Assembly: GCA_017849585.1 (NCBI GenBank)
Contig: JAFIGT010000015.1
Location: 62,001-126,000, forward strand
DNA: 64,000 bases
Reading direction: 5' to 3'
From: Verrucomicrobium sp.
GTDB taxonomy: Bacteria > Verrucomicrobiota > Verrucomicrobiia > Methylacidiphilales > UBA1321
Shown here: positions 1-64,000 of the stretch, in pieces
Layout: each line of letters opens with the position of its first letter
Position numbering within the stretch: the first letter of the stretch is position 1
The notes under the pieces: generated by a model
Databases searched by the model: none
Told to the model about the DNA's origin: nothing
What the model saw: the letters and a program-made list of their open reading frames with translations, nothing else
Translations under genes and position numbers: made by a program

Positions 1-712
1 CGGTGAGCATTTTCGCGTAGAGCGTGGATTGGCTGAGGCGCTCTTTGAAAATGCCGGTTTTGCTCAGAACCTCGTCCGGGATGATCGCGTTGTACATGCC
101 CATGCAGCCTTCGTCGAAGACGCCCATGAGGTACTTGTGGCGTTTCACTTCGCGGGCGAATTTCTGGCCCAGCTTTTTGATCGCGGCGGGGATGTCGAAT
201 TTCTTGTAGCGCTCGACGTGGTCGATCTTGTGCTTGATCTTGCCCTTCTTCAGCCACTGCCGCAGTCCGCAACGGAAGAAGTCATCGGTGAAGTCTTCGC
301 TCCAGAGTGTGCTGTAGTCCACGCCCGCCTTGGTCAGGGAGCCGTTGAGGTTGAGCATGCCGACGAGACCGGGCCAGGTGCCGCTCCAGTTCGCGACGGT
401 GAGGATCGGTCCCTTGTGGGTGATCAGACCGGGGAGAATATGCTGGCTGTATTGCCAGACCGATTCGGCAACGATGAGTGGGGCCTCCTCAGGAATGGTG
501 CGGAAGACTTCGAGCCCATGCTTCTGGCTGTCGATGAAGCCGTGCTGCTTTTCCCAGTCGTAACTATGGGCGCGCTGCAGCGTGTAGCCTTCGGCGGCCA
601 GGGCGGCAGCGAGCTTTTTTTCCATCGCGGCCTGTTCGGCTTCGCATTTCTGGTTGGCGCTGGCGCGGAGGTCGCCGTTGGCGATGAGGGAGATGATGGG
701 ATTCGTTTTCAT
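1..712 (-). CDS. L-fucose/arabinose isomerase-like protein (N-terminal 237 residues, runs off window)
   Basis: The reading frame opens with ATG at 712 on the minus strand (MKTNPIISLIANGD) and stays open to the window edge, so the C-terminal part is missing. Segments such as WQYSQHILPGLITHKGPI, LTVANWSGTWPGLVGMLN, LWSEDFTDDFF and MGVFDEGCMGMYNAIIPDE resemble proteins annotated as fucose isomerase in Verrucomicrobiota and Planctomycetes, which interconvert aldoses and ketoses such as L-fucose and L-fuculose in the cytoplasm. I see no signal peptide. The closeness to a rhamnosidase-like gene and rpiB fits deoxysugar or pentose use. The exact sugar is not determinable from the N-terminal part. 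It is divergent from rpiB, with a 157-base spacer. The family call is from memory of the motif pattern, so moderate confidence. Confidence 0.68.
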   Translation of the reverse strand, partial: MKTNPIISLIANGDLRASANQKCEAEQAAMEKKLAAALAAEGYTLQRAHSYDWEKQHGFIDSQKHGLEVFRTIPEEAPLIVAESVWQYSQHILPGLITHKGPILTVANWSGTWPGLVGMLNLNGSLTKAGVDYSTLWSEDFTDDFFRCGLRQWLKKGKIKHKIDHVERYKKFDIPAAIKKLGQKFAREVKRHKYLMGVFDEGCMGMYNAIIPDEVLSKTGIFKERLSQSTLYAKMLT

Positions 713-779
713 GCGGAGGGGGCTGGGGAAACGGGGAGGAGGGTGGGTGGAAAGCGGAAATCATTCCGGCAGCAGGGAT

Positions 780-836
780 AAAAGTCAAAACCCAAAAATT
801 CAAAACCGAATCCAGCGTCACGTTGGTTTGACTTTT
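780..836. repeat. Intergenic inverted repeat between the isomerase gene and rpiB
   Basis: Arms AAAAGTCAAAACC (780-792) and GGTTTGACTTTT (825-836) are complementary except for one extra A. Between them lie word-like repeats (TCAAAACC). The element sits in the spacer of two divergent genes, where a terminator is not expected, and resembles in style the other word-like spacer repeats at 15441, 43021, 43090 and 47441. It could also carry promoter elements for either gene; TTGACT at 828 is part of the right arm. Confidence 0.5.
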
Positions 837-869
837 CCGGTCCGCATGAACATCCTGCACGGGTTCATT

Positions 870-1301
870 ATGAAAATTGCCATTGGTTCCGATCACGCCG
901 GGTTCACTTACAAGGAAAAGATCATCGTCCTGCTCAAGGAGCTCGGGCACGAAGTGAAAGACTTCGGCACGCATAGCACCGACGCTTGCGATTACCCGGA
1001 CTTCATCCGGCCCACGGCGGAAGCGGTGGCCAAGGGCGAAGCGGAACGCGGCATCGTGCTGGGCGGTTCCGGCAACGGCGAAGCCATTGTGGCCAACAAG
1101 GTCAAGGGCGTGCGCTGTGCCTTGTGCTTCAGCCGCGACACGGCGATCTGGGGGCGTTCGCACAATAATGCTAATTGTCTCTCCATCGGTGAGCGAACTG
1201 TCACGGAGGAGCAAGCCTTGGAAATCGTGAAGCTTTTCCTGGAGACGCCCTTTGAAGGCGGTCGCCACGAACGACGCGTGCAGAAAATCGAAGCCGCGTG
1301 A
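870..1301 (+). CDS. rpiB: Ribose-5-phosphate isomerase B
   Basis: A protein of 143 residues that interconverts ribose 5-phosphate and ribulose 5-phosphate in the pentose phosphate pathway (LacAB/RpiB fold, cytoplasmic). It begins MKIAIGSDHAGFTYKE, the classic RpiB N-terminus, and has the phosphate-binding GGSGNGEAIVANKV loop and the SHNNANCLSIGERT segment. In E. coli-type RpiB the base is a Cys in this loop; here the loop reads GGSGNGE as in the mycobacterial type, where a Glu takes the role. An in-frame ATG at 846 would add eight residues, but the family starts at MKIAIGSDHAG, so 870 is preferred. No clear Shine-Dalgarno sequence precedes either start. Confidence 0.93.
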   Translation: MKIAIGSDHAGFTYKEKIIVLLKELGHEVKDFGTHSTDACDYPDFIRPTAEAVAKGEAERGIVLGGSGNGEAIVANKVKGVRCALCFSRDTAIWGRSHNNANCLSIGERTVTEEQALEIVKLFLETPFEGGRHERRVQKIEAA

Positions 1302-1351
1302 TGCTGAGCTTCCTTCCTTAATTAGCATTTAAGTGCGAGCGAAAGGCGACA

Positions 1352-1717
1352 ATGCCTCAACTTATTCCGGCTCCTACGATTATCGAAGCGGCGGGCAACA
1401 AGCCCAAGAGGATTGAAGAGTACATCGGTCGGGTCAATAGCCAGACTGACACGATCAGTATTGCTCGGATGAAGAGTCCCGGCGGTTGGGTGGAGCCGGG
1501 ACAGACGCCGGAATTTACCGAATACACAGTCGTACTCAAGGGAATGCTTCGCGTGACTACAAAGGCAGGCGTCCTCGATGTACGGGCTGGGCAGGCGGTC
1601 ATTACTCATCCGGGGGAATGGGTCAAGTACAGCACTCCGGAACCCGAGGGTGCGGAATACATTGCGGTTTGTCTGCCTGCGTTTTCGCCGACGTCGGTGC
1701 ATCGCGATGTTGAATAA
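1352..1717 (+). CDS. Small cupin-domain protein
   Basis: A protein of 121 residues forming a single cupin barrel. The first cupin motif is degenerate (GGWVEPGQTPEFTEYTVVLKG, where family members usually have G-x5-HxH-x3-E), and the second reads AGQAVITHPGEWVKY, with a histidine near the usual metal ligand. Cupins of this size are typically metal-binding enzymes or sugar-binding regulatory proteins; the sequence does not say which. There is no signal peptide. It lies 50 bases after rpiB on the same strand and 35 bases before an exported protease gene, so it may be co-transcribed with them. Substrate and role are unknown. Confidence 0.7.
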   Translation: MPQLIPAPTIIEAAGNKPKRIEEYIGRVNSQTDTISIARMKSPGGWVEPGQTPEFTEYTVVLKGMLRVTTKAGVLDVRAGQAVITHPGEWVKYSTPEPEGAEYIAVCLPAFSPTSVHRDVE

Positions 1718-1752
1718 GGATTAGCCTCGCGTTCGTTTCCCGGAGGCGCATC

Positions 1753-2739
1753 ATGGCTTCCGTCATGGGCGGGATCTCCTTACGTTGGCTCGGGATCGGT
1801 TGGGCCTTGGGCGGGCTCATCCTTGGGACAGTTTGTGGGAGGGCTGATGATCTACTGGAGTGGCTCAAGGCGGAGGGCTTCACCACCACCAAGGTCTACA
1901 AACGATTCAACGACGGCCGCGTTTCGGTGGTGGTCAAGATCAATGGCCACGAACTCAAACTCCTCGTCGACACGGGAGCCCCTTACACGCTCTTGAGTCG
2001 GCAAGCGGCGGAGCGGTGTGAAATTCCGGTCGAGCGCGATATCGGTTCGGCGCGCGGTACGAATGGCGTGGCGGACGAAAAAGCGGGTCTCGCGAAGATC
2101 GACAGCTTCACCATTGGCGGGGTGGAACTGACCGAATCGCCGGTCACGATTTCGACCTTTCATTATCCCTATTTATTCGGCAACGACTTCGACGGCTTGC
2201 TTGGGTTGATGACGATGAAGGTGAACAATGTGGTGTTGGGCTATGCGCCGCACTTTTTTGCGTTTAATCCCAAGCGCCCTGCGACGTACACGCTTTCCAA
2301 TCAACTGAGCAGTCAGGGATATGTGGAAACTGTCTTGCGTCTCGATCATGGTCATTACTTGTTGCCAATGGTGATCAATGGCGTCTCTGCCAACGCCATC
2401 TTCGACACTGGGGCGCAGAGTACGGTGGTGAGCCTCGATTTCGCCATGCGGGCGCGCATCGCCATGGGGCCGGAACGGCTTTATTCGAGCGGCATGGATG
2501 GGAAGGGGACTATGGGACGGACTCTGGTACCGACGCGGCTGTCGTTGGCGTCGCGGATCATTCCGGCCATGCCGATTGCGGCGGTGCAGATGGAGATCTT
2601 TCAGCAAAAGACGGCGACTTCGCTTGGTGCCCTGGATGGCTTGGTCGCGTTTGATCTGGTGGCGCGGTTGGGGCCAGTGCTGGACGTTGGTAATGACCGG
2701 CTCTATTTGCGCTTGCCGAAGGCACCTGACCGGCCTTGA
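1753..2739 (+). CDS. Exported retropepsin-like aspartic protease with two catalytic lobes
   Basis: A protein of 328 residues. An N-terminal hydrophobic stretch (about residues 10-28, WLGIGWALGGLILGTVCG, then RADD) looks like a signal peptide, so the protein is probably periplasmic. Two aspartic protease active-site motifs are visible: LLVDTGAPYTLLS near residue 73 and AIFDTGAQSTVVS near residue 218. Each lobe of a pepsin-like fold supplies one Asp, and having both in one chain implies an intramolecular dimer, in contrast to single-lobe retropepsins that pair as homodimers. A second in-frame ATG lies four codons in. The substrate is unknown. It is followed after 46 bases by the GH78-like gene on the same strand. 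Confidence 0.8.
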   Translation: MASVMGGISLRWLGIGWALGGLILGTVCGRADDLLEWLKAEGFTTTKVYKRFNDGRVSVVVKINGHELKLLVDTGAPYTLLSRQAAERCEIPVERDIGSARGTNGVADEKAGLAKIDSFTIGGVELTESPVTISTFHYPYLFGNDFDGLLGLMTMKVNNVVLGYAPHFFAFNPKRPATYTLSNQLSSQGYVETVLRLDHGHYLLPMVINGVSANAIFDTGAQSTVVSLDFAMRARIAMGPERLYSSGMDGKGTMGRTLVPTRLSLASRIIPAMPIAAVQMEIFQQKTATSLGALDGLVAFDLVARLGPVLDVGNDRLYLRLPKAPDRP

Positions 2740-2785
2740 GTAAGGTTGATTTTACTTAAGTTAAAAAATTCCCTTTTTTCACGCT

Positions 2786-5143
2786 ATGCGCGTTACCTTG
2801 ACCTCGCCTCCGTTTGAAAACGTCCCGTGTTACTCTGCTTCCGAGCCATGGAAAGCCACGAGCCAATGGCCCGCTTCGTGGGTGGTGCCGCCGGAGGAAT
2901 GGCGCAAGCCGTGGGTGGCGGCGTTCCGGTGTCAGTTCAGGACAGAGGTCCAGACTCGCGACCGGCTGCATGTGACGGCGGACGAACGGTACGAGCTTTA
3001 TCTCGATGGCGAATGGCTGGGCCGTGGCGCGCAGCGTGGCGATAAGAGCCAGTGGTTCTATGAATCGTATGCGGTTGATTTAAAGCCCGGCCAGCACACG
3101 CTCGTTGCATGCGTGTGGGCATTGGGTCCGCTGCAGCCTTGGGCACAAGTATCGATCCGGCCGGGCTTCTTCTGTTGTCCCGAGAAACCTGATCTTGTGG
3201 CGAAAGTGGCGACGGGTGTGGGGCCGTGGGAGCTTCTCCCCTTGCGCGATCGCACGTTTCGCGACATGGGACCGGCGGCAGGCACAGCCATCGGGTCAGG
3301 ACCGAGCGAAACGCTTGATGCGCGGGTGACGCCGTGGGGCTGGGAGCGTGGCGCGGGCGAGGGCTGGATCGCGGCGGGCAAAGGTGCGGGCGGGTATCAC
3401 GGATTTCAGATCCACTCGACCCGGCCCGAGCATTGGCTGAAGCCAGCGACATTGCCGCCGCAGCTCAATCGCCCATGGAAACGCTTTCGCCTTTTCCGCG
3501 CGGAATCGGACGCGATTGCCGCGAAGGCGTGGCTCGAATTTCTAAAGAAGGGAGTAGCGGTCACGATCCCGGCGAAGGCGAAGATAAAGCTGCTCATCGA
3601 TCTGGAGGATTACCTCTGCGCCTATCCCGAGTTGAAATGGAGCGGTGGCACGGGCAGTAAAATTTCGCTTGGTTGGGCCGAGGCGTTGCGCGATCCGGTG
3701 GGCGATGACAAGCGGCACGGCAACGTGGCGGCAGAGAGTCGCTTCCTGGGGCCGAGTGATGAAATCATCGTGGACGGCGGGGCGAATCGCTCGTGGCGTC
3801 CGCTCTGGTGGCGATGCGGGTGCTATGTGCAACTGGAGATCGAGACCGGCGCGGAAGCGCTCACGCTCGATGGAATTACTTTTTACGAGACCCGCTATCC
3901 GCTGCGGGTGGAGAGTCGTTGGCAGACGTCCGACCCGGAGCTGGAGCGAGTGCTCGCGATCAGCCGTCGGACGCTCGAAATGTGTTTGCACGAGACTTAC
4001 GTCGATTGCCCATACTATGAGCAATTGATGTATGTCGGCGACACACGACTGCAATGTTTGCTCACTTACGCGCTGACGACCGACACGCGCCCCCCGCGCA
4101 ACGCGCTCGCGCTGTACGATTCCTCACGCGTGAATCCCTCCGGCATCGTGGCCTGCGCGCATCCGAATAACGGCGGGCAATTGATCCCGCCGTTTGCGCT
4201 CTGGTGGGTGGCCATGGTGTACGACTTCGCCCGCTGGCGGGGACAACCTGATTTCATCCGCGAACGATTGCCCGGCGTCCGTGCTGTTCTGGACCTCTTT
4301 CATCAACACGTCGGCACGGACGGCGTGCTGCGCGGATTGGAGGGCTGGAATTTCTTCGATTGGACTTTCCAACCCGGCGGTGTCGCGGCAGGTGGTGAAC
4401 CCGGTGGCCGCAATGCGGGGTTGCAAGCGCATTGGGCCTTGGTGTTGGGCTATGTGGCCGAACTCGAAACGTATGCCGGGGAACTGGAGCTCGCCGCGTA
4501 TTTTCGTCGTTGGCAACGCGAGGCGCAGCAGGCATTGATGCGCACGTTCTGGGACGAGAAACGCGGGCTGTTGGCGGATGATGCGCCGCACACGAGCTAC
4601 TCCGAGCAGGTGCAATGTCTCGCCTTGCTCGCGGGCGTGTTTACCGCGAAACAACGGGCGCGCGTCTGGAAGGGAATGGAGACCCGTTCCGATCTCCTCC
4701 GCAGCAGTTGCTACTTCGCGCACTACTTCTTTGCAGCGAGTTTGGCCGCAGGCCGATCGGATCTTTTCTACGCGAGGCTCGCTTCGTGGCGACAAGGGGT
4801 GCAGGAGGGCTTTCGCACGACGCCGGAGACCTTTGGGCAGACCCGGTCCGATTGCCACGCCTGGAGCGCGCATCCCCTCTATCATTATCTGACCGGCGTG
4901 GTCGGCATCCAACCCGGCGGTCTCGGATTTAACACGGTGACCATCACCCCGCAACTCGGCGAACTGGAATCCGCCTCCGGTGAGCTGGCCCATCCGCTGG
5001 GACCGATCCGCGTGAACGTGTGGCAGGCGAAGGGCAAGCTCACCGCCGAGATCGAATTGCCCAAAGGACTGCGCGGCGTATTTCGTGCCGGCGGAAAGAC
5101 GAAACCCTTGCGCGCGGGGAAGCAGAAGATCAGCTCCAAATAA
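2786..5143 (+). CDS. GH78-like alpha-L-rhamnosidase
   Basis: A protein of 785 residues predicted to remove terminal alpha-L-rhamnose from oligosaccharides. The N-terminal half has beta-rich accessory domains (a carbohydrate-binding-like stretch around YELYLDGEWLGRG). An (alpha/alpha)6 catalytic domain follows. The rhamnosidase landmark, normally DCP(x)RDE...GD, is seen as DCPYYEQLMYVGD near residues 406-418; the usual arginine/acid residues are altered, so catalytic details may differ. The C-terminal signature SDCHAWSAHPLYHYLTGVVG and the following GGLGFNTVTITPQ sandwich are typical. No signal peptide is seen, so it is probably cytoplasmic, acting on imported sugars. The start has no obvious Shine-Dalgarno sequence. 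It could belong to an unclassified relative of GH78. Confidence 0.8.
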   Translation: MRVTLTSPPFENVPCYSASEPWKATSQWPASWVVPPEEWRKPWVAAFRCQFRTEVQTRDRLHVTADERYELYLDGEWLGRGAQRGDKSQWFYESYAVDLKPGQHTLVACVWALGPLQPWAQVSIRPGFFCCPEKPDLVAKVATGVGPWELLPLRDRTFRDMGPAAGTAIGSGPSETLDARVTPWGWERGAGEGWIAAGKGAGGYHGFQIHSTRPEHWLKPATLPPQLNRPWKRFRLFRAESDAIAAKAWLEFLKKGVAVTIPAKAKIKLLIDLEDYLCAYPELKWSGGTGSKISLGWAEALRDPVGDDKRHGNVAAESRFLGPSDEIIVDGGANRSWRPLWWRCGCYVQLEIETGAEALTLDGITFYETRYPLRVESRWQTSDPELERVLAISRRTLEMCLHETYVDCPYYEQLMYVGDTRLQCLLTYALTTDTRPPRNALALYDSSRVNPSGIVACAHPNNGGQLIPPFALWWVAMVYDFARWRGQPDFIRERLPGVRAVLDLFHQHVGTDGVLRGLEGWNFFDWTFQPGGVAAGGEPGGRNAGLQAHWALVLGYVAELETYAGELELAAYFRRWQREAQQALMRTFWDEKRGLLADDAPHTSYSEQVQCLALLAGVFTAKQRARVWKGMETRSDLLRSSCYFAHYFFAASLAAGRSDLFYARLASWRQGVQEGFRTTPETFGQTRSDCHAWSAHPLYHYLTGVVGIQPGGLGFNTVTITPQLGELESASGELAHPLGPIRVNVWQAKGKLTAEIELPKGLRGVFRAGGKTKPLRAGKQKISSK

Positions 5144-5305
5144 AACGACTGTTGCAGGGACCTTGCTGCAGGGCGATTCACCGAAGCGCCCTATAGAAAA
5201 CCTATGGTATTCGTGACGACTCTATCGGGAATCATTGCTAAGAGTCCCATCAGGGAATAGCTGTTCGTCGTTCTCGCCACGAATGGCAACAAATAGGAGC
5301 CAGCA

Positions 5306-5743
5306 TCACGCAGGCTGCTGCTTGATCTTCTCGACGAGATTCGGCTGGGAGGCGGGAAGCGCGAAAAGATCCTGCACTTTTTTGAAGAGCGTGGGCATTG
5401 GGAACGGCTTCGGCAGCGTTGCGTCGTAACCGGCCTGACGGGCTTCATGGAGCAGTTTTTCGTCGAAGAGTCCGCTGATCAGGATGTACTTCGCGGTGGG
5501 GAATTTCTCACCTAGCTTTGCACGCAAATCGATGCCGTTCATTCCGGGGAGATTGTAATCCACCACGAATACCACTTGGCCGGGACTGGAATTGGAGAGA
5601 CCTTTCAGTGCGGCTTCCGCATCCAGATAGCCGGTGACGTGAAAGTGCGGCTTAAGCCAGTCGCAGAGTAGATCGTTGGTCGTGGTGTTATCCTCCACGA
5701 TGATCACGTGCTTCGATTCGGTTGATTCAGCGGGGGAATTCAT
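5306..5743 (-). CDS. Stand-alone CheY-like response regulator receiver
   Basis: A protein of 145 residues consisting of one receiver domain and short tails, with no output domain. The acidic pocket is E17-D18, the phospho-acceptor is D62 (FVVDYNLPGMNG), the switch Ser is S90 (YILISG) and the conserved Lys is K112 (LPKPF). It would take a phosphoryl group from a sensor kinase and act through protein contacts. It is the second gene of a minus-strand pair, 53 bases after another single-domain receiver, and no histidine kinase is nearby. It faces the rhamnosidase-like gene tail to tail. Confidence 0.9.
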   Translation of the reverse strand: MNSPAESTESKHVIIVEDNTTTNDLLCDWLKPHFHVTGYLDAEAALKGLSNSSPGQVVFVVDYNLPGMNGIDLRAKLGEKFPTAKYILISGLFDEKLLHEARQAGYDATLPKPFPMPTLFKKVQDLFALPASQPNLVEKIKQQPA

Positions 5744-5796
5744 AGTACGTCGAATTCACGTTTTCCCCTGTAGCCCATCATCATTCTAGTGCCTTC

Positions 5797-6174
5797 TTAG
5801 GCGGTAATCAGGTTGAGGATGTTCTTCTCGAGGATGGTGAAGTCAAAAGGTTTCAGGATCAGGGCGTCGAAGCCGAGTTGATGGGCGTCTTGCGCCAGCT
5901 CAAGGCTCATTTCACCACTGATGCAGATGAACTTGCTCTGGGCATGCGTGGAGCGCAGCTGCTTGAAGAATTCGATGCCGTTCATGCCGGGCAGACGGTA
6001 ATCGATAATAAAGATGTCCACCTTGCCCAGTTGCGGCAAGGCTTCCAGAGCCAGTTCAGCGGCGTTGAAGGTGTGGACCTGATTTCGCGAGCCAAAGTAA
6101 TCGACCAGAGACTGGGAAATCAGCACATCATCTTCCACAATGACAATGCTCGTATCGGCTAGTTGTTGGGCCAT
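5797..6174 (-). CDS. Stand-alone CheY-like response regulator receiver
   Basis: A receiver-only protein of 125 residues if translation starts at the ATG at 6174 (MAQQLADTSIVIVEDD); an upstream in-frame ATG at 6213 would add MQPIHYPIIRKNQ, which lacks receiver character, so 6174 is preferred. Key residues are E14-D15-D16, phospho-acceptor D58 (FIIDYRLPGMNG), S86 and K108 (LILKPF). It shares the LPGMNGI block and overall plan with the receiver 53 bases downstream, consistent with duplication. It probably heads a two-gene transcript starting in the 330-base spacer shared with the tRNA-Thr/tuf operon. No partner kinase is present in the window. Confidence 0.88.
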   Translation of the reverse strand: MAQQLADTSIVIVEDDVLISQSLVDYFGSRNQVHTFNAAELALEALPQLGKVDIFIIDYRLPGMNGIEFFKQLRSTHAQSKFICISGEMSLELAQDAHQLGFDALILKPFDFTILEKNILNLITA

Positions 6175-6324
6175 CTGGTTTTTTCTTATAATGGGGTAAT
6201 GGATCGGCTGCAAGATAATATGAACGAAAGTGCGGAGTTTTCACGGGATCTAATAGTGGTCAGCCTTGAACTATTCTCTTTTCTAAAAAGAGAGACGAAA
6301 GAGCGAAAAAAAACTTAAAAATCA

Positions 6325-6353
6325 TTGACACGCCAAAACGCTCTCTCTAGTAC
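6325..6353 (+). promoter_or_regulatory. Candidate promoter upstream of tRNA-Thr/tuf
   Basis: A perfect -35 hexamer TTGACA (6325-6330) is followed after 17 bases by TAGTAC (6348-6353), only a 3 of 6 match to TATAAT. It is the best promoter-like signal in the 6214-6545 spacer on this strand. Transcription from about 6360 would run straight into the hairpin at 6368-6420 and then toward tRNA-Thr and tuf. Confidence 0.45.
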
Positions 6354-6367
6354 TGATAGCCCAAAGC

Positions 6368-6434
6368 GAGATCATACCTGAATTTGGACTCTTGCGAGTT
6401 TGACATTCAGGCGTGGTCTCTTTGCCTTTTTTTC
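6368..6434 (+). ncRNA. Long hairpin plus T-rich tract: candidate small RNA or leader attenuator
   Basis: Arms 6368-6383 and 6405-6420 pair at 15 of 16 positions (two G-T wobbles, one A-C mismatch), and inside them ACTC/GAGT (6388-6391, 6396-6399) close a TTGC tetraloop. A T-rich run (TTTGCCTTTTTTT, 6421-6433) follows directly, as in an intrinsic terminator reading rightward. With the TTGACA promoter just upstream this would give a short RNA of about 75 bases, or a conditional stop before tRNA-Thr and tuf. I see no convincing second promoter between the T-tract and the tRNA. The pairing is visible in the sequence; the function is inference. Confidence 0.5.
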
Positions 6435-6545
6435 AGGACAGAGACTTCAGGATGTATGAGGGAGTCTGGTTGAGAGAGAAAGGTGGGAAGAAGACGCCTG
6501 GGGAGACTCGCGCGATTCTGGCTTTGGACGATGGCCTATGGCTAA

Positions 6546-6618
<73 letters not shown>

Positions 6619-6746
6619 CGCCAGGGCAGGCGAGCCGTCCGTAAGGATGAGCGAGCCAGTAGGTACGAAACAAGGAGAGAGATACTTAAGACAACGATTG
6701 TCTCTGAAAACGGCAGAGTTTTCCGGGACGTGAACATGGAGTAGCA

Positions 6747-7931
6747 ATGGCAAAGGAATCATTTAATCGCAGTAAACCGCACGTCAATATCGGCACCATC
6801 GGTCACGTGGATCACGGGAAAACCACGCTCACCGCGGCGATCACCAGCATTCTTTCGAAAAAGGGTCTGGCTGAAGCTCGTGCCTATGATCAGATCGACA
6901 ATTCCCCTGAAGAAAAAGAACGTGGTATCACGATCAACACCACCCACGTTGAATATCAGACCGACAAGCGTCACTACGCTCACGTCGACTGTCCCGGACA
7001 CGCGGACTACATCAAGAACATGATCACGGGTGCGGCGCAGATGGACGGCGCTATCCTCGTGGTGAGTGCTGCTGATGGTCCGATGCCGCAAACCCGCGAG
7101 CACATTCTCTTGGCTCGTCAGGTCGGCGTTCCGGCTCTCGTGGTGTTCATGAACAAGACTGATATGGTCGACGACAAGGAACTCTTGGATCTCGTCGAAC
7201 TCGAAGTTCGCGAGCTCCTCACCCAGTACGAATTCCCTGGTGACAAGATTCCGATCGTCAAGGGTTCCGCCCTCAAGGCGCTCGAAGGCGACGCCGAATA
7301 CGAAAAGTCGATCATCGACCTGATGGACGCGGTGGACGCGTACATCCCGGTTCCTGAGCGTCCGAAGGATCAGCCCTTCCTGATGCCGGTGGAAGACGTG
7401 TTCAACATTGAAGGTCGCGGCACTGTTGTGACCGGCCGTGTCGAGCGTGGTGTTCTCAAGAAGATGGAAGAAGTTGAAATCGTTGGTATTCGCGACACCG
7501 TGAAGACCACCGTGACCGACATCGAAATGTTCCGCAAGCTTCTTGACTCCGCTGAAGCCGGTGACAACGTCGGCTTGCTCATGCGCGGCACCAAGAAGGA
7601 TGACGTCGAGCGTGGTCAGGTTATCGCCAAGCCCGGTTCGATCAAGCCCCACACGAAGTTCAAGGCTCAGGTCTACATCCTGAGCAAGGAAGAAGGCGGC
7701 CGTCATACTCCGTTCTTCAAGGGTTACCGTCCTCAGTTCTACTTCCGCACGACGGACGTGACTGGTGTGGTGACGTTGAAGGAAGGCGTTGAAATGGTTA
7801 TGCCCGGCGACAACGTCGAAATCGACGTCGAGCTGATCACTCCGATCGCCATGGAAAAGCAGATCCGTTTCGCCATCCGTGAAGGTGGCAAGACGGTCGG
7901 CGCCGGTCGCGTGACGGAAGTGCAGAGCTAG
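6747..7931 (+). CDS. tuf: Translation elongation factor Tu
   Basis: A GTPase of 394 residues that delivers aminoacyl-tRNA to the ribosome A site. Domain 1 shows the P-loop GHVDHGKT (about 19-26), the switch region [20 protein letters not shown] (about 81-88) and the guanine-specificity NKTDMVD. Domains 2 and 3 follow with [12 protein letters not shown] and the C-terminal [18 protein letters not shown]. The length matches the family. A GGAG lies just before the ATG. It is placed between two tRNA genes and upstream of secE-nusG-rplKAJL-rpoBC, the common bacterial order. Confidence 0.99.
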
Positions 7932-7960
7932 TTTAGATAGTAAAAAAGATAACGGAAACC

Positions 7961-8001
7961 GGAACCGGTGATACCTGCTCAGTCAGGAAATCGCCGGTTC
8001 C
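7961..8001 (+). terminator. Strong hairpin between tuf and tRNA-Trp (no T-tract)
   Basis: GGAACCGGTGAT (7961-7972) pairs with ATCGCCGGTTCC (7990-8001) with one wobble, and an inner CCTG/CAGG stem closes a CTCAGT loop. No T-run follows, so it is more likely an RNA-processing or mRNA-stability hairpin that separates the tuf message from tRNA-Trp than a complete terminator. Confidence 0.5.
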
Positions 8002-8023
8002 GGTCCGCAGTCTCAACCAACAA

Positions 8024-8096
8024 AGGGCAGTAGCTCAATTGGTAGAGTAGCGGTCTCCAAAACCGTCGGTTGTGGGTTCGAGTCCCTCCTGCCCTG
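8024..8096 (+). tRNA. tRNA-Trp (anticodon CCA)
   Basis: A 73-base cloverleaf. The acceptor arms AGGGCAG/CTGCCCT pair perfectly, the anticodon loop CTCCAAA carries CCA, and the T arm contains GGTTCGAGTCC. The 3' CCA end is not encoded. The position between tuf and secE is the standard bacterial arrangement. Confidence 0.97.
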
Positions 8097-8118
8097 GGTT
8101 GATAAGAAGAAGAAAGTG

Positions 8119-8427
8119 ATGAAGTACTTACAGGAACATTGGTTCATGGCCATCGTGCTGGCGGTCGCTACGGTGATTCTCCTGGCATTGCTGGTGAAGC
8201 ATGCCGCGCGTATCCGCACCTTCTTTATTGAAGTGGGTGGCGAATTGGCGAAATGTTCCTGGCCATGGGACCCGCAACAAGCCGGGCTCAAGCGCTACAA
8301 GGAATTGATTGACTCCACGACAGTGGTGGTTGTTTCGACCCTGTTGCTGGCCGGCTTTGTCACGGCCTCGGATTTTGTTCTGGTGAGGGTGATTGGCTTT
8401 TTAACCCGCTTCCACACCAACGCCTAA
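8119..8427 (+). CDS. secE: Preprotein translocase subunit SecE, two-helix form
   Basis: A protein of 102 residues from the ATG at 8119; the GTG directly before it (8116) is a less likely start. SecE clamps SecY in the inner-membrane Sec translocon. The amphipathic SecE core GGELAKCSWPWDPQQAGLKRYKELIDS corresponds to the conserved E-x-x-K-V-x-W-P region, and the essential membrane helix follows (TTVVVVSTLLLAGFV). An additional hydrophobic helix is seen at the N-terminus (WFMAIVLAVATVILLALLV), whereas many bacterial SecE proteins of 60-65 residues have only one. A purine-rich GAAGAAGAAAG precedes the start. It is followed six bases later by nusG. Confidence 0.92.
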   Translation: MKYLQEHWFMAIVLAVATVILLALLVKHAARIRTFFIEVGGELAKCSWPWDPQQAGLKRYKELIDSTTVVVVSTLLLAGFVTASDFVLVRVIGFLTRFHTNA

Positions 8428-8433
8428 AATTTT

Positions 8434-9045
8434 ATGACGGAATCGATTGAAACAGGTGATGAGGGCATCTCCACACCGGCGCCAGTTCCCTCGGGACCTC
8501 CCGCCCAGTGGTATGCATTACACGTGCTCTCGGGCCAGGAAAAGCGGGTCAAGGACAGCATCGAAAAGCGTCTGAAGGCCGAAGAGATGACTGATCTCAT
8601 TCGCGAGGTGATTATCCCCGTGGAGCGTGTTTCGGAAGTCAAGCGTGGCAAAAAGATCGAGTCTGAGCGCAAGCTCTATCCCGGTTACGTTTTCGTACAC
8701 ATGGTGCTGCAGGACGAGAACCGCAAGATTGTCGACCGCACTTGGTACTTCGTGCGTGAAACCAATGGCGTCATCGGTTTTGCCAACGGCGAAAAGCCCA
8801 TCGCCATGCCGCAGTCCGAAGTGGACGCGATGCTTGGCCAGATGCGTGAACGCGAAGAAAAGGTCATGCCCAAGGTCGCCTTCAACATTGGCGACAAAGT
8901 CAAGGTTGGCGACGGTCCCTTCCAAAGCCAGGAAGGTATCATTGAGAAAATTGACGCGGAACGTGGTAAGCTGCACGTTTCCGTCAGCATGTTTGGCCGT
9001 TCCACCCCGGTCGAACTCGAATATTGGCAAGTGGAGAAAAGCTAA
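8434..9045 (+). CDS. nusG: Transcription antitermination/termination factor NusG
   Basis: A protein of 203 residues that binds RNA polymerase and couples transcription to translation or Rho. The NGN domain begins at QWYALHVLSGQEKRVKDSIEKR (about 29-50), continues through KLYPGYVFVHM and NGVIGFANG, and the C-terminal KOW domain reads FNIGDKVKVGDGPFQSQEGIIEKID (about 150-175). An acidic, proline-rich N-terminal extension of about 25 residues precedes the domain. It is the downstream partner of secE and lies upstream of rplK in the conserved block. Confidence 0.97.
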   Translation: MTESIETGDEGISTPAPVPSGPPAQWYALHVLSGQEKRVKDSIEKRLKAEEMTDLIREVIIPVERVSEVKRGKKIESERKLYPGYVFVHMVLQDENRKIVDRTWYFVRETNGVIGFANGEKPIAMPQSEVDAMLGQMREREEKVMPKVAFNIGDKVKVGDGPFQSQEGIIEKIDAERGKLHVSVSMFGRSTPVELEYWQVEKS

Positions 9046-9102
9046 ACACACACAGGAGGGGGCTTCGAGCGGGCAAGAAACCGCCGGGTCCCAATATCAT
9101 TT

Positions 9103-9528
9103 ATGGCAAAAGAAGTCGTCGCAACCATTCGTCTGCAAATCCCGGCAGGTTCCGCTAACCCGGCGCCTCCCGTTGGTCCCGCGCTGGGTCAACAGGGCGT
9201 CAACATCATGGCGTTCTGCAAGGAATTCAACGCCGCCACGCAGAAAGACGCGGGTAACATCCTTCCCGTCGTCATCACGGTATACAAGGACAAGACCTTC
9301 ACCTTTATCACCAAGTCGCCCCCCGCGGCGGTCCTGCTCAAGAAGATGGCCAACATTGCCAGCGGTTCCAAGGAGCCGAATCGCACCAAGGTCGGCAAGG
9401 TGACCAAGAAGCAGGTCATGGAGATCGTCAAGATCAAGCGCAAGGATCTCAATGCCAACAGCGACGAAGCTGCTTTCCGCATCATTGCGGGCACGGCCCG
9501 TCAGGCCGGTATCGAGATTGTTGACTAG
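9103..9528 (+). CDS. rplK: 50S ribosomal protein L11
   Basis: A protein of 141 residues that binds 23S rRNA at the GTPase-associated centre. Family landmarks are [33 protein letters not shown] at the N-terminus and the C-terminal [19 protein letters not shown]. An AGGAGG occurs 45 bases upstream, too far to serve this start. The nusG-rplK spacer (9046-9102) may hold the site where L1 represses this pair in other bacteria, but I could not identify it. Confidence 0.98.
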
Positions 9529-9641
9529 TTTTGTATCATTAGAAATGCGCGTGCCCTCAACTTGGTTGATGGGTACCGTACGGTAGAAAAAACAGAGGTG
9601 GGAGGGCGCCAGTCGCCCGCTAGCACCACGAGGAGATAAAT

Positions 9642-10343
9642 ATGGCAACCAAACGCAGTAAACGGTATCAAGCCGCCGCCAAGCTCGTAGACGCAAAGAA
9701 AGTCTACGCGTGGAAAGAAGCTGTCAGCGTGCTCAAACAATTTGCCCCCACGAAGTCCGACCAGACGATCGAGCTCTCGTTCAAGCTGGGCGTCGATCCC
9801 AAACAGAGCGACCAAATGGTTCGCGGCACGGTGGCCCTCCCTCACGGTTCGGGTAAGAACGTCCGCGTACTCGTGTTCGCCAAGGGCGCTGCCGCCGAAG
9901 CGGCCAAGGCCGCCGGTGCGGAGTACGTGGGCTTCGAAGACCTCATCACGAAGGTCACCGAAGGTTTCCAGGATTTCGATGTCGCGGTTGCCACCCCGGA
10001 CGCCATGACCGAAGTGCGTAAGCTCGGTAAGGTTCTCGGACCGCGCGGTCTCATGCCGAATCCGAAGACTGGCACCGTCACTGCCGACACGGCCAAGGCC
10101 GTCAAGGAATGCAAGGCTGGTCGCGTTGAGTTCAAGCTCGACAAGGCTGCGAACCTGCACGTCACCTGCGGCAAGATCTCGTTCAGCCCTGAAGCCATCA
10201 TTGATAATGGTCGCGCCGTCATTGAAGGGGTTATCCGCTCCCGTCCGGCCACAGCCAAGGGCAAGTTCATTGAGAACATCGTGCTCTCCGGCACGTTCAC
10301 CCCTGGCATCAAGATCGACATCGCGCCGTTTCTGTCGGCCTAA
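9642..10343 (+). CDS. rplA: 50S ribosomal protein L1
   Basis: A protein of 233 residues forming the L1 stalk of the large subunit, and in many bacteria a translational repressor of rplK-rplA. Hallmarks are GSGKNVRVLVFA, VLGPRGLMPNPKTGTV (the L1 signature) and the C-terminal SGTFTPGIKIDI. A good ribosome-binding site AGGAG precedes the ATG. It is separated from rplK by 113 bases containing no gene. Confidence 0.98.
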   Translation: MATKRSKRYQAAAKLVDAKKVYAWKEAVSVLKQFAPTKSDQTIELSFKLGVDPKQSDQMVRGTVALPHGSGKNVRVLVFAKGAAAEAAKAAGAEYVGFEDLITKVTEGFQDFDVAVATPDAMTEVRKLGKVLGPRGLMPNPKTGTVTADTAKAVKECKAGRVEFKLDKAANLHVTCGKISFSPEAIIDNGRAVIEGVIRSRPATAKGKFIENIVLSGTFTPGIKIDIAPFLSA

Positions 10344-10375
10344 ACTCTCGGAGAAAACGCTAACCATTCACTACT

Positions 10376-10894
10376 ATGCGCCCCGAAAAAAATTCCATCA
10401 TCACAGAAATCCAGAGCAAGGTGAACGCCTCGCCCTTCGTCCTCCTCACGGAGTACGCTGGCATGCGCGTTGACCACTTGAGCGAGCTCCGCAAGCGCCT
10501 CCATGGCGTTGGCGCGGAATATCGCGTCGTCAAGAACACGCTCCTGCGTCGCGCCCTCAAGGACGCGAACCTCCCCGAACTCGGCGGTCTGCAAGGCCAG
10601 ACTGCAGTGGTTCTCGGCGAAAAGGACGTATGCGCCGCCGCGAAGGTGCTCAAGAGCTTCACTGCGGAATTCACCAAGCCTGTGATCAAGGGTGGTATCC
10701 TTGATAACGCACTCCTCGACAAGGCCCAGATCTTGGCGCTCGCTGATCTGCCTTCTCGCGAAGTGCTCCTGGCCAAGATCCTCGGCACGTTGATCGCTCC
10801 GGCCTCGCAGCTGGTGCGTTTGCTCAACACCCCGGCTTCGCAAGTGGCTCAGGTGCTCAAGGCCAACGCCGAAAAGCAACAACCGGCCGCTTAA
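10376..10894 (+). CDS. rplJ: 50S ribosomal protein L10
   Basis: A protein of 172 residues that anchors L7/L12 dimers to the ribosome through its C-terminal helix. The start is MRPEKNSIITEIQSKV; the YRVVKNTLLRRAL segment is the rRNA-binding region, and the last 30 residues (LLNTPASQVAQVLKANAEK) form the L7/L12-binding helix. It lies 32 bases after rplA and 201 bases before rplL, an unusually wide and structured gap. Confidence 0.97.
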   Translation: MRPEKNSIITEIQSKVNASPFVLLTEYAGMRVDHLSELRKRLHGVGAEYRVVKNTLLRRALKDANLPELGGLQGQTAVVLGEKDVCAAAKVLKSFTAEFTKPVIKGGILDNALLDKAQILALADLPSREVLLAKILGTLIAPASQLVRLLNTPASQVAQVLKANAEKQQPAA

Positions 10895-10928
10895 TCGCGG
10901 ATTGGAAAAAATATACGAAACAGATTTG

Positions 10929-11055
10929 CGAACCGAAAGCGCCTGAAATTTCCTTGGAAGCAAGGGAGCCTCGGTTCGTAACAAGGGCAGAACAAACAAG
11001 ATCTTACTCTAGCTCCGAAGCCCTTCGGAGTTAATTGTCCCGCGGGTGCGGGACA
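10929..11055 (+). promoter_or_regulatory. Three consecutive hairpins in the rplJ-rplL spacer
   Basis: First, CGAACCGA (10929-10936) pairs with TCGGTTCG (10971-10978) around an inner CCTTG-GAAG-CAAGG hairpin. Second, CTCCGAA/TTCGGAG (11013-11019, 11024-11030) with loop GCCC. Third, TGTCCCGC/GCGGGACA (11036-11043, 11048-11055) with loop GGGT. None has a T-tract. They may mark mRNA processing or stabilise the rplL message, which must yield several L7/L12 copies per L10. Confidence 0.55.
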
Positions 11056-11095
11056 CTAGGTAAGGCAAAGATAACAAGAAAGAAAACTCAGCATT

Positions 11096-11485
11096 ATGGC
11101 AACTGACCTCAATGCAATCGTCGAGCAGCTCAGCGGTCTGACCGTTCTCGAAGCCGCCGAACTCGTCAAGCAACTCGAAACCAAGTGGGGCGTCAGCGCC
11201 GCTGCTCCCGTGGCCGTTGCGGCCGCCGGTGCCGCCGCTGGTGGTGCCGCGGCTCCTGCCGCCGAAGCGAAGACTTCCTTTGATGTGATCCTCAAGGAAG
11301 CGGGCGCCAACAAGATTGGTGTCATTAAGGAAGTTCGTGCGGCGGTCGCCGGCCTCGGCCTGGCGGAAGCCAAGGCTCTGGTTGAAGGCGCCCCGAAGCC
11401 CCTTCGCGAGGGCGTGACCAAGGAAGAAGCGGAAGAAATCAAGAAGAAGCTTGAAGCCGCCGGCGCCAAGGTTGAAATTAAATAG
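11096..11485 (+). CDS. rplL: 50S ribosomal protein L7/L12
   Basis: A protein of 129 residues that recruits translational GTPases. The N-terminal dimerisation region ([24 protein letters not shown]) is followed by an Ala/Gly/Pro hinge (about 40-60) and the C-terminal domain ([51 protein letters not shown]). It is an entirely typical protein. Confidence 0.98.
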
Positions 11486-11509
11486 TTTAGAGTAAGTTAG
11501 TTTAGGGTT

Positions 11510-11535
11510 GGCTCCCTGTTCGCGGGCAGGGAGCC
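11510..11535 (+). terminator. Attenuator-like hairpin between rplL and rpoB
   Basis: A perfect nine-base stem, GGCTCCCTG (11510-11518) with CAGGGAGCC (11527-11535), loop TTCGCGGG. The sequence after it (TTCCCTCGTTG) is only weakly T-rich. A partial terminator at this place is known in E. coli, where it lowers rpoBC relative to the ribosomal proteins; the same role is likely here. Confidence 0.65.
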
Positions 11536-11599
11536 TTCCCTCGTTGTAGCAGAAGACACAAGAAGAGAAACCGTCCCCGAGAAAGAAAAGCAACCACCT

Positions 11600-15433
<3,834 letters not shown>

Positions 15434-15440
15434 AAAGTTT

Positions 15441-15491
15441 CAGTTCGAGGTTTTCGGTTTTCAGTAAAACTGGGACCGGAAACCTCGACTG
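15441..15491. repeat. Word-like inverted repeat between rpoB and rpoC (family member 1)
   Basis: It contains GTTCGAGGTTTTCGGTTTTC (15443-15462), then a short spacer and an imperfect complement (ACTGGGACCGGAAACCTCGA). The same word of 20 bases occurs, in the other orientation, at 43093-43115 between livF and livG, and with one change at 47441-47463. In the mRNA it would fold as a hairpin without a T-tract. Confidence 0.7.
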
Positions 15492-15565
15492 GAAGAAAAA
15501 GGCAGAGCAGTAAGATTTTAATAGCAGGCAGACAGGGCACAACAACTCAGATCACGAGACAGCAC

Positions 15566-18500
15566 ATGAACGAGAAAACAGCACGCGAAGTATTGGGTTT
15601 GGAGCGGTCGGTCGGATTCGACCAAGTCGGTATTTCCGTCTCCGCGCCGGACACCATCCGGTCTTGGAGCAAGGGCGAAGTCAAGAACCCCGAAACGATC
15701 AATTACCGTACTTTCAAGCCTGAAAAGGGCGGCTTGTTCTGCGAACGCATCTTCGGTCCGACCAAGGACTGGGAGTGCGCTTGCGGCAAATACAAACGCA
15801 TCAAGTACAAGGGTGTGATCTGCGATCGTTGCGGTGTTGAAGTCACGCTCGCCCGCGTCCGCCGTGAACGCATGGGCCATATCGAACTGGCCGTGCCCGT
15901 TTCACATATCTGGTTCTTCAAGTGCATGCCGAGCCGTTTGGGTCTCATGATGGACATGACCGCCCGCCAGCTCGAGCGCGTCATTTACTACGAGGATTAC
16001 CTCGTTATCGATCCGGGCAAGACGCCGCTCACTCCTCGCCAGCTCCTTAGCGAGCAGGAATATCGTGAAGCGATCGAACAGTACGGTGAAGGTTCATTCC
16101 TCGCCAAGATGGGTGCCGAAGCGATTCGCGACGTCCTGCGCAGCATCGACCTCGCGCAGACCGCCAAGGATCTCGCCGCCACGCTCGCGGTTTCCAAGAG
16201 CAAGCAGACCCGCAAGAAAATCGCCAAGCGTTTGAAGCTCGTCCAAGGCTTCACCGGCACGCGCATGCGTCCGGAATGGATGGTGCTCGAAGTGCTGCCG
16301 GTCATTCCTCCCGACCTGCGCCCGCTCGTTCCGCTCGAAGGTGGCCGTTTCGCCACCTCTGACTTGAACGATCTCTACCGTCGCGTCATCAACCGCAATA
16401 ACCGTCTGCGCAATTTGCTCCAGCTCAAGACCCCCGACGTCATCATCCGCAATGAAAAGCGCATGTTGCAGGAAGCGGTCGACGCGTTGTTCGACAATGG
16501 CCGCCATGGTCGTGCCGTTACCGGTGCGGGCAATCGCCCGTTGAAGTCACTTTCCGACATGCTCAAGGGCAAGAGCGGACGTTTCCGCATGAACTTGCTC
16601 GGCAAGCGCGTGGACTACTCCGGTCGTTCGGTCATCGTTATCGGACCGGAGCTCAAGCTTCACCAGTGCGGTCTTCCCAAGAAGATGGCGCTCGTGTTGT
16701 TCGAACCGTTCATCATCCGCCGCTTGAAGGAAATGGGTCATGTGCACACCGTGCGCAGCGCCAAGAAGATGATCGAACGCCAAGAAGCCGTCGTTTGGGA
16801 TATCCTCGAAGAAGTGACCAAGGGGCACCCGGTGATGCTCAATCGCGCCCCCACGCTGCACCGTCTCTCGATCCAAGCTTTCGAGCCGGTTCTGATCGAA
16901 GGCGAGGCCATTCGTATTCACCCGCTCGTTTGTACCGCCTACAACGCGGACTTCGACGGTGACCAGATGGCCGTGCACGTACCGCTCTCGGTGGAAGCCC
17001 AGTTGGAAGCCCGCATGCTCATGATGGCGCCCAACAACATCTTCTCACCCTCCAGCGGTAAGCCGATCACGACGCCTTCGCAGGACATTATTTTGGGTTG
17101 CTACTACCTCAGCCAGGTTTCGCGCAAGCAATTGCAGGAACATGCCGAGAAGAAGCCCCGCCTCCAGCTCTTCAACGACGCGGAAGAAGTTCTCTTCGCG
17201 CACGCGGAAAAGTGGATCTCCACGCATGATCTGATCCTCATGCGCAACCCGGACTTCGGCAAGGACACCTTCTTCGGCGACAAGAACAAGAAGATGATCG
17301 AGACCACTGCCGGTCGCGTCATGTTCAACCAGATCTGGCCCAACGAAATCGGCTTCTACAACAAGAATGCCGGTAAGAAGCAGGTCGGCGAAATCATTCT
17401 CCGATGCTACCAGATCGCCGGACACCAGGCCACGGTGGACTCCCTCGACCGCCTCAAGCAGCGCGGCTTCGACGAAGCGACCCGGGCCGGTATCTCCATC
17501 GGTATCGATGACATGATCATCCCGGCCGAAAAGGAAAAGGTTATCGCCAACGCCTACACGCAGATCGCGGTCGTGGAAAAGCAATACCGTTCCGGCGCCA
17601 TTACCGACGGTGAGCGCTACAACAAGATCGTTGATATCTGGACCCAGGCGACCGACGAAATTTCGTCCGTCATGTTCCGCACGCTGGAACATAACAAGGC
17701 CCGTCCGGAATTGAATCCGGTGTACCTCATGGTTGACTCCGGTGCGCGCGGTAATCGCCAGCAGGTGCGTCAGCTCGCCGGTATGCGCGGTCTGATGGCC
17801 AAGCCCTCTGGTGAAATTATCGAACGCCCCATCGTGTCGAACTTCCGTGAAGGCCTCTCGGTTCTGGAATACTTCATCTCGACACACGGCGCCCGCAAGG
17901 GTCTCGCCGATACCGCACTCAAGACCGCCGACTCCGGTTACATGACCCGCAAGCTCCACGACGTGGCGCAGGACGTCATCATCACCGAGCAGGATTGCGG
18001 CACCGTCAACGGTATCTGGGTCAAGGCCATCTACGAGGGCGAAGACGAAATCGTCAAGCTCACCGAACGTATCGTGGGCCGCGTTTCCGTAGACGACATT
18101 ATCGATCCCGTGGGTAAAAAGCTCATCGTGGGTGCCGGTGAAGTCATCGACGAACACAAGGCTGCGGCGATTGATCGCCTCGGCGTCGAGCGTGTGCATA
18201 TCCGCTCCGTGCTGACTTGCGAAACCAAGCGTGGCGTCTGCTCGAAGTGCTACGGCATCAGCCTCGCTTCCAACCGTCTGGCCAAGCCCGGCGAAGCCGT
18301 CGGCGTTATCGCCGCCCAGTCCATCGGCGAACCCGGCACGCAGCTGACGATGCGTACCTTCCACATCGGTGGTACCGCCTCGCAGGTGTTCAAGCAACCC
18401 CAGATCAAAGCCAAGAACGATGGTATTGTGCAGTTCACCGATCTGCGCACGGTCAAATCGCTCGAAGGTACCAACATTGTTCTCAACAAGAACGGCTCCA

Positions 18501-19732
18501 TCAGCATCCATGCCGAAGATGGCCGCGAACTTGAACGCTACACGGTGGTGATCGGTTCCGTTATCTCGGTCGACGAGGGTGGCCGGGTCAAGAAGGGCGA
18601 AATCTTCGTCCAATGGGATCCGTACAACGTTTCCATTCTGACCGAAAAGGCCGGTAAGATCGAATTCCGTGACATCATCGAAGGTGTCACCATGAAGCGC
18701 GAACTCGACGAAGCCACCAAGCAGGTCGGCACCGTCATCATCGAACACAAGGAAGACTTGCATCCGCAGATCGTCGTTCTCGACGATAATGGCGAAGTCA
18801 CCGCCTCGTACTCGATTCCTGCCGGCGCGCACATCGAAGTCAAGCAAGGCATCAAGGCACAGGCCGGTCAACGTCTGGCCAAGACACCGCGAAAGGTCGC
18901 GAAGACCAAGGACATCACCGGCGGTCTGCCGCGTGTGGCCGAACTCTTCGAAGCCCGTCGCCCGAAGGATGCTGCCGAAATTGCAAAGATCGACGGCATC
19001 GTCGAAATCGCCGGCAACATCCGCGGCAAGAAGCGCCTCATCATTCGCGATCCGAATTCCGGTTCCGAGGAAGAGCATCTGATCCCGCTGTCCAAGCATT
19101 TGATCGTCTACAAGGGCGACTTGGTCAAGAAGGGCCAGCAGCTCACCGAAGGTCCCGTCGTCCCGCACGAAGTGCTCGAGGTTTGCGGACCGCAAGACTT
19201 GCAGGAATACCTGGTGAACGAAGTGCAGGAGGTTTACCGCCTCCAGGGCGTCGAAATCAATGACAAGCACATTGAAATCATCGTCCGCCAGATGCTGCGC
19301 AAGGTGAAGATCATCGAACCCGGAGATACCAGCTTCCTCTGGGGCGAACAGATCGACCGACTCATCTTCGAAGAGGAGAATCGTCAGGTCGAAGCCAAGG
19401 GCGGCAAGCCTGCGGAAGCGTCCCCGGTGCTGCTGGGCATCACCAAGGCGTCGCTCGAAACCGAGAGCTTTATCTCGGCGGCGAGCTTCCAGGATACGAC
19501 CCGCGTCCTTACCGATGCGGCCACCTTGGGCAAGATCGATAAGCTGCGTGGCTTCAAGGAAAACGTCATCATGGGTCACCTGATCCCGGCTGGTACTGGT
19601 TTCAACACGCACCGCTGCATCCGACTCGTAGAGTTGGGTGAACAAGTGGGTGAGCCGTTGATTCAGGAAGAGCCGGAAGAAGGGGCGGACGGCGGTAAAA
19701 TGCCGACTCTTCCCCAGGCCTTGATCAGCTAG
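15566..19732 (+). CDS. rpoC: DNA-directed RNA polymerase subunit beta'
   Basis: A protein of 1388 residues. The N-terminal zinc site reads [20 protein letters not shown] (four Cys, near residues 71-92). The catalytic Mg-binding motif [17 protein letters not shown] is near residue 460, with the preceding [14 protein letters not shown]. The bridge/trigger regions include GARGN and [16 protein letters not shown], and the second zinc site has [13 protein letters not shown]. The C-terminus carries [19 protein letters not shown]. Length and order are typical. It starts 132 bases after rpoB and ends just before a strong terminator. Confidence 0.99.
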
Positions 19733-19760
19733 TATAGCCTATTACGTTCTCTAATAAAAA

Positions 19761-19792
19761 AACCGACGATCGAAAGATCGTCGGTTTTTTTT
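19761..19792 (+). terminator. Intrinsic terminator after rpoC
   Basis: AACCGACGATC (19761-19771), loop GAAA, GATCGTCGGTT (19776-19786), then an uninterrupted T-run to 19792, preceded by an A-run, so it could also work from the opposite strand. It is the cleanest terminator in the window and closes the tuf-rpoC block. Confidence 0.95.
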
Positions 19793-19910
19793 ATGGCCCG
19801 GTTATACTGTATCACACTGGAACCCTTTCAGGGGTTTTAAATACTTCTTAATCAATGGCATGCAACGGCAAATATTAGAATATTTTTTGCTAGAGGGGTG
19901 AAAGTTGGCC

Positions 19911-19940
19911 TTGCCTAATAGGGTAAGTTCTCATTATAAT
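19911..19940 (+). promoter_or_regulatory. Predicted sigma-70-type promoter for the FHA gene
   Basis: TTGCCT (19911-19916), an 18-base spacer and a perfect TATAAT (19935-19940), followed by a C-run and 71 bases of leader before the ATG at 20012. Nothing else that looks like a gene lies in the 19793-20011 spacer. Confidence 0.7.
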
Positions 19941-20011
19941 CCCCCCCGCGTAAAGAACCCTCCAGACGATGGGTTAATGGTGGATTAACAAGATAGCCGC
20001 GAATAGAATCC

Positions 20012-20821
20012 ATGGAGCTACAACAGCAAAACGACAGTCAGTCGGCCTATCTTCTGGTAGACGGTGTCACCTTGTACGAAATGGTTCCGAATTCCACGCT
20101 GACCATCGGGCGTTTAGATACAAATAACGTTGTGCTGGACGATTACAAAGTCAGCCGCGAACACGCCCTCCTCAAATACAACGGCAAACAATTTGTCCTC
20201 ATTGATTTAGCCAGTACACACGGCACCTTTTGCAACGAAGAGCCGGTGACGCAGCGCCTGATGAATTTCGAGGAAAATTTCAAGATCGTGACGCATGAGT
20301 TGCAGATCTGCAGCCAAAAACCTGCCGATATTGAAACCAGTAATGAAACGAGTCTGATTCCGATACCGACTGCGCGCAAACTGGACCGGCGGGTGAAGCT
20401 TTTCGGCGGATTGAACGAATTCCAGCTCATCACGCTTGTGCAGTTTCTTTATCAGGAGCGTCAATCAGGTCTCCTGATGCTGGAAGAAGGACAAAAGCCG
20501 GGGCCACGTCTCTATTTTCTGGACGGAGAAATCATTCACGTGGAAGACGAAGGCGCTTCACTGAGCGAGCTGCTGACTCGCCAGATGCATGCGCAGAGCC
20601 TGTTCTTTTATTTCCACCACGAGACGGAATTCCCGGCTCGCACCGTTTTCCAATCGACGCCGAATTACCTCATGGAACTTTGCCATGCGCAGGATGTGCG
20701 TGCTCATCGCTCCATCCCCGATGCGGAAGGACTCATGCCGCCGCGGCCGCTCAATCCGAATGCGATGGTCACCGGCCGTTTACCCGAAGTGGTGGGCCGG
20801 GATCGCGATCAGGCTGCCTAA
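20012..20821 (+). CDS. FHA domain protein with C-terminal PATAN (DUF4388-like) domain
   Basis: A cytoplasmic protein of 269 residues. Residues about 14-95 form an FHA phosphothreonine-binding domain with the canonical pattern TIGRLDTNNVVLDDYKVSREHALL and DLASTHGTFCNEEPV (G-R, S-x-x-H, T-H-G-T-x-N). Residues about 130-225 (KLFGGLNEFQLITLVQFLYQ, SGLLML, GPRLYFLDGEIIHVEDEG) match the PATAN-type domain found in bacterial signalling proteins. Such FHA-PATAN proteins probably relay Ser/Thr kinase signals to motility or secretion machinery. No kinase gene is adjacent. It has its own promoter and is separate from nadA downstream. Confidence 0.83.
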   Translation: MELQQQNDSQSAYLLVDGVTLYEMVPNSTLTIGRLDTNNVVLDDYKVSREHALLKYNGKQFVLIDLASTHGTFCNEEPVTQRLMNFEENFKIVTHELQICSQKPADIETSNETSLIPIPTARKLDRRVKLFGGLNEFQLITLVQFLYQERQSGLLMLEEGQKPGPRLYFLDGEIIHVEDEGASLSELLTRQMHAQSLFFYFHHETEFPARTVFQSTPNYLMELCHAQDVRAHRSIPDAEGLMPPRPLNPNAMVTGRLPEVVGRDRDQAA

Positions 20822-20914
20822 TTACCAGCGCAATGCTGGACTTTTCTGACGACTTCGCCTAGGGGCATTGTTCTCTGTTCGAGAGGGCTGCCGTCAGAAA
20901 TCTACGACCGATAC

Positions 20915-20945
20915 TTGACCTGACTGCCGTATGGGCTGATATAAC
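20915..20945 (+). promoter_or_regulatory. Candidate nadA promoter leading to a nearly leaderless message
   Basis: TTGACC (20915-20920) and TATAAC (20940-20945) are separated by 19 bases. The expected start of transcription, six to eight bases further on, coincides with the tandem ATGs at 20949 and 20952. No Shine-Dalgarno sequence lies in between. The spacer length is longer than optimal, so confidence is moderate. Confidence 0.45.
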
Positions 20946-20951
20946 TAAATG

Positions 20952-21875
20952 ATGAATCCGTTGCAGCAGGAAATCCTGGAGTTGAAGAAGCGCAAGAATG
21001 CCGTCATTTTGGCGCATAACTATCAGGTGAAGGAAATTCAGGAAGTAGCCGACTTTGTAGGTGATTCGCTGGGCCTTTCCTACCAAGCCCAATCGACACA
21101 GGCGGATATCATCGTATTCTGTGGCGTACATTTCATGGCCGAAACAGCCAAGATCGTGAACCCGGCCAAGAAAGTCTTGCTCCCTGACATGGAGGCGGGT
21201 TGTTCGTTGGCCGATTCCTGCCCGGCCTCGGAACTCGCTGCCTACAAGGCACGACACCCCGGTGTTTACGTCGTAGCCTACATCAATTGCTCGGCGGAGG
21301 TGAAGGCGCTCAGCGACGTTATTGTCACTTCCGGCAACGCCGAAAAGATCGTGCGTCAGGTTCCCGCTGACCGGGAGATTCTCTTTGTGCCGGACCAAAA
21401 TCTGGGTGAGTGGGTCACGCAGCTAACGGGTCGTCCCATGCGCATGTGGCAGGGCAATTGCTATGTGCATATCGAGTTTACCCACGAAAGCATTATCAAG
21501 ATTCGGCAAGAACACCCGGAAGCCCCGCTGGTGGCGCATCCGGAATGTACCCGGGCCGTGCGGTTGCTGGCCGACGAGGTCTGCTCAACCGAGAAAATGA
21601 TCGGCTACTGTCGCGATCACGCTTCCAAGGCCTTCATTATTGTGACCGAAGCTGGGATGTTGCACCGCTTGCGGCGCGAATTGCCGGACAAAACATTCAT
21701 TGCTGGGCCGACGGACCGGTGTGCTTGTGCGGAATGCAAATACATGAAGATGAACACACTTGAAAAGCTGCACGAAACCCTCCTTTCTGAAGGGCCGGAA
21801 CTGATCATGGAAAGTGAATTGCGTGAAAAAGCGCGTATTCCATTGCAGCGCATGTTGGAGTGGAGTCGGAATTGA
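20952..21875 (+). CDS. nadA: Quinolinate synthase
   Basis: An enzyme of 307 residues that condenses iminoaspartate with dihydroxyacetone phosphate to quinolinate in de novo NAD synthesis, using a [4Fe-4S] cluster. Family motifs include ILAHNYQVKEIQEVADFVGDS, VFCGVHFMAETAKI (first cluster Cys), MEAGCSLADSC, HPECTRAVR (second) and CACAECKYMKMNTLEKL (third). An ATG one codon upstream (20949) is equally possible as start. nadB and nadC are not in the window. lptD follows 63 bases later on the same strand. Confidence 0.96.
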   Translation: MNPLQQEILELKKRKNAVILAHNYQVKEIQEVADFVGDSLGLSYQAQSTQADIIVFCGVHFMAETAKIVNPAKKVLLPDMEAGCSLADSCPASELAAYKARHPGVYVVAYINCSAEVKALSDVIVTSGNAEKIVRQVPADREILFVPDQNLGEWVTQLTGRPMRMWQGNCYVHIEFTHESIIKIRQEHPEAPLVAHPECTRAVRLLADEVCSTEKMIGYCRDHASKAFIIVTEAGMLHRLRRELPDKTFIAGPTDRCACAECKYMKMNTLEKLHETLLSEGPELIMESELREKARIPLQRMLEWSRN

Positions 21876-21938
21876 TGAAAAAATCCTCACTTTTTTGTGA
21901 TTGGCATGGGTCATTTGGACTGCTAGACCAAGGCTGCT

Positions 21939-24176
21939 TTGAAGTGGGTAATTTTAGCCTTATTTTTTGTCCTGAGCACGGGAGCCGCCTACTCGGCTCC
22001 TGATGGTGAGGGCACCTCGACGGCTACCCCGATCGAAATTACCTGCGATGGAGAAAACACCTTCTTTGGTGGAATCACTACGGCGGAAGATAATGTGGTG
22101 GTTCGCACCAAGTCCGACGTCGTCTACTGCGACCGCCTGACGTACAATTCCAAAACCAAGACTGCCATCTGCAAGGGTAATGTTCGCATCTACAGTGGCG
22201 ACGAAGTGTATCGTGGCAACACGATGATCTACAACTTCGAGACCAAGGAAATCCAATCGGCTGATTTTCGTGGGGCCGCCTTTCCGGCTTTTGTCGCGGG
22301 TGAAGATGTCATCACTCCCGGGTTTAATCATTACCGTATCCGCAACGGCTTCTTTACGACCGATAATCGCGAGGTGCCTGCCTACAAGATGCGGGCGCAG
22401 ACGATAGAGCTTTATCCCAATGACGTTGTGGTGATGAAGAATATTTCTGTCTACATTGGCAGTGTCCCGGTGCTTTGGTTGCCGATCTACGCGCAGCCGC
22501 TGGATGATCAGCGTAGTGCCTACCAGTGGACGGCCGGTTATAATTCCGCCTTTGGCCCGTACTTCTACAACAAGTACAACTGGGCTTGGGATAAGCGCTT
22601 GAAGGGTACCGTCCATCTGGACGTGCGCGAGAAACGTGGATTTGCTGGTGGGGTCGATACGGAATACAAAAAGGACGATGCCAACAAGGCGCTTTTCCGT
22701 AGTTACTATGCTCAAGATAATCTTTACTCAGCGGGCGGTGATTTAAATAGCGGTCCGGATGCAAAATACCGTTATCCGGACGTCAACAGTGACAATCGCT
22801 ATCGGGTTAGCTTCAAGAATAACATGGTGGTTGGTCCCGACCTAAGCATGGTATCGGACATCAACAAGTGGAGCGATCCGTATGTCACGCTCGATTATTT
22901 TGAAAACGAGTATCAGCAGGAGCGGCAGCCGGATAATTATGTCAGTCTTGTCCAGTATAGCCCGCACTACACTTTGACTCTTCTGGGACGTGCCCAGCTC
23001 AATAATTTTTTTGAGACAGTCGAACGTAAACCTGAACTTCAATTGGCGATCCAGAGACAGAAGATCGGGAACCTTCCAATTTCCTATGAAGGAGAAAGTT
23101 CAGTGACCTCCTTTACCCGGCGTTTTGGAACATCGAGTACGGCGCCCGTTGAGATTGGCTATAGCGCGTATCGTTACGATACCTTTCACCAGATTCTCTA
23201 TCCGAAGCAGTATGCCAACTGGCTGAACGTCACGCCACGCATTGGCCTTCGTGGTACATATTGGTCTGACGATAATCGCACGATCGGGGATTATAAGGAT
23301 AGTGGTCCCGACAGTATAGGCGATCAGCGGAAGGATCCTCGGGGGCGTTTCGTGCCGAATCTTGGTGTGGAAAGCTCCTTTAAAGTTTCCCGTGTCTGGA
23401 CGGATGTGGAAAACAAGGATCTGGGTATTTATGGTATCCGTCACGTGGCGGAACCGTTTGTAAACGCGCAATATATTCCCAAGGCGTTTGGTGCCAGCCC
23501 CGATGACATTCGCGGTTTCGATGATCGCCTTGCTTCCACGCGTCTTGCTCCGATCAATTTCCCCGATTATAACTCGATTGACTCCATTGACCGGCAGGCG
23601 GTGGTTCGCCATGGCGTGCGTAACAAAATTCAGACCAAGCGCGATGGGCAGAATTGGGATCTGGTGGATTGGGTGCTCTACGCGGATCTCGATGTGGACA
23701 AGAATTTTACCCGGGCTGGCAACAGCTCCTATAGCAATCTTTTCAGTGATATGCAGATCAAGCCGCTGCCATGGTTGACCTTCAACTCCCAGACTTCATG
23801 GGCATTGGTCGACGAAAGCTACAGCGAGTATAACAATGATATCAGTTTCCAAGTCACCCGTTCCTACAAATTCACTCTCGGTAATCGTTACATCTCGGAT
23901 AGCGATCTTTTCCCGAACAGCAATCTCTACACGCTCACCAATTTCTACCGCCTGAACGAACACTGGCAGTTCCAATCCTATCACGCTTTCGAGGCGGACG
24001 GTGGGCACTTGCAGGAACAGTCCTACACCGTCTATCGTGATCTTTCGGCTTGGTTAATGGCGATCACCTTCAAGGAGCGTTACCTCAATGACCGGCAGAA
24101 CGAACTCGCCATTTATCTTTCCATGACGCTCAAAGCTTTCCCCTCTGTTAACTTAACTACCAACCCCGTACAATGA
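21939..24176 (+). CDS. lptD: LPS-assembly protein LptD-like (OstA family)
   Basis: A protein of 745 residues predicted to be exported and to insert LPS into the outer membrane. The start is TTG at 21939 with AAGG upstream, giving a good signal peptide (MKWVILALFFVLSTGAAYSA). The N-terminal OstA/LptA-like beta-jellyroll (about 30-130) has repeating strands such as VVVRTKSDVVYCDRLTYNSK and AICKGNVRIYSGDEVYRGN. The rest is Tyr/Asp-rich, as in a large beta-barrel. It is coupled to the UDP-glucose dehydrogenase gene by an ATGA overlap. Codon use is less GC-biased than in the neighbours. Only the LptD identity versus a shorter OstA-like protein is uncertain. Confidence 0.82.
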   Translation: MKWVILALFFVLSTGAAYSAPDGEGTSTATPIEITCDGENTFFGGITTAEDNVVVRTKSDVVYCDRLTYNSKTKTAICKGNVRIYSGDEVYRGNTMIYNFETKEIQSADFRGAAFPAFVAGEDVITPGFNHYRIRNGFFTTDNREVPAYKMRAQTIELYPNDVVVMKNISVYIGSVPVLWLPIYAQPLDDQRSAYQWTAGYNSAFGPYFYNKYNWAWDKRLKGTVHLDVREKRGFAGGVDTEYKKDDANKALFRSYYAQDNLYSAGGDLNSGPDAKYRYPDVNSDNRYRVSFKNNMVVGPDLSMVSDINKWSDPYVTLDYFENEYQQERQPDNYVSLVQYSPHYTLTLLGRAQLNNFFETVERKPELQLAIQRQKIGNLPISYEGESSVTSFTRRFGTSSTAPVEIGYSAYRYDTFHQILYPKQYANWLNVTPRIGLRGTYWSDDNRTIGDYKDSGPDSIGDQRKDPRGRFVPNLGVESSFKVSRVWTDVENKDLGIYGIRHVAEPFVNAQYIPKAFGASPDDIRGFDDRLASTRLAPINFPDYNSIDSIDRQAVVRHGVRNKIQTKRDGQNWDLVDWVLYADLDVDKNFTRAGNSSYSNLFSDMQIKPLPWLTFNSQTSWALVDESYSEYNNDISFQVTRSYKFTLGNRYISDSDLFPNSNLYTLTNFYRLNEHWQFQSYHAFEADGGHLQEQSYTVYRDLSAWLMAITFKERYLNDRQNELAIYLSMTLKAFPSVNLTTNPVQ

Positions 24177-25462
24177 ATCTAGCTATTATTGGGTCCGGCT
24201 ATGTCGGACTCGTGACCGGAACCTGTTTTGCCGAAGTTGGCCACAACGTTATCTGCGTGGATAACGATGCCAAGAAAGTGGAAATGCTTCGCGCCGGTCG
24301 CATCCCCATCTACGAACCCGGACTCGAAGACCTCATCAAGAAGAACGTGGCCGCTGGGCGCCTCTCTTTCACTACATCGATTCAAGACGCCATCGACAAA
24401 TCCCTCGTGGTTTTCATTGCCGTTCCGACTCCGCCGCAACCGGATGGCAGTGTGGATCTCAGCTACATCGAAGCTGTCGCGCGCGAAATTGCCGGGGTGC
24501 TTACCGACTACCGCGTCATTGTCGACAAGAGCACCGTGCCGGTGAAGACCGGTGAAAAGGTTGCGCAGACGATCAATCGCTACAACAAGAAGGGCGTCAC
24601 ATTTGACGTCGTCAGCAATCCCGAGTTTCTCCGCGAAGGCTCTGCCGTGGCGGACCTGATGAAGCCCGATCGCATCGTCTTTGGCACTTCCACCGAGAAG
24701 GCCACGGAGATCATGACGGAGATCTACAAGCCGTTCAATGCGCCGATTCTCGTCACGGACTTGAATTCTGCCGAGTTGATCAAGCACGCCAGCAACAGCT
24801 TCCTCGCGCTCAAGATTTCCTACATCAATGCCGTCGCCGCCATTTGCGAAGCGAGCGGTGCCGACGTGGAAAAGGTCGCCGAGGGCATGGGTGCCGATCA
24901 CCGGATTGGCCGTGCCTTCCTCAATGCCGGTATTGGCTACGGCGGTTCCTGTTTCCCGAAGGATCTCTCTGCCTTCATCCGCATTTCGGACGATCTCGGC
25001 TACGATTTCAAACTCCTCAAGCAGGTCGAAGAAATCAACCGGGGCCAGCGCGAGCGATTCCTCCGCAAGATTCGCGAAAGCCTCTGGGTGTTGCGCGACA
25101 AGAAAATTGGCGTGCTCGGCCTTGCCTTCAAGGGTAACACGGACGACGTCCGTTCCAGCGTGGCCATTGAGCTGGTCAAAGAGATGGTCAAGGAAGGCGC
25201 CAAGGTGCGCGCTTACGACCCGAAGGCCATGGAAAAAGCCGCCCCGATGCTTCCCGGCGTCACATTGACCGCCACGGCGGAAGAGGTGGCGGAGGGTGCC
25301 GACGCGGTCATTGTGGCCACCGAATGGACCGATTTTAAGACGGTTGATTGGAAGAAGATCAAGCAGGCGATGAACAGCCCGCTGCTCTTTGACGGTCGCA
25401 ATCTCCTGGATCCGGCGAAAATGAAGGCGCTCGGGTTTGACTACTCGAGCATCGGTCGCTAG
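24173..25462 (+). CDS. ugd: UDP-glucose 6-dehydrogenase
   Basis: An enzyme of 429 residues that oxidises UDP-glucose to UDP-glucuronate with two NAD+, feeding capsule, LPS or pentose-nucleotide synthesis. The N-terminal Rossmann motif is GSGYVGLVTG, the middle domain has SNPEFLREGSAV, and the catalytic cysteine is C260 in GYGGSCFPKD. The C-terminal domain has LGLAFKGNTDDVRSS. It overlaps lptD by four bases (ATGA), which suggests translational coupling of envelope polysaccharide supply with LPS export. A UDP-sugar dehydrogenase with another substrate cannot be ruled out from sequence alone. Confidence 0.92.
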   Translation: MNLAIIGSGYVGLVTGTCFAEVGHNVICVDNDAKKVEMLRAGRIPIYEPGLEDLIKKNVAAGRLSFTTSIQDAIDKSLVVFIAVPTPPQPDGSVDLSYIEAVAREIAGVLTDYRVIVDKSTVPVKTGEKVAQTINRYNKKGVTFDVVSNPEFLREGSAVADLMKPDRIVFGTSTEKATEIMTEIYKPFNAPILVTDLNSAELIKHASNSFLALKISYINAVAAICEASGADVEKVAEGMGADHRIGRAFLNAGIGYGGSCFPKDLSAFIRISDDLGYDFKLLKQVEEINRGQRERFLRKIRESLWVLRDKKIGVLGLAFKGNTDDVRSSVAIELVKEMVKEGAKVRAYDPKAMEKAAPMLPGVTLTATAEEVAEGADAVIVATEWTDFKTVDWKKIKQAMNSPLLFDGRNLLDPAKMKALGFDYSSIGR

Positions 25463-25489
25463 ACAAGATAACGGACTTAGCGGACTTAA

Positions 25490-27576
<2,087 letters not shown>

Positions 27577-27577
27577 C

Positions 27578-28492
27578 GTGGAACCACTTGTCAATTTTAT
27601 GCCCGGCACGATTCCCTCTGGCGTCCTGATTCGCCGCACTTTTTCCTCGCTGGCCCTCTGGTCGATCGTGCTGGCCCTGGTGTTGTCTGGTACGGGGCTG
27701 TTCTCGCAGATTTCGTGTTGGGCGATCATCACCGTCTTTGGCCTGCTGGGCCAATGGGAGTTTTATCTCGCGCAACGCGAAAAGGGACTTCGCGTGTACA
27801 AAAAGTGGGGCGTTTTCTGTGGCCTGCTCCTCTTCCTGAATTCCCTTTGGTTTCTCATCCTCAATCCGAACGTGGCCAATTCCTGGGTCGGTGTCAGCGC
27901 GATCATTGTGCTGAGCATCATTGGCGTTCTCGTGCGGATGGTGTTAGGTCGGCCCAAGCTGGATACGCCCATTGTCACCGTGGCGCTCTCGGTGATGGGT
28001 GTCATTTACGTGCCGTATCTCTTCAATTACGTTTGCCGCGTTTCCTTCTGGCCGGGACATCCCGAGACCACAAAGTACGCGCTGATCTATCTTCTGGCGG
28101 TGACGAAGTTTGCCGATGTCGGCGCGTTCGTCGTGGGATCACTCGTCGGTCGGAACAAGATGTGTCCCCACATCAGCCCAGGCAAGACATGGGAAGGTTT
28201 CGTCGGCGGCATTCTCTCCTCGCTCGGCATGAGTCTGCTTATCCTCTGGCTTTGTCCCGGCAAGGTCTGCGGCCTCGATTATGTGGATGGCATCATCCTC
28301 GGTCTGCTCTTGTCTGTGGCCAGCACCGTCGGCGATTTGGCCGAGTCGGTGGTCAAACGCGACGCCGCGATCAAGGATTCCGGCCGCACCATTCCGGGTA
28401 TCGGCGGCATTCTCGATCTCATCGACAGCATTCTTTTCACGGCTCCTGTCCTCTACTTTTACCTCTATTTTTTCAATAGCTTCCAATCATGA
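27578..28492 (+). CDS. cdsA: Phosphatidate cytidylyltransferase (CDP-diglyceride synthase)
   Basis: An integral membrane enzyme of 304 residues that makes CDP-diacylglycerol from CTP and phosphatidate. It has about eight hydrophobic helices and the C-terminal signature region SVVKRDAAIKDSGRTIPGIGG. The canonical signature ends PGHGGxxDRxD; here the tail is PGIGGILDLIDS, so the usual His and Arg are replaced, a variant I believe occurs in some lineages. The annotated start is GTG one base after the uppS stop; an ATG seven codons in (27599) is an alternative. It overlaps dxr by four bases. Confidence 0.93.
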   Translation: MEPLVNFMPGTIPSGVLIRRTFSSLALWSIVLALVLSGTGLFSQISCWAIITVFGLLGQWEFYLAQREKGLRVYKKWGVFCGLLLFLNSLWFLILNPNVANSWVGVSAIIVLSIIGVLVRMVLGRPKLDTPIVTVALSVMGVIYVPYLFNYVCRVSFWPGHPETTKYALIYLLAVTKFADVGAFVVGSLVGRNKMCPHISPGKTWEGFVGGILSSLGMSLLILWLCPGKVCGLDYVDGIILGLLLSVASTVGDLAESVVKRDAAIKDSGRTIPGIGGILDLIDSILFTAPVLYFYLYFFNSFQS

Positions 28493-29640
28493 GAAAACGC
28501 GTTGTTATTTTGGGTTCCACGGGTTCGATCGGTCTGAGCGCCTTGAAGGTGGCTCGCGACCTCCCGGATCGCATGGAAGTGGTCGCGCTCGCGGCCAATC
28601 GTCAGGTCGATGTCCTGCTGGAGCAGGCTCGCGAATTCAAGCCCGCTGCCATCGCGGTGTATGACGAAGATAATTTCAGCAAGCTCAAGGCCGGTGCGCC
28701 CGAAGGCACGGCCTGTTTCTCCGGGCCCGAGGGATTGAAGAAGTTGGCCACTTGGGCGAATGCCGACATGGTGCTCGTGGCGATCGTGGGCACGGCGGGG
28801 CTGGCTCCCACTCTGGCCGCGATCGAGGTGGGCAAGGATCTCGCCGTCGCGAGCAAGGAGATTCTTGTGATGGCCGGCGAAGCGGTCACCACGGCGGCGG
28901 CGAAAAAGAACATCAAGATTCTGCCCGTCGACAGCGAGCACAACGCGATTTTTCAATGCCTCGCGGGTGAACCGCACCGGCACATTCGCCGCCTCATTCT
29001 CACCGCCTCAGGAGGTCCGTTCCGCCGCTCGACGAAGGAGGAAATCCAGAAAGTCACCCCCGAGCAGGCGCTCAAGCATCCCACGTGGAAGATGGGAACC
29101 AAGATCACCATCGATTCCGCCACGCTTTTCAACAAAGGGCTCGAAATGATCGAAGCGCGCTGGCTTTTCGGCGTGCCGATTTCCCAAGTGGATGTTGTCG
29201 TTCACCCGCAAAGCATCGTTCACTCGCTGGTGGAATTCGTCGATGGCTCGCAACTGGCCCAGTTGAGTCACTCCGACATGTGTTTCCCGATTCAATATGC
29301 CGTGACATGGCCGGATCGCATGCCTAACAGCTTGCATGCGCTTGACTTAGCCAAGCAGGGGAGTCTGACCTTTGAAGCGCCCGACCCGGACCGTTTCCCG
29401 GCCCTGCGGTTGGCTCGCGAGGCAGGTGAACGGGGTGGTACCCTCCCGGCGGTGCTGAATGCGGCGAATGAGATTGCCGTGCCCGCCTTTTTGAACCGCG
29501 AGATATCCTTCCCCCGGATCTGGGGCTTGGTCGAAGAAGTCATGCAGAAGCATGAGTTGGTTGCGCATCCCAGCCTTGATGTTATCATTAAGGCTGACTC
29601 ATGGGCGCGCGAAACGGCCCGGAAATTACTCAAAAAATAA
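28489..29640 (+). CDS. dxr: 1-deoxy-D-xylulose 5-phosphate reductoisomerase
   Basis: An enzyme of 383 residues, the second step of the MEP isoprenoid pathway, converting DXP to MEP with NADPH. Motifs are VVILGSTGSIGLSALKV (NADPH binding), ALANKE-equivalent VASKEILVMAGE, ILPVDSEHNAIFQCL (metal Asp/Glu) and LTASGGPFR. The C-terminal domain has EIAVPAFL. ATGA overlap with cdsA; rseP begins six bases after its stop. With ispG two genes on, the run carries two MEP enzymes. Confidence 0.97.
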   Translation: MRKRVVILGSTGSIGLSALKVARDLPDRMEVVALAANRQVDVLLEQAREFKPAAIAVYDEDNFSKLKAGAPEGTACFSGPEGLKKLATWANADMVLVAIVGTAGLAPTLAAIEVGKDLAVASKEILVMAGEAVTTAAAKKNIKILPVDSEHNAIFQCLAGEPHRHIRRLILTASGGPFRRSTKEEIQKVTPEQALKHPTWKMGTKITIDSATLFNKGLEMIEARWLFGVPISQVDVVVHPQSIVHSLVEFVDGSQLAQLSHSDMCFPIQYAVTWPDRMPNSLHALDLAKQGSLTFEAPDPDRFPALRLAREAGERGGTLPAVLNAANEIAVPAFLNREISFPRIWGLVEEVMQKHELVAHPSLDVIIKADSWARETARKLLKK

Positions 29641-29646
29641 GCCACT

Positions 29647-31065
29647 ATGGTATCCAGCGTCCTGCATTTCATCCTGATTCTAGCCGAGGTCGTATTCCTC
29701 TTTAACGTCCTCATTCTGGTCCATGAGTTGGGCCATTTCCTCGCAGCACGCTGGCGTGGTCTCGTGGTGGAGCGCTTCGCCATCTGGTTCGGCAAGCCGA
29801 TCTGGAAAAAGAAAATCAATGGGGTGGAGTATTGCCTCGGCAGCATCCCGGCGGGCGGCTATGTCGCGTTGCCGCAGATGGCTGACATGGAAACCATCGA
29901 AGGCAAGGGGCAGACCCCGAAGGAAAAACTTCCTCCGATCACGCCGCTGGACAAGATCATCGTGGCGTTCGCCGGACCGCTCTTCAGCTTCGGGCTCGCC
30001 TTTGCATTTGCCTGCATCGTATTCGTCGTCGGCCGTCCAGTGAATGAATTTGAGGCGCAGTGCAAGATCGGCTACGTCGAGCCCGGCAGCGAAGCGGCCA
30101 AGGCCGGGCTGAAACCGCTCGATGTGGTGCTCGATATCGATGGCTATCCCATCCACAAATTTGCTGGCATGGGCAATAGCGTGACCTGGCGCATGATCAC
30201 CAGCGAGGGGGACGTTGTTCGCATGAACGTGCGCCGCGGGGATCAGGTGGTGGCTCTCGACATCAAGGCACAGTACGAAAAGAAGGCTTTCTGGCAGCGC
30301 AAGCCGTTGCGTGAAATTACCTTCCTACCTGCCGATTCTGAAATCAAGGTAGAGACAGTCATGCCCAACAGCCCTGCTGAAGTGGGTGGGCTCAAGCCCG
30401 GCGATATCGTGGTGGCTCTGGCCGATGAACCCATCTACACTTCGGCGGCCATTTCACGTTTCATGTCGCGCAGCCCGAATGTGCCGGTGCCTTTGACTGT
30501 TTTGCGGGACGGCAAGACGCTCACCTTCACGCTTGTACCGGAAATTCCGGCGGAACCTGAAGGCTTGCGCAACCCGATGCTCGGCATCGCTTGGGCCAGT
30601 CATTTGAAGATCGTACACCCGTCGCCGATTGATCAGATCAATAACAGTGTCTACGCGGTCGTCAGCACCATTCAGGCGTGGGTGAATCGCAACACTGACG
30701 TCAACGCTTCCCACATGCAGGGCCCCATCGGCATCATGAATGTCATGGCCATCCTCTTCCGTAGCGAGGAAGGCTGGCGGCAGGCGTTGTGGCTTGCAGT
30801 GCTCATCAATGTCAATCTCGCCATCGTGAACATGGTTCCGCTGCCGGTGCTCGATGGTGGTCATATCCTGCTGGCCATCATTGAATGGATTCGCCGCAAG
30901 CCCATTCACGTCAAGGTCCTGGAAGTGCTCCAGACCGCCTGTGCCATGCTCATCATTGGGTTTATGCTCTACGTCACCTTCTTCGACGTACAGGATTTGC
31001 GTTGGAACTTTTCCAATAAACCGATAAAATTCGCCCCCAAAACGACCGCCACTACGCCCCAATAA
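29647..31065 (+). CDS. rseP: Site-2 intramembrane zinc metalloprotease RseP
   Basis: A protein of 472 residues of the M50 family, which cleaves membrane-spanning anti-sigma factors or signal-peptide remnants. The zinc site HELGHFLAARW is at about residues 26-36 in the first helix, and the second motif NMVPLPVLDGGHIL is near residue 395. Two PDZ domains lie between them (GYVEPGSEAAKAGLKPLDVV and VMPNSPAEVGGLKPGDIVVAL). The dxr-rseP linkage is common in bacteria. ispG starts five bases after its stop. Confidence 0.95.
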   Translation: MVSSVLHFILILAEVVFLFNVLILVHELGHFLAARWRGLVVERFAIWFGKPIWKKKINGVEYCLGSIPAGGYVALPQMADMETIEGKGQTPKEKLPPITPLDKIIVAFAGPLFSFGLAFAFACIVFVVGRPVNEFEAQCKIGYVEPGSEAAKAGLKPLDVVLDIDGYPIHKFAGMGNSVTWRMITSEGDVVRMNVRRGDQVVALDIKAQYEKKAFWQRKPLREITFLPADSEIKVETVMPNSPAEVGGLKPGDIVVALADEPIYTSAAISRFMSRSPNVPVPLTVLRDGKTLTFTLVPEIPAEPEGLRNPMLGIAWASHLKIVHPSPIDQINNSVYAVVSTIQAWVNRNTDVNASHMQGPIGIMNVMAILFRSEEGWRQALWLAVLINVNLAIVNMVPLPVLDGGHILLAIIEWIRRKPIHVKVLEVLQTACAMLIIGFMLYVTFFDVQDLRWNFSNKPIKFAPKTTATTPQ

Positions 31066-31069
31066 GTTT

Positions 31070-32863
31070 ATGTCTTCCCCCGTCTATACCGCCAATCCGT
31101 ATCATTCTCAACGCCGCGTCAGCCGGGTCGTCCAGGTTGGCAAGGTGGCCATGGGCGGAAACAATCCGATTCGCGTCCAGTCGATGCTCACTTGCGACAC
31201 GATGGACACCGCGCTTTGCGTGAAGCAGACATTGGATCTGGTCAAGGTCGGCTGCGAAATCGTCCGCATCACCGCGCCGACGGTGAAGGATGCCGCCAAT
31301 CTCGAGAACATCAAAAAGGAACTTCTCGCCGCCGGTTGCGATGTTCCCATTGTCGCAGACATCCATTTCAAACCCGACGCCGCGCTCGAAGCCGCCAAGT
31401 GGGTCGAGAAGATCCGCATCAATCCCGGTAATTTCGCCGACAAGAAAAAGTTCGCCACCCGCGAATACACCGATGAGGAATACGAGGAGGAACTCGTCCG
31501 CATTGAGGAAACCTTCAAACCGCTGCTCGACATCTGCAAGGCGCGTGGCATCGCCATGCGTAGCGGCACGAACCACTGGTCGCTCTCCGACCGCATCATG
31601 AACCGTTTCGGCGACACGCCCGAAGGCATGGTCGAAAGCGCCATCGAATTCGCCCGCATCGCCCGCAAGTACGACTATCACAACTTCGTCTTCTCGATGA
31701 AGTCGTCCAACCCCAAGGTGATGATCAACGCCTACCGCCTGCTCGCCAAGCGCCTGCATGAGGAAGGTCCGGACTGGAACTATCCGCTCCACCTCGGCGT
31801 CACTGAAGCCGGCGACGGCGAAGACGGCCGCATCAAGAGCGCCATCGGCATTGGCGCGCTCCTCGCCGACGGCGTGGGCGACACCATCCGCGTCTCGCTG
31901 ACTGAGGACAGCGTGCATGAAATTCCCGTGGCCCGCGCCCTCGTGGAACTCTCACAACAGCACGCTAAGGATAAGCGCCCGCCGCAGGAACCGCCCCTCA
32001 GCTTTGACCCCTTCAAGTATGCCCGCCGCGAAGCCGTTTCCATCGTCACCGGCGGCAGCCTCATCGGCGGCAACGAAACCACCCGCGTGGCCTCGACCAA
32101 GAACGTTTGGCAGGCGCTCGAACCCAAGCGCGCCCAGCTCGGCGACCTCTTCCCCGACTTTGCCTGCGAAGACGCGCACATCGTGGAAGTCGATCCTGCC
32201 GATTCCTCCGCACTGCAGTTCCTCGCTGAATCTCGCGAACCGGTCCTCGTCACCATTAAGGATGGTTGCGAACTTTCGCCCATCGTGGCCTACCGTTACC
32301 TCGCAGCGCAGATCCCGGCCCGCCACCCGATCCTCCTCAAGGATACCTTCAACCCGCCCGCTCCCGGCGACAAACCCGACGTGCTCAAGACACTCCTCAG
32401 TGCTGCCACCAACATTGGTGCCATGCTCTGCGACGGCATTGGCGATGGCATCATCATCCGCTCCGAACCCGGTCCGGGCGCCAGCATTCGTCTCGCCTTC
32501 AACATCCTGCAGGCTGCGGGCAACCGTATCTTCAAGACCGACTACGTGGCGTGTCCCTCCTGCGGACGCACCCTGTTCGATCTCCAATCCACCACCGCCC
32601 GCATCCGCGCGGCCACGAACCACCTCAAGGGCGTCAAGATCGCTGTCATGGGTTGCATCGTGAATGGACCCGGCGAAATGGCTGATGCCGACTTCGGCTA
32701 CGTCGGCGGCGCTCCCGGCAAGATCAACCTCTACATCGGCAAGACCCCGGTGAAGTTCAACATCCCCACCGACGAAGCGGTCGACCGCCTCGTCGACCTC
32801 ATCCGTGAAAACGGCAAGTGGGTCGATGCACCCGTCACTCCCGCGCAAACCGCGAAGGTGTAG
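31070..32863 (+). CDS. ispG: 4-hydroxy-3-methylbut-2-enyl diphosphate synthase, long form
   Basis: An iron-sulfur enzyme of 597 residues, the penultimate step of the MEP pathway. The N-terminal TIM barrel (RVVQVGKVAMGGNNPIRVQS, PIVADIHFKPDAALEAA, NPGNFADKKKF) and the C-terminal cluster domain (CPSCGRTLFDLQ, CIVNGPGEMADADFGYVGG, three Cys ligands) are separated by an inserted domain of roughly 200 residues. E. coli IspG is about 370 residues; the inserted form is known from plants, Chlamydia and Bacteroidetes. It is the last gene of the run and is followed by a terminator-like hairpin. Confidence 0.96.
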   Translation: MSSPVYTANPYHSQRRVSRVVQVGKVAMGGNNPIRVQSMLTCDTMDTALCVKQTLDLVKVGCEIVRITAPTVKDAANLENIKKELLAAGCDVPIVADIHFKPDAALEAAKWVEKIRINPGNFADKKKFATREYTDEEYEEELVRIEETFKPLLDICKARGIAMRSGTNHWSLSDRIMNRFGDTPEGMVESAIEFARIARKYDYHNFVFSMKSSNPKVMINAYRLLAKRLHEEGPDWNYPLHLGVTEAGDGEDGRIKSAIGIGALLADGVGDTIRVSLTEDSVHEIPVARALVELSQQHAKDKRPPQEPPLSFDPFKYARREAVSIVTGGSLIGGNETTRVASTKNVWQALEPKRAQLGDLFPDFACEDAHIVEVDPADSSALQFLAESREPVLVTIKDGCELSPIVAYRYLAAQIPARHPILLKDTFNPPAPGDKPDVLKTLLSAATNIGAMLCDGIGDGIIIRSEPGPGASIRLAFNILQAAGNRIFKTDYVACPSCGRTLFDLQSTTARIRAATNHLKGVKIAVMGCIVNGPGEMADADFGYVGGAPGKINLYIGKTPVKFNIPTDEAVDRLVDLIRENGKWVDAPVTPAQTAKV

Positions 32864-32884
32864 TTTCACATCCATAAAGTACGA

Positions 32885-32909
32885 GAGGAGGGGCTCTATG
32901 CCTCTCCTC
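32885..32909 (+). terminator. Terminator after ispG
   Basis: GAGGAGGGGC (32885-32894), loop TCTAT, GCCTCTCCTC (32900-32909), with one G-T pair, followed by GATCTTCTTTT. It ends the purA-ispG run. The remaining spacer to 33200 is AT-rich and holds a palindrome and a promoter for the next gene. Confidence 0.75.
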
Positions 32910-33026
32910 GATCTTCTTTTGCAGGCTTGACCGCTATTCTCGGCGGCGCGCTGATAGGCCTTTGGTTTCTGAGCGCATTCCTCTCCTTTGAATGAATAAA
33001 CGCCCCCATCCGGTAGGGAGACTATC

Positions 33027-33038
33027 TAAACGCGTTTA
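33027..33038. promoter_or_regulatory. Perfect 12-base palindrome, LacI-type operator candidate
   Basis: TAAACGCGTTTA reads the same on both strands and has the CG centre flanked by AAA/TTT typical of LacI-family sites. It lies 68 bases upstream of the TTGACA promoter of the PEP-CTERM gene. A half-like GCGTTTA recurs at 33177-33183. Confidence 0.4.
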
Positions 33039-33105
33039 ATATTGTATAGTAATAGTGAACAGTTCTCTTGTTTTTGAATATTAAATTTCAGCTGCAATGA
33101 AATCG

Positions 33106-33134
33106 TTGACAATTTTTATATGAGAGGATAGAAC
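33106..33134 (+). promoter_or_regulatory. Predicted promoter of the PEP-CTERM gene
   Basis: TTGACA (33106-33111), a 17-base spacer, then TAGAAC (33129-33134, 4 of 6). The leader of about 60 bases to the ATG at 33201 is AT-rich. No clear Shine-Dalgarno sequence is visible. Confidence 0.6.
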
Positions 33135-33200
33135 AAAAATAGGCACACGAACACCCCTAGGGCTGCTAGGAAAAATGCGTTTACTATTATAAAACATAAT

Positions 33201-34097
33201 ATGAAAATATCTTCTCGATGGATCAGGTTGATGGGTTGTTTCGCTCTTGCGGTCGTAGCTTCTCCTCTCTATGCGGGCACGATCGGTTACTATCGTTTTG
33301 AATCTGGGGATGTGACGGGTGACTCGAGCGGGAATGGCCGGACCTTGACTTTGGCAGGGGCGTCAGGATCGGCGCCGCTTTCCTATTTGCTACCATCAAC
33401 GGGTGCGGGCTCCGCCTTTTCGGATCCGATTCCACAGACAGGTGCGGCGAATGGCTATGGCATTCAGGGCACGGGAGCTACTCAGAATTTTCAGAAATAT
33501 TATACCTTGGCCGATACGGCCATCGGTTCTGCCCTCACCGTCGAATCGTACGTGAATTTGTCGAATACGGATAACACGACCAAGATTATTGCCAGTCAGG
33601 GGGCGAATGGAACGAATGGTTCGTGGGCGTTTTTAGCCACTTCAGAAGCTTCGGGGCAAGGGGCTCGCAGACTGTTGTTTCAATTTGCGAGTACGGCAGG
33701 TACGTGGGGAAGCAATGGACTCGATTCGATTAATTCCGGGATTTCGTTGACCGTTGGTCACGACTATTATGTTGCTGTGGCGGTTAATTTTTCCGACCTT
33801 ACGGCGTCCGGAGTCACATTTTATGTTCAGGATTTGACTCTCGGTTCGGCGCTGCAGATTGTGTCGAAAACACACACGGTAACCACTCTCTATGATTCCG
33901 CATCGGCGATTTCCATTGGTGTGGATGGTTTTGGCGCCTCCACGTGGCAGGGAACGCTTGATGAGGTGCGTCTTTCCGATTCGCAACTCTCGCAATCCCA
34001 GCTGCTGATTTCTGTGCCGGAACCGGCCACCGCTTCGCTCGCTTTCATGGGACTCGGATTGATGTGGGTTGCGGCTCGCCGCAACAAGAAGAGCTGA
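33201..34097 (+). CDS. PEP-CTERM-anchored LamG-like surface protein
   Basis: A protein of 298 residues. An N-terminal signal peptide (about 1-26, ending LYAG) and a C-terminal PEP-CTERM tail (VPEPATASLAFMGLGLMWVA, then basic ARRNKKS) mark it for export and exosortase processing. The body (GTIGYYRFESGDVTGDSSGNGRTL, SALTVESYVNLSN, GTLDEVRLSDSQLSQSQL) is a concanavalin/LamG-type beta-sandwich, which often binds glycans. PEP-CTERM proteins are thought to join the extracellular matrix in EPS-producing Gram-negatives. No exosortase gene is in the window. Codon use is more A/T-ending than in the flanking genes. Confidence 0.87.
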   Translation: MKISSRWIRLMGCFALAVVASPLYAGTIGYYRFESGDVTGDSSGNGRTLTLAGASGSAPLSYLLPSTGAGSAFSDPIPQTGAANGYGIQGTGATQNFQKYYTLADTAIGSALTVESYVNLSNTDNTTKIIASQGANGTNGSWAFLATSEASGQGARRLLFQFASTAGTWGSNGLDSINSGISLTVGHDYYVAVAVNFSDLTASGVTFYVQDLTLGSALQIVSKTHTVTTLYDSASAISIGVDGFGASTWQGTLDEVRLSDSQLSQSQLLISVPEPATASLAFMGLGLMWVAARRNKKS

Positions 34098-34144
34098 GTG
34101 GGGCTCTCCTTGATGGGGCGGGTCTATGTCAGTCCTAATAACTA

Positions 34145-35524
34145 TTAGGCCAAGCCGAGCGGCAGCGGTTCAAACTTGCGGGCGAGAATTTTCTCGGAGG
34201 GCGCTTTCAGCCACTTGTCGAGAATGGTGGCGTAGACGCGCCGGAAGTCGGTGCTGAATTTCAAGTCGCCCTGATCGAGATTCTTCGGGTCGAGGCTGGG
34301 ATACTCGCCGATGATGCCCGGCTTGGGTTTGGGGCCAATCAGGAACATCGGTGCGGCCGTGCCGTGATCGGTGCCTCCGCTGCCATTCTGGGCCACGCGG
34401 CGGCCAAATTCGCTGAAGGTCATCAACATCACACGATCGAAATTCCCCTGCGCTTTCAGATCCGCAACGAACGCGCTGACGGAACGGGAAAGCTCGGTCA
34501 GCAGGCGGTCATGCGCTCCGGCTTGGTTCGTATGCGTGTCGAAGCCGCCAAGCGAGACGTAATAGACCCGTGTGGGCATTCCCGCCGCGATCAATTGCGA
34601 TACCATCCGCAGATTGTTCGCGAGCGCGTAATTGGGATAGGGGGACTGCGTGGTGGTTTTGCTCAGGATGGCGCGAATCTTGTCCGAGCTGATCTGCGCG
34701 TCCATCGCCGTGCGCTCCAGGAAATCCAGATTCGAGCCGGAGGTGGTCACGCTGCCCGCGACGGCACCGATACTGCCGCCTGCATTGGGTTCGACTTCGC
34801 CGCCGTTGCCTCCGGCCATGTTTGGCTCACCCCCATGCGTGGTGTCCATTTTGTTGAGCTGGCGGTAGAAGTATTCCTCGTTATCGACGACACCCTTCAT
34901 CTTGTTGCTGCTGCTGACGAAGCGGTAATTCCGAGGGTTATCGAGGCTGATGCCGGTGGGCCGTTCCGCGACGAATGCTTGTGGGGTTTGACCCGCGATC
35001 GCGATGCCCACCGTGGGATCGGCACCCTGACAGCAATTGTCGAAGTAGCGCCCGATCCAGCCGTGCATCTCGGCCCGTTCGGCGTCGCTGGCCGATTGCC
35101 AGATCTCCGTCGAACGGAAGTGCGAGCGGTTCGGATTCGGATAGCCGACTCCGTTGATGACCGCGAGATTGCCCTCATCAAAGAGCGCCTTGAACTCCGG
35201 CATCGTCGCGGGCAGGGCGAGCTGATCATTCAGTGCGAGTTGATTCCGGCCCGGCACGTTGAGAGTGGGCCGCGCCTTGTAATAAAAATCGTTGCTGTAG
35301 GGAATGACCGTGTTCAGCCCGTCATTGCCACCTGCGAGTTGAATGATGACCAGAATTGGCGAATCCTTGCCCGTGGCGGTTTGCGTGGCGGAATTCAGCG
35401 CTTCGGCGTGCAGCGAGGAAAAAGTCTGCGCAATGAAGGACGGCACGGTCCACGCCAGCGCGCCGCCGAGCACGGTGGTGCGGAGGAATTCGCGCCGGGT
35501 GGTAAAGAGCGGATCAAAGTTCAT
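34145..35524 (-). CDS. DUF1501 protein with Tat signal
   Basis: A protein of 459 residues when started at the ATG at 35524 (MNFDPLFTTRREFLRTTVLG), which gives a twin-arginine signal with R10-R11 and a hydrophobic stretch; an upstream in-frame ATG (35644) adds an unlikely 40-residue leader. Motifs are QLAGGNDGLNTVIPY, GVGYPNPNRSHFRSTEIWQS, GGFDTHTNQAGAHDRLL and FSEFGRRVAQNGSGGTDHG, those of the DUF1501 family with an alkaline phosphatase/sulfatase-like fold. It is predicted to be periplasmic. It follows a DUF1800 gene, the usual partner in Planctomycetes and Verrucomicrobiota. The function is unknown. Confidence 0.88.
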   Translation of the reverse strand: MNFDPLFTTRREFLRTTVLGGALAWTVPSFIAQTFSSLHAEALNSATQTATGKDSPILVIIQLAGGNDGLNTVIPYSNDFYYKARPTLNVPGRNQLALNDQLALPATMPEFKALFDEGNLAVINGVGYPNPNRSHFRSTEIWQSASDAERAEMHGWIGRYFDNCCQGADPTVGIAIAGQTPQAFVAERPTGISLDNPRNYRFVSSSNKMKGVVDNEEYFYRQLNKMDTTHGGEPNMAGGNGGEVEPNAGGSIGAVAGSVTTSGSNLDFLERTAMDAQISSDKIRAILSKTTTQSPYPNYALANNLRMVSQLIAAGMPTRVYYVSLGGFDTHTNQAGAHDRLLTELSRSVSAFVADLKAQGNFDRVMLMTFSEFGRRVAQNGSGGTDHGTAAPMFLIGPKPKPGIIGEYPSLDPKNLDQGDLKFSTDFRRVYATILDKWLKAPSEKILARKFEPLPLGLA

Positions 35525-35683
35525 GGCGAGGCCTCGGTTCGTGATCGTTTGCGGTAGGAAATGGGAAGAGAAAGCGGCGGGAGAGGGGCGGGCGGGCGCG
35601 ACGGGCCGAGGCGTGCCGTCGCTTTGCCAGACGATAAACAGCATCGAAGCGGAGGCTGAGCTTTGCGATGAGTTCCAGTGTTT

Positions 35684-37156
35684 TCATGCGAGTTGATAAT
35701 CCGGCGTGCTCATCAGCAGGCGCACCGCTTGCCGCAGCACCGATTCATTGAGCGCGGGCGCGCTCTGGATGTAGTCGCGCAGGGCTTGGGCGCGTTGCTC
35801 TTTGAGCGGTCCCTGGATGAAGCGGTTCGTAAGTGTCGTGACAGCTTTCTGCGCATTGCCGAGATCGCCGGGCGGCAACAGATTCGCAATCGTGGCGGGG
35901 CCCATCCCGGCGGCGGCATTTTCCGCCATGCGATCCATCATCATCTCCATTTTCTTCGCTCCGGTGGCCGAGGGCGGTGGCGCGGTCCCTTCCACGAGCG
36001 ACGCGGCGTAGTTGTAACGGTTGAGCAGGCTGTTCGTCGTGATCCATGCAATACCTCCGTCCCAACCTTTTACATTCGGCGGGGCGAAGAGTTCCTGCCG
36101 CAGGGTGCGCAGCATGTTGTTCGCAATCGGGGCCGGAGGCAGATCGCGTTCCAGCAGGCGGCAACTACTCACGAGCCATTGCACGGGACTCTTGACCTGG
36201 ATGTGACGTACGCGCGGACTGTAAAATTCTTCGCTCGCGAACATCACTTTCAGGAAGGGACCGAATTGTTGCTTGTTCTCAGAGAAGGCCGCCGCCAGTG
36301 CTTCATTGAGCTTGGGGTTGGGCATTTCTCCGGCGAAGAAATTCCAGAGCCGCGCGGTCATGAATAGGTTGGTCTGCGGATGCTTCGTGATCTGACGAAT
36401 GACGTCCTCGCCGTCGAGTTTGCCGTTGAGTCCGAGGAAGACCTTGTCTCCGAAGTCGTGATTGTATGGCACATCCCGGAAGGCTTGCCGGTCGGGCGTG
36501 AGATCCCAGCCCGTGAGCGCGCGGGCTGCTTCCTTGATGTCTTTTTCGGTGTAGTGCCCTTCGCCGAGCGAGAAGAGCTCCATCACCTCGCGAGCGTAGT
36601 TCTCATTGGGCTTGTTCTTCGTGCTGCGTGCGTTGTCGAGCCACAGCAGCATGGCGGGGTCCTTCGACACCGCGACGAGCATCTTTTGCCAACTGCCGAG
36701 CGCGTTTTTGCGAAAGGTGTCGTTTTGCAGCCACATCAGGTAGGGATCTTTGACCTTTTCAATGCTTGTGGCGAAATGCCCGTGCCAGAAGAGCGTCAGC
36801 TTTTCCTGCAACGGGCGGGGACCGAAGGCCATGCGCCGCAACCACCAGTCGCGGAGTTGGAGCAGTTGCCGGGTTTCTTCGATGCGGATGTTTTTTTGCA
36901 TTTCCCGGCGTTGCTCCTCCGTCGCTGTGCGCAGTTGGCGCATAAGTTCAAGGCGGTTCGGGTCCGGCTTGGCCCAGTCCGGGGCGGGGGTGGTATCCGG
37001 GATCTTTTCGTAATCGACCAGCCGGGCGATGGCGGCGTCCTGCCCGGCAGCGACCAAAGCGCCGATCTCGGTCGGAGTGCCACTGAACGCGGCGCGATTC
37101 AACAAGTGAGCGGCTGTCTCGTAATTCCACTGCGCATCGGGAAGACGATTGAGCAT
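35684..37156 (-). CDS. DUF1800 protein
   Basis: A protein of 490 residues, start at the ATG at 37156 (MLNRLPDAQWNYETAAHLLN); the extension to 37279 would add 41 residues without family character. Motifs are RAAFSGTPTEIGALVAAG, WWLRRMAFGPRPLQEKLTLF then WHGHFATS, NENYAREVMELFSLGEGHYT, ARALTGWDL and NVKGWDGGIAWI. The family is widespread in Planctomycetes and Verrucomicrobiota and is nearly always next to DUF1501, but has no established function. I see no clear signal peptide. It is divergent from the TPR gene, with about 175 bases between their likely starts. Confidence 0.88.
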   Translation of the reverse strand: MLNRLPDAQWNYETAAHLLNRAAFSGTPTEIGALVAAGQDAAIARLVDYEKIPDTTPAPDWAKPDPNRLELMRQLRTATEEQRREMQKNIRIEETRQLLQLRDWWLRRMAFGPRPLQEKLTLFWHGHFATSIEKVKDPYLMWLQNDTFRKNALGSWQKMLVAVSKDPAMLLWLDNARSTKNKPNENYAREVMELFSLGEGHYTEKDIKEAARALTGWDLTPDRQAFRDVPYNHDFGDKVFLGLNGKLDGEDVIRQITKHPQTNLFMTARLWNFFAGEMPNPKLNEALAAAFSENKQQFGPFLKVMFASEEFYSPRVRHIQVKSPVQWLVSSCRLLERDLPPAPIANNMLRTLRQELFAPPNVKGWDGGIAWITTNSLLNRYNYAASLVEGTAPPPSATGAKKMEMMMDRMAENAAAGMGPATIANLLPPGDLGNAQKAVTTLTNRFIQGPLKEQRAQALRDYIQSAPALNESVLRQAVRLLMSTPDYQLA

Positions 37157-37331
37157 AGTGGATTCAACCCGCCGTCGTGGGGAAAGTTGCGGGAGGTATA
37201 TTATTTTTGAAATAGGGATCCCGCGAAAGCTAATGCGGAGAAGAGGAGGTGGGGCCGACAGGCTGAAATTTTCATCCAAACTGGGTGAATTTTCCTTTAT
37301 TCGATTTCAAAATCCCCGCAGACTCACAGAT

Positions 37332-40328
37332 GTGTTTAAGCAACAAATTACTTTTGCGCTGTTTTTCGTTCTGGCAACGGTGATGACCCTTCGCGCGGGA
37401 CCTGCTGATGATCTCTTCAAGGCAGGTAACGAAGCGTATGCAGCGGAGGACTACGCCAAGGCCATTGAGAATTACCTGAAGATCACCACGAGTTTTGCGA
37501 GCGCCAGTATTATCAATGACGTCAAGTTGCAGTTGGGCCTGGCCTACCTCTATAGCGGCAAGTATGCCGAGGCCGTGGAAGCGTTGACAAAATTGACCGA
37601 GAAGGGAACTCCTCCAGAGATCCGCGAACGTGCTTTCTTCTACATGGGGCAGGCTCAACTGAGCCTCGCGGGCACGTTGCAAAATGATGAGAAGGCGCGA
37701 CAGGGCAAATTAAATGCTTCCGTGGCGAGCTTCACTGAGCAAATCAACGGCTTTGCCAAATCTCCCCTTCGCGAAGATGCCTACTACAACCGGGCGCTGG
37801 CCAATTTCTTCCTCGGTAAATATGACGACGCGGAGAAGGATTTCAATGCGCTGATCGCCGAGTTTTCCAGCAGCGTGAACAAGGCCGATTACGTTTTCTG
37901 GTTGGCACGTACTTACGGTGCGCGTTCAACGAAGGCGTTGACGGACAAGAAGCGGTCGGAAGCAGAAACTTGGGCCAACAAGGCGAAGGAAGTCTATGGC
38001 CGCATCACCGACGCGGACAGCCTCATTGTCGCGAATGACGCGCGATTCGAATCAGCAGAACTCGACTTTTATCTTGCGGAAAAAGAAGGCTACGCCAAGG
38101 CGATTGCGGAATACAACAAGGTGCGCCGCCGCGACGATTTGCTTCCAGGCCAGAAAGCGAAGATTGACTCGATCCGTGCGAAGATCGCGGAAGCGGGCCG
38201 GGCGGGCAACAAGGAACTGAGCGAAAGCCTGAGCCGTTTACGCACACGCGAGCAATCCCGCTTGGTCGATTTGGAAGGCCGCGTGGATTCCGCAATCAAG
38301 GCCGCCATACGCAAGGCGCAATGTTACGTTCTCCTCGGCAAGTACGATGAAGCCCGCGTGATTTTGCACCGGCTCAAACCCCATGTTACCGATGAGGCCG
38401 ACAAGAAGGATGTTGGTTTCCAGACTATCCTGTCCTATGCGTTGCAAAAGCAGGTGGATAAAGCCAATTCCGGTCTCGACACTTACCTGAAGGATTTTCC
38501 CGGTGATCCGGACGCCGACATCATCAGCTTCCAGATCGGTAATACATTCATGGGTGAGAAGCAGTACCAGGAAGCGTACGACCAGTACGCCCGCAGCCTG
38601 CGTGATTTCCCCAAGGGCAAGTATGCCGATCAGGCCGCGATGCGGCAGGCTTCCGCGATGAGCAGTCTCGGTGAAATGGACAAGGCGATTACCATTCTCA
38701 GCGATTTCGTCGCGAAAAATCCCAAAAGCCCGACTGTGCCGGAAGCGCAATTTACCCTCGGTGCCGTGCAGATGGCGGTGAAAAAGTACGACGATGCCGC
38801 CAAGAATTTTCGCGCGGTCAAAGACAATCCCCAAGCGGGCACCTTTGCCCCGCTCGCGCATTTCCAACTCGGTCTCGCGCTTTTCTCTGCGAACCAGCTT
38901 GACCCCGCCTTGGTGGAGTTGAAATCCTACGTGCAGAAATATCCCAAGGAAGAGACCACCGGTACGGCGGCGCTCTATATTGGCATGGTGCTTGACCGTA
39001 AGAAGGATCCGACCGCCTTGCAGGCGTTGCAGGAAGTCGCGGCAAAGTACCCCAACGATAACTCGGCTCCGTTTGCGCTCAACTACATCGCTTCCATTTA
39101 CAAGCGCGAGGCCAAAATGCCGGAGATGGTGGCCGCTTACGAAAAAGTGTACAAGACCTTCCCCAAGAGCAAGGAAGCTACCACGGCGCGCGTGGCCGTT
39201 GCTCAATATCTGGCGAGTCAGAAGAAGTACGATGAGGCCGCCAAGATGTACCAGGAATTGATCAAGGGCGAGGATGAAACGTCGGGTGGATTCGCTGCTT
39301 GGGGCGAGGGGGACATGTGGTCCCGTGCTTCGCGCGAGTATGGTGCCTATACGCGCATTACGCCGGACGAGCAGAAAGAAGTCCGCCGCCGCCTTGAAGC
39401 TTCCGAGAAGGCCTACGTGACGCTCCTCAAGGAATTTCCGGAGGCTAAGGAATCCTCCTACGGATTGCAGGGCTTGCTCGATCTCGCGCTTCTGCGCGCC
39501 GAATACGGGCTGCTTGCGAACGATCAGGTTGGCAAGTTCTTCACCGATATCACTGCCCAGATCACTGATCAGGCGACGAAGGCACGCGTGCAATTACTGC
39601 AAGCCGCTGTGCCCTATGAACAAGGTCGCCGTGCCGATGCTTATAACGAATACAAGAAGGTATTGCAGTCCAATCCGAATGTGCCATTCACTCCGGGGGA
39701 TGCGCGTCGTTATGGCGAACTCCTCGTTGAGCACAACGAAGCGGATGCTGCAGTGGCACTCTTCACCAAGTTGCAGGCGGATTCGAATCCGGAGGATGTT
39801 CGCACCATGGCGGAGGTCTACTACGGACTCGGTTCCGCGTCGCTCGCCAAAAAGGATTATCCGAAAGCGAAGGAAAATCTCGAAAAGCTGGTCAAACAAT
39901 ACGGCTGGCACCCCAAGGCGGCCACAGCACAATTCGGACTCGGTCAGATTGCTCATGCCCTGAAAGATGGCGCCACAGCGAAAGCGAATTTTGAGGCGGT
40001 CATTCGCAGCCAGCGTGCGCCCTCCGATTTGAAGGCGAATGCCATGATCGAAATGGGTGACATTCTGGCGGAGGAAGGCTTGCTTGTTCCCACGGCGGAC
40101 AAGACAAAGCCGAATGCCTCGGGTTATTATCTGAAAGCGGAAGCCTACTTTGGCGATGCACTTCCGGAAATCGGCGCCGCCGCGCTGATGAAGGCCGGTC
40201 AAGCATTCGAAAAGGCGAATCAGCCTGCCGATGCCCGCAAGCAATACGAGGAAATCAAAAAGAAGTACGGCAAGACTTCCTCAGCCGCCAAAGCCAACGA
40301 GCGTCTGGCTGCCTTGCCCGCGAAATAG
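37332..40328 (+). CDS. Large exported tetratricopeptide-repeat protein
   Basis: A protein of 998 residues if started at the GTG at 37332, which gives a signal peptide (MFKQQITFALFFVLATVMTL, then RAGPADD). An in-frame ATG at 37149 lies inside the DUF1800 start region and is unlikely; an ATG at 37383 would remove the signal. The chain is a long series of TPR-type helix pairs (ADDLFKAGNEAYAAEDYAKA, IINDVKLQLGLAYLYSGKYA, AYYNRALANFFLGKYDDAEK, and many more up to the C-terminus). Such proteins are scaffolds in the periplasm or at the outer membrane. No catalytic motif was seen. nth follows 18 bases after its stop, measured to the ATG at 40347. Confidence 0.8.
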   Translation: MFKQQITFALFFVLATVMTLRAGPADDLFKAGNEAYAAEDYAKAIENYLKITTSFASASIINDVKLQLGLAYLYSGKYAEAVEALTKLTEKGTPPEIRERAFFYMGQAQLSLAGTLQNDEKARQGKLNASVASFTEQINGFAKSPLREDAYYNRALANFFLGKYDDAEKDFNALIAEFSSSVNKADYVFWLARTYGARSTKALTDKKRSEAETWANKAKEVYGRITDADSLIVANDARFESAELDFYLAEKEGYAKAIAEYNKVRRRDDLLPGQKAKIDSIRAKIAEAGRAGNKELSESLSRLRTREQSRLVDLEGRVDSAIKAAIRKAQCYVLLGKYDEARVILHRLKPHVTDEADKKDVGFQTILSYALQKQVDKANSGLDTYLKDFPGDPDADIISFQIGNTFMGEKQYQEAYDQYARSLRDFPKGKYADQAAMRQASAMSSLGEMDKAITILSDFVAKNPKSPTVPEAQFTLGAVQMAVKKYDDAAKNFRAVKDNPQAGTFAPLAHFQLGLALFSANQLDPALVELKSYVQKYPKEETTGTAALYIGMVLDRKKDPTALQALQEVAAKYPNDNSAPFALNYIASIYKREAKMPEMVAAYEKVYKTFPKSKEATTARVAVAQYLASQKKYDEAAKMYQELIKGEDETSGGFAAWGEGDMWSRASREYGAYTRITPDEQKEVRRRLEASEKAYVTLLKEFPEAKESSYGLQGLLDLALLRAEYGLLANDQVGKFFTDITAQITDQATKARVQLLQAAVPYEQGRRADAYNEYKKVLQSNPNVPFTPGDARRYGELLVEHNEADAAVALFTKLQADSNPEDVRTMAEVYYGLGSASLAKKDYPKAKENLEKLVKQYGWHPKAATAQFGLGQIAHALKDGATAKANFEAVIRSQRAPSDLKANAMIEMGDILAEEGLLVPTADKTKPNASGYYLKAEAYFGDALPEIGAAALMKAGQAFEKANQPADARKQYEEIKKKYGKTSSAAKANERLAALPAK

Positions 40329-40346
40329 CGGCGACGGTTGGCGTAT

Positions 40347-40979
40347 ATGGATCGTGCCGCGCGAGTGTCAGAGTTGTGCAAGCGTCTCGCGCGGACGTAT
40401 CCCGACGCCCATTGCGAGTTGAATTACACCAACCCGCTTGAGTTGCTCGTCGCCACAATGCTCTCTGCGCAATGCACCGACGTGCAGGTGAATATCGTCA
40501 CGGCTGAGCTCTTTAAAAAATACCGCACGGCCGCTGACTATACGAGCGCGCCCGAGGGAAAACTCGAAGAGGATATCAAGCGCATCGGCCTCTTTCGCAA
40601 TAAAGCGAAAAACATCCGCGCGGCCTGCGCGATACTCGTAGCCCAGTATGGTGGCGATGTGCCGCACACCATGGGGCAATTGCACGCGTTGCCGGGTGTG
40701 GGCCGCAAGACGGCCAATGTCGTGCTCGGAAACGCCTTCGGCATCAACGTCGGCGTTGTGGTTGATACGCACATCGCGAGACTCTCCCAACGTCTCGGAT
40801 TAACCCGGCATGAAGACCCCAAAAAGATTGAACCCGTCCTGATGCAACTGATCCCGCAGGACAAATGGACCCTCTTCGCGCACTGGCTCATCTTTCATGG
40901 TCGTCGCCGCTGCAAGGCGCAGAATCCCGATTGCGCCCACTGCGAACTCGCCGATATTTGCCCGTCGTGTCGGGCGTAA
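40347..40979 (+). CDS. nth: Endonuclease III (DNA glycosylase/AP lyase)
   Basis: A protein of 210 residues that removes oxidised pyrimidines and cleaves at AP sites. Seen: ELLVATMLSAQCTDVQVN, the helix-hairpin-helix LPGVGRKTANVVLGNAFG with the catalytic Lys, VDTHIARLSQRLGL with the catalytic Asp, and the [4Fe-4S] loop CKAQNPDCAHCELADIC with the canonical C-x6-C-x2-C-x5-C spacing. A TTG at 40338 (MAYMDR) is a possible earlier start; the ATG at 40347 is chosen. It converges with the peptidase gene. Confidence 0.97.
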   Translation: MDRAARVSELCKRLARTYPDAHCELNYTNPLELLVATMLSAQCTDVQVNIVTAELFKKYRTAADYTSAPEGKLEEDIKRIGLFRNKAKNIRAACAILVAQYGGDVPHTMGQLHALPGVGRKTANVVLGNAFGINVGVVVDTHIARLSQRLGLTRHEDPKKIEPVLMQLIPQDKWTLFAHWLIFHGRRRCKAQNPDCAHCELADICPSCRA

Positions 40980-40994
40980 CGACTGTACTTCGAT

Positions 40995-42116
40995 TTACTT
41001 CGTTGCCTGCAACTTCGGCAACGCTTCTTTCTGCATTGCGGCGAGTTTTCCGACCAGCTTTGGCCGTGCGGTGGGAGCACGATAAGGCGTCGCCTCCGTC
41101 GCGAGATAACGCAGGAGCCGGTAGAGTCCCTGCCAATCGGCAAGCGAGACCGACTCGGCGGCGATCTTACTGCGCGGTCCCATGTTGTGGTAATTTTTCA
41201 ACGCCAAGCAGAGCGCGCCAGCAGGATAGCCGGCTTGTTGGAAAACCGTGGCCTCGCACGTACCACCGCCCATGAGGAGCCGTTGATACGCGGCGTCGGG
41301 TTGCTTCTTTTTGATCTCTTCCAAGGCGGTTTGCATCCACGCTGTGACGGACGGGGTGAAGATCGACGTGCGATCGCCCACGCGCAGAATTGGACCCGCG
41401 CCGATTTTAGCAAAGCCGCGTGCATTGCTGGTTTCGAGCGAGAGAATTGGAATGCGGGGTAGAGCCGGAGCCATCCTCAGACTGGCGAGAGCGCCGTGAA
41501 ATCCGACTTCCTCCGCGCGTGTGAGTAAGCCGTATACTTCACCGCGCGCGCCGGAACGGGAAAGATCGGCCAGCAGCGCCATAATCGTTGCCACGCCCAC
41601 GAGATCATCGCAGTTACGGTTGATGAAGCGGTCGCTTGTGAATCGAGCCACCGGCAAATCCCACATGCCGAACTCGGCGTCCTTCGGAAAGGATTCGCTG
41701 AAGTACGCTTTCTTTTGCGGTTGTGACCAGTCGATGCGTTGGAGTGTGCAGACGCCCAGCGGGGCGGGGCTTTTTCGGTTGAAGAACAAGACGCTTTGCG
41801 GCTGTAAGTACTCTGGCGCGACGCCGCCTAGAAACTCTGCACACTTCTTTTTGCGAAAGGCGGCGTCCGGAATGGAAAAGCCGGGGTGATCGAGGTGCGC
41901 CACGAGCGCGAGGGCTTGTCCGCGCTGGGGCCGATTCCGGTAGTGGGCGATCAGATTGCCGTAGCGATCCTGCCGCAATTTCAAGTGGGGTAAACCTTGC
42001 AGCTGCCGGATGGCCTCTGCCCGGATCTGATGTTCGTGATAAGGCGCAGTCGGAAGATGCGCCAACGTAACAGCCACCGCCTTGAGCCGTTCATCGAGTC
42101 CCATAACAGCCATCAC
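40995..42116 (-). CDS. M42/M20-like metal-dependent aminopeptidase
   Basis: A protein of 373 residues resembling the M42 glutamyl aminopeptidase/endoglucanase family of two-zinc exopeptidases. Candidate metal and catalytic residues are in VAHLDHPGF (His, Asp), NRNCDDLVGVATIMALL (Asp), LLTRAEEVGFHGAL (Glu-Glu), SLETSNA (Glu where Asp is usual) and NYHNMGP (His). No signal peptide, so cytoplasmic peptide turnover is likely. The N-terminal MMAVMG gives three possible starts within five codons. It lies downstream of the branched-chain amino-acid transporter on the same strand, 188 bases after livF, so peptide degradation and amino-acid uptake may be linked, but co-transcription is not shown. Confidence 0.78.
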   Translation of the reverse strand: MMAVMGLDERLKAVAVTLAHLPTAPYHEHQIRAEAIRQLQGLPHLKLRQDRYGNLIAHYRNRPQRGQALALVAHLDHPGFSIPDAAFRKKKCAEFLGGVAPEYLQPQSVLFFNRKSPAPLGVCTLQRIDWSQPQKKAYFSESFPKDAEFGMWDLPVARFTSDRFINRNCDDLVGVATIMALLADLSRSGARGEVYGLLTRAEEVGFHGALASLRMAPALPRIPILSLETSNARGFAKIGAGPILRVGDRTSIFTPSVTAWMQTALEEIKKKQPDAAYQRLLMGGGTCEATVFQQAGYPAGALCLALKNYHNMGPRSKIAAESVSLADWQGLYRLLRYLATEATPYRAPTARPKLVGKLAAMQKEALPKLQATK

Positions 42117-42304
42117 CTTGTATCACTCAAGGCCTCACGTCAATCCATCAGCTCAAGGCAGCAATTGCTATTCACCCACGGTTATCACCGGATGGAAAAA
42201 AACCGTCTTCACCAGCGATCACTCCGGCTATGGATAAGCCTACGTGGTGGAAGGGGGATTGGATGGACCTGTCGGCTTCGGAATAATGATGCCGAGTCGG
42301 CCGA

Positions 42305-43009
42305 TTACGATTCGCCGAGGTACGCCCGACGGACTTCGTCGCTGGCCAGGAGATTCTCGGCGGTATCGCTGAGCACGATCTGGCCGGTGACGAGCACATA
42401 ACCGCGGTTCGCAATGCGGAGCGCTTCGCGGGCGTTCTGTTCCACGAGAAGAATCGGGATGCCCTCGCGGTTGATCGCCTTGATGATCTCGAAAATACGC
42501 GCCACGATTTGCGGCGCAAGACCGAGCGAAGGTTCGTCGAGAAGAAGAAGCTTGGGTTCGCTCATCAACGCGCGTGCGATGGCAAGCATCTGCTGTTCGC
42601 CGCCGCTGAGAGTTCCACCGAGCTGATTTTTTCGCTCTGCGAGCAGCGGGAAATAATTGTAAACGCGGTCCAGCTTGGTCTGATGGTGCGAGGACGGCAT
42701 TCGGTACGCGCCGATGAGGAGATTCTCCAGCACGGTCAATCGCGGAAAAATGTGACGCCCCTCTGGGCTCAGGCAAATGCCATGGGACAGCACTTCGTCG
42801 GGTGACGAGGCGATCAGCGGGGCATTATTCCAGAAAATCTTTCCGGACTGTGGTTGCACCACTCCCGCAATGGTCAGCAGCGTAGTGGTCTTGCCTGCGC
42901 CGTTGGCTCCGAGCAACGTGACGATTTCCCTGGCGTTGAGTTCAAGGTTGATGCCTTTGAGCACTTCGCTGTAGCCGTAACCGGCATGGATGTTGGAGAG
43001 GCGGAGCAT
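42305..43009 (-). CDS. livF: Branched-chain amino-acid ABC transporter ATPase LivF
   Basis: A protein of 234 residues. Walker A is LLGANGAGKTTTL, the signature is LSGGEQQMLAIARALM, Walker B is LLLLDEPSLGLAP, then EQNARE with the switch position shifted. The short length and the sequence LRLSNIHAGYGYSEVLKGIN fit LivF rather than LivG. It is the last gene of the livJHMGF run and is separated from livG by 126 bases that hold two copies of the word-like repeat. Confidence 0.94.
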   Translation of the reverse strand: MLRLSNIHAGYGYSEVLKGINLELNAREIVTLLGANGAGKTTTLLTIAGVVQPQSGKIFWNNAPLIASSPDEVLSHGICLSPEGRHIFPRLTVLENLLIGAYRMPSSHHQTKLDRVYNYFPLLAERKNQLGGTLSGGEQQMLAIARALMSEPKLLLLDEPSLGLAPQIVARIFEIIKAINREGIPILLVEQNAREALRIANRGYVLVTGQIVLSDTAENLLASDEVRRAYLGES

Positions 43010-43020
43010 GGCTGGGAAAA

Positions 43021-43126
43021 GTTTTCAGTTCGACGTTTTCGGTTCGAAGTAGGGGGATCGTGAATGGGACGAAGAGCGTGTCGTTTCCCAAAACTGAAAA
43101 CCGAAAACCTCGAACGGAAAACTTTC
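43021..43126. repeat. Inverted pair of word-like repeats between livG and livF (family members 2 and 3)
   Basis: One copy (43021-43050) reads GTTTTCAGTTCGACGTTTTC then GG; the other (43090-43126) reads, on the minus strand, GTTCGAGGTTTTCGGTTTTC, identical over 20 bases to the rpoB-rpoC spacer element. They face each other across about 40 bases and could pair to form a large hairpin. They fill most of this 126-base spacer. Confidence 0.7.
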
Positions 43127-43135
43127 GGCATTCAT

Positions 43136-43900
43136 TCAGCTTTCCTTTCCGAGGTAAGCGGCGATGACCTTGGGATCATTGCGGACTTCTTCCGGGGTGC
43201 CGGTGGCGATGGTTTCGCCGTGGTCGAGCACCATGATGTGATCGGAGATTTGCATGACGACTTTCATGTGATGCTCAATGAGAATGATGGCGAGACCGCG
43301 GCCGCGCAGGCGTTGGATGAGATCCACCATGTGCTCGGCTTCGCTGGGATTCATGCCGGCAGCGGGTTCGTCCAGAAGCAGGACGCGCGGACTGGTGGCG
43401 AGGGCGCGGGCGATCTCCAGACGACGTTGCAGTCCGTAGGCGAGATTGCGAGCGCCAGTATGAGCGACCTCGGAGAGGCCCACGAAGTCGAGGAGTTCCA
43501 GTGCGGCTTCGTAGCCGACCGCTTCTTCGTTGCGGTAGTTCTCGCTGCGAAAAAGCATGGCCAGTGGATGTAGCCGTCGCCGGTGGAATTGTCCAATCAT
43601 GACGTTGTCCAAGGCGGAGAGGCCGGGGAAGAGGCGGATATTTTGGAACGTGCGGGCGATGCCGAGATGGCAGATTTGATACGGCTTCAGTCCGGTGATG
43701 TTGATGCCTTCAAAGAAGACATCTCCGTCATCGGGTTTGTAGATGCCGCTGAGGCAGTTGAAGAGGGTGGTCTTGCCGGCGCCGTTAGGGCCGATGATGC
43801 TGAGGATCTGATTGGACGCGACGGAGAGATCGATCGACTGCACGGCCTTGAGACCTCCGAAGGTCTTGCCGAGCTTGGATGTGTGCAGCAGGGGATTCAT
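43136..43900 (-). CDS. livG: Branched-chain amino-acid ABC transporter ATPase LivG
   Basis: A protein of 254 residues. Walker A IIGPNGAGKTTLFNCLSGIY, LivG-type ITGLKPYQICHLGIARTFQN, signature LAYGLQRRLEIARALA, Walker B LLLDEPAAGMNPSE and the terminal switch His in LIEHHMKVVM. It pairs with LivF to energise the LivH/LivM channel. Its start is one base after the livM stop. Confidence 0.96.
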   Translation of the reverse strand: MNPLLHTSKLGKTFGGLKAVQSIDLSVASNQILSIIGPNGAGKTTLFNCLSGIYKPDDGDVFFEGINITGLKPYQICHLGIARTFQNIRLFPGLSALDNVMIGQFHRRRLHPLAMLFRSENYRNEEAVGYEAALELLDFVGLSEVAHTGARNLAYGLQRRLEIARALATSPRVLLLDEPAAGMNPSEAEHMVDLIQRLRGRGLAIILIEHHMKVVMQISDHIMVLDHGETIATGTPEEVRNDPKVIAAYLGKES

Positions 43901-43901
43901 C

Positions 43902-45131
43902 TCAGGTATCGCGCTTGATTTCGTGCTTATGACGGTGGCTGCCGAGGAGTCCCTGCGGGCGCAGTAACATCATGGCGACCATGATGGCGCCGAAGATGAG
44001 GAGTCGGTAATCGGAAAAATTGGGGCTGAAATCCTGAATGAGCTGAGAGTCGCGCAGGAACTCGGGGATGAGGTAGAGAAGCGCCGCGCCAAGCATGACA
44101 CCGTAGATGCTGCCGAGTCCGCCGAGGACGACCATGGCGAGAATGATGACGGATTGCTCGAAAGCGGCGGTGGCGGGGTTGATATAGCTGCTGTACAGAA
44201 TGAAGAGCATGCCGGCGACGGCGCCAATTCCCGCGCTGATGGCGAAGGCGAGGAGTTTCATGCGGACAACATCGATGCCCATCGAGTTGGCCGCGACTTC
44301 GTCTTCCCGGATGGCGACCCAAGCGCGACCAATAGGAGAGAGGTAGAGGCGACGAATGGCAAAGAGAATGACGAAGAGGAAGACGGTGACGATGATGTAG
44401 GTGGTCTGGAGAACGGTCAGGCCGGGGATTGCCTTGACCATGGACCGGGCGGAGAGGCTGAGGCCGATGTCGCTGCCGGTGAGATTGAGATTGCCGATGA
44501 GCTCCTTAAAGCTTTCCGCAAATCCGAGCGTGACGATGGCCAGATAATCGCCGCGCAGTCGCAGGCAGGGCAGGCCGATGACCCAGCCGAGTGCCGAGCC
44601 GAGGACGAAGATGAAAGGGAAAGCGACCCACCATTGGAGGCCGGGGATATATTGTTGCGCGAGGGCGAAGAGATAGGCCCCGAAGGCGTAGAACGCGGCG
44701 TAGCCGAGAACGAGGAGTCCCGTGAAGCCAATCGTGATGTTGAGGCCCAGGGCGAGAATCATGTAGATGCCGAGCATGCAGCCCAGTCCGAGCGATTTGT
44801 GGTCGAGATAAAAGGCGGCGGACAGCACGACGACCATGAGAAAGGGTGTCCACCACGGTTGCTCGACGAGGGGGGCGAGCGGTCGCAGGGTGAGGAGAAT
44901 CGGATGGGACCAGTTCCACTTTTTGTTGGAGTAGTGGAGTGCCATCAGGATCGCCACGATGGCGAAGGCGACGGTGAGATTGCTGAAGAATTTGACGCCA
45001 TGAGCCCAATTCAGGACGGTGGCGACATTGCCGGTGGCGTAGTTGTATTTGAGACTGAGCCAGAGGAAGGGAAAGGTGATGAACGCCAGCCCGAGGAACC
45101 CGAGAATGTAATTGCGGAGGCGTGTGAACAT
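43902..45131 (-). CDS. livM: Branched-chain amino-acid ABC transporter permease LivM
   Basis: A membrane protein of 409 residues with about ten helices. The family core is LGLGCMLGIYMILALGLNIT, IGFTGLLVLGYAAFYAFGAY, CLRLRGDYLAIVTLGFAE, REDEVAANSMGIDVVRMKLLAF and VVLGGLGSIYGVMLGAALLYLIPE. An N-terminal extension of roughly 100 residues with extra helices precedes the core, as in some LivM proteins. It begins eight bases after livH. Confidence 0.95.
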   Translation of the reverse strand: MFTRLRNYILGFLGLAFITFPFLWLSLKYNYATGNVATVLNWAHGVKFFSNLTVAFAIVAILMALHYSNKKWNWSHPILLTLRPLAPLVEQPWWTPFLMVVVLSAAFYLDHKSLGLGCMLGIYMILALGLNITIGFTGLLVLGYAAFYAFGAYLFALAQQYIPGLQWWVAFPFIFVLGSALGWVIGLPCLRLRGDYLAIVTLGFAESFKELIGNLNLTGSDIGLSLSARSMVKAIPGLTVLQTTYIIVTVFLFVILFAIRRLYLSPIGRAWVAIREDEVAANSMGIDVVRMKLLAFAISAGIGAVAGMLFILYSSYINPATAAFEQSVIILAMVVLGGLGSIYGVMLGAALLYLIPEFLRDSQLIQDFSPNFSDYRLLIFGAIMVAMMLLRPQGLLGSHRHKHEIKRDT

Positions 45132-45139
45132 AGGAGGCT

Positions 45140-46057
45140 TCAGACTTTGTCGGCGACACGCTCGCCGAGGAGACCGCGAGGTCGGATGATGAGGACGATC
45201 ATCAGGATGAGGAAGACGACGCTGTTACGCCAGTTGCTGCCGAAATAATAGCAGGTGATGTCTTCCGTCAAGCCGATGATCAAGCCTCCCAGCACAGCGC
45301 CGGGGATGTTGCCGATGCCTCCGAGAACGGCAGCGGTGAATGCTTTCAAGCCCCAGATGTAGCCGGAGTTCCAACCCGCGACGCTCTGGTACATGGAGAC
45401 CATCACGCCCGCCACGGCCGCCAGTGAGGAGCCGAGGACAAAGGTGAGGGCGATGATTTTATTGACCGGAATGCCGACAAGCGACGCCATGAGTTGATCC
45501 TGCGCCGTGCCGCGCATGGCGATGCCCAAGCGGGTCCGGTGGATGAAGAAGAAGAGAGCTGCCATCAAGACGAGAGACGTGCCGAGGATGGTGAACTGAA
45601 GATAATTGAAGTGTACGCCACCGAGGGTGAAGGCGACTTTGTTCAGCTGGTCGGAGTAGACGCGAGGAAAGCTGATGTTGTCTTTGCTGACGGTGAGAAA
45701 GACGAAGTTCTGGAGGATGATGGAAAGACCGATGGCGCTGGTGAGGGGGGCGAGGATGTGGGCCTTGCGCAGGCGGCGGTAGGCGATGCGTTCGTTCGCG
45801 TAGCCGAAGGCGGCGGAGAAGATCATGGCCACGAGGGTGGCGAGGAGGAGATTGACGAGGGTGGTCGTGCTGAGGAGCGTAGAGAGAAGCCCGAGGGCGA
45901 AAACGCAGGTGAACATCCCGATCATGAAGATTTCGCCGTGAGCGAAATTGATCATTCCCAGGATGCCGTAGACCATCGTGTAGCCGAGAGCCACCAATCC
46001 GTAGATGGAACCTCGAACTAGGCCGCCGAGAATGATGTCAGGTGGGGGAAGGCTCAC
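45140..46057 (-). CDS. livH: Branched-chain amino-acid ABC transporter permease LivH
   Basis: A membrane protein of 305 residues if translation starts at the GTG at 46057 (VSLPPPDIILGGLVRGSIYG). The frame is open to an ATG at 46204, but that stretch is charged, unlike LivH, and overlaps the livJ stop and a repeat-rich spacer, so it was left out. Motifs are LVALGYTMVYGILGMINFAHG, RAMRGTAQD-type IAMRGTAQDQLMASLVGIPV and GLKAFTAAVLGGIGNIPGA. It forms the translocation channel with LivM. Confidence 0.92.
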   Translation of the reverse strand: MSLPPPDIILGGLVRGSIYGLVALGYTMVYGILGMINFAHGEIFMIGMFTCVFALGLLSTLLSTTTLVNLLLATLVAMIFSAAFGYANERIAYRRLRKAHILAPLTSAIGLSIILQNFVFLTVSKDNISFPRVYSDQLNKVAFTLGGVHFNYLQFTILGTSLVLMAALFFFIHRTRLGIAMRGTAQDQLMASLVGIPVNKIIALTFVLGSSLAAVAGVMVSMYQSVAGWNSGYIWGLKAFTAAVLGGIGNIPGAVLGGLIIGLTEDITCYYFGSNWRNSVVFLILMIVLIIRPRGLLGERVADKV

Positions 46058-46087
46058 GGTTGGTTTTATATCTTTTTCTAGAGGCTG

Positions 46088-46185
46088 ATTACGGAAGGAA
46101 CGGAGCTTTTTCTTAGGATTAAAAAAGATGTGCTTGAGATTCCTCCATGGATTCCATTCATTCCGTTCCGTGCCTCCATCTTTTG
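46088..46185. repeat. Nested inverted repeats in the livJ-livH spacer
   Basis: GGAACGGA (about 46098) has its complement TCCGTTCC (about 46164), and AAAAGATG (about 46124) has its complement CATCTTTT (about 46178). Between them lies simple word-like DNA (CCATGGATTCCATTCATTCC). The style resembles the other intergenic repeats of this window although the words differ. Confidence 0.5.
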
Positions 46186-46187
46186 CC

Positions 46188-47306
46188 TTAGGGGGCGGGG
46201 ACAAACTTGCTGTCCTTGACGGTCCACAGGATGTCGTTGCTCTGCTTCAGATCGCCCTTGGCGTCGAAGCCGACGGGACCGAGAACGGTGTTGAAGGTCT
46301 TTTCGCGCAGCACCGCCGCGACTTTGGCCGCATCGGCGGAACCAGCGGCCTGGATGGCTTCGAGCAGCACATTGGCGGCGTCGTACCCGTAAACGGAGTA
46401 GGCGCCTTCCTTGCCGTAGAGCGAGCGGTACTTTTTAATGAACGGTTGGGCGGCCGGGAGATTCTCGTAATCGGGGCCAAAGGTGATGTAGATATTGCTC
46501 GCGCTTGCGCCGACGGCGTCCAGGAAGTTGGGATCGATCGTGCCATTGCCGCTCACGAAGGGGATATCGAGGCCAGCCTGGCGTAGTTGAAGATAGAGCG
46601 GGCCGGATTGGCTATACATACCACCCCAGAGGAGGGCTTGGGCGCCGGAGGATTTGATGACAGCAATGTTGGCGCGGAAATCGAGTTCAGTGCGCGGGAT
46701 GCCATCAAAGACGACCACTTGGCCGCCATTGGCGAGGAAAGTCTTCTTCACTTCGTTGGCGAAGCCTTCGCCATAGGCCGTCTTGTCGTGCAAGACTGCG
46801 ATCTTGGTCAGACCTAATTTCTCCCGCATGAACTTCGCGGCGATGGTGCCCTGCTGGTCATCTCGGCCAATGATACGGAAGAGGGCGGGAAAACCTTGCT
46901 CGGTGACCTTGGGATTGGTCGAGCCGGGGGTGATCTGGAGGATTTTGGCCTCGTTATAGATCGGGGAGGAGGGGATGGTGCAGCCGCTGTTGAAGTGGCC
47001 GATAACGGCGGCGACGCCGTTGGAGACGAGCTCGCGCGCGACCGAGACGGCCTTGTCCGGCTTGCCTTCATCGTCGCGGATGACCAATTCCACTTTCTTG
47101 CCGAGGACGCCGCCCTTGGCATTCCACTCGTCAACGGCGATGATCGAACCATTGATCATCGCGCCGCCAATCGATCCGTCGGTGCCCGTGCGCACGCCGG
47201 CGATGCCGATCTTCAGGTGATCATCGCTGGACTTCGAGCAGCCCGTCAAACCGGCCGCGACGGCAATGAAAACAACCAAAAGGGTGTGAATAATATGGCG
47301 TTGCAT
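46188..47306 (-). CDS. livJ: Branched-chain amino-acid-binding lipoprotein (LivJ/LivK-like)
   Basis: A protein of 372 residues from the ATG at 47306 (MQRHIIHTLLVVFIAVAAGL then TGCSKSS). LTGC is a lipobox, so it is a lipoprotein tethered to the membrane. The mature part is a type I periplasmic binding protein (LKIGIAGVRTGTDGSIGGAM, GKKVELVIRDDEGKPDKAVS, VAAVIGHFNSGCTIPSSPIY). It supplies substrate to LivHMGF. The open frame extends upstream to 47606 but that part overlaps hemQ and is not protein-like. It is the first gene of the transporter run. Confidence 0.93.
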   Translation of the reverse strand: MQRHIIHTLLVVFIAVAAGLTGCSKSSDDHLKIGIAGVRTGTDGSIGGAMINGSIIAVDEWNAKGGVLGKKVELVIRDDEGKPDKAVSVARELVSNGVAAVIGHFNSGCTIPSSPIYNEAKILQITPGSTNPKVTEQGFPALFRIIGRDDQQGTIAAKFMREKLGLTKIAVLHDKTAYGEGFANEVKKTFLANGGQVVVFDGIPRTELDFRANIAVIKSSGAQALLWGGMYSQSGPLYLQLRQAGLDIPFVSGNGTIDPNFLDAVGASASNIYITFGPDYENLPAAQPFIKKYRSLYGKEGAYSVYGYDAANVLLEAIQAAGSADAAKVAAVLREKTFNTVLGPVGFDAKGDLKQSNDILWTVKDSKFVPAP

Positions 47307-47440
47307 AGTGTGTATGTATAGGGGGCGAGTCCCGATACGGTCAACCCGGTATTTACAGGGAAAAAAGGGGGGGAGATGGTGGGACACTAGGACCGCACCT
47401 TGAAGTCGCTCAGTTGCCCGAAAAACGCCAATTCCGGACA

Positions 47441-47472
47441 ACTGAAAACCGAAAACATCGAACGGAAAACTA
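47441..47472. repeat. Word-like repeat at the 3' end of hemQ (family member 4)
   Basis: On the minus strand it reads GTTCGATGTTTTCGGTTTTC, one base different from the copies at 15443 and 43093. Its edge supplies the stop codon of hemQ. The rest of the 47307-47440 spacer has no gene-like content. Confidence 0.7.
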
Positions 47473-48291
47473 CAACGCGAGTCGCTCAAAGATCTGGGGC
47501 AATTCCAGTCGCAAACCATTATAGAACGGGCCGAACTCGGCGTAGCCGTGGCTGACCTCGTCGAAGCGCATCTCGTATACGATCGACTTGATCTCGTACG
47601 GATCATGCGCGAACAAGGTCACCCCCCACTCCCAGTCATCCAGACCAGTCGAGCCGGTCACGAGCTGCGTCACTTTGCCGGAATACTTGCGGCCCACCCG
47701 CGCATGACCAAGCATCAGCTCGCGACGTTTGGCGAAATCGAGCGCGTACCAGTTCTGGCCCGGTAGCCGCTTCTTGTTCATCGGGTAGAAGCAGAAATAT
47801 TCCCAATCCGGCAGGGTCGGATACATCCGGGTCTGCGTATAGTACTTGATGCGTTCCTTCCACGTCGCCAGCTTTTCTTCGAAGGCCGGGGTGCCCGGTT
47901 CCAAGTTCTCCTTTGTGCGCAATTCCTCGACATACTCCGCTTCCGTCGTGGTGTATTCGGATTTCTCCGTCAGCGAAAGATACGAGTACGCGGGACGCAA
48001 CACATTTGGTCCGAGCGCGCTGGCGATTTTCTTTTCCAGAGCATTCACTTGATGCATATCCGGCCCGACGATCATGAAACCGATGTCGGCGCGGGCCAGG
48101 ATGGACAGGGTGAGGATTTGAAATTTTTCCCAGCCACGTGCTTCGGCGATAAGGGTGGCAAGCCGGGCTTTGCCTTCTTCTTGTTGCGGTCCAGACAGCG
48201 CTTGCCAGACGGCCCTATCCACGTGATAGAAAAGATGCATGGCGCAAAGTCCTTCAGCCGGTACAATCGGTTTGAATGCCAATTCAGTCAT
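47470..48291 (-). CDS. hemQ: Coproheme decarboxylase HemQ (chlorite dismutase-like)
   Basis: A protein of 273 residues of the HemQ/chlorite dismutase superfamily, which converts coproheme to heme b with peroxide in the coproporphyrin-dependent pathway. Family features are HLFYHVDRAVW, DIGFMIVGPD, SYLSLTEKSEY, the FYPMNKKR segment, RRELMLGHARVGRKYSGKVT with the proximal-heme His, and DDWEWGVTLFAHDPYEIKSI. The start codon shares a CATG with that of the divergent methyltransferase gene. No other heme gene is in the window. Confidence 0.9.
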   Translation of the reverse strand: MTELAFKPIVPAEGLCAMHLFYHVDRAVWQALSGPQQEEGKARLATLIAEARGWEKFQILTLSILARADIGFMIVGPDMHQVNALEKKIASALGPNVLRPAYSYLSLTEKSEYTTTEAEYVEELRTKENLEPGTPAFEEKLATWKERIKYYTQTRMYPTLPDWEYFCFYPMNKKRLPGQNWYALDFAKRRELMLGHARVGRKYSGKVTQLVTGSTGLDDWEWGVTLFAHDPYEIKSIVYEMRFDEVSHGYAEFGPFYNGLRLELPQIFERLAL

Positions 48292-49414
48292 GCCCGAACC
48301 TTACACAGCCCCGGTAGAAGACGCAACATGCTCTCTTAAAAATGAGCTAATAGTAGAAATTCGCAATGAGATCAGTCGTTGCGGTGACAAAATCTTCTTC
48401 GAGCGCTTCATGGAGTTGGCGCTCTACCATCCCAGGCAGGGTTACTACGCCGCGGCCTCTGCGCTACCTACCGGGCGCGCCGGTGATTTTTTTACCAACG
48501 TCAGCGTTGGTGCGCTCTATGGCGAAATGATTGGTCGCCGTCTCTGGAAAACGTGGATCGAAGATCTGGCGCGCACGGAAAAGTTCACACTTATCGAACA
48601 GGGGGCGATGGATGCACAATTCGCGGTCGATTTGCTCAGTTGGGCGCGCGTGGTAAAACCCGATTTCTTCGCGGCGATCGATTACGGCATCCTCGAACCC
48701 TTTGCGCCGAATCGCGAACGTCAGCGGACGCAGCTCGCGGAAGCAGGACTGGAAACAAAAGTGCGATGGGCGAGCGACTGGAGCGAGTTGCCGGAAAAAT
48801 CGATCATTGGCGCGGTCTTCTCCAATGAACTGATCGACAGCTTTCCCGTGCGGCAGGTCGTTCATCGCGCTGGCCAGTGGCGTGAGCGGTTCGTGACGTG
48901 GGCCGAAGAGCGTTTTGCATTTGTGGAGGAAGCGGCGTCGAGCGAGCTGACTGCCGAAATTGCGCGGCTGGAAATTCCGCCGCTGGAGGGTTACCTCGCC
49001 GAGATCAATCTTCGCGCTGCCGAATGGATGCGAATCGTCGCGGCCCGCTTGGAACGTGGCATCGTGCTAACCGTCGATTACGGTTTTCCCCGCGAATTAC
49101 TTTATGCTCCGGAGAGAGCGCAGGGAACACTGCAGGGTTACCGCGCCCACCAGCGCAGCGACGATCCGCTTTCCGCCGTGGGGCAGCAGGATCTCACGAC
49201 CCACATCGATTTTACTATGCTCATCGAAACCGGCGAAGCGTGCGGACTCCAGACCGTTCAGTTCGTGGACCAGCATCACTTCCTCATGGAACGTGTCGCC
49301 GAGGCGGAAGCAGAACGGCGGCAATACACGCCTAAAGAAATTCGCCAACTCCAGACCTTGCTTCACCCCGAGATGCTGGGCACGCGCTTCCGGTATCTGA
49401 TGCAGAAGTGCTGA
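48290..49414 (+). CDS. MidA/NDUFAF7-family SAM-dependent methyltransferase
   Basis: A protein of 374 residues from the ATG at 48290, the only start that keeps the family N-terminus (ELIVEIRNEISRCGDKIFFE). Conserved segments are RFMELALYHPRQGYYAA, GDFFTNVSVGALYGEMIGRR, EQGAMDAQFAVDLLSW (SAM site), FSNELIDSFPVRQV, TVDYGFPRELLY and GTLQGYRAHQRSDDPLSAVG. In eukaryotes the family methylates a complex I arginine; bacterial targets are mostly unknown. It is divergent from hemQ, with start codons overlapping head to head. Confidence 0.88.
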   Translation: MPEPYTAPVEDATCSLKNELIVEIRNEISRCGDKIFFERFMELALYHPRQGYYAAASALPTGRAGDFFTNVSVGALYGEMIGRRLWKTWIEDLARTEKFTLIEQGAMDAQFAVDLLSWARVVKPDFFAAIDYGILEPFAPNRERQRTQLAEAGLETKVRWASDWSELPEKSIIGAVFSNELIDSFPVRQVVHRAGQWRERFVTWAEERFAFVEEAASSELTAEIARLEIPPLEGYLAEINLRAAEWMRIVAARLERGIVLTVDYGFPRELLYAPERAQGTLQGYRAHQRSDDPLSAVGQQDLTTHIDFTMLIETGEACGLQTVQFVDQHHFLMERVAEAEAERRQYTPKEIRQLQTLLHPEMLGTRFRYLMQKC

Positions 49415-49419
49415 AGAGG

Positions 49420-49476
49420 AAGTTCTAGGTGTTAAGTACTAGATTTTTGCTGCCTGCCAGCCAAAACCTAGAACTT
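49420..49476. repeat. Inverted repeat in the spacer between the MidA-type and TolC genes
   Basis: AAGTTCTAGG (49420-49429) and CCTAGAACTT (49467-49476) are perfect complements; AGTACTAGA (49435-49443) and related AGTTCTAAGTACGAAGTTCT (minus strand, 49489 down to 49470) add imperfect copies of the same word. The element lies between convergent genes. Confidence 0.6.
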
Positions 49477-49491
49477 CGTACTTAGAACTAC

Positions 49492-49512
49492 CTCGCCAGT
49501 TATACTGGCGAG
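49492..49512. terminator. Perfect hairpin between convergent genes
   Basis: CTCGCCAG (49492-49499), loop TTATA, CTGGCGAG (49505-49512). There is no T-tract on either side, so it may act as a 3'-end stabilising hairpin for the tolC-type message rather than a complete terminator. Confidence 0.5.
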
Positions 49513-49513
49513 A

Positions 49514-51061
49514 TTAATGAATTCCCTTCGGCATCGCTGTTGTCTCGAGGAAAATATTATTCTCCTTCAATGAGATTCCCTGCACGCGGGTCAGTTCCGC
49601 GAGCGAGTTTTGCAAATCCGCGATGGCGCGCAATTCCGTCACCCGCGCATCGGTCAGATCGCGTTGCAAGCGCAGTACCACGAAGCTCGTGCTGCGGCCT
49701 GCCTCCAGCTTTTCGCCTTCCGCATTCAGTGTTTCCTCGGCGTACTGGCGGGCGATGCGGGCGGCCCGCACGCGCTCGATATTCGTTTGTACCTGACCGG
49801 CGGCGTTGTCGATCTGGACGATGATGTCCTGCTCGATTTTTTTGACGTTGAGAACCGATTGCTCCTTGCGTGCCTTCGCCGCATCGAGATTGCCGCGATC
49901 CGTTCGGTCTCCGATGGGGATGGTGAGCAGTGCGCCGATGGACCATGCGCTGTTATCGCCCGAGGTGGCGCGGCTGTAACTGCGGTCAAAGTCGCTGGAG
50001 AGGCCGGTATAGCCGTAGCTGCCGTTGACGTTGAGGGTGGGCAGAATCTGATTCTTGTTGAGCGTGACCTGGATATTGCTTTGTTCCAGCTGCTCCTTGG
50101 CTTGGGTCAGGTCTGCGCGATTTTGTAAACCGGTATCGATGCTGCTGATCACCTGCGGCGGCTGCCAGTCATCGGGCGGCTCGCTGGTTGGCGTGATTCT
50201 TTTGTTGAGCCAGGTGATGACGTCTGAAGTAATGAGTCGCTTCAGTGTGTTTTCCTGATCCAAGACCGCGCGTTCCGCCACGAGAAGTTCGCCTCGGCGG
50301 GTTGACGCTTCTGCATTGGCCTGTGACACGTCGAGCGGTGACATCGTGCCGATATCCACTCGGGCCTTGTTGTCTTTTAATAGTTGTTCCGCCAGCAGGA
50401 GCGCTTTTTGCCGCGCCAGCACATTGCCACGCGTATAAAGTAACTCATAGTAAGCCGAACTTACCCGCGTGATGATTTGTTCGACCTTGTAAATGAAGGC
50501 GGCATCCGCCGCTTTGAGTCCTCGCTGGGCGATGCGGATCGGTGCGAGGTTGACGTCGGTGCCGAATCCCCGCAAAAGCGGCTGGGTCAGGCGGGCTCCG
50601 ATGAAGCTGAGATATTGATCCTGGAAATTATTCGTTGTGGTGGTCGTGTTTTCGCTATTGGTGTCCAGACTTACGATGGTTCCGGGAGGCAACGGCTGGT
50701 TGAGGCTGAAATCATACTGACCGCTTTTGTTTCCCGTGCCGTTGCTGCTATCGATCACTGTTGGTTGATTATTCTCCGTGTAGCTGCCGTCCAATTGCAC
50801 GTACGGATCGAAGGAACCTTGTGCGGAAACGACGCCCGCTTTTGAGATCACCGGGTTGAGCCGCTCCACGGCGATGTCGAGATTGTTCTCCAGTGCCAAC
50901 CGGACACACTGCGGTAATGAAAGAGGAACGATGTCCGCCTTGCCCGGAACTCCAGCCATGCGTGGCGGCGTGGCGGGCCCAATCAAGGCGGCGTCACTGG
51001 CGGAAAAGCTGTTCGCCAATCCGAGGAACGAGGCCAGAATCAGGAGGAGCAGGGGCTTCAC
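49514..51061 (-). CDS. TolC-family outer-membrane efflux protein
   Basis: A protein of 515 residues with a signal peptide (MKPLLLLILASFLGLANSFS). It has the duplicated OEP plan of long helices and beta strands (LPQCVRLALENNLDIAVERL, LTQPLLRGFG, YYELLYTRGNVLARQKALLL, then in the second half QAKEQLEQSNIQVTLNKNQI, VNGSYGYTGLSSDF, ALLTIPIGDRTDRGNLDAAK). It would form the outer-membrane duct of a tripartite pump, but no membrane-fusion protein or inner-membrane pump gene is near. Its start overlaps the obg stop by four bases, an unusual pairing. Confidence 0.9.
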   Translation of the reverse strand: MKPLLLLILASFLGLANSFSASDAALIGPATPPRMAGVPGKADIVPLSLPQCVRLALENNLDIAVERLNPVISKAGVVSAQGSFDPYVQLDGSYTENNQPTVIDSSNGTGNKSGQYDFSLNQPLPPGTIVSLDTNSENTTTTTNNFQDQYLSFIGARLTQPLLRGFGTDVNLAPIRIAQRGLKAADAAFIYKVEQIITRVSSAYYELLYTRGNVLARQKALLLAEQLLKDNKARVDIGTMSPLDVSQANAEASTRRGELLVAERAVLDQENTLKRLITSDVITWLNKRITPTSEPPDDWQPPQVISSIDTGLQNRADLTQAKEQLEQSNIQVTLNKNQILPTLNVNGSYGYTGLSSDFDRSYSRATSGDNSAWSIGALLTIPIGDRTDRGNLDAAKARKEQSVLNVKKIEQDIIVQIDNAAGQVQTNIERVRAARIARQYAEETLNAEGEKLEAGRSTSFVVLRLQRDLTDARVTELRAIADLQNSLAELTRVQGISLKENNIFLETTAMPKGIH

Positions 51062-52113
51062 GTTTCAGAGGCAGTAAGAACCTCGCGTAATTTTTCCCGC
51101 AGCGGGTCTAGTCCATCATTATTTTCCGCGGATAATGCTAGCACGGGATAACGCACCTTGCGCTTGAACGCCTTGAGGTTTTCCGCGGAATTGGGGAGAT
51201 CCATTTTATTCGCGAGGACCAAAAAGGGACGCTTGGCCAGATCGGCCTGGTACAGCCGGATCTCCTTGCGCAGCTGTGCGAAATCGTCGCGCGGATCGCG
51301 TCCTTCGCTGCCCGACATGTCGATGACAAACAGCAACAGGCGGCAACGCTCAATATGGCGGAGGAATTCATGACCGAGGCCGACGCCTTCGTGGGCGCCC
51401 TCGATCAATCCGGGGATATCTGCCATCGTGATCCGTTGATAATCGCTGTATTCGATCACGCCGATTTGCGGTTGCAGCGTGGTGAAAGGGTAGGGGGCGA
51501 TCTTGGGATGCGCATTGGACAGGCGCGAGAGCAGGGTCGATTTGCCCGCGTTCGGATAACCGACGAGGCCAATATCGGCAATCGATTTCAGCTCGAACTG
51601 GTACTGACCGCTCTCGCCGATGCGGCCTTCCTCATAACGACGCGGAGCCTGATTGACGGAGGACTTAAAATTCATGTTGCCGCGACCACCGTTGCCGCCC
51701 TTGCAGAGCACGAAGCGTTGATCGGGCGAAATCATATCGGCCACGATCTCCAGTTTTTCATCGGGAGTCGGGACACTCTGCAGATCCCCCGGTTGGGCTG
51801 GTTCCATGTCCGGATCGGGCAGACGGCTCACCACCGTGCCCGGCGGCACTTCGATGACGCATTCCTTGCCCGACTTGCCCGACATCTGGCGCTGACCGCC
51901 ACCCTCGCCATTACCCGCGTACTGGTGCGGGGAATACTTCAGGCGGATCAAATTGTTCAGGTGGGGATTGACCACGACCACCACGTCGCCGCCCTTGCCG
52001 CCGTTACCCCCATCGGGGCCGCCGTCGGGCATATTCTTTTCCCGCAGGAAGCTGAGGGCTCCCCGGCCACCTTTGCCGGCGCGGGCCAGAATTCGAACGC
52101 GGTCTACAAACAT
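51058..52113 (-). CDS. obg: Obg-family GTPase
   Basis: A protein of 351 residues involved in large-subunit assembly and stress control. The N-terminal Gly-rich Obg fold reads FVDRVRILARAGKGGRGALS, GGPDGGNGGKGGDVVVVVNP. The G domain shows GYPNAGKSTLLSRLS (P-loop), ADIPGLIEGAHEGVGLGHEF, NKMD and the G5-like ALSAEN. The short C-terminus lacks the OCT domain of some members. In many bacteria obg follows rplU-rpmA; here it follows a spacer containing no gene and overlaps a tolC-type gene. Confidence 0.97.
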   Translation of the reverse strand: MFVDRVRILARAGKGGRGALSFLREKNMPDGGPDGGNGGKGGDVVVVVNPHLNNLIRLKYSPHQYAGNGEGGGQRQMSGKSGKECVIEVPPGTVVSRLPDPDMEPAQPGDLQSVPTPDEKLEIVADMISPDQRFVLCKGGNGGRGNMNFKSSVNQAPRRYEEGRIGESGQYQFELKSIADIGLVGYPNAGKSTLLSRLSNAHPKIAPYPFTTLQPQIGVIEYSDYQRITMADIPGLIEGAHEGVGLGHEFLRHIERCRLLLFVIDMSGSEGRDPRDDFAQLRKEIRLYQADLAKRPFLVLANKMDLPNSAENLKAFKRKVRYPVLALSAENNDGLDPLREKLREVLTASET

Positions 52114-52221
52114 AGAACCTCATCATAAACGAATGGCGCCGAATTTCACTATAAAATGTTCAGGCTCTTAAATGTAAATTCTGTTGCCTCGGATTTGCCA
52201 TCGCATACAGTCGCCCCGAAG

Positions 52222-52240
52222 CGACCTGCTTGGCAGGTCG
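52222..52240 (+). promoter_or_regulatory. Hairpin in the leader of the first carbonic anhydrase gene
   Basis: CGACCTGC (52222-52229), loop TTG, GCAGGTCG (52233-52240). It lies 38 bases before the ATG. A weak promoter (TTGCCT at 52184, 16-base spacer, TACAGT at 52206) would place it at the start of the transcript. It has no T-tract. Confidence 0.4.
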
Positions 52241-52278
52241 GACGATTCCGTCAGTGAACCTTAATTCGAAAGGAAAAC

Positions 52279-52989
52279 ATGAAACGAATCCACTCCTTGG
52301 CCCATGCTGGGCTTCTCATGGTCGGTGCCTTCCTGCTGCTTGCCACCTCACTTCCCGCAGCCGAGACCGGTCCTCGGACCAAGGAAAAGCAAGCCGCGCT
52401 CACGCCGGAACGTGTCTTGGAAAAGCTGAAGGCAGGCAATGAACGTTTCGCTCAAAACCAGCGTCGTGATCGCAATCATCTTCACGACGTGGATTTCACA
52501 GCCAAGGGACAATACCCCATTGCCGCCATCGTCGGTTGCATGGATTCCCGCGCTCCGCTGGCTTTGATATTTGATCAGGGGGTGGGCGACCTCTTTGCCA
52601 TTGGCATCGCGGGCAATGTCGTGAATCGCGATATTATTGGCAGTCTTGAATACGCCTGCAAGGTTGCCGGAGCGAAGGTGGTTCTCGTCCTCGGTCATAC
52701 CGAGTGCGGGGCCGTAAAAGGGGCAATCGATCATGTCGAACTCGGCAGCCTGACCGGACTACTGGAGAAGATTGATCCTGCCATCGACGAGGTGCCGGAC
52801 TCGATCCAGCCACGTACGTCGAAGAACTATGCGTTTGTCGACGCCGTGGCAGCCGCCAATGTCCACCGCATGGTGGCGCAGGTCCGCGAGGACAGCGGTA
52901 TCCTGGCGCGAATGGAAAAGGGCGGATCGATTAAGATCGTCGGCGGCCTCTATGATGTTGCCACGGGCCGGGTCACCTTCATCGACTAG
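52279..52989 (+). CDS. Exported beta-class carbonic anhydrase
   Basis: A protein of 236 residues with a signal peptide (MKRIHSLAHAGLLMVGAFLL, then LATSLPAAETG), so a periplasmic enzyme hydrating CO2 to bicarbonate. The zinc ligands and catalytic dyad are in VGCMDSRAPL (Cys, Asp, Arg) and LGHTECGAVKGAI (His, Cys), near residues 92 and 146. FDQGVGDLFAIGIAGNVVN and GSLEYACKVAGAKVV complete the family pattern. It is closely similar to the cytoplasmic form encoded about 220 bases downstream, indicating tandem duplication. Confidence 0.95.
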   Translation: MKRIHSLAHAGLLMVGAFLLLATSLPAAETGPRTKEKQAALTPERVLEKLKAGNERFAQNQRRDRNHLHDVDFTAKGQYPIAAIVGCMDSRAPLALIFDQGVGDLFAIGIAGNVVNRDIIGSLEYACKVAGAKVVLVLGHTECGAVKGAIDHVELGSLTGLLEKIDPAIDEVPDSIQPRTSKNYAFVDAVAAANVHRMVAQVREDSGILARMEKGGSIKIVGGLYDVATGRVTFID

Positions 52990-53007
52990 CATTTTTTTCA
53001 ATTTTCC

Positions 53008-53043
53008 AACTCCCGGGTGGGTTTGCCCGGGAGTTTCGTTTTT
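53008..53043 (+). terminator. Intrinsic terminator after the exported carbonic anhydrase gene
   Basis: AACTCCCGGG (53008-53017) pairs perfectly with CCCGGGAGTT (53026-53035), loop TGGGTTTG, followed by TCGTTTTT. It makes the two carbonic anhydrase genes separate transcripts. Confidence 0.88.
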
Positions 53044-53086
53044 CAGAGGGAGGGAATTAGGTTCGGAATGCGAAGGGAAATCGAGG

Positions 53087-53131
53087 TATAATCCCTGCTG
53101 ATGCTGGCCGATTCGATTCGATGGAATCGGC
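53087..53131 (+). promoter_or_regulatory. -10 element and leader hairpin of the second carbonic anhydrase gene
   Basis: A perfect TATAAT (53087-53092) with a weak -35 (TTCGGA at 53062). The transcript would start near 53099 and begin with the hairpin GCCGATTC (53107-53114), loop of nine, GAATCGGC (53124-53131). The leader to the ATG at 53206 is about 107 bases. Confidence 0.5.
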
Positions 53132-53205
53132 TTGTGATCCATTCAGCTTGTTCTAGATTTTCTCCGGTTGCTTTCTGCAGTAACACGAAAGCGATCCTGA
53201 ATACC

Positions 53206-53832
53206 ATGCATCGACTCTCTGCTGAACAAGTTCTCGAAAAGCTCCGCGCGGGCAACCGCCGCTTTGTCGAAAACCGCTCCCGTGATCGCGACCATCTCAA
53301 GGACATTGAGATCACCTCGCGCGCGCAATACCCCATAGCTGCAGTTGTTGGTTGCATGGATTCCCGCGCTCCTTCCACCATCATTTTTGACCAGGGGATT
53401 GGCGACATCTTTGCCATCTCACTGGCCGGAAACGTTATCAACGACGACGTCATCGGCAGCCTCGAATATGCCTGCAAAGTCGTCGGCTCCAAGGTCATCG
53501 TTATCCTCGGCCATACGGAATGTGGCGCGGTCAAGGGCGCCATCGATTGCGTATGTCTGGGCAAACTGACCGGACTTCTCGACCAGATCAAGCCGGTCAT
53601 CGCTCATGTCCCGGAATGTATCCAGCCGCGCACCTCCGACAATCCGGAGTTTGTCGATGCCGTGGCTCGCGCCAATGTGCGGCACATGATCGAGGAAGTC
53701 CGCCTGCGCAGTCCCATATTGACGGAGCTGGAACAAACCGGCTTGCTCGCTATTGAGGGCGGAATTTATGACGTTCGTTCCGGTCTGATTACGTTCTTCC
53801 GCGACTTGCAGGACTCGGAACCGCAGGGATAG
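53206..53832 (+). CDS. Cytoplasmic beta-class carbonic anhydrase
   Basis: A protein of 208 residues from the ATG at 53206 (MHRLSAEQVLEKLRAGNRRF); the frame is open upstream to 53101 but that stretch covers the leader hairpin. Zinc-site motifs VGCMDSRAPST and LGHTECGAVKGAID are identical in plan to the exported neighbour, and FDQGIGDIFAISLAGNVIND follows the same pattern. Without a signal peptide it would act in the cytoplasm, supplying bicarbonate for carboxylations or pH control. It is the second of a tandem pair with its own promoter. Confidence 0.95.
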   Translation: MHRLSAEQVLEKLRAGNRRFVENRSRDRDHLKDIEITSRAQYPIAAVVGCMDSRAPSTIIFDQGIGDIFAISLAGNVINDDVIGSLEYACKVVGSKVIVILGHTECGAVKGAIDCVCLGKLTGLLDQIKPVIAHVPECIQPRTSDNPEFVDAVARANVRHMIEEVRLRSPILTELEQTGLLAIEGGIYDVRSGLITFFRDLQDSEPQG

Positions 53833-53938
53833 GGAACTGTCGCCGGCAGGGTGTTCAGTTCCTTGATTGGGCAAGGTAAGTCCGAAAGATTTCTTTTTGA
53901 GTTGTAGTTTTGACCGTTACGCTTTGACTTGTAATTCC

Positions 53939-54712
53939 ATGTCCTCCCCATCGCCCATCGACCGTCTCCGCGAAATCATGGCTGCTCTGCGCGCTCCAAA
54001 TGGCTGCCCGTGGGACAAAGAACAAACGCATGCGAGCATCAAACCCCAGTTGCTGGAGGAATGCTACGAAGTACTGGAGGCGATTGACAGTGGCGATGCG
54101 AAGCATTTGCAGGAGGAGCTCGGCGATGTATTGCTGCATGTGGTGTTTCATTGCCAGCTCGCGGCCGAAGCGGGTGAGTTTACTTTCGATGATGTGGCGA
54201 CCGGGATCAGCGACAAGCTGGTGCGGCGTCACCCGCACGTGTTCGGCGATGTGAACGCACCGGATACGAAGACCGTTCTGAAAAATTGGGAGGCGATCAA
54301 GAAACAGGAAAAGCCGGAGCGAAAGGGGCCTTTCGACGGCATTCCCAAAGTGCTTCCCGCCCTGATGCGGGCCACAGAAGTGAGCAAGAAGGCGGCGAAG
54401 GTGGGCTTTGACTGGCAGGACGCGGCCGGTGCCATGGCGAAGGTGCATGAGGAAATCGAGGAGTTGAAAGCTGACGCGCATGACAAAGAGCGGGCGGCGG
54501 ATGAGCTCGGAGATCTGTTATTTGCGACGGTGAATCTGTCGCGGCACTTGAAGTTGGATGCAGAACAATGTCTCTCTGACGCGACCAAAAAATTCCAACG
54601 CCGGTTCGAGCGGATGGCGGCGCATTTGGCGGCTCAAGGCAAGAATCTGGAGGACTGTTCACTGGCAGAAATGGATGTAGTCTGGAACGAGATCAAGCAT
54701 CAGTCCGCGTGA
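53939..54712 (+). CDS. mazG: Nucleoside triphosphate pyrophosphohydrolase MazG
   Basis: A protein of 257 residues from the ATG at 53939 (MSSPSPIDRLREIMAALRAP). Two tandem all-alpha MazG domains are seen, each with the E-E-x-x-E ... E-x-x-D metal-binding pattern: LLEECYEVLEAID with LQEELGDVLLHVVFH, and KVHEEIEELKADAHD with ADELGDLLFATVNLSRH. N-terminal NGCPWDKEQTHASIKP is a family hallmark. It hydrolyses aberrant or signalling NTPs. It converges with the DNA glycosylase gene. Confidence 0.95.
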   Translation: MSSPSPIDRLREIMAALRAPNGCPWDKEQTHASIKPQLLEECYEVLEAIDSGDAKHLQEELGDVLLHVVFHCQLAAEAGEFTFDDVATGISDKLVRRHPHVFGDVNAPDTKTVLKNWEAIKKQEKPERKGPFDGIPKVLPALMRATEVSKKAAKVGFDWQDAAGAMAKVHEEIEELKADAHDKERAADELGDLLFATVNLSRHLKLDAEQCLSDATKKFQRRFERMAAHLAAQGKNLEDCSLAEMDVVWNEIKHQSA

Positions 54713-54756
54713 CGTGGAAGGGATGCTCTGCGGACTTTAAGTTAAGTGCGAGTCTG

Positions 54757-55335
54757 CTAAGGCGTCCACACAAAGCGCCACGGCTTGTCGATCCATTCTT
54801 CGGCGAAGTCGATGCCGATACGGGGTGTCTTCTGGATTTGGCGGGGAGGCACGACAATGCCGCGATCCTCAAGCCAAATGGTATCTCCGGTGAGGTCGAG
54901 GGTGTTGTGTGCGCGCGTGATGCCCAGTGCGGCGGTGACACGGCCGGGGCCGCTGGCCCAATGTTTGCGGGCGATCTTGCCCCGACGCCGGGCGATGAGT
55001 TCGATGCCGTCAGTGATGGCGACAGCGCGGATCAGCACGGCTTGCGGCACATTGGCGGGCCCGGTGACGATGTTGAACATCTCATGCATGCCGTAGCAGA
55101 GGTAGACATAGGCGCGGCCTCCGGGGGCGAACATGATTTCCGTGCGAGCGGTGCGCCGGTTGTTGTAGCCGTGGCAGGCTTTATCCTCGGCCCCGCCGTA
55201 AGCTTCGGTCTCGGTGATGAGACCGCCGCAGAGGCCGTCCGGGGTGCGCACCATCAGCGCCTTGCCGAGGAAGTAGCGGGCCATGCGGGCGGGGTTGGGA
55301 TCGCGGTAAATTTCGGCAGACAATTTCATTTTCAA
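54757..55335 (-). CDS. 3-methyladenine DNA glycosylase (AAG/MPG family)
   Basis: A protein of 192 residues that excises alkylated purines in base-excision repair. Motifs are ARYFLGKALMVR, ITETEAYGGAEDKACHGYNN (the catalytic Glu in ETEAY), RRTARTEIMFAPGGRAYVYL, CYGMHEMFNIVTG and SGPGRVTAALGIT. The length matches the compact bacterial form. Starting at ATG 55335, it is divergent from the unknown gene at 55341 with only five bases between their first possible starts. Confidence 0.93.
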   Translation of the reverse strand: MKMKLSAEIYRDPNPARMARYFLGKALMVRTPDGLCGGLITETEAYGGAEDKACHGYNNRRTARTEIMFAPGGRAYVYLCYGMHEMFNIVTGPANVPQAVLIRAVAITDGIELIARRRGKIARKHWASGPGRVTAALGITRAHNTLDLTGDTIWLEDRGIVVPPRQIQKTPRIGIDFAEEWIDKPWRFVWTP

Positions 55336-55340
55336 AGGCC

Positions 55341-55892
55341 GTGGCGCTGGCTATGGTTGCGGGTCTTATGCCGACCCATCCCCTCTGGAGCCAGATCAGC
55401 CCGGTACTGGCCAATGATATCCTTTTGCACACGCAGAAAAACAACAAGAAACTTTACCGCACGGCGGTTGATATCGTCGCTCCGAATATCGGCTTGCGTT
55501 CCGTGAAGGTGATGGAGATGCCCAAGCTGGAGCGTCACGCGGCCTTCACGCAGCTTCTTTCCCGCCCGCAGCTCGAAGCGTTGAGCTTCAACATCCTCAG
55601 CACGTGGCTGGTGGACACGCAGGTGCCGATGCTTTGTGCGTGGCTCGATTCCCTCGGTATTGCGCATGACGAAATCGGCTGCGCGAATTCGTTCGAACCG
55701 GTCCCCGACAAGGCGGCGTTGCAAAAGGCTATCGACGGCCTGCTCAAGGGCTTTGACCCGGTCCATGTCGCGATCTATCTGAATGCCTTCAACGAGATCG
55801 ACGAAGTGCATTGGCCCGCATTGGGCGAACTGCTCGCGAGTGACGCGCGACTGAATATTCAGCCTGTTACTACTTCCACCACAGCGGCTTAA
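55341..55892 (+). CDS. Unknown helical protein
   Basis: I do not recognise this protein of up to 183 residues. The first possible start is GTG at 55341; ATGs at 55353 and 55368 are alternatives, the latter giving MPTHPLWSQISPVLAND. It appears alpha-helical and soluble, with segments DILLHTQKNNKKLYRTAVDI, ERHAAFTQLLSRPQLEALSF and HVAIYLNAFNEIDEVHWPAL, no cysteine cluster and no membrane helix. The Ala/Thr-rich tail (VTTSTTAA) may be flexible. The frame is kept open with good codon bias, so it is likely a real gene. Its neighbours (DNA glycosylase, divergent; siroheme reductase, downstream) give no clear hint of role. Confidence 0.7.
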   Translation: MALAMVAGLMPTHPLWSQISPVLANDILLHTQKNNKKLYRTAVDIVAPNIGLRSVKVMEMPKLERHAAFTQLLSRPQLEALSFNILSTWLVDTQVPMLCAWLDSLGIAHDEIGCANSFEPVPDKAALQKAIDGLLKGFDPVHVAIYLNAFNEIDEVHWPALGELLASDARLNIQPVTTSTTAA

Positions 55893-55970
55893 AGAAAGTC
55901 TAAAAAGGCGCTTGAAAGCGCGGGAGATTCGGCGATATTAAAACCCCATTAAGTCTATAAGCATTCAAAT

Positions 55971-57590
55971 ATGAGCACTCCCGCCCTTTCTACGCCCCGC
56001 AATTTCACCCCCGGCTCCACCCCTCAGGAATTGATCAAGATGGAGAAGGATGGGTTGGACGTCATCCACGATTTGTACCGCTACGCGGAGCTCGGATTTC
56101 AAGCGATTCCGGAGGGTGATTTCGAGCGTTTCAAGTGGTACGGGTTTTACCGCCAGAAGCCGAAGGAATCGGGCTATTTCATGCTGCGGACGAAGATCCC
56201 TGGCGGCCAGATGAATTCCGAGCAGCTTGCGGTCATGGCGGATATCGCGGACGATTTCGCGCATGGTTTCGCTGACATCACGACGCGCCAGACGCTGCAG
56301 TTCCATTGGTTGACGATTCAGGATGCACCGACGATTTTCTCGCGACTGGCGGCTGTCGGCATGACGACTTCCGGCGCGTGCGGCGACGATACGCGTAACG
56401 TGACGGGCTGCCCTGTCGCCGGCATCGACAAGAACGAGATCATCGACGGGACGGCGGTTCTGGAGCAGGTGAACGCGCACATGACCGATAACCGCGAGTT
56501 CTCGAATCTGCCGCGCAAATTCAAGATTTCCATCTCCGGCTGCCGCATTCATTGCAGCCAGCCCGACATCAATTGTATCGGAGTGTTCGGTCTCGAACGC
56601 ACGGTCAATGGCAAGCTCGAAGCCGGTTTCGGCATGAAGGTCGGTGGCGGGCTTTCCAGCGCGCCGCACCTCGCGCAAACGTTACCGATTTTCCTCAAGC
56701 CCGAGGATGTGCTGTCCGCCGTCCACTACGCGGCGGTGGTGTTCCGTGATTACGGTTTTCGCGAAAAGCGCAATCGCGCGCGGTTCAAGTTCCTCGTCGC
56801 CGATTGGGGCGCGGAAAAAGTGCTGGCGAAGATGGAAGAGCTTTCCGGTCGCACGTGGGAACGCCACAGCGAGTTTCACTTCCCAGTCGATCCGGAGAGT
56901 GATCACCTCGGCGTGCAGGAACAGAAGCAGGCGGGCTTGTACTACATCGGCATCAGCTTTGCCGGTGGTCGCGTGCGCGGGCACCAGATCCGCAAGGTGG
57001 CGGAGTTGTCAAAGAAGTATGCGGCGCCCGGACTGGATCGCATCGCGGCGACGAATAAGCAGAATTTGATCATGCTCCACATTCCGGAGAAGAACCTGAA
57101 GCCGTTGCAGCGCGAGCTGGACGATGCGGGGCTCGTCTGGCAGCCGTCTAATTTCCGCAAGGGTTGCGTCTCCTGCACGGGCATGGAGTTCTGCAATCTG
57201 GCGATCGTGGAGACGAAGAATCGCATGACCCGGCTCGTGGAAGAGCTGGAAACGGAATGCGCCGATTTCCAGGACAAGATCCGCATTCATTTCAGTGGTT
57301 GCACGAGCTCGTGCGGCCAGCACCAGATCGCCGATCTCGGTTTCCGTGGCGCGATGACGCGCATCAACGGGGTGCAGACGGAGGCGTTCGACCTGTTCAT
57401 CGGCGGCAAGCTGGGTGAGGGGGCGCGCTTCAATGAATTGCTGAAGGGAAAGATCCCCTCGACCGAGGTGAACAAGACCATCGGCAAGCTGCTGCACTAC
57501 TACCAGAGCCATCGCACGAGCGCGGCGGAGAGTTTCTCCGACTTCTCGAAGCGGGTGCCGAAGGATGAGTTGAAGCAAGTGCTGGCCTAG
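55971..57590 (+). CDS. Siroheme nitrite/sulfite reductase
   Basis: A protein of 539 residues reducing nitrite to ammonia or sulfite to sulfide in assimilation, with six electrons from ferredoxin or a similar donor. Two ferrodoxin-like repeats are seen: the first with DITTRQTLQFHWLTIQDAPT and DDTRNVTGCPVAGIDKNEII, the second with the [4Fe-4S]-siroheme ligands SCTGMEFCNLAIVETK (C-x5-C) and SGCTSSCGQHQIADLGF (C-x3-C). Residues such as ISGCRIHCSQPDINCIGVFG match the family. NirA-type and SirA-type enzymes are hard to separate by eye; neither nitrate nor sulfate genes adjoin. It lies 78 bases after the unknown gene. Confidence 0.9.
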   Translation: MSTPALSTPRNFTPGSTPQELIKMEKDGLDVIHDLYRYAELGFQAIPEGDFERFKWYGFYRQKPKESGYFMLRTKIPGGQMNSEQLAVMADIADDFAHGFADITTRQTLQFHWLTIQDAPTIFSRLAAVGMTTSGACGDDTRNVTGCPVAGIDKNEIIDGTAVLEQVNAHMTDNREFSNLPRKFKISISGCRIHCSQPDINCIGVFGLERTVNGKLEAGFGMKVGGGLSSAPHLAQTLPIFLKPEDVLSAVHYAAVVFRDYGFREKRNRARFKFLVADWGAEKVLAKMEELSGRTWERHSEFHFPVDPESDHLGVQEQKQAGLYYIGISFAGGRVRGHQIRKVAELSKKYAAPGLDRIAATNKQNLIMLHIPEKNLKPLQRELDDAGLVWQPSNFRKGCVSCTGMEFCNLAIVETKNRMTRLVEELETECADFQDKIRIHFSGCTSSCGQHQIADLGFRGAMTRINGVQTEAFDLFIGGKLGEGARFNELLKGKIPSTEVNKTIGKLLHYYQSHRTSAAESFSDFSKRVPKDELKQVLA

Positions 57591-57666
57591 GCCAGCATGA
57601 CGGCAGGACTGAGCCCTGTGCCCGGGGGGCGCTTCGCCAGAGGTGTTTTTCGACGGAGAGAGTGGT

Positions 57667-58275
57667 CTACTTCTCCGTCTGGATATGCGGCAGTTCGATG
57701 GGCTTTTGTGACCAGTAGTAGAGCGTCGTGCCGATCAGGGTGCAGACCAGTCCGGCGACGATGAGAACGCCGGAGGCAAACCACGTGCTGATGATGAGGG
57801 GGAAGACCACGGTCTTTGGATGGGCGGGATCATAATAGACGAGGTCGGTGGTGGGCAGGCCGTCGGGATCGGTGAGGGTGTAGAGTGGCTTGAGCTGGCT
57901 GCCGACCGAGGCACGGACGCGGATGAGTTCCCCATTGTCGGTATGGAATTGGAATTCATTCCAGAACACGTAGCTGCGGTCATGGGATTCCAGCTTGGCT
58001 TGAATTTGGGCGTCGTCGGTGAGGATGAGATCTGGAAGCCCCTCCTTGGTTTTGACAACGGACACAACCTCAGCCTTGGCGCGCTTGCCGAAGGTGAGAA
58101 GACGCAGCGGCGTCCAGATATGGGAAAGGCCCAGTACAAAGAGCAGGAGACCGTAGCCGATCATCAGCAATTTGCGCTTCGAGTGCGCAGGCACGTAATG
58201 GCCCGGGACGGGAAATGCCTGCGAGGTGGAAGTGAGGTTGGGGATGGGATCGGATGGATGATCAGAGGGGTTCAT
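57667..58275 (-). CDS. DUF3592-like small membrane protein
   Basis: A protein of 202 residues with two membrane helices (LLMIGYGLLLFVLGLSHIW near 36-54; VVFPLIISTWFASGVLIVAG near 155-175) and between them a soluble region (AKAEVVSVVKTKEG, NEFQFHTDNGELIRVRASVG, LVYYDPAHPKTVVFP) with the pattern of DUF3592 proteins, where a conserved YDPxxP-like segment precedes the second helix. The function is unknown. Its start overlaps the stop of the transporter gene by four bases, so the two are probably translated together. Confidence 0.7.
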   Translation of the reverse strand: MNPSDHPSDPIPNLTSTSQAFPVPGHYVPAHSKRKLLMIGYGLLLFVLGLSHIWTPLRLLTFGKRAKAEVVSVVKTKEGLPDLILTDDAQIQAKLESHDRSYVFWNEFQFHTDNGELIRVRASVGSQLKPLYTLTDPDGLPTTDLVYYDPAHPKTVVFPLIISTWFASGVLIVAGLVCTLIGTTLYYWSQKPIELPHIQTEK

Positions 58276-60791
58276 GATGCTTGCGCCTCCTCGACGCCGC
58301 GCTTGTGAATGAGGCCTTTGGCTTCGAACCGGGCGAAGACCATGGTAATGGTGATGCCGATCAGGCCCATCAGGAGCATCCAGATGTAGCCGGACATATA
58401 ATTGTACTTCATCGGCGCGTACTCGGCGGTCAGCAGCGGCCGGGCCACCGTGATGCGTTGCAGGGCAGCCGATTTTTCAATACGGTCGTAGAACGCGCGC
58501 GCTTGGGGTAGCAGGTTATTTTGCGCGCCAAAGTAGGACTGCATCCGCAGGCTGATGGGGTCGTTGACCACCGTGGCCGCAGGTGCGTTGACCGGAATCA
58601 CCGCCGTGACGGTGATGGTCTTGGGTGCCGTGCCGGCATCGACGCGCACATGGTTGATGTCTGCGGGTGTGCGCAGGTTGCGCGCCGTGGCGGAAAGGCG
58701 GCGCTGTGGGCTGGGCACGGCGTCAAAGAGGCGCAGGATCACATTGACCACGCGTGTGATGGGCGAGACGTAGTCATCGACCGGCTTTTCCACGACCATT
58801 AAATTCAGCGCCAAGGCGGGAAGCTGCCGGATGCTGAGAGGAGCCGTGCCGGGAGTGAAAAGTCCCTTTTGTCGCAACGCAGAAACGCGTTCGACAGCAG
58901 CCTGCAGCTCGCGGGCAAGGACGAGTTCATTCTTTCCAGAGGGTAGAATGGCGCTGACCGCAATTCCGTAGCCAGTGTCGCGCTTCAGCGGTCGCAGATC
59001 GATGAGGTTGGGGAATTCCTGACGCAGATCGTTGAGATCTTGTTCCAATTCGTGAATATCGGGGCGTTTGTTGGTGGCGAGTTCGACAAGGACTGCTTGC
59101 TTGGTGCTGGCGCCGAGGACTTGATCGCCGTCAGTGATGAGCCGGGAAGCGAGCGCGGTGGTGACCTGTGTCTGAAACTTCTTCGCGCGTTCGGCCAGCG
59201 TGGCGTCGATTCCGTCAATTTGTTTGGTGAGCTCGGCGATGCGGGTGCTCTTAGCGTCTGCTTTTTGAGTGGTCTCGGACGCCGCCGTAGTCTGATTCTT
59301 GCGTGTTTGGTTGAACGCTTTGTCGCGGAGCAGTTTTTCCTCGGAAATCAGCATGGACCGTTCCTTGATCAACTCGTCCTTCCGCTTGGCGAGTTTTTCG
59401 CTCTCCTTGTTGCGCAGGCGAATTTCCCAGGCGCGACCCGTATCGCTGACGGTGCCATTGGCCTGCCAGGCGTTGGCTTCAATATTGGCGGCAGGGGCTT
59501 TGCTGTTGTCCTGCGGATAGGTCCAGATCGGATTCGCTCGGAGTTCTGCGCGCACTTCGGTTTTTTGATTCTGATCGCCGTTCAGCACCACACGGGCCAT
59601 TTCCCCGGCAGGCGGTTGGAAGAGGAGGGCGTAGGCCCAGATGAACAGGCCGACACCGTTGAGGGTGACGAGTCCGGTGACCCGGGTGACGAGAGCCGCA
59701 CCGGCAAAGTAGGTGCCCATTTTATTGCGGCGGATGTAATCGTAGACAAGGGGGACGTAGACCATGCTGGTGAGCAGACCGATGATGGAACCGGTTTCGC
59801 CGAAGGCGATGATTTCCACCAGCGAAGGCCGTTGATCGGGCAGGACGAACGTGACGTAGCAGAAATAGCTGAAGTTCAGCGCGACGGAGATGCAGATCAA
59901 AGTGCGATACGCCTTCATCCGGTTGAGCTTGTCGGCGAAGATGGTGAGCAGACCAATGATGAACATGTTGAGCACGCCGCCAACGGCGACGTTGATGCCC
60001 ATGTCCTGCTTGGTGTAGTTCCACTGGTCGGTGTAGAGCAGATTGCCGAGTGGCCCGAGTCCCGCCGCGAGCGTGGCGGAGCCGAAGACGAGCATGTAGA
60101 CCGGCCACAGTTCGGGATCGAGCAGGCCGCCAAAGAAGTTTTTGAGTGTGAGCTTTTGGCCGACGAGTTTGCTCTTCTGGTCGATTTCCTTGATTCCAAG
60201 CATGATCAACAGCAGCATCACGGTGAGGAGCAATCCGGCGGACCAGTAGATGACATCTTCCCCGACGAACGGCACGCCGGCCATGAAGGTGACATCATCG
60301 AATCGGCCCAGCGCGATGAAATAGAAGACCACGCCGGCGAGGTTGGTGCACCATTGCATGGCACCAGTGGCGCGGCCGCGTTCGTGAGGCGGAATGATCT
60401 CCTGCTTAAGCGGCTCCAGCGGTGTGTTCAGGTCGCTGAAAAAATAATAAGCCATGTAGACCGCGACCAATCCCCAAAAGTTGGGCATGAGCGGCATGAG
60501 AATCAGGCAGGTTGCTATGCCGGTCCACGATGTGACGATAAAGGGCTTGCGTCGTCCGAAGCGGGTCCAGATGCGATCGGAGATGAAACTGACGCAGGGG
60601 CCGAAGAGGATGGAGAGGAAGGTCGGCAGGCTGAGAATAAAAGTGAGACCTGCGGGATTCTCGACGAACTTTTTCAGCGAAAAAAGAAACGCGACGCCCA
60701 CGACACCCCACGTGTAACCGAACGACGCCCAGGGGAGGATCGAGAAGAAAATCCAACGCGGGGGGATCTCTTTTTTGCACGTAATGATCAT
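58272..60791 (-). CDS. MFS/GPH-type sugar transporter with a large insertion before the last helix
   Basis: A protein of 839 residues. Eleven hydrophobic helices (residues about 12-390) follow the MFS plan, with the loop motif DRIWTRFGRRKPFIV between helices 2 and 3 typical of glycoside-pentoside-hexuronide and sucrose-type symporters. A stretch of about 400 residues then precedes the final helix (YIWMLLMGLIGITITMVFA, about 805-825). The insert begins Lys/Glu-rich and coiled-coil-like (about 465-540) and continues with a soluble region of mixed character. If the N-terminus is cytoplasmic, the insert is periplasmic. It lies downstream of the GH2 gene and overlaps the DUF3592-like gene. Confidence 0.85.
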   Translation of the reverse strand: MIITCKKEIPPRWIFFSILPWASFGYTWGVVGVAFLFSLKKFVENPAGLTFILSLPTFLSILFGPCVSFISDRIWTRFGRRKPFIVTSWTGIATCLILMPLMPNFWGLVAVYMAYYFFSDLNTPLEPLKQEIIPPHERGRATGAMQWCTNLAGVVFYFIALGRFDDVTFMAGVPFVGEDVIYWSAGLLLTVMLLLIMLGIKEIDQKSKLVGQKLTLKNFFGGLLDPELWPVYMLVFGSATLAAGLGPLGNLLYTDQWNYTKQDMGINVAVGGVLNMFIIGLLTIFADKLNRMKAYRTLICISVALNFSYFCYVTFVLPDQRPSLVEIIAFGETGSIIGLLTSMVYVPLVYDYIRRNKMGTYFAGAALVTRVTGLVTLNGVGLFIWAYALLFQPPAGEMARVVLNGDQNQKTEVRAELRANPIWTYPQDNSKAPAANIEANAWQANGTVSDTGRAWEIRLRNKESEKLAKRKDELIKERSMLISEEKLLRDKAFNQTRKNQTTAASETTQKADAKSTRIAELTKQIDGIDATLAERAKKFQTQVTTALASRLITDGDQVLGASTKQAVLVELATNKRPDIHELEQDLNDLRQEFPNLIDLRPLKRDTGYGIAVSAILPSGKNELVLARELQAAVERVSALRQKGLFTPGTAPLSIRQLPALALNLMVVEKPVDDYVSPITRVVNVILRLFDAVPSPQRRLSATARNLRTPADINHVRVDAGTAPKTITVTAVIPVNAPAATVVNDPISLRMQSYFGAQNNLLPQARAFYDRIEKSAALQRITVARPLLTAEYAPMKYNYMSGYIWMLLMGLIGITITMVFARFEAKGLIHKRGVEEAQAS

Positions 60792-60848
60792 ATAAAGCCT
60801 GGATAAAAATTAGAAAAAGACACTCTATGATGAAATTGTATCAATCGC

Positions 60849-60860
60849 GATGCAAGCATC
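60849..60860. promoter_or_regulatory. Near-palindromic operator candidate before the transporter gene
   Basis: GATGCAAGCATC has complementary halves GATGC/GCATC around AA, of the size bound by LacI-family dimers. It sits 58 bases upstream of the transporter start, and TACAAT (minus strand, 60842-60837) just after it could be a -10 element. Confidence 0.35.
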
Positions 60861-60908
60861 TATTTGTGATATGGGTGGGAGTTTTTTGTGATGTTCGGTC
60901 TAGTGAAT

Positions 60909-60950
60909 GGTCCATGCCTGATTTCACATAAGTGATATCCGGCATGGACC
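60909..60950. terminator. Long palindrome (42 bases) between GH2 and transporter genes
   Basis: GGTCCATGCC (60909-60918) and GGCATGGACC (60941-60950) are perfect complements, and inside them GAT/ATC and TCAC/GTGA continue the pairing around an ATAA loop with two mismatched positions. On the minus strand it lies 31 bases after the GH2 stop. No T-tract follows, so it could be a 3'-end or processing hairpin, or a binding site. Confidence 0.5.
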
Positions 60951-60981
60951 AGATCAGCGCTGGAATCGTGATCGATGGAGC

Positions 60982-63261
60982 CTAATGCCCGTAAACTTGG
61001 GAAATCCACTGGCGATAGTGCGTGGGGTCGAACGGCGGATTACCAGAGAGGTAATGGTTGAGGCCCTTGCCTTGCGCGCTACTCCATTCGATGACGAGGA
61101 AACGGGCTTCGCTGCGGGTGTAGGGGACCTCCTGGGCGAGCGTGACGGCGTCCGGCGCTGCGGCGCACTGGCCCTCGGCGATGATCTTGTCATGGGCGAG
61201 GTCGCGCACGGTGTAGCGGAGGTCGAGGGTGTCGCGCGTGTCGTTGCAGACGACGAGATCGTGATTCCAGCCGCGCGATTCGCGGAACATCACGAGCACG
61301 GGTTGTTGCACGCGACGGATGAAGTGGTAGGCGAGCTTCTTGTTGAAATAGTAATCAACGACAGCGTCAGAGAATTGTGGCCAGCCGTCCATGAGGTTCC
61401 ACCAGAGCAACCCGGTGCGACGCCATTTCGCGCCCCGGAAAAGTTCGATGAAGAACTTCTTGGCTTCGGCCTGCACGCATTGGCTCTGGAAGGCGAAATC
61501 GTCGAGGTTGTCCGGAACGCGGCCGAACATCTCGCGGATTTGATTGCTCATGAGCTCGATGCGGTAGTCGTACAAATTTACGCCGGGAACGGGAGAGGTG
61601 GCGTGGAGCAGCCATTCGTCGTTGCCGGGCGGCCAGAGTTTCGCGGGGGAGATGAATTTTTTGATCGATTCAGGCGAGGGACAACCATGATAGCCCATCT
61701 CGCTGGCGAAGTGGGCGAGCGATTGTTCGTAGAACGGACTCTTGAAGTAATCGCGCGGACCCCAGAGATGATTTTCCGGCAGACGCGATTCGTCGGCCTT
61801 GAGCGCTTCGGCATCGATGTAAGGCGACGAGGGAAGGTAGGGACGGCGTGGGTCCTCGGCCTGCAGCACGCGGGGCAGTACTTCGCGGGTGAGGCGATTG
61901 GCTTCGGGGGAAGCACCTTTGATCCAGTAGTAGGCTTGATCGCATTCGTTGTCCCCGGCCCAGAGCGCGAGGGAGGGATGCTGGCGCAGACGACGCACGA
62001 CAGCGCGGGCTTCGGTTTCGAGCACCTTGCAGAACGCGTCGTCCTTCGGATAGTAGCCGCACGCCATGGCGAAGTCCTGCCAGATCAGGATGCCGTGCTC
62101 GTCGCAGAAATCGAAGAAGCAGTCGGGCTCGTAGACATTGCCACCCCAGCAGCGGAGCATGTTGCAGCCGGAGTCGAGGACGAGCTCGAGAATCTTGGGA
62201 ATGCGCTCGGCGTCGCGCGAATGATACGCGTCGGCGGGCACCCAGTTGCTGCCGTGGATGAAGACCTTCTCGCCGTTGACGAGGAAACAGAATTCGCCAT
62301 TGCCTGTGTTGTCAGTGGTGCTGGTGCGGCGCAGTTCGAGCGAGCGGATGCCGTGACGGAATTGCGCGCGGTCAATGGGTTGGCCGTTTTTCAGGAGAAC
62401 CACGGTGACATTGTAGAGCGATTGCGGACCGCGGTTGCGCGGCCACCAGAGGCGGGGATTGGAGATCTCGACGAAGGCGCGGCCTGCCTCGAACAGGACG
62501 ACGGTTTTCTGGTGAAAAGTGGAGTCGCCGCAGGAGCCGGTGATTTCGAGCTCGTATTTATTGGCCACTTCAGAGCCAAGCCGGGCGCGGAAATGAAGCG
62601 TCAACCGGGCCTCGCGGGCCGAGCAACTCATCGTGTCGAGGAAGAGCGTTTCGATTCGCTCATCGGGAAGATACTCGATGCGCACGGGACGCCACAGTCC
62701 CGCCGAGACGGCGCGCGGCATGATGTCCCATCCATACATGTGCGGTGCCTTGCGGACGTGAATGGCGTCGTAGTTGCTGCCGAGCGCGTTGAGGCCGGGC
62801 GGGTAGTCGAATTTGCGGGCCTCTTCGACCGCCGGGCGGATGTGGATGAGCAACTCGTTGCCTTCCGCGCGCGCGCCAGTGAGCGGCAGGGTGTGCGCGA
62901 TGAGCATATTCGCGCAGGAGCCGATGTGCTGGCCGTTGAGGTAGACCTCGGCAAAACAGTCGACGCCTTCCAGAACGAGCACAGGCGTTGTGCCGGGGTG
63001 CGGTGGGAGATCGAACGTGCGGAAGTACCAGACATGCGCACCTTCGTACTGACGCAGGCCCGTGATGTTCATGCCGTGGAAGGGCTCCTCAATGAGGCCA
63101 TGCTTTTGCAGGTCGAGCTCGAAGTTGCCGGGAACCTGACAGTCCAGCGCGCGCAGCCCGCTCTGCTCGAGTTGGGCGATGGTGGTGGGTTCGGCGGGAG
63201 TGAGGCTCCAAGCGAAGGACCAGGAACCGTTCAAGTCGAGAGTGGAGCGATCGGTGAACAT
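60982..63261 (-). CDS. GH2 beta-mannosidase-like glycosidase
   Basis: A protein of 759 residues resembling GH2 beta-mannosidases, which cleave terminal beta-mannose. The N-terminal jellyroll (LDLNGSWSFAWSL, QVPGNFELDL, EVYLNGQHIGSCAN) and the sandwich domain lead to the TIM barrel: GSNWVPADAYHSRDAERIPK, MLRCWGGNVYEPDCFFDFCD, GILIWQDFAMACGYYP, with the acid/base Glu in WAGDNECDQ (usually GNNE) and a nucleophile candidate in ASEMGYHGCPSPESI. No signal peptide, so cytoplasmic action on imported oligosaccharides is likely. It is 190 bases upstream of the transporter on the same strand. Confidence 0.88.
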   Translation of the reverse strand: MFTDRSTLDLNGSWSFAWSLTPAEPTTIAQLEQSGLRALDCQVPGNFELDLQKHGLIEEPFHGMNITGLRQYEGAHVWYFRTFDLPPHPGTTPVLVLEGVDCFAEVYLNGQHIGSCANMLIAHTLPLTGARAEGNELLIHIRPAVEEARKFDYPPGLNALGSNYDAIHVRKAPHMYGWDIMPRAVSAGLWRPVRIEYLPDERIETLFLDTMSCSAREARLTLHFRARLGSEVANKYELEITGSCGDSTFHQKTVVLFEAGRAFVEISNPRLWWPRNRGPQSLYNVTVVLLKNGQPIDRAQFRHGIRSLELRRTSTTDNTGNGEFCFLVNGEKVFIHGSNWVPADAYHSRDAERIPKILELVLDSGCNMLRCWGGNVYEPDCFFDFCDEHGILIWQDFAMACGYYPKDDAFCKVLETEARAVVRRLRQHPSLALWAGDNECDQAYYWIKGASPEANRLTREVLPRVLQAEDPRRPYLPSSPYIDAEALKADESRLPENHLWGPRDYFKSPFYEQSLAHFASEMGYHGCPSPESIKKFISPAKLWPPGNDEWLLHATSPVPGVNLYDYRIELMSNQIREMFGRVPDNLDDFAFQSQCVQAEAKKFFIELFRGAKWRRTGLLWWNLMDGWPQFSDAVVDYYFNKKLAYHFIRRVQQPVLVMFRESRGWNHDLVVCNDTRDTLDLRYTVRDLAHDKIIAEGQCAAAPDAVTLAQEVPYTRSEARFLVIEWSSAQGKGLNHYLSGNPPFDPTHYRQWISQVYGH

Positions 63262-63512
63262 AGATGAGGTGGTATGATAAAAGGAGCGGTGAGTCGATTC
63301 TAATATTGCGCAACAATTTCAGAGGCGGAGGAAGTATCTTTTTGGGAGTGAGTTACAGATTTTGTGAAAAGAAGGCGCGTAGGAGAGGCGCGCACGCTCA
63401 CGCTTTTCAGAGATTGCTCTTCAATCCAATATTCGAAGAGATTTAAGCCGAGAGACAGTGCTGATCTATCTCTAGTTATATGTTGCCAGTCAATGGCATG
63501 ACCGAAGGGCGG

Positions 63513-64000
63513 TTACACCGTCGCGACGGCAGCGACATCACCGAGCCACGCTCCGTGTTGGAGCATGGCATCCTGCACCAGCCGGGCATCGAGTCGGCGC
63601 GGTGTCGTTTTGTGCTGGAGCGCGAGCGCGGCAGCGAATCCGGCGGCTTCGCCCATGCCCATGGTATTGGCCATCACACGCACAGCGGAGAGTGCTTCGT
63701 GGGTGGCGCTGAGGCAGCGACCAGCGACGAGCAGATTGTCGACTTTCAACGGCACGAGGGAGCGGTAGGGGATGGTCCAGTATTTGCCGCCGTAGAAATG
63801 GTCGGTGGGATATTCGGTGGTGGCGTCGGTCGGGCTGTGGATGTCGATGGGATAGGAGCCGCAGTTGATCGCATCGGGGAACTTGACGAAATTCCAGATG
63901 TCGTCGCGGGTCAGGACATATTCGCCGACAATGCGCCGGGTCTCACGCACGCCGATTTTCGCAGAGGTCCACGAAACGAATGCCTTTTCGAATCCGGGGA
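63513..64000 (-). CDS. FAD-dependent oxidoreductase, C-terminal part (runs off window)
   Basis: The last 162 residues of a minus-strand gene whose start lies beyond the window edge. Segments GVRETRRIVGEYVLTRDDIW, YWTIPYRSLVPLKVDNLLVA, GRCLSATHEALSAVRVMANT and MGMGEAAGFAAALALQHKT match the C-terminal half of the FAD_oxidored family (FAD-dependent dehydrogenases common in Planctomycetes and Verrucomicrobiota saccharolytic loci). The substrate is unknown. It lies upstream of the GH2 gene on the same strand, with 251 bases between them in which I see no gene or strong signal. Confidence 0.8.
   Translation of the reverse strand, partial: PGFEKAFVSWTSAKIGVRETRRIVGEYVLTRDDIWNFVKFPDAINCGSYPIDIHSPTDATTEYPTDHFYGGKYWTIPYRSLVPLKVDNLLVAGRCLSATHEALSAVRVMANTMGMGEAAGFAAALALQHKTTPRRLDARLVQDAMLQHGAWLGDVAAVATV

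Follow-up and report, generated by a model that had tools for sequence, protein, structure and literature searches.

A GPH/SUC-like MFS transporter of Verrucomicrobiota with a large insert between TM11 and TM12, predicted to be periplasmic, and an obligate DUF3592-like companion

Introduction

Symporters of the GPH/SUC type have about 450–530 residues, with a longer chain in SLC45A4. Bacterial MFS carriers usually consist of a single chain and have no auxiliary subunits, and receptor-dependent transport has so far been associated with ABC, TRAP, and TTT systems. A large extracytoplasmic domain within one MFS loop occurs in OCT/OAT (TM1–2), SV2 (TM7–8), and PepT1/2 (TM9–10). The Verrucomicrobiota are degraders of many glycans.

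The TM11–TM12 loop carries an extracytoplasmic element in the DHA2 transporters of the MFS Rv1410/P55 and QacA, in which it is needed for transport; truncation of the TM11–TM12 extension of Rv1410 homologues, or deletion of that of QacA, leads to loss of transport (PMC10576003). The window analyzed here is a stretch of 64,000 nucleotides from Verrucomicrobium sp. (contig JAFIGT010000015.1, positions 62,001 to 126,000), and coordinates without a locus label refer to it. It encodes an MFS transporter with a much larger domain in the same loop, together with a small membrane protein that accompanies this domain wherever it was found.

Results

MFS core of the transporter

The transporter gene, MFS (GPH/SUC-like) by Pfam, hydropathy, and AlphaFold2 (AF2), is an 839-aa ORF on the minus strand, reading from 60791 to 58272 with an ATG start and zero internal stops. 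A forward-strand gene at 58272–60791 was rejected because the reading frame is broken on that strand. Residues 1–393 (59613–60791, minus strand) comprise TM1–TM11 and are covered by the Pfam families MFS_1 and MFS_2; the alignment showed the motif SDRIWTRFGRRKPF and a conserved GRFDD in this part. TM12 and a cytoplasmic tail follow the insert as residues 798–839 plus the stop codon (58272–58400, minus strand; hydropathy, AF2, and structural alignment).

The first-pass annotation had described the core as MFS/GPH-type, and the profiles agreed with it. MFS_1 (PF07690) matched residues 24–371 with 58 bits against a cut-off of 33.4, and MFS_2 (PF13347, the GPH sugar:cation symporters) matched residues 46–383 with a marginal 28 bits against a cut-off of 27. 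TIGR01301 (GPH_sucrose) stayed far under its cut-off and covered residues 61–99 only. The closest solved sequences were SUC1 (E 4e-6), MFSD2A, and SLC45A4. Hydropathy placed helices between residues 18 and 391 and at 802–820, with TM4 falling below the threshold used; hydropathy and AF2 together gave 12 helices. Structural alignment of the whole model to MFS structures yielded Z of about 26–28 with the post-insert helix included. This helix occupies the TM12 place of known MFS structures, and the alignments extend to about residue 820–839. MelB was among the best structural alignments, and SV2A and OCT1 were also among the alignments obtained. With its 12-helix fold and these profile matches, the core is MFS and GPH/SUC-like.

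Position and reality of the insert

The insert comprises 404 residues (394–797; 58401–59612, minus strand) and is placed exactly in the TM11–TM12 loop, as delimited by the alignment, the AF2 model, and a single clade of 25 proteins. The seven relatives without the insert that were retained in the core tree have 3–5 residues in this loop. The annotated position before the last helix therefore held, residues 394–797 being followed by TM12 at 802–820. So did the expectation that the insert has no additional membrane helices: no real helix was found by hydropathy in residues 392–801, and the AF2 model showed none. One marginal hydropathy peak at 725–743 was considered as a membrane helix and rejected, as it is a strand in the AF2 model. 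With 12 helices, the positively charged loops of the transporter lie on the cytoplasmic side, and the TM11–TM12 loop would for this reason be extracytoplasmic. Helix parity and the topology rule thus speak for the annotated side of the membrane, and the insert is predicted to be periplasmic.

Full-length insert-bearing relatives with 34–95% identity were found in Verrucomicrobiota by searching the relatives' whole genomes and the GTDB species genomes. The search for other MFS proteins with the same insert, proposed with the annotation, returned 25 distinct proteins from more than one class. All of them formed one clade with support of 100/99 in a core tree from which the insert was left out, showing a single origin of the insert. 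We discarded an initial tree that included distant outgroups and showed very long branches. In the nearest pair, dN/dS was 0.07 for the insert and 0.02 for the core, so the insert is under purifying selection; given this value and its presence in all 25 clade members, the insert is not a matter of chance. Compared with the core, the insert diverges more quickly (37% vs. 61% mean pairwise identity), and seven of its residues are invariant. Conservation is highest at both junctions and in short motifs around W442, E456–R458, E668–P677, and F689. Low identity combined with seven invariant residues fits a structural role and a copy-specific binding site equally well.

In a close relative from a Chthoniobacteraceae MAG (L049:5100-7631), the transporter is split into ORFs of 312 and 518 aa, by a sequencing error or as a pseudogene. 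This split ORF is the one observation on the side of a fusion, frameshift, assembly artifact, or decaying chimera as the source of the long frame. An error of the frame, assembly, or fusion was rejected in view of the 25 distinct proteins across classes, their one supported clade, and dN/dS of 0.02–0.15 in core and insert. We regard such an origin as extremely improbable; the fusion error that the annotation had named as a possible refutation is contradicted by recurrence in relatives and by purifying selection.

Pfam, NCBIfam, and PDB sequences contained no known domain matching the insert beyond coiled-coil chance matches and a weak match to ribosomal protein S6. A plasmid search with the insert gave no match. 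In a search of 384 genomes from the class, the insert was not found outside the MFS frame, with the sole exception of a coiled-coil chance match in one genome (G516).

Fold of the insert

The AF2 model of the window transporter was built on a shallow alignment of 13 sequences, from which the insert was modeled well and the membrane part poorly. Means over 10-residue blocks of the insert were mostly 80–94, the lowest being 72. The model of a relative that is naturally fused to its partner (L058) gave nearly identical secondary structure for the insert, again with block means mostly of 80–94. Both describe mixed alpha/beta lobes and a coiled-coil hairpin. The hairpin is not the start of the insert, as had been annotated: about 65 beta-rich residues (396–461) precede it, and two alpha/beta lobes follow.

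The first part, residues 396–461 (59409–59606, minus strand), has the order beta-alpha-beta-beta in AF2, with strand 396–403, helix 410–419, and strands 437–441 and 454–460, and contains the invariant W442, E456, and R458. The two-helix coiled-coil hairpin occupies residues 462–546 (59154–59408, minus strand; AF2), with arms of 36–46 residues, and differs in length among relatives. Three of them (L086, L080, and L072) have a shorter hairpin or low-complexity sequence in its place. The second lobe, residues 556–666 (58794–59126, minus strand), and the third lobe, residues 653–792 (58416–58835, minus strand), both have the order beta-alpha-beta-beta-alpha-beta in AF2; the invariant S676–P677 and F689 lie in the third. 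Along the chain, strand 558–573 is followed by a helix, two strands, a helix, strand 653–666, helices, two strands, helices, and strand 786–792, which leads into TM12. The long strands are 558–573 and 653–666, the latter being common to the second and third lobes.

In both AF2 models, the beta-alpha-beta-beta-alpha-beta order thus occurs in residues 556–666, 653–792, and also 396–573, where the coiled coil takes the place of the second helix. The secondary structure suggests that the insert may be built of three units of ferredoxin-like order that share long strands. Ribosomal protein S6, which has the ferredoxin-like (beta-alpha-beta-beta-alpha-beta) fold, was weakly matched by residues 689–752 in the profile search (E 0.011). 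Profile comparison revealed no sequence repeats among the three lobes beyond their shared, overlapping strands. The fold search was made with the whole transporter model and returned essentially only MFS-core matches, which say nothing on the novelty of the insert fold.

The DUF3592-like companion

The stop codon of the transporter gene overlaps the start codon of the next gene as ATGA (58272–58275, minus strand, read directly from the sequence). The second gene (57667–58275, minus strand) encodes a DUF3592-like protein of 202 aa with helices at residues 36–54 and 160–178, a soluble part of about 105 residues between them (55–159), and cytoplasmic ends of 35 and 24 residues. Its assignment to DUF3592 (PF12158) is tentative: four of 17 partner relatives matched weakly (best E 1.9e-4), and the window's own partner had no match. 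Two helices flanking a small beta-rich part are a feature it shares with the proteins of PF12158; the difference is that here the protein is linked to a transporter. Our search of open-access papers found no report of DUF3592 with transporters.

The annotation had named this ATGA-linked protein as a possible partner, which the genomes bear out. Profiles of the insert and of the partner hit the same 14 of the 384 genomes of the class, with 18 loci for either profile and the two lying next to each other or within a single ORF; outside this pattern there were the coiled-coil chance match of the insert profile and one short generic match of the partner profile. The partner is present with 25 of 25 members of the insert clade, and in 8 of the 25 it forms one ORF with the transporter (L057, L058, L060, L065, L066, L075, L079, and L080; in L060, masked bases begin after the match). 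In the core tree, the fusions occur in two parts. The partner is thus an obligate companion of the insert. In the fusions, the cytoplasmic end of TM12 leads into the first helix of the partner, which would put the partner's soluble part and the insert on one side of the membrane. Fusion and co-occurrence together suggest contact between the two, and since the insert is always found with the partner and sometimes fused to it, the transporter is likely to be a machine made of two parts.

The insert-free sister clade

Downstream of each of the nearest insert-free relatives (L064 in genome G016, L089 in G104, and L034 in G365) lies a two-helix protein of 327–361 residues; the pairs in G016 and G365 lie at L064:3692-6138 and L034:1339-3910. 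By profile comparison, both ends of this long partner are homologous to the small partner (E 4.8e-6 and 5.5e-5); the stretch separating the two ends adds about 150 residues. A long partner scored 23.2 with PF12158 against a cut-off of 25.3. Profile comparison found no similarity between the extra part and the MFS insert. Farther insert-free relatives (L008, L009, L035, and L036) are without a partner. Under a midpoint root, the companion would have come first and the insert later, once. A plain carrier with a large partner in one clade, as opposed to an insert with a small partner in the other, suggests that the extracytoplasmic mass may be borne either by the partner or by the carrier.

Gene neighborhood

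A GH2-family glycoside hydrolase gene (60982–63261, minus strand) lies upstream of the transporter gene on the same strand and probably belongs to the same transcription unit. Farther upstream on this strand, from 63513 to the window end (L062:13514-16460), there are a FAD-dependent oxidoreductase (PF12831) and an ADP-ribosylglycohydrolase-type protein. Two tandem genes elsewhere in the window (52279–53832; L062:2280-3833) have a common motif like 'VLEKLKAGN.RF' and may encode carbonic anhydrase-like proteins; a signal-like N-terminus is present in the first. At other loci, glycoside hydrolases and sugar-type regulators are common neighbors; among the genes found there are GH3, GH38, GH130, GH78, GH43, GH1, and CBM proteins as well as LacI-, GntR-, and AraC-type regulators; the partner is constant while the other neighbors vary by locus. 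The genome of the window has a second pair (G000:C14:126537-129601; L028, L063), the transporter of which is 57% identical and which adjoins a GntR regulator with a sugar-binding domain and GFO/IDH/MocA oxidoreductases. The neighbors support a role in carbohydrate uptake, with a substrate that probably differs by locus, and neighbors and family together point to glycosides or oligosaccharides as the likely substrate class.

Frequent regulators, and the occurrence of two paralogous pairs per genome with different neighbors, could also suggest that insert and partner act like a transceptor, as substrate sensor and as regulator of the transporter or the locus. Yet there is no conserved signaling output domain, the cytoplasmic ends of the partner are short, and the nearby LacI/GntR/AraC regulators bind their own ligands, so that we consider sensing improbable.

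Discussion

The reading that we favor, with some reservation, is a GPH-like glycoside symporter in which insert and partner would form a composite periplasmic module that receives or gates the substrate. An inner-membrane MFS symporter would import a glycoside or oligosaccharide linked to the neighboring glycoside hydrolases, with TM1–12 performing alternating access. The insert, in the periplasm, and the soluble domain of the partner would together cover the periplasmic mouth as a composite cap, attached to the C-terminal half via TM11 and TM12. The most likely role of the cap in the alternating-access cycle would be to receive the substrate or gate access, followed in likelihood by that of a scaffold or docking site. 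While the architecture of the module is well supported, its function is deduced, and capture or gating by the cap is a guess. Two points make it our best guess: the insert is suspended from two helices of the C-terminal bundle, and transport is lost when the smaller TM11–TM12 extension is truncated in Rv1410 homologues or deleted in QacA (PMC10576003). A more specific version, in which the insert and the DUF3592-like subunit capture a periplasmic glycoside and hand it to the MFS carrier in a receptor-dependent manner, making DUF3592-like domains transporter subunits, seems to us doubtful.

The main rival, though unlikely, is that insert and partner serve as a scaffold or docking platform that places an ordinary symporter beside hydrolases, peptidoglycan, or an outer-membrane channel. 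The hairpin resembles a protein–protein docking element, the insert diverges faster than the core, and the TM11–TM12 extensions of Rv1410 were proposed to position the lipoprotein LprG (PMC10576003). On the other hand, no conserved third gene was seen beside the pair, the hydrolases vary by locus, and the hairpin varies in length, its arms being too short to span the periplasm. Being short and variable in length, the hairpin is also unlikely to serve as a fixed outer-membrane bridge. Receipt or gating of the substrate by the composite module remains the reading we prefer.

In the insert clade with its obligate, sometimes fused two-helix partner, the idea of a composite MFS carrier can be tested on a concrete example, which also gives a first hint at the function of a DUF3592-like family. 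The clade is of further relevance to how glycan breakdown products are imported by Verrucomicrobiota.

The GPH/SUC-type symporters (MelB, plant SUC1, and SLC45; TC 2.A.2) share the MFS core and the RxGRRxPF-type motif with the transporter, and we know of none with a TM11–TM12 domain or a DUF3592-like partner. The domains of OCT/OAT, SV2, and PepT1/2 differ in loop and in fold and are eukaryotic; to our knowledge, they have no co-conserved two-helix partner. For an MFS protein with a TM11–TM12 domain, in Verrucomicrobiota or elsewhere, the only precedent in our search of open-access papers was Rv1410/QacA. Rv1410/P55 and QacA have their extracytoplasmic element in the same loop as the insert; they are DHA2 exporters of 14 helices in which the extension is short and helical, whereas the transporter described here has 12 helices and a folded domain of ~400 residues. 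With 12 rather than 14 helices, it is not a DHA2 exporter of the Rv1410/QacA type.
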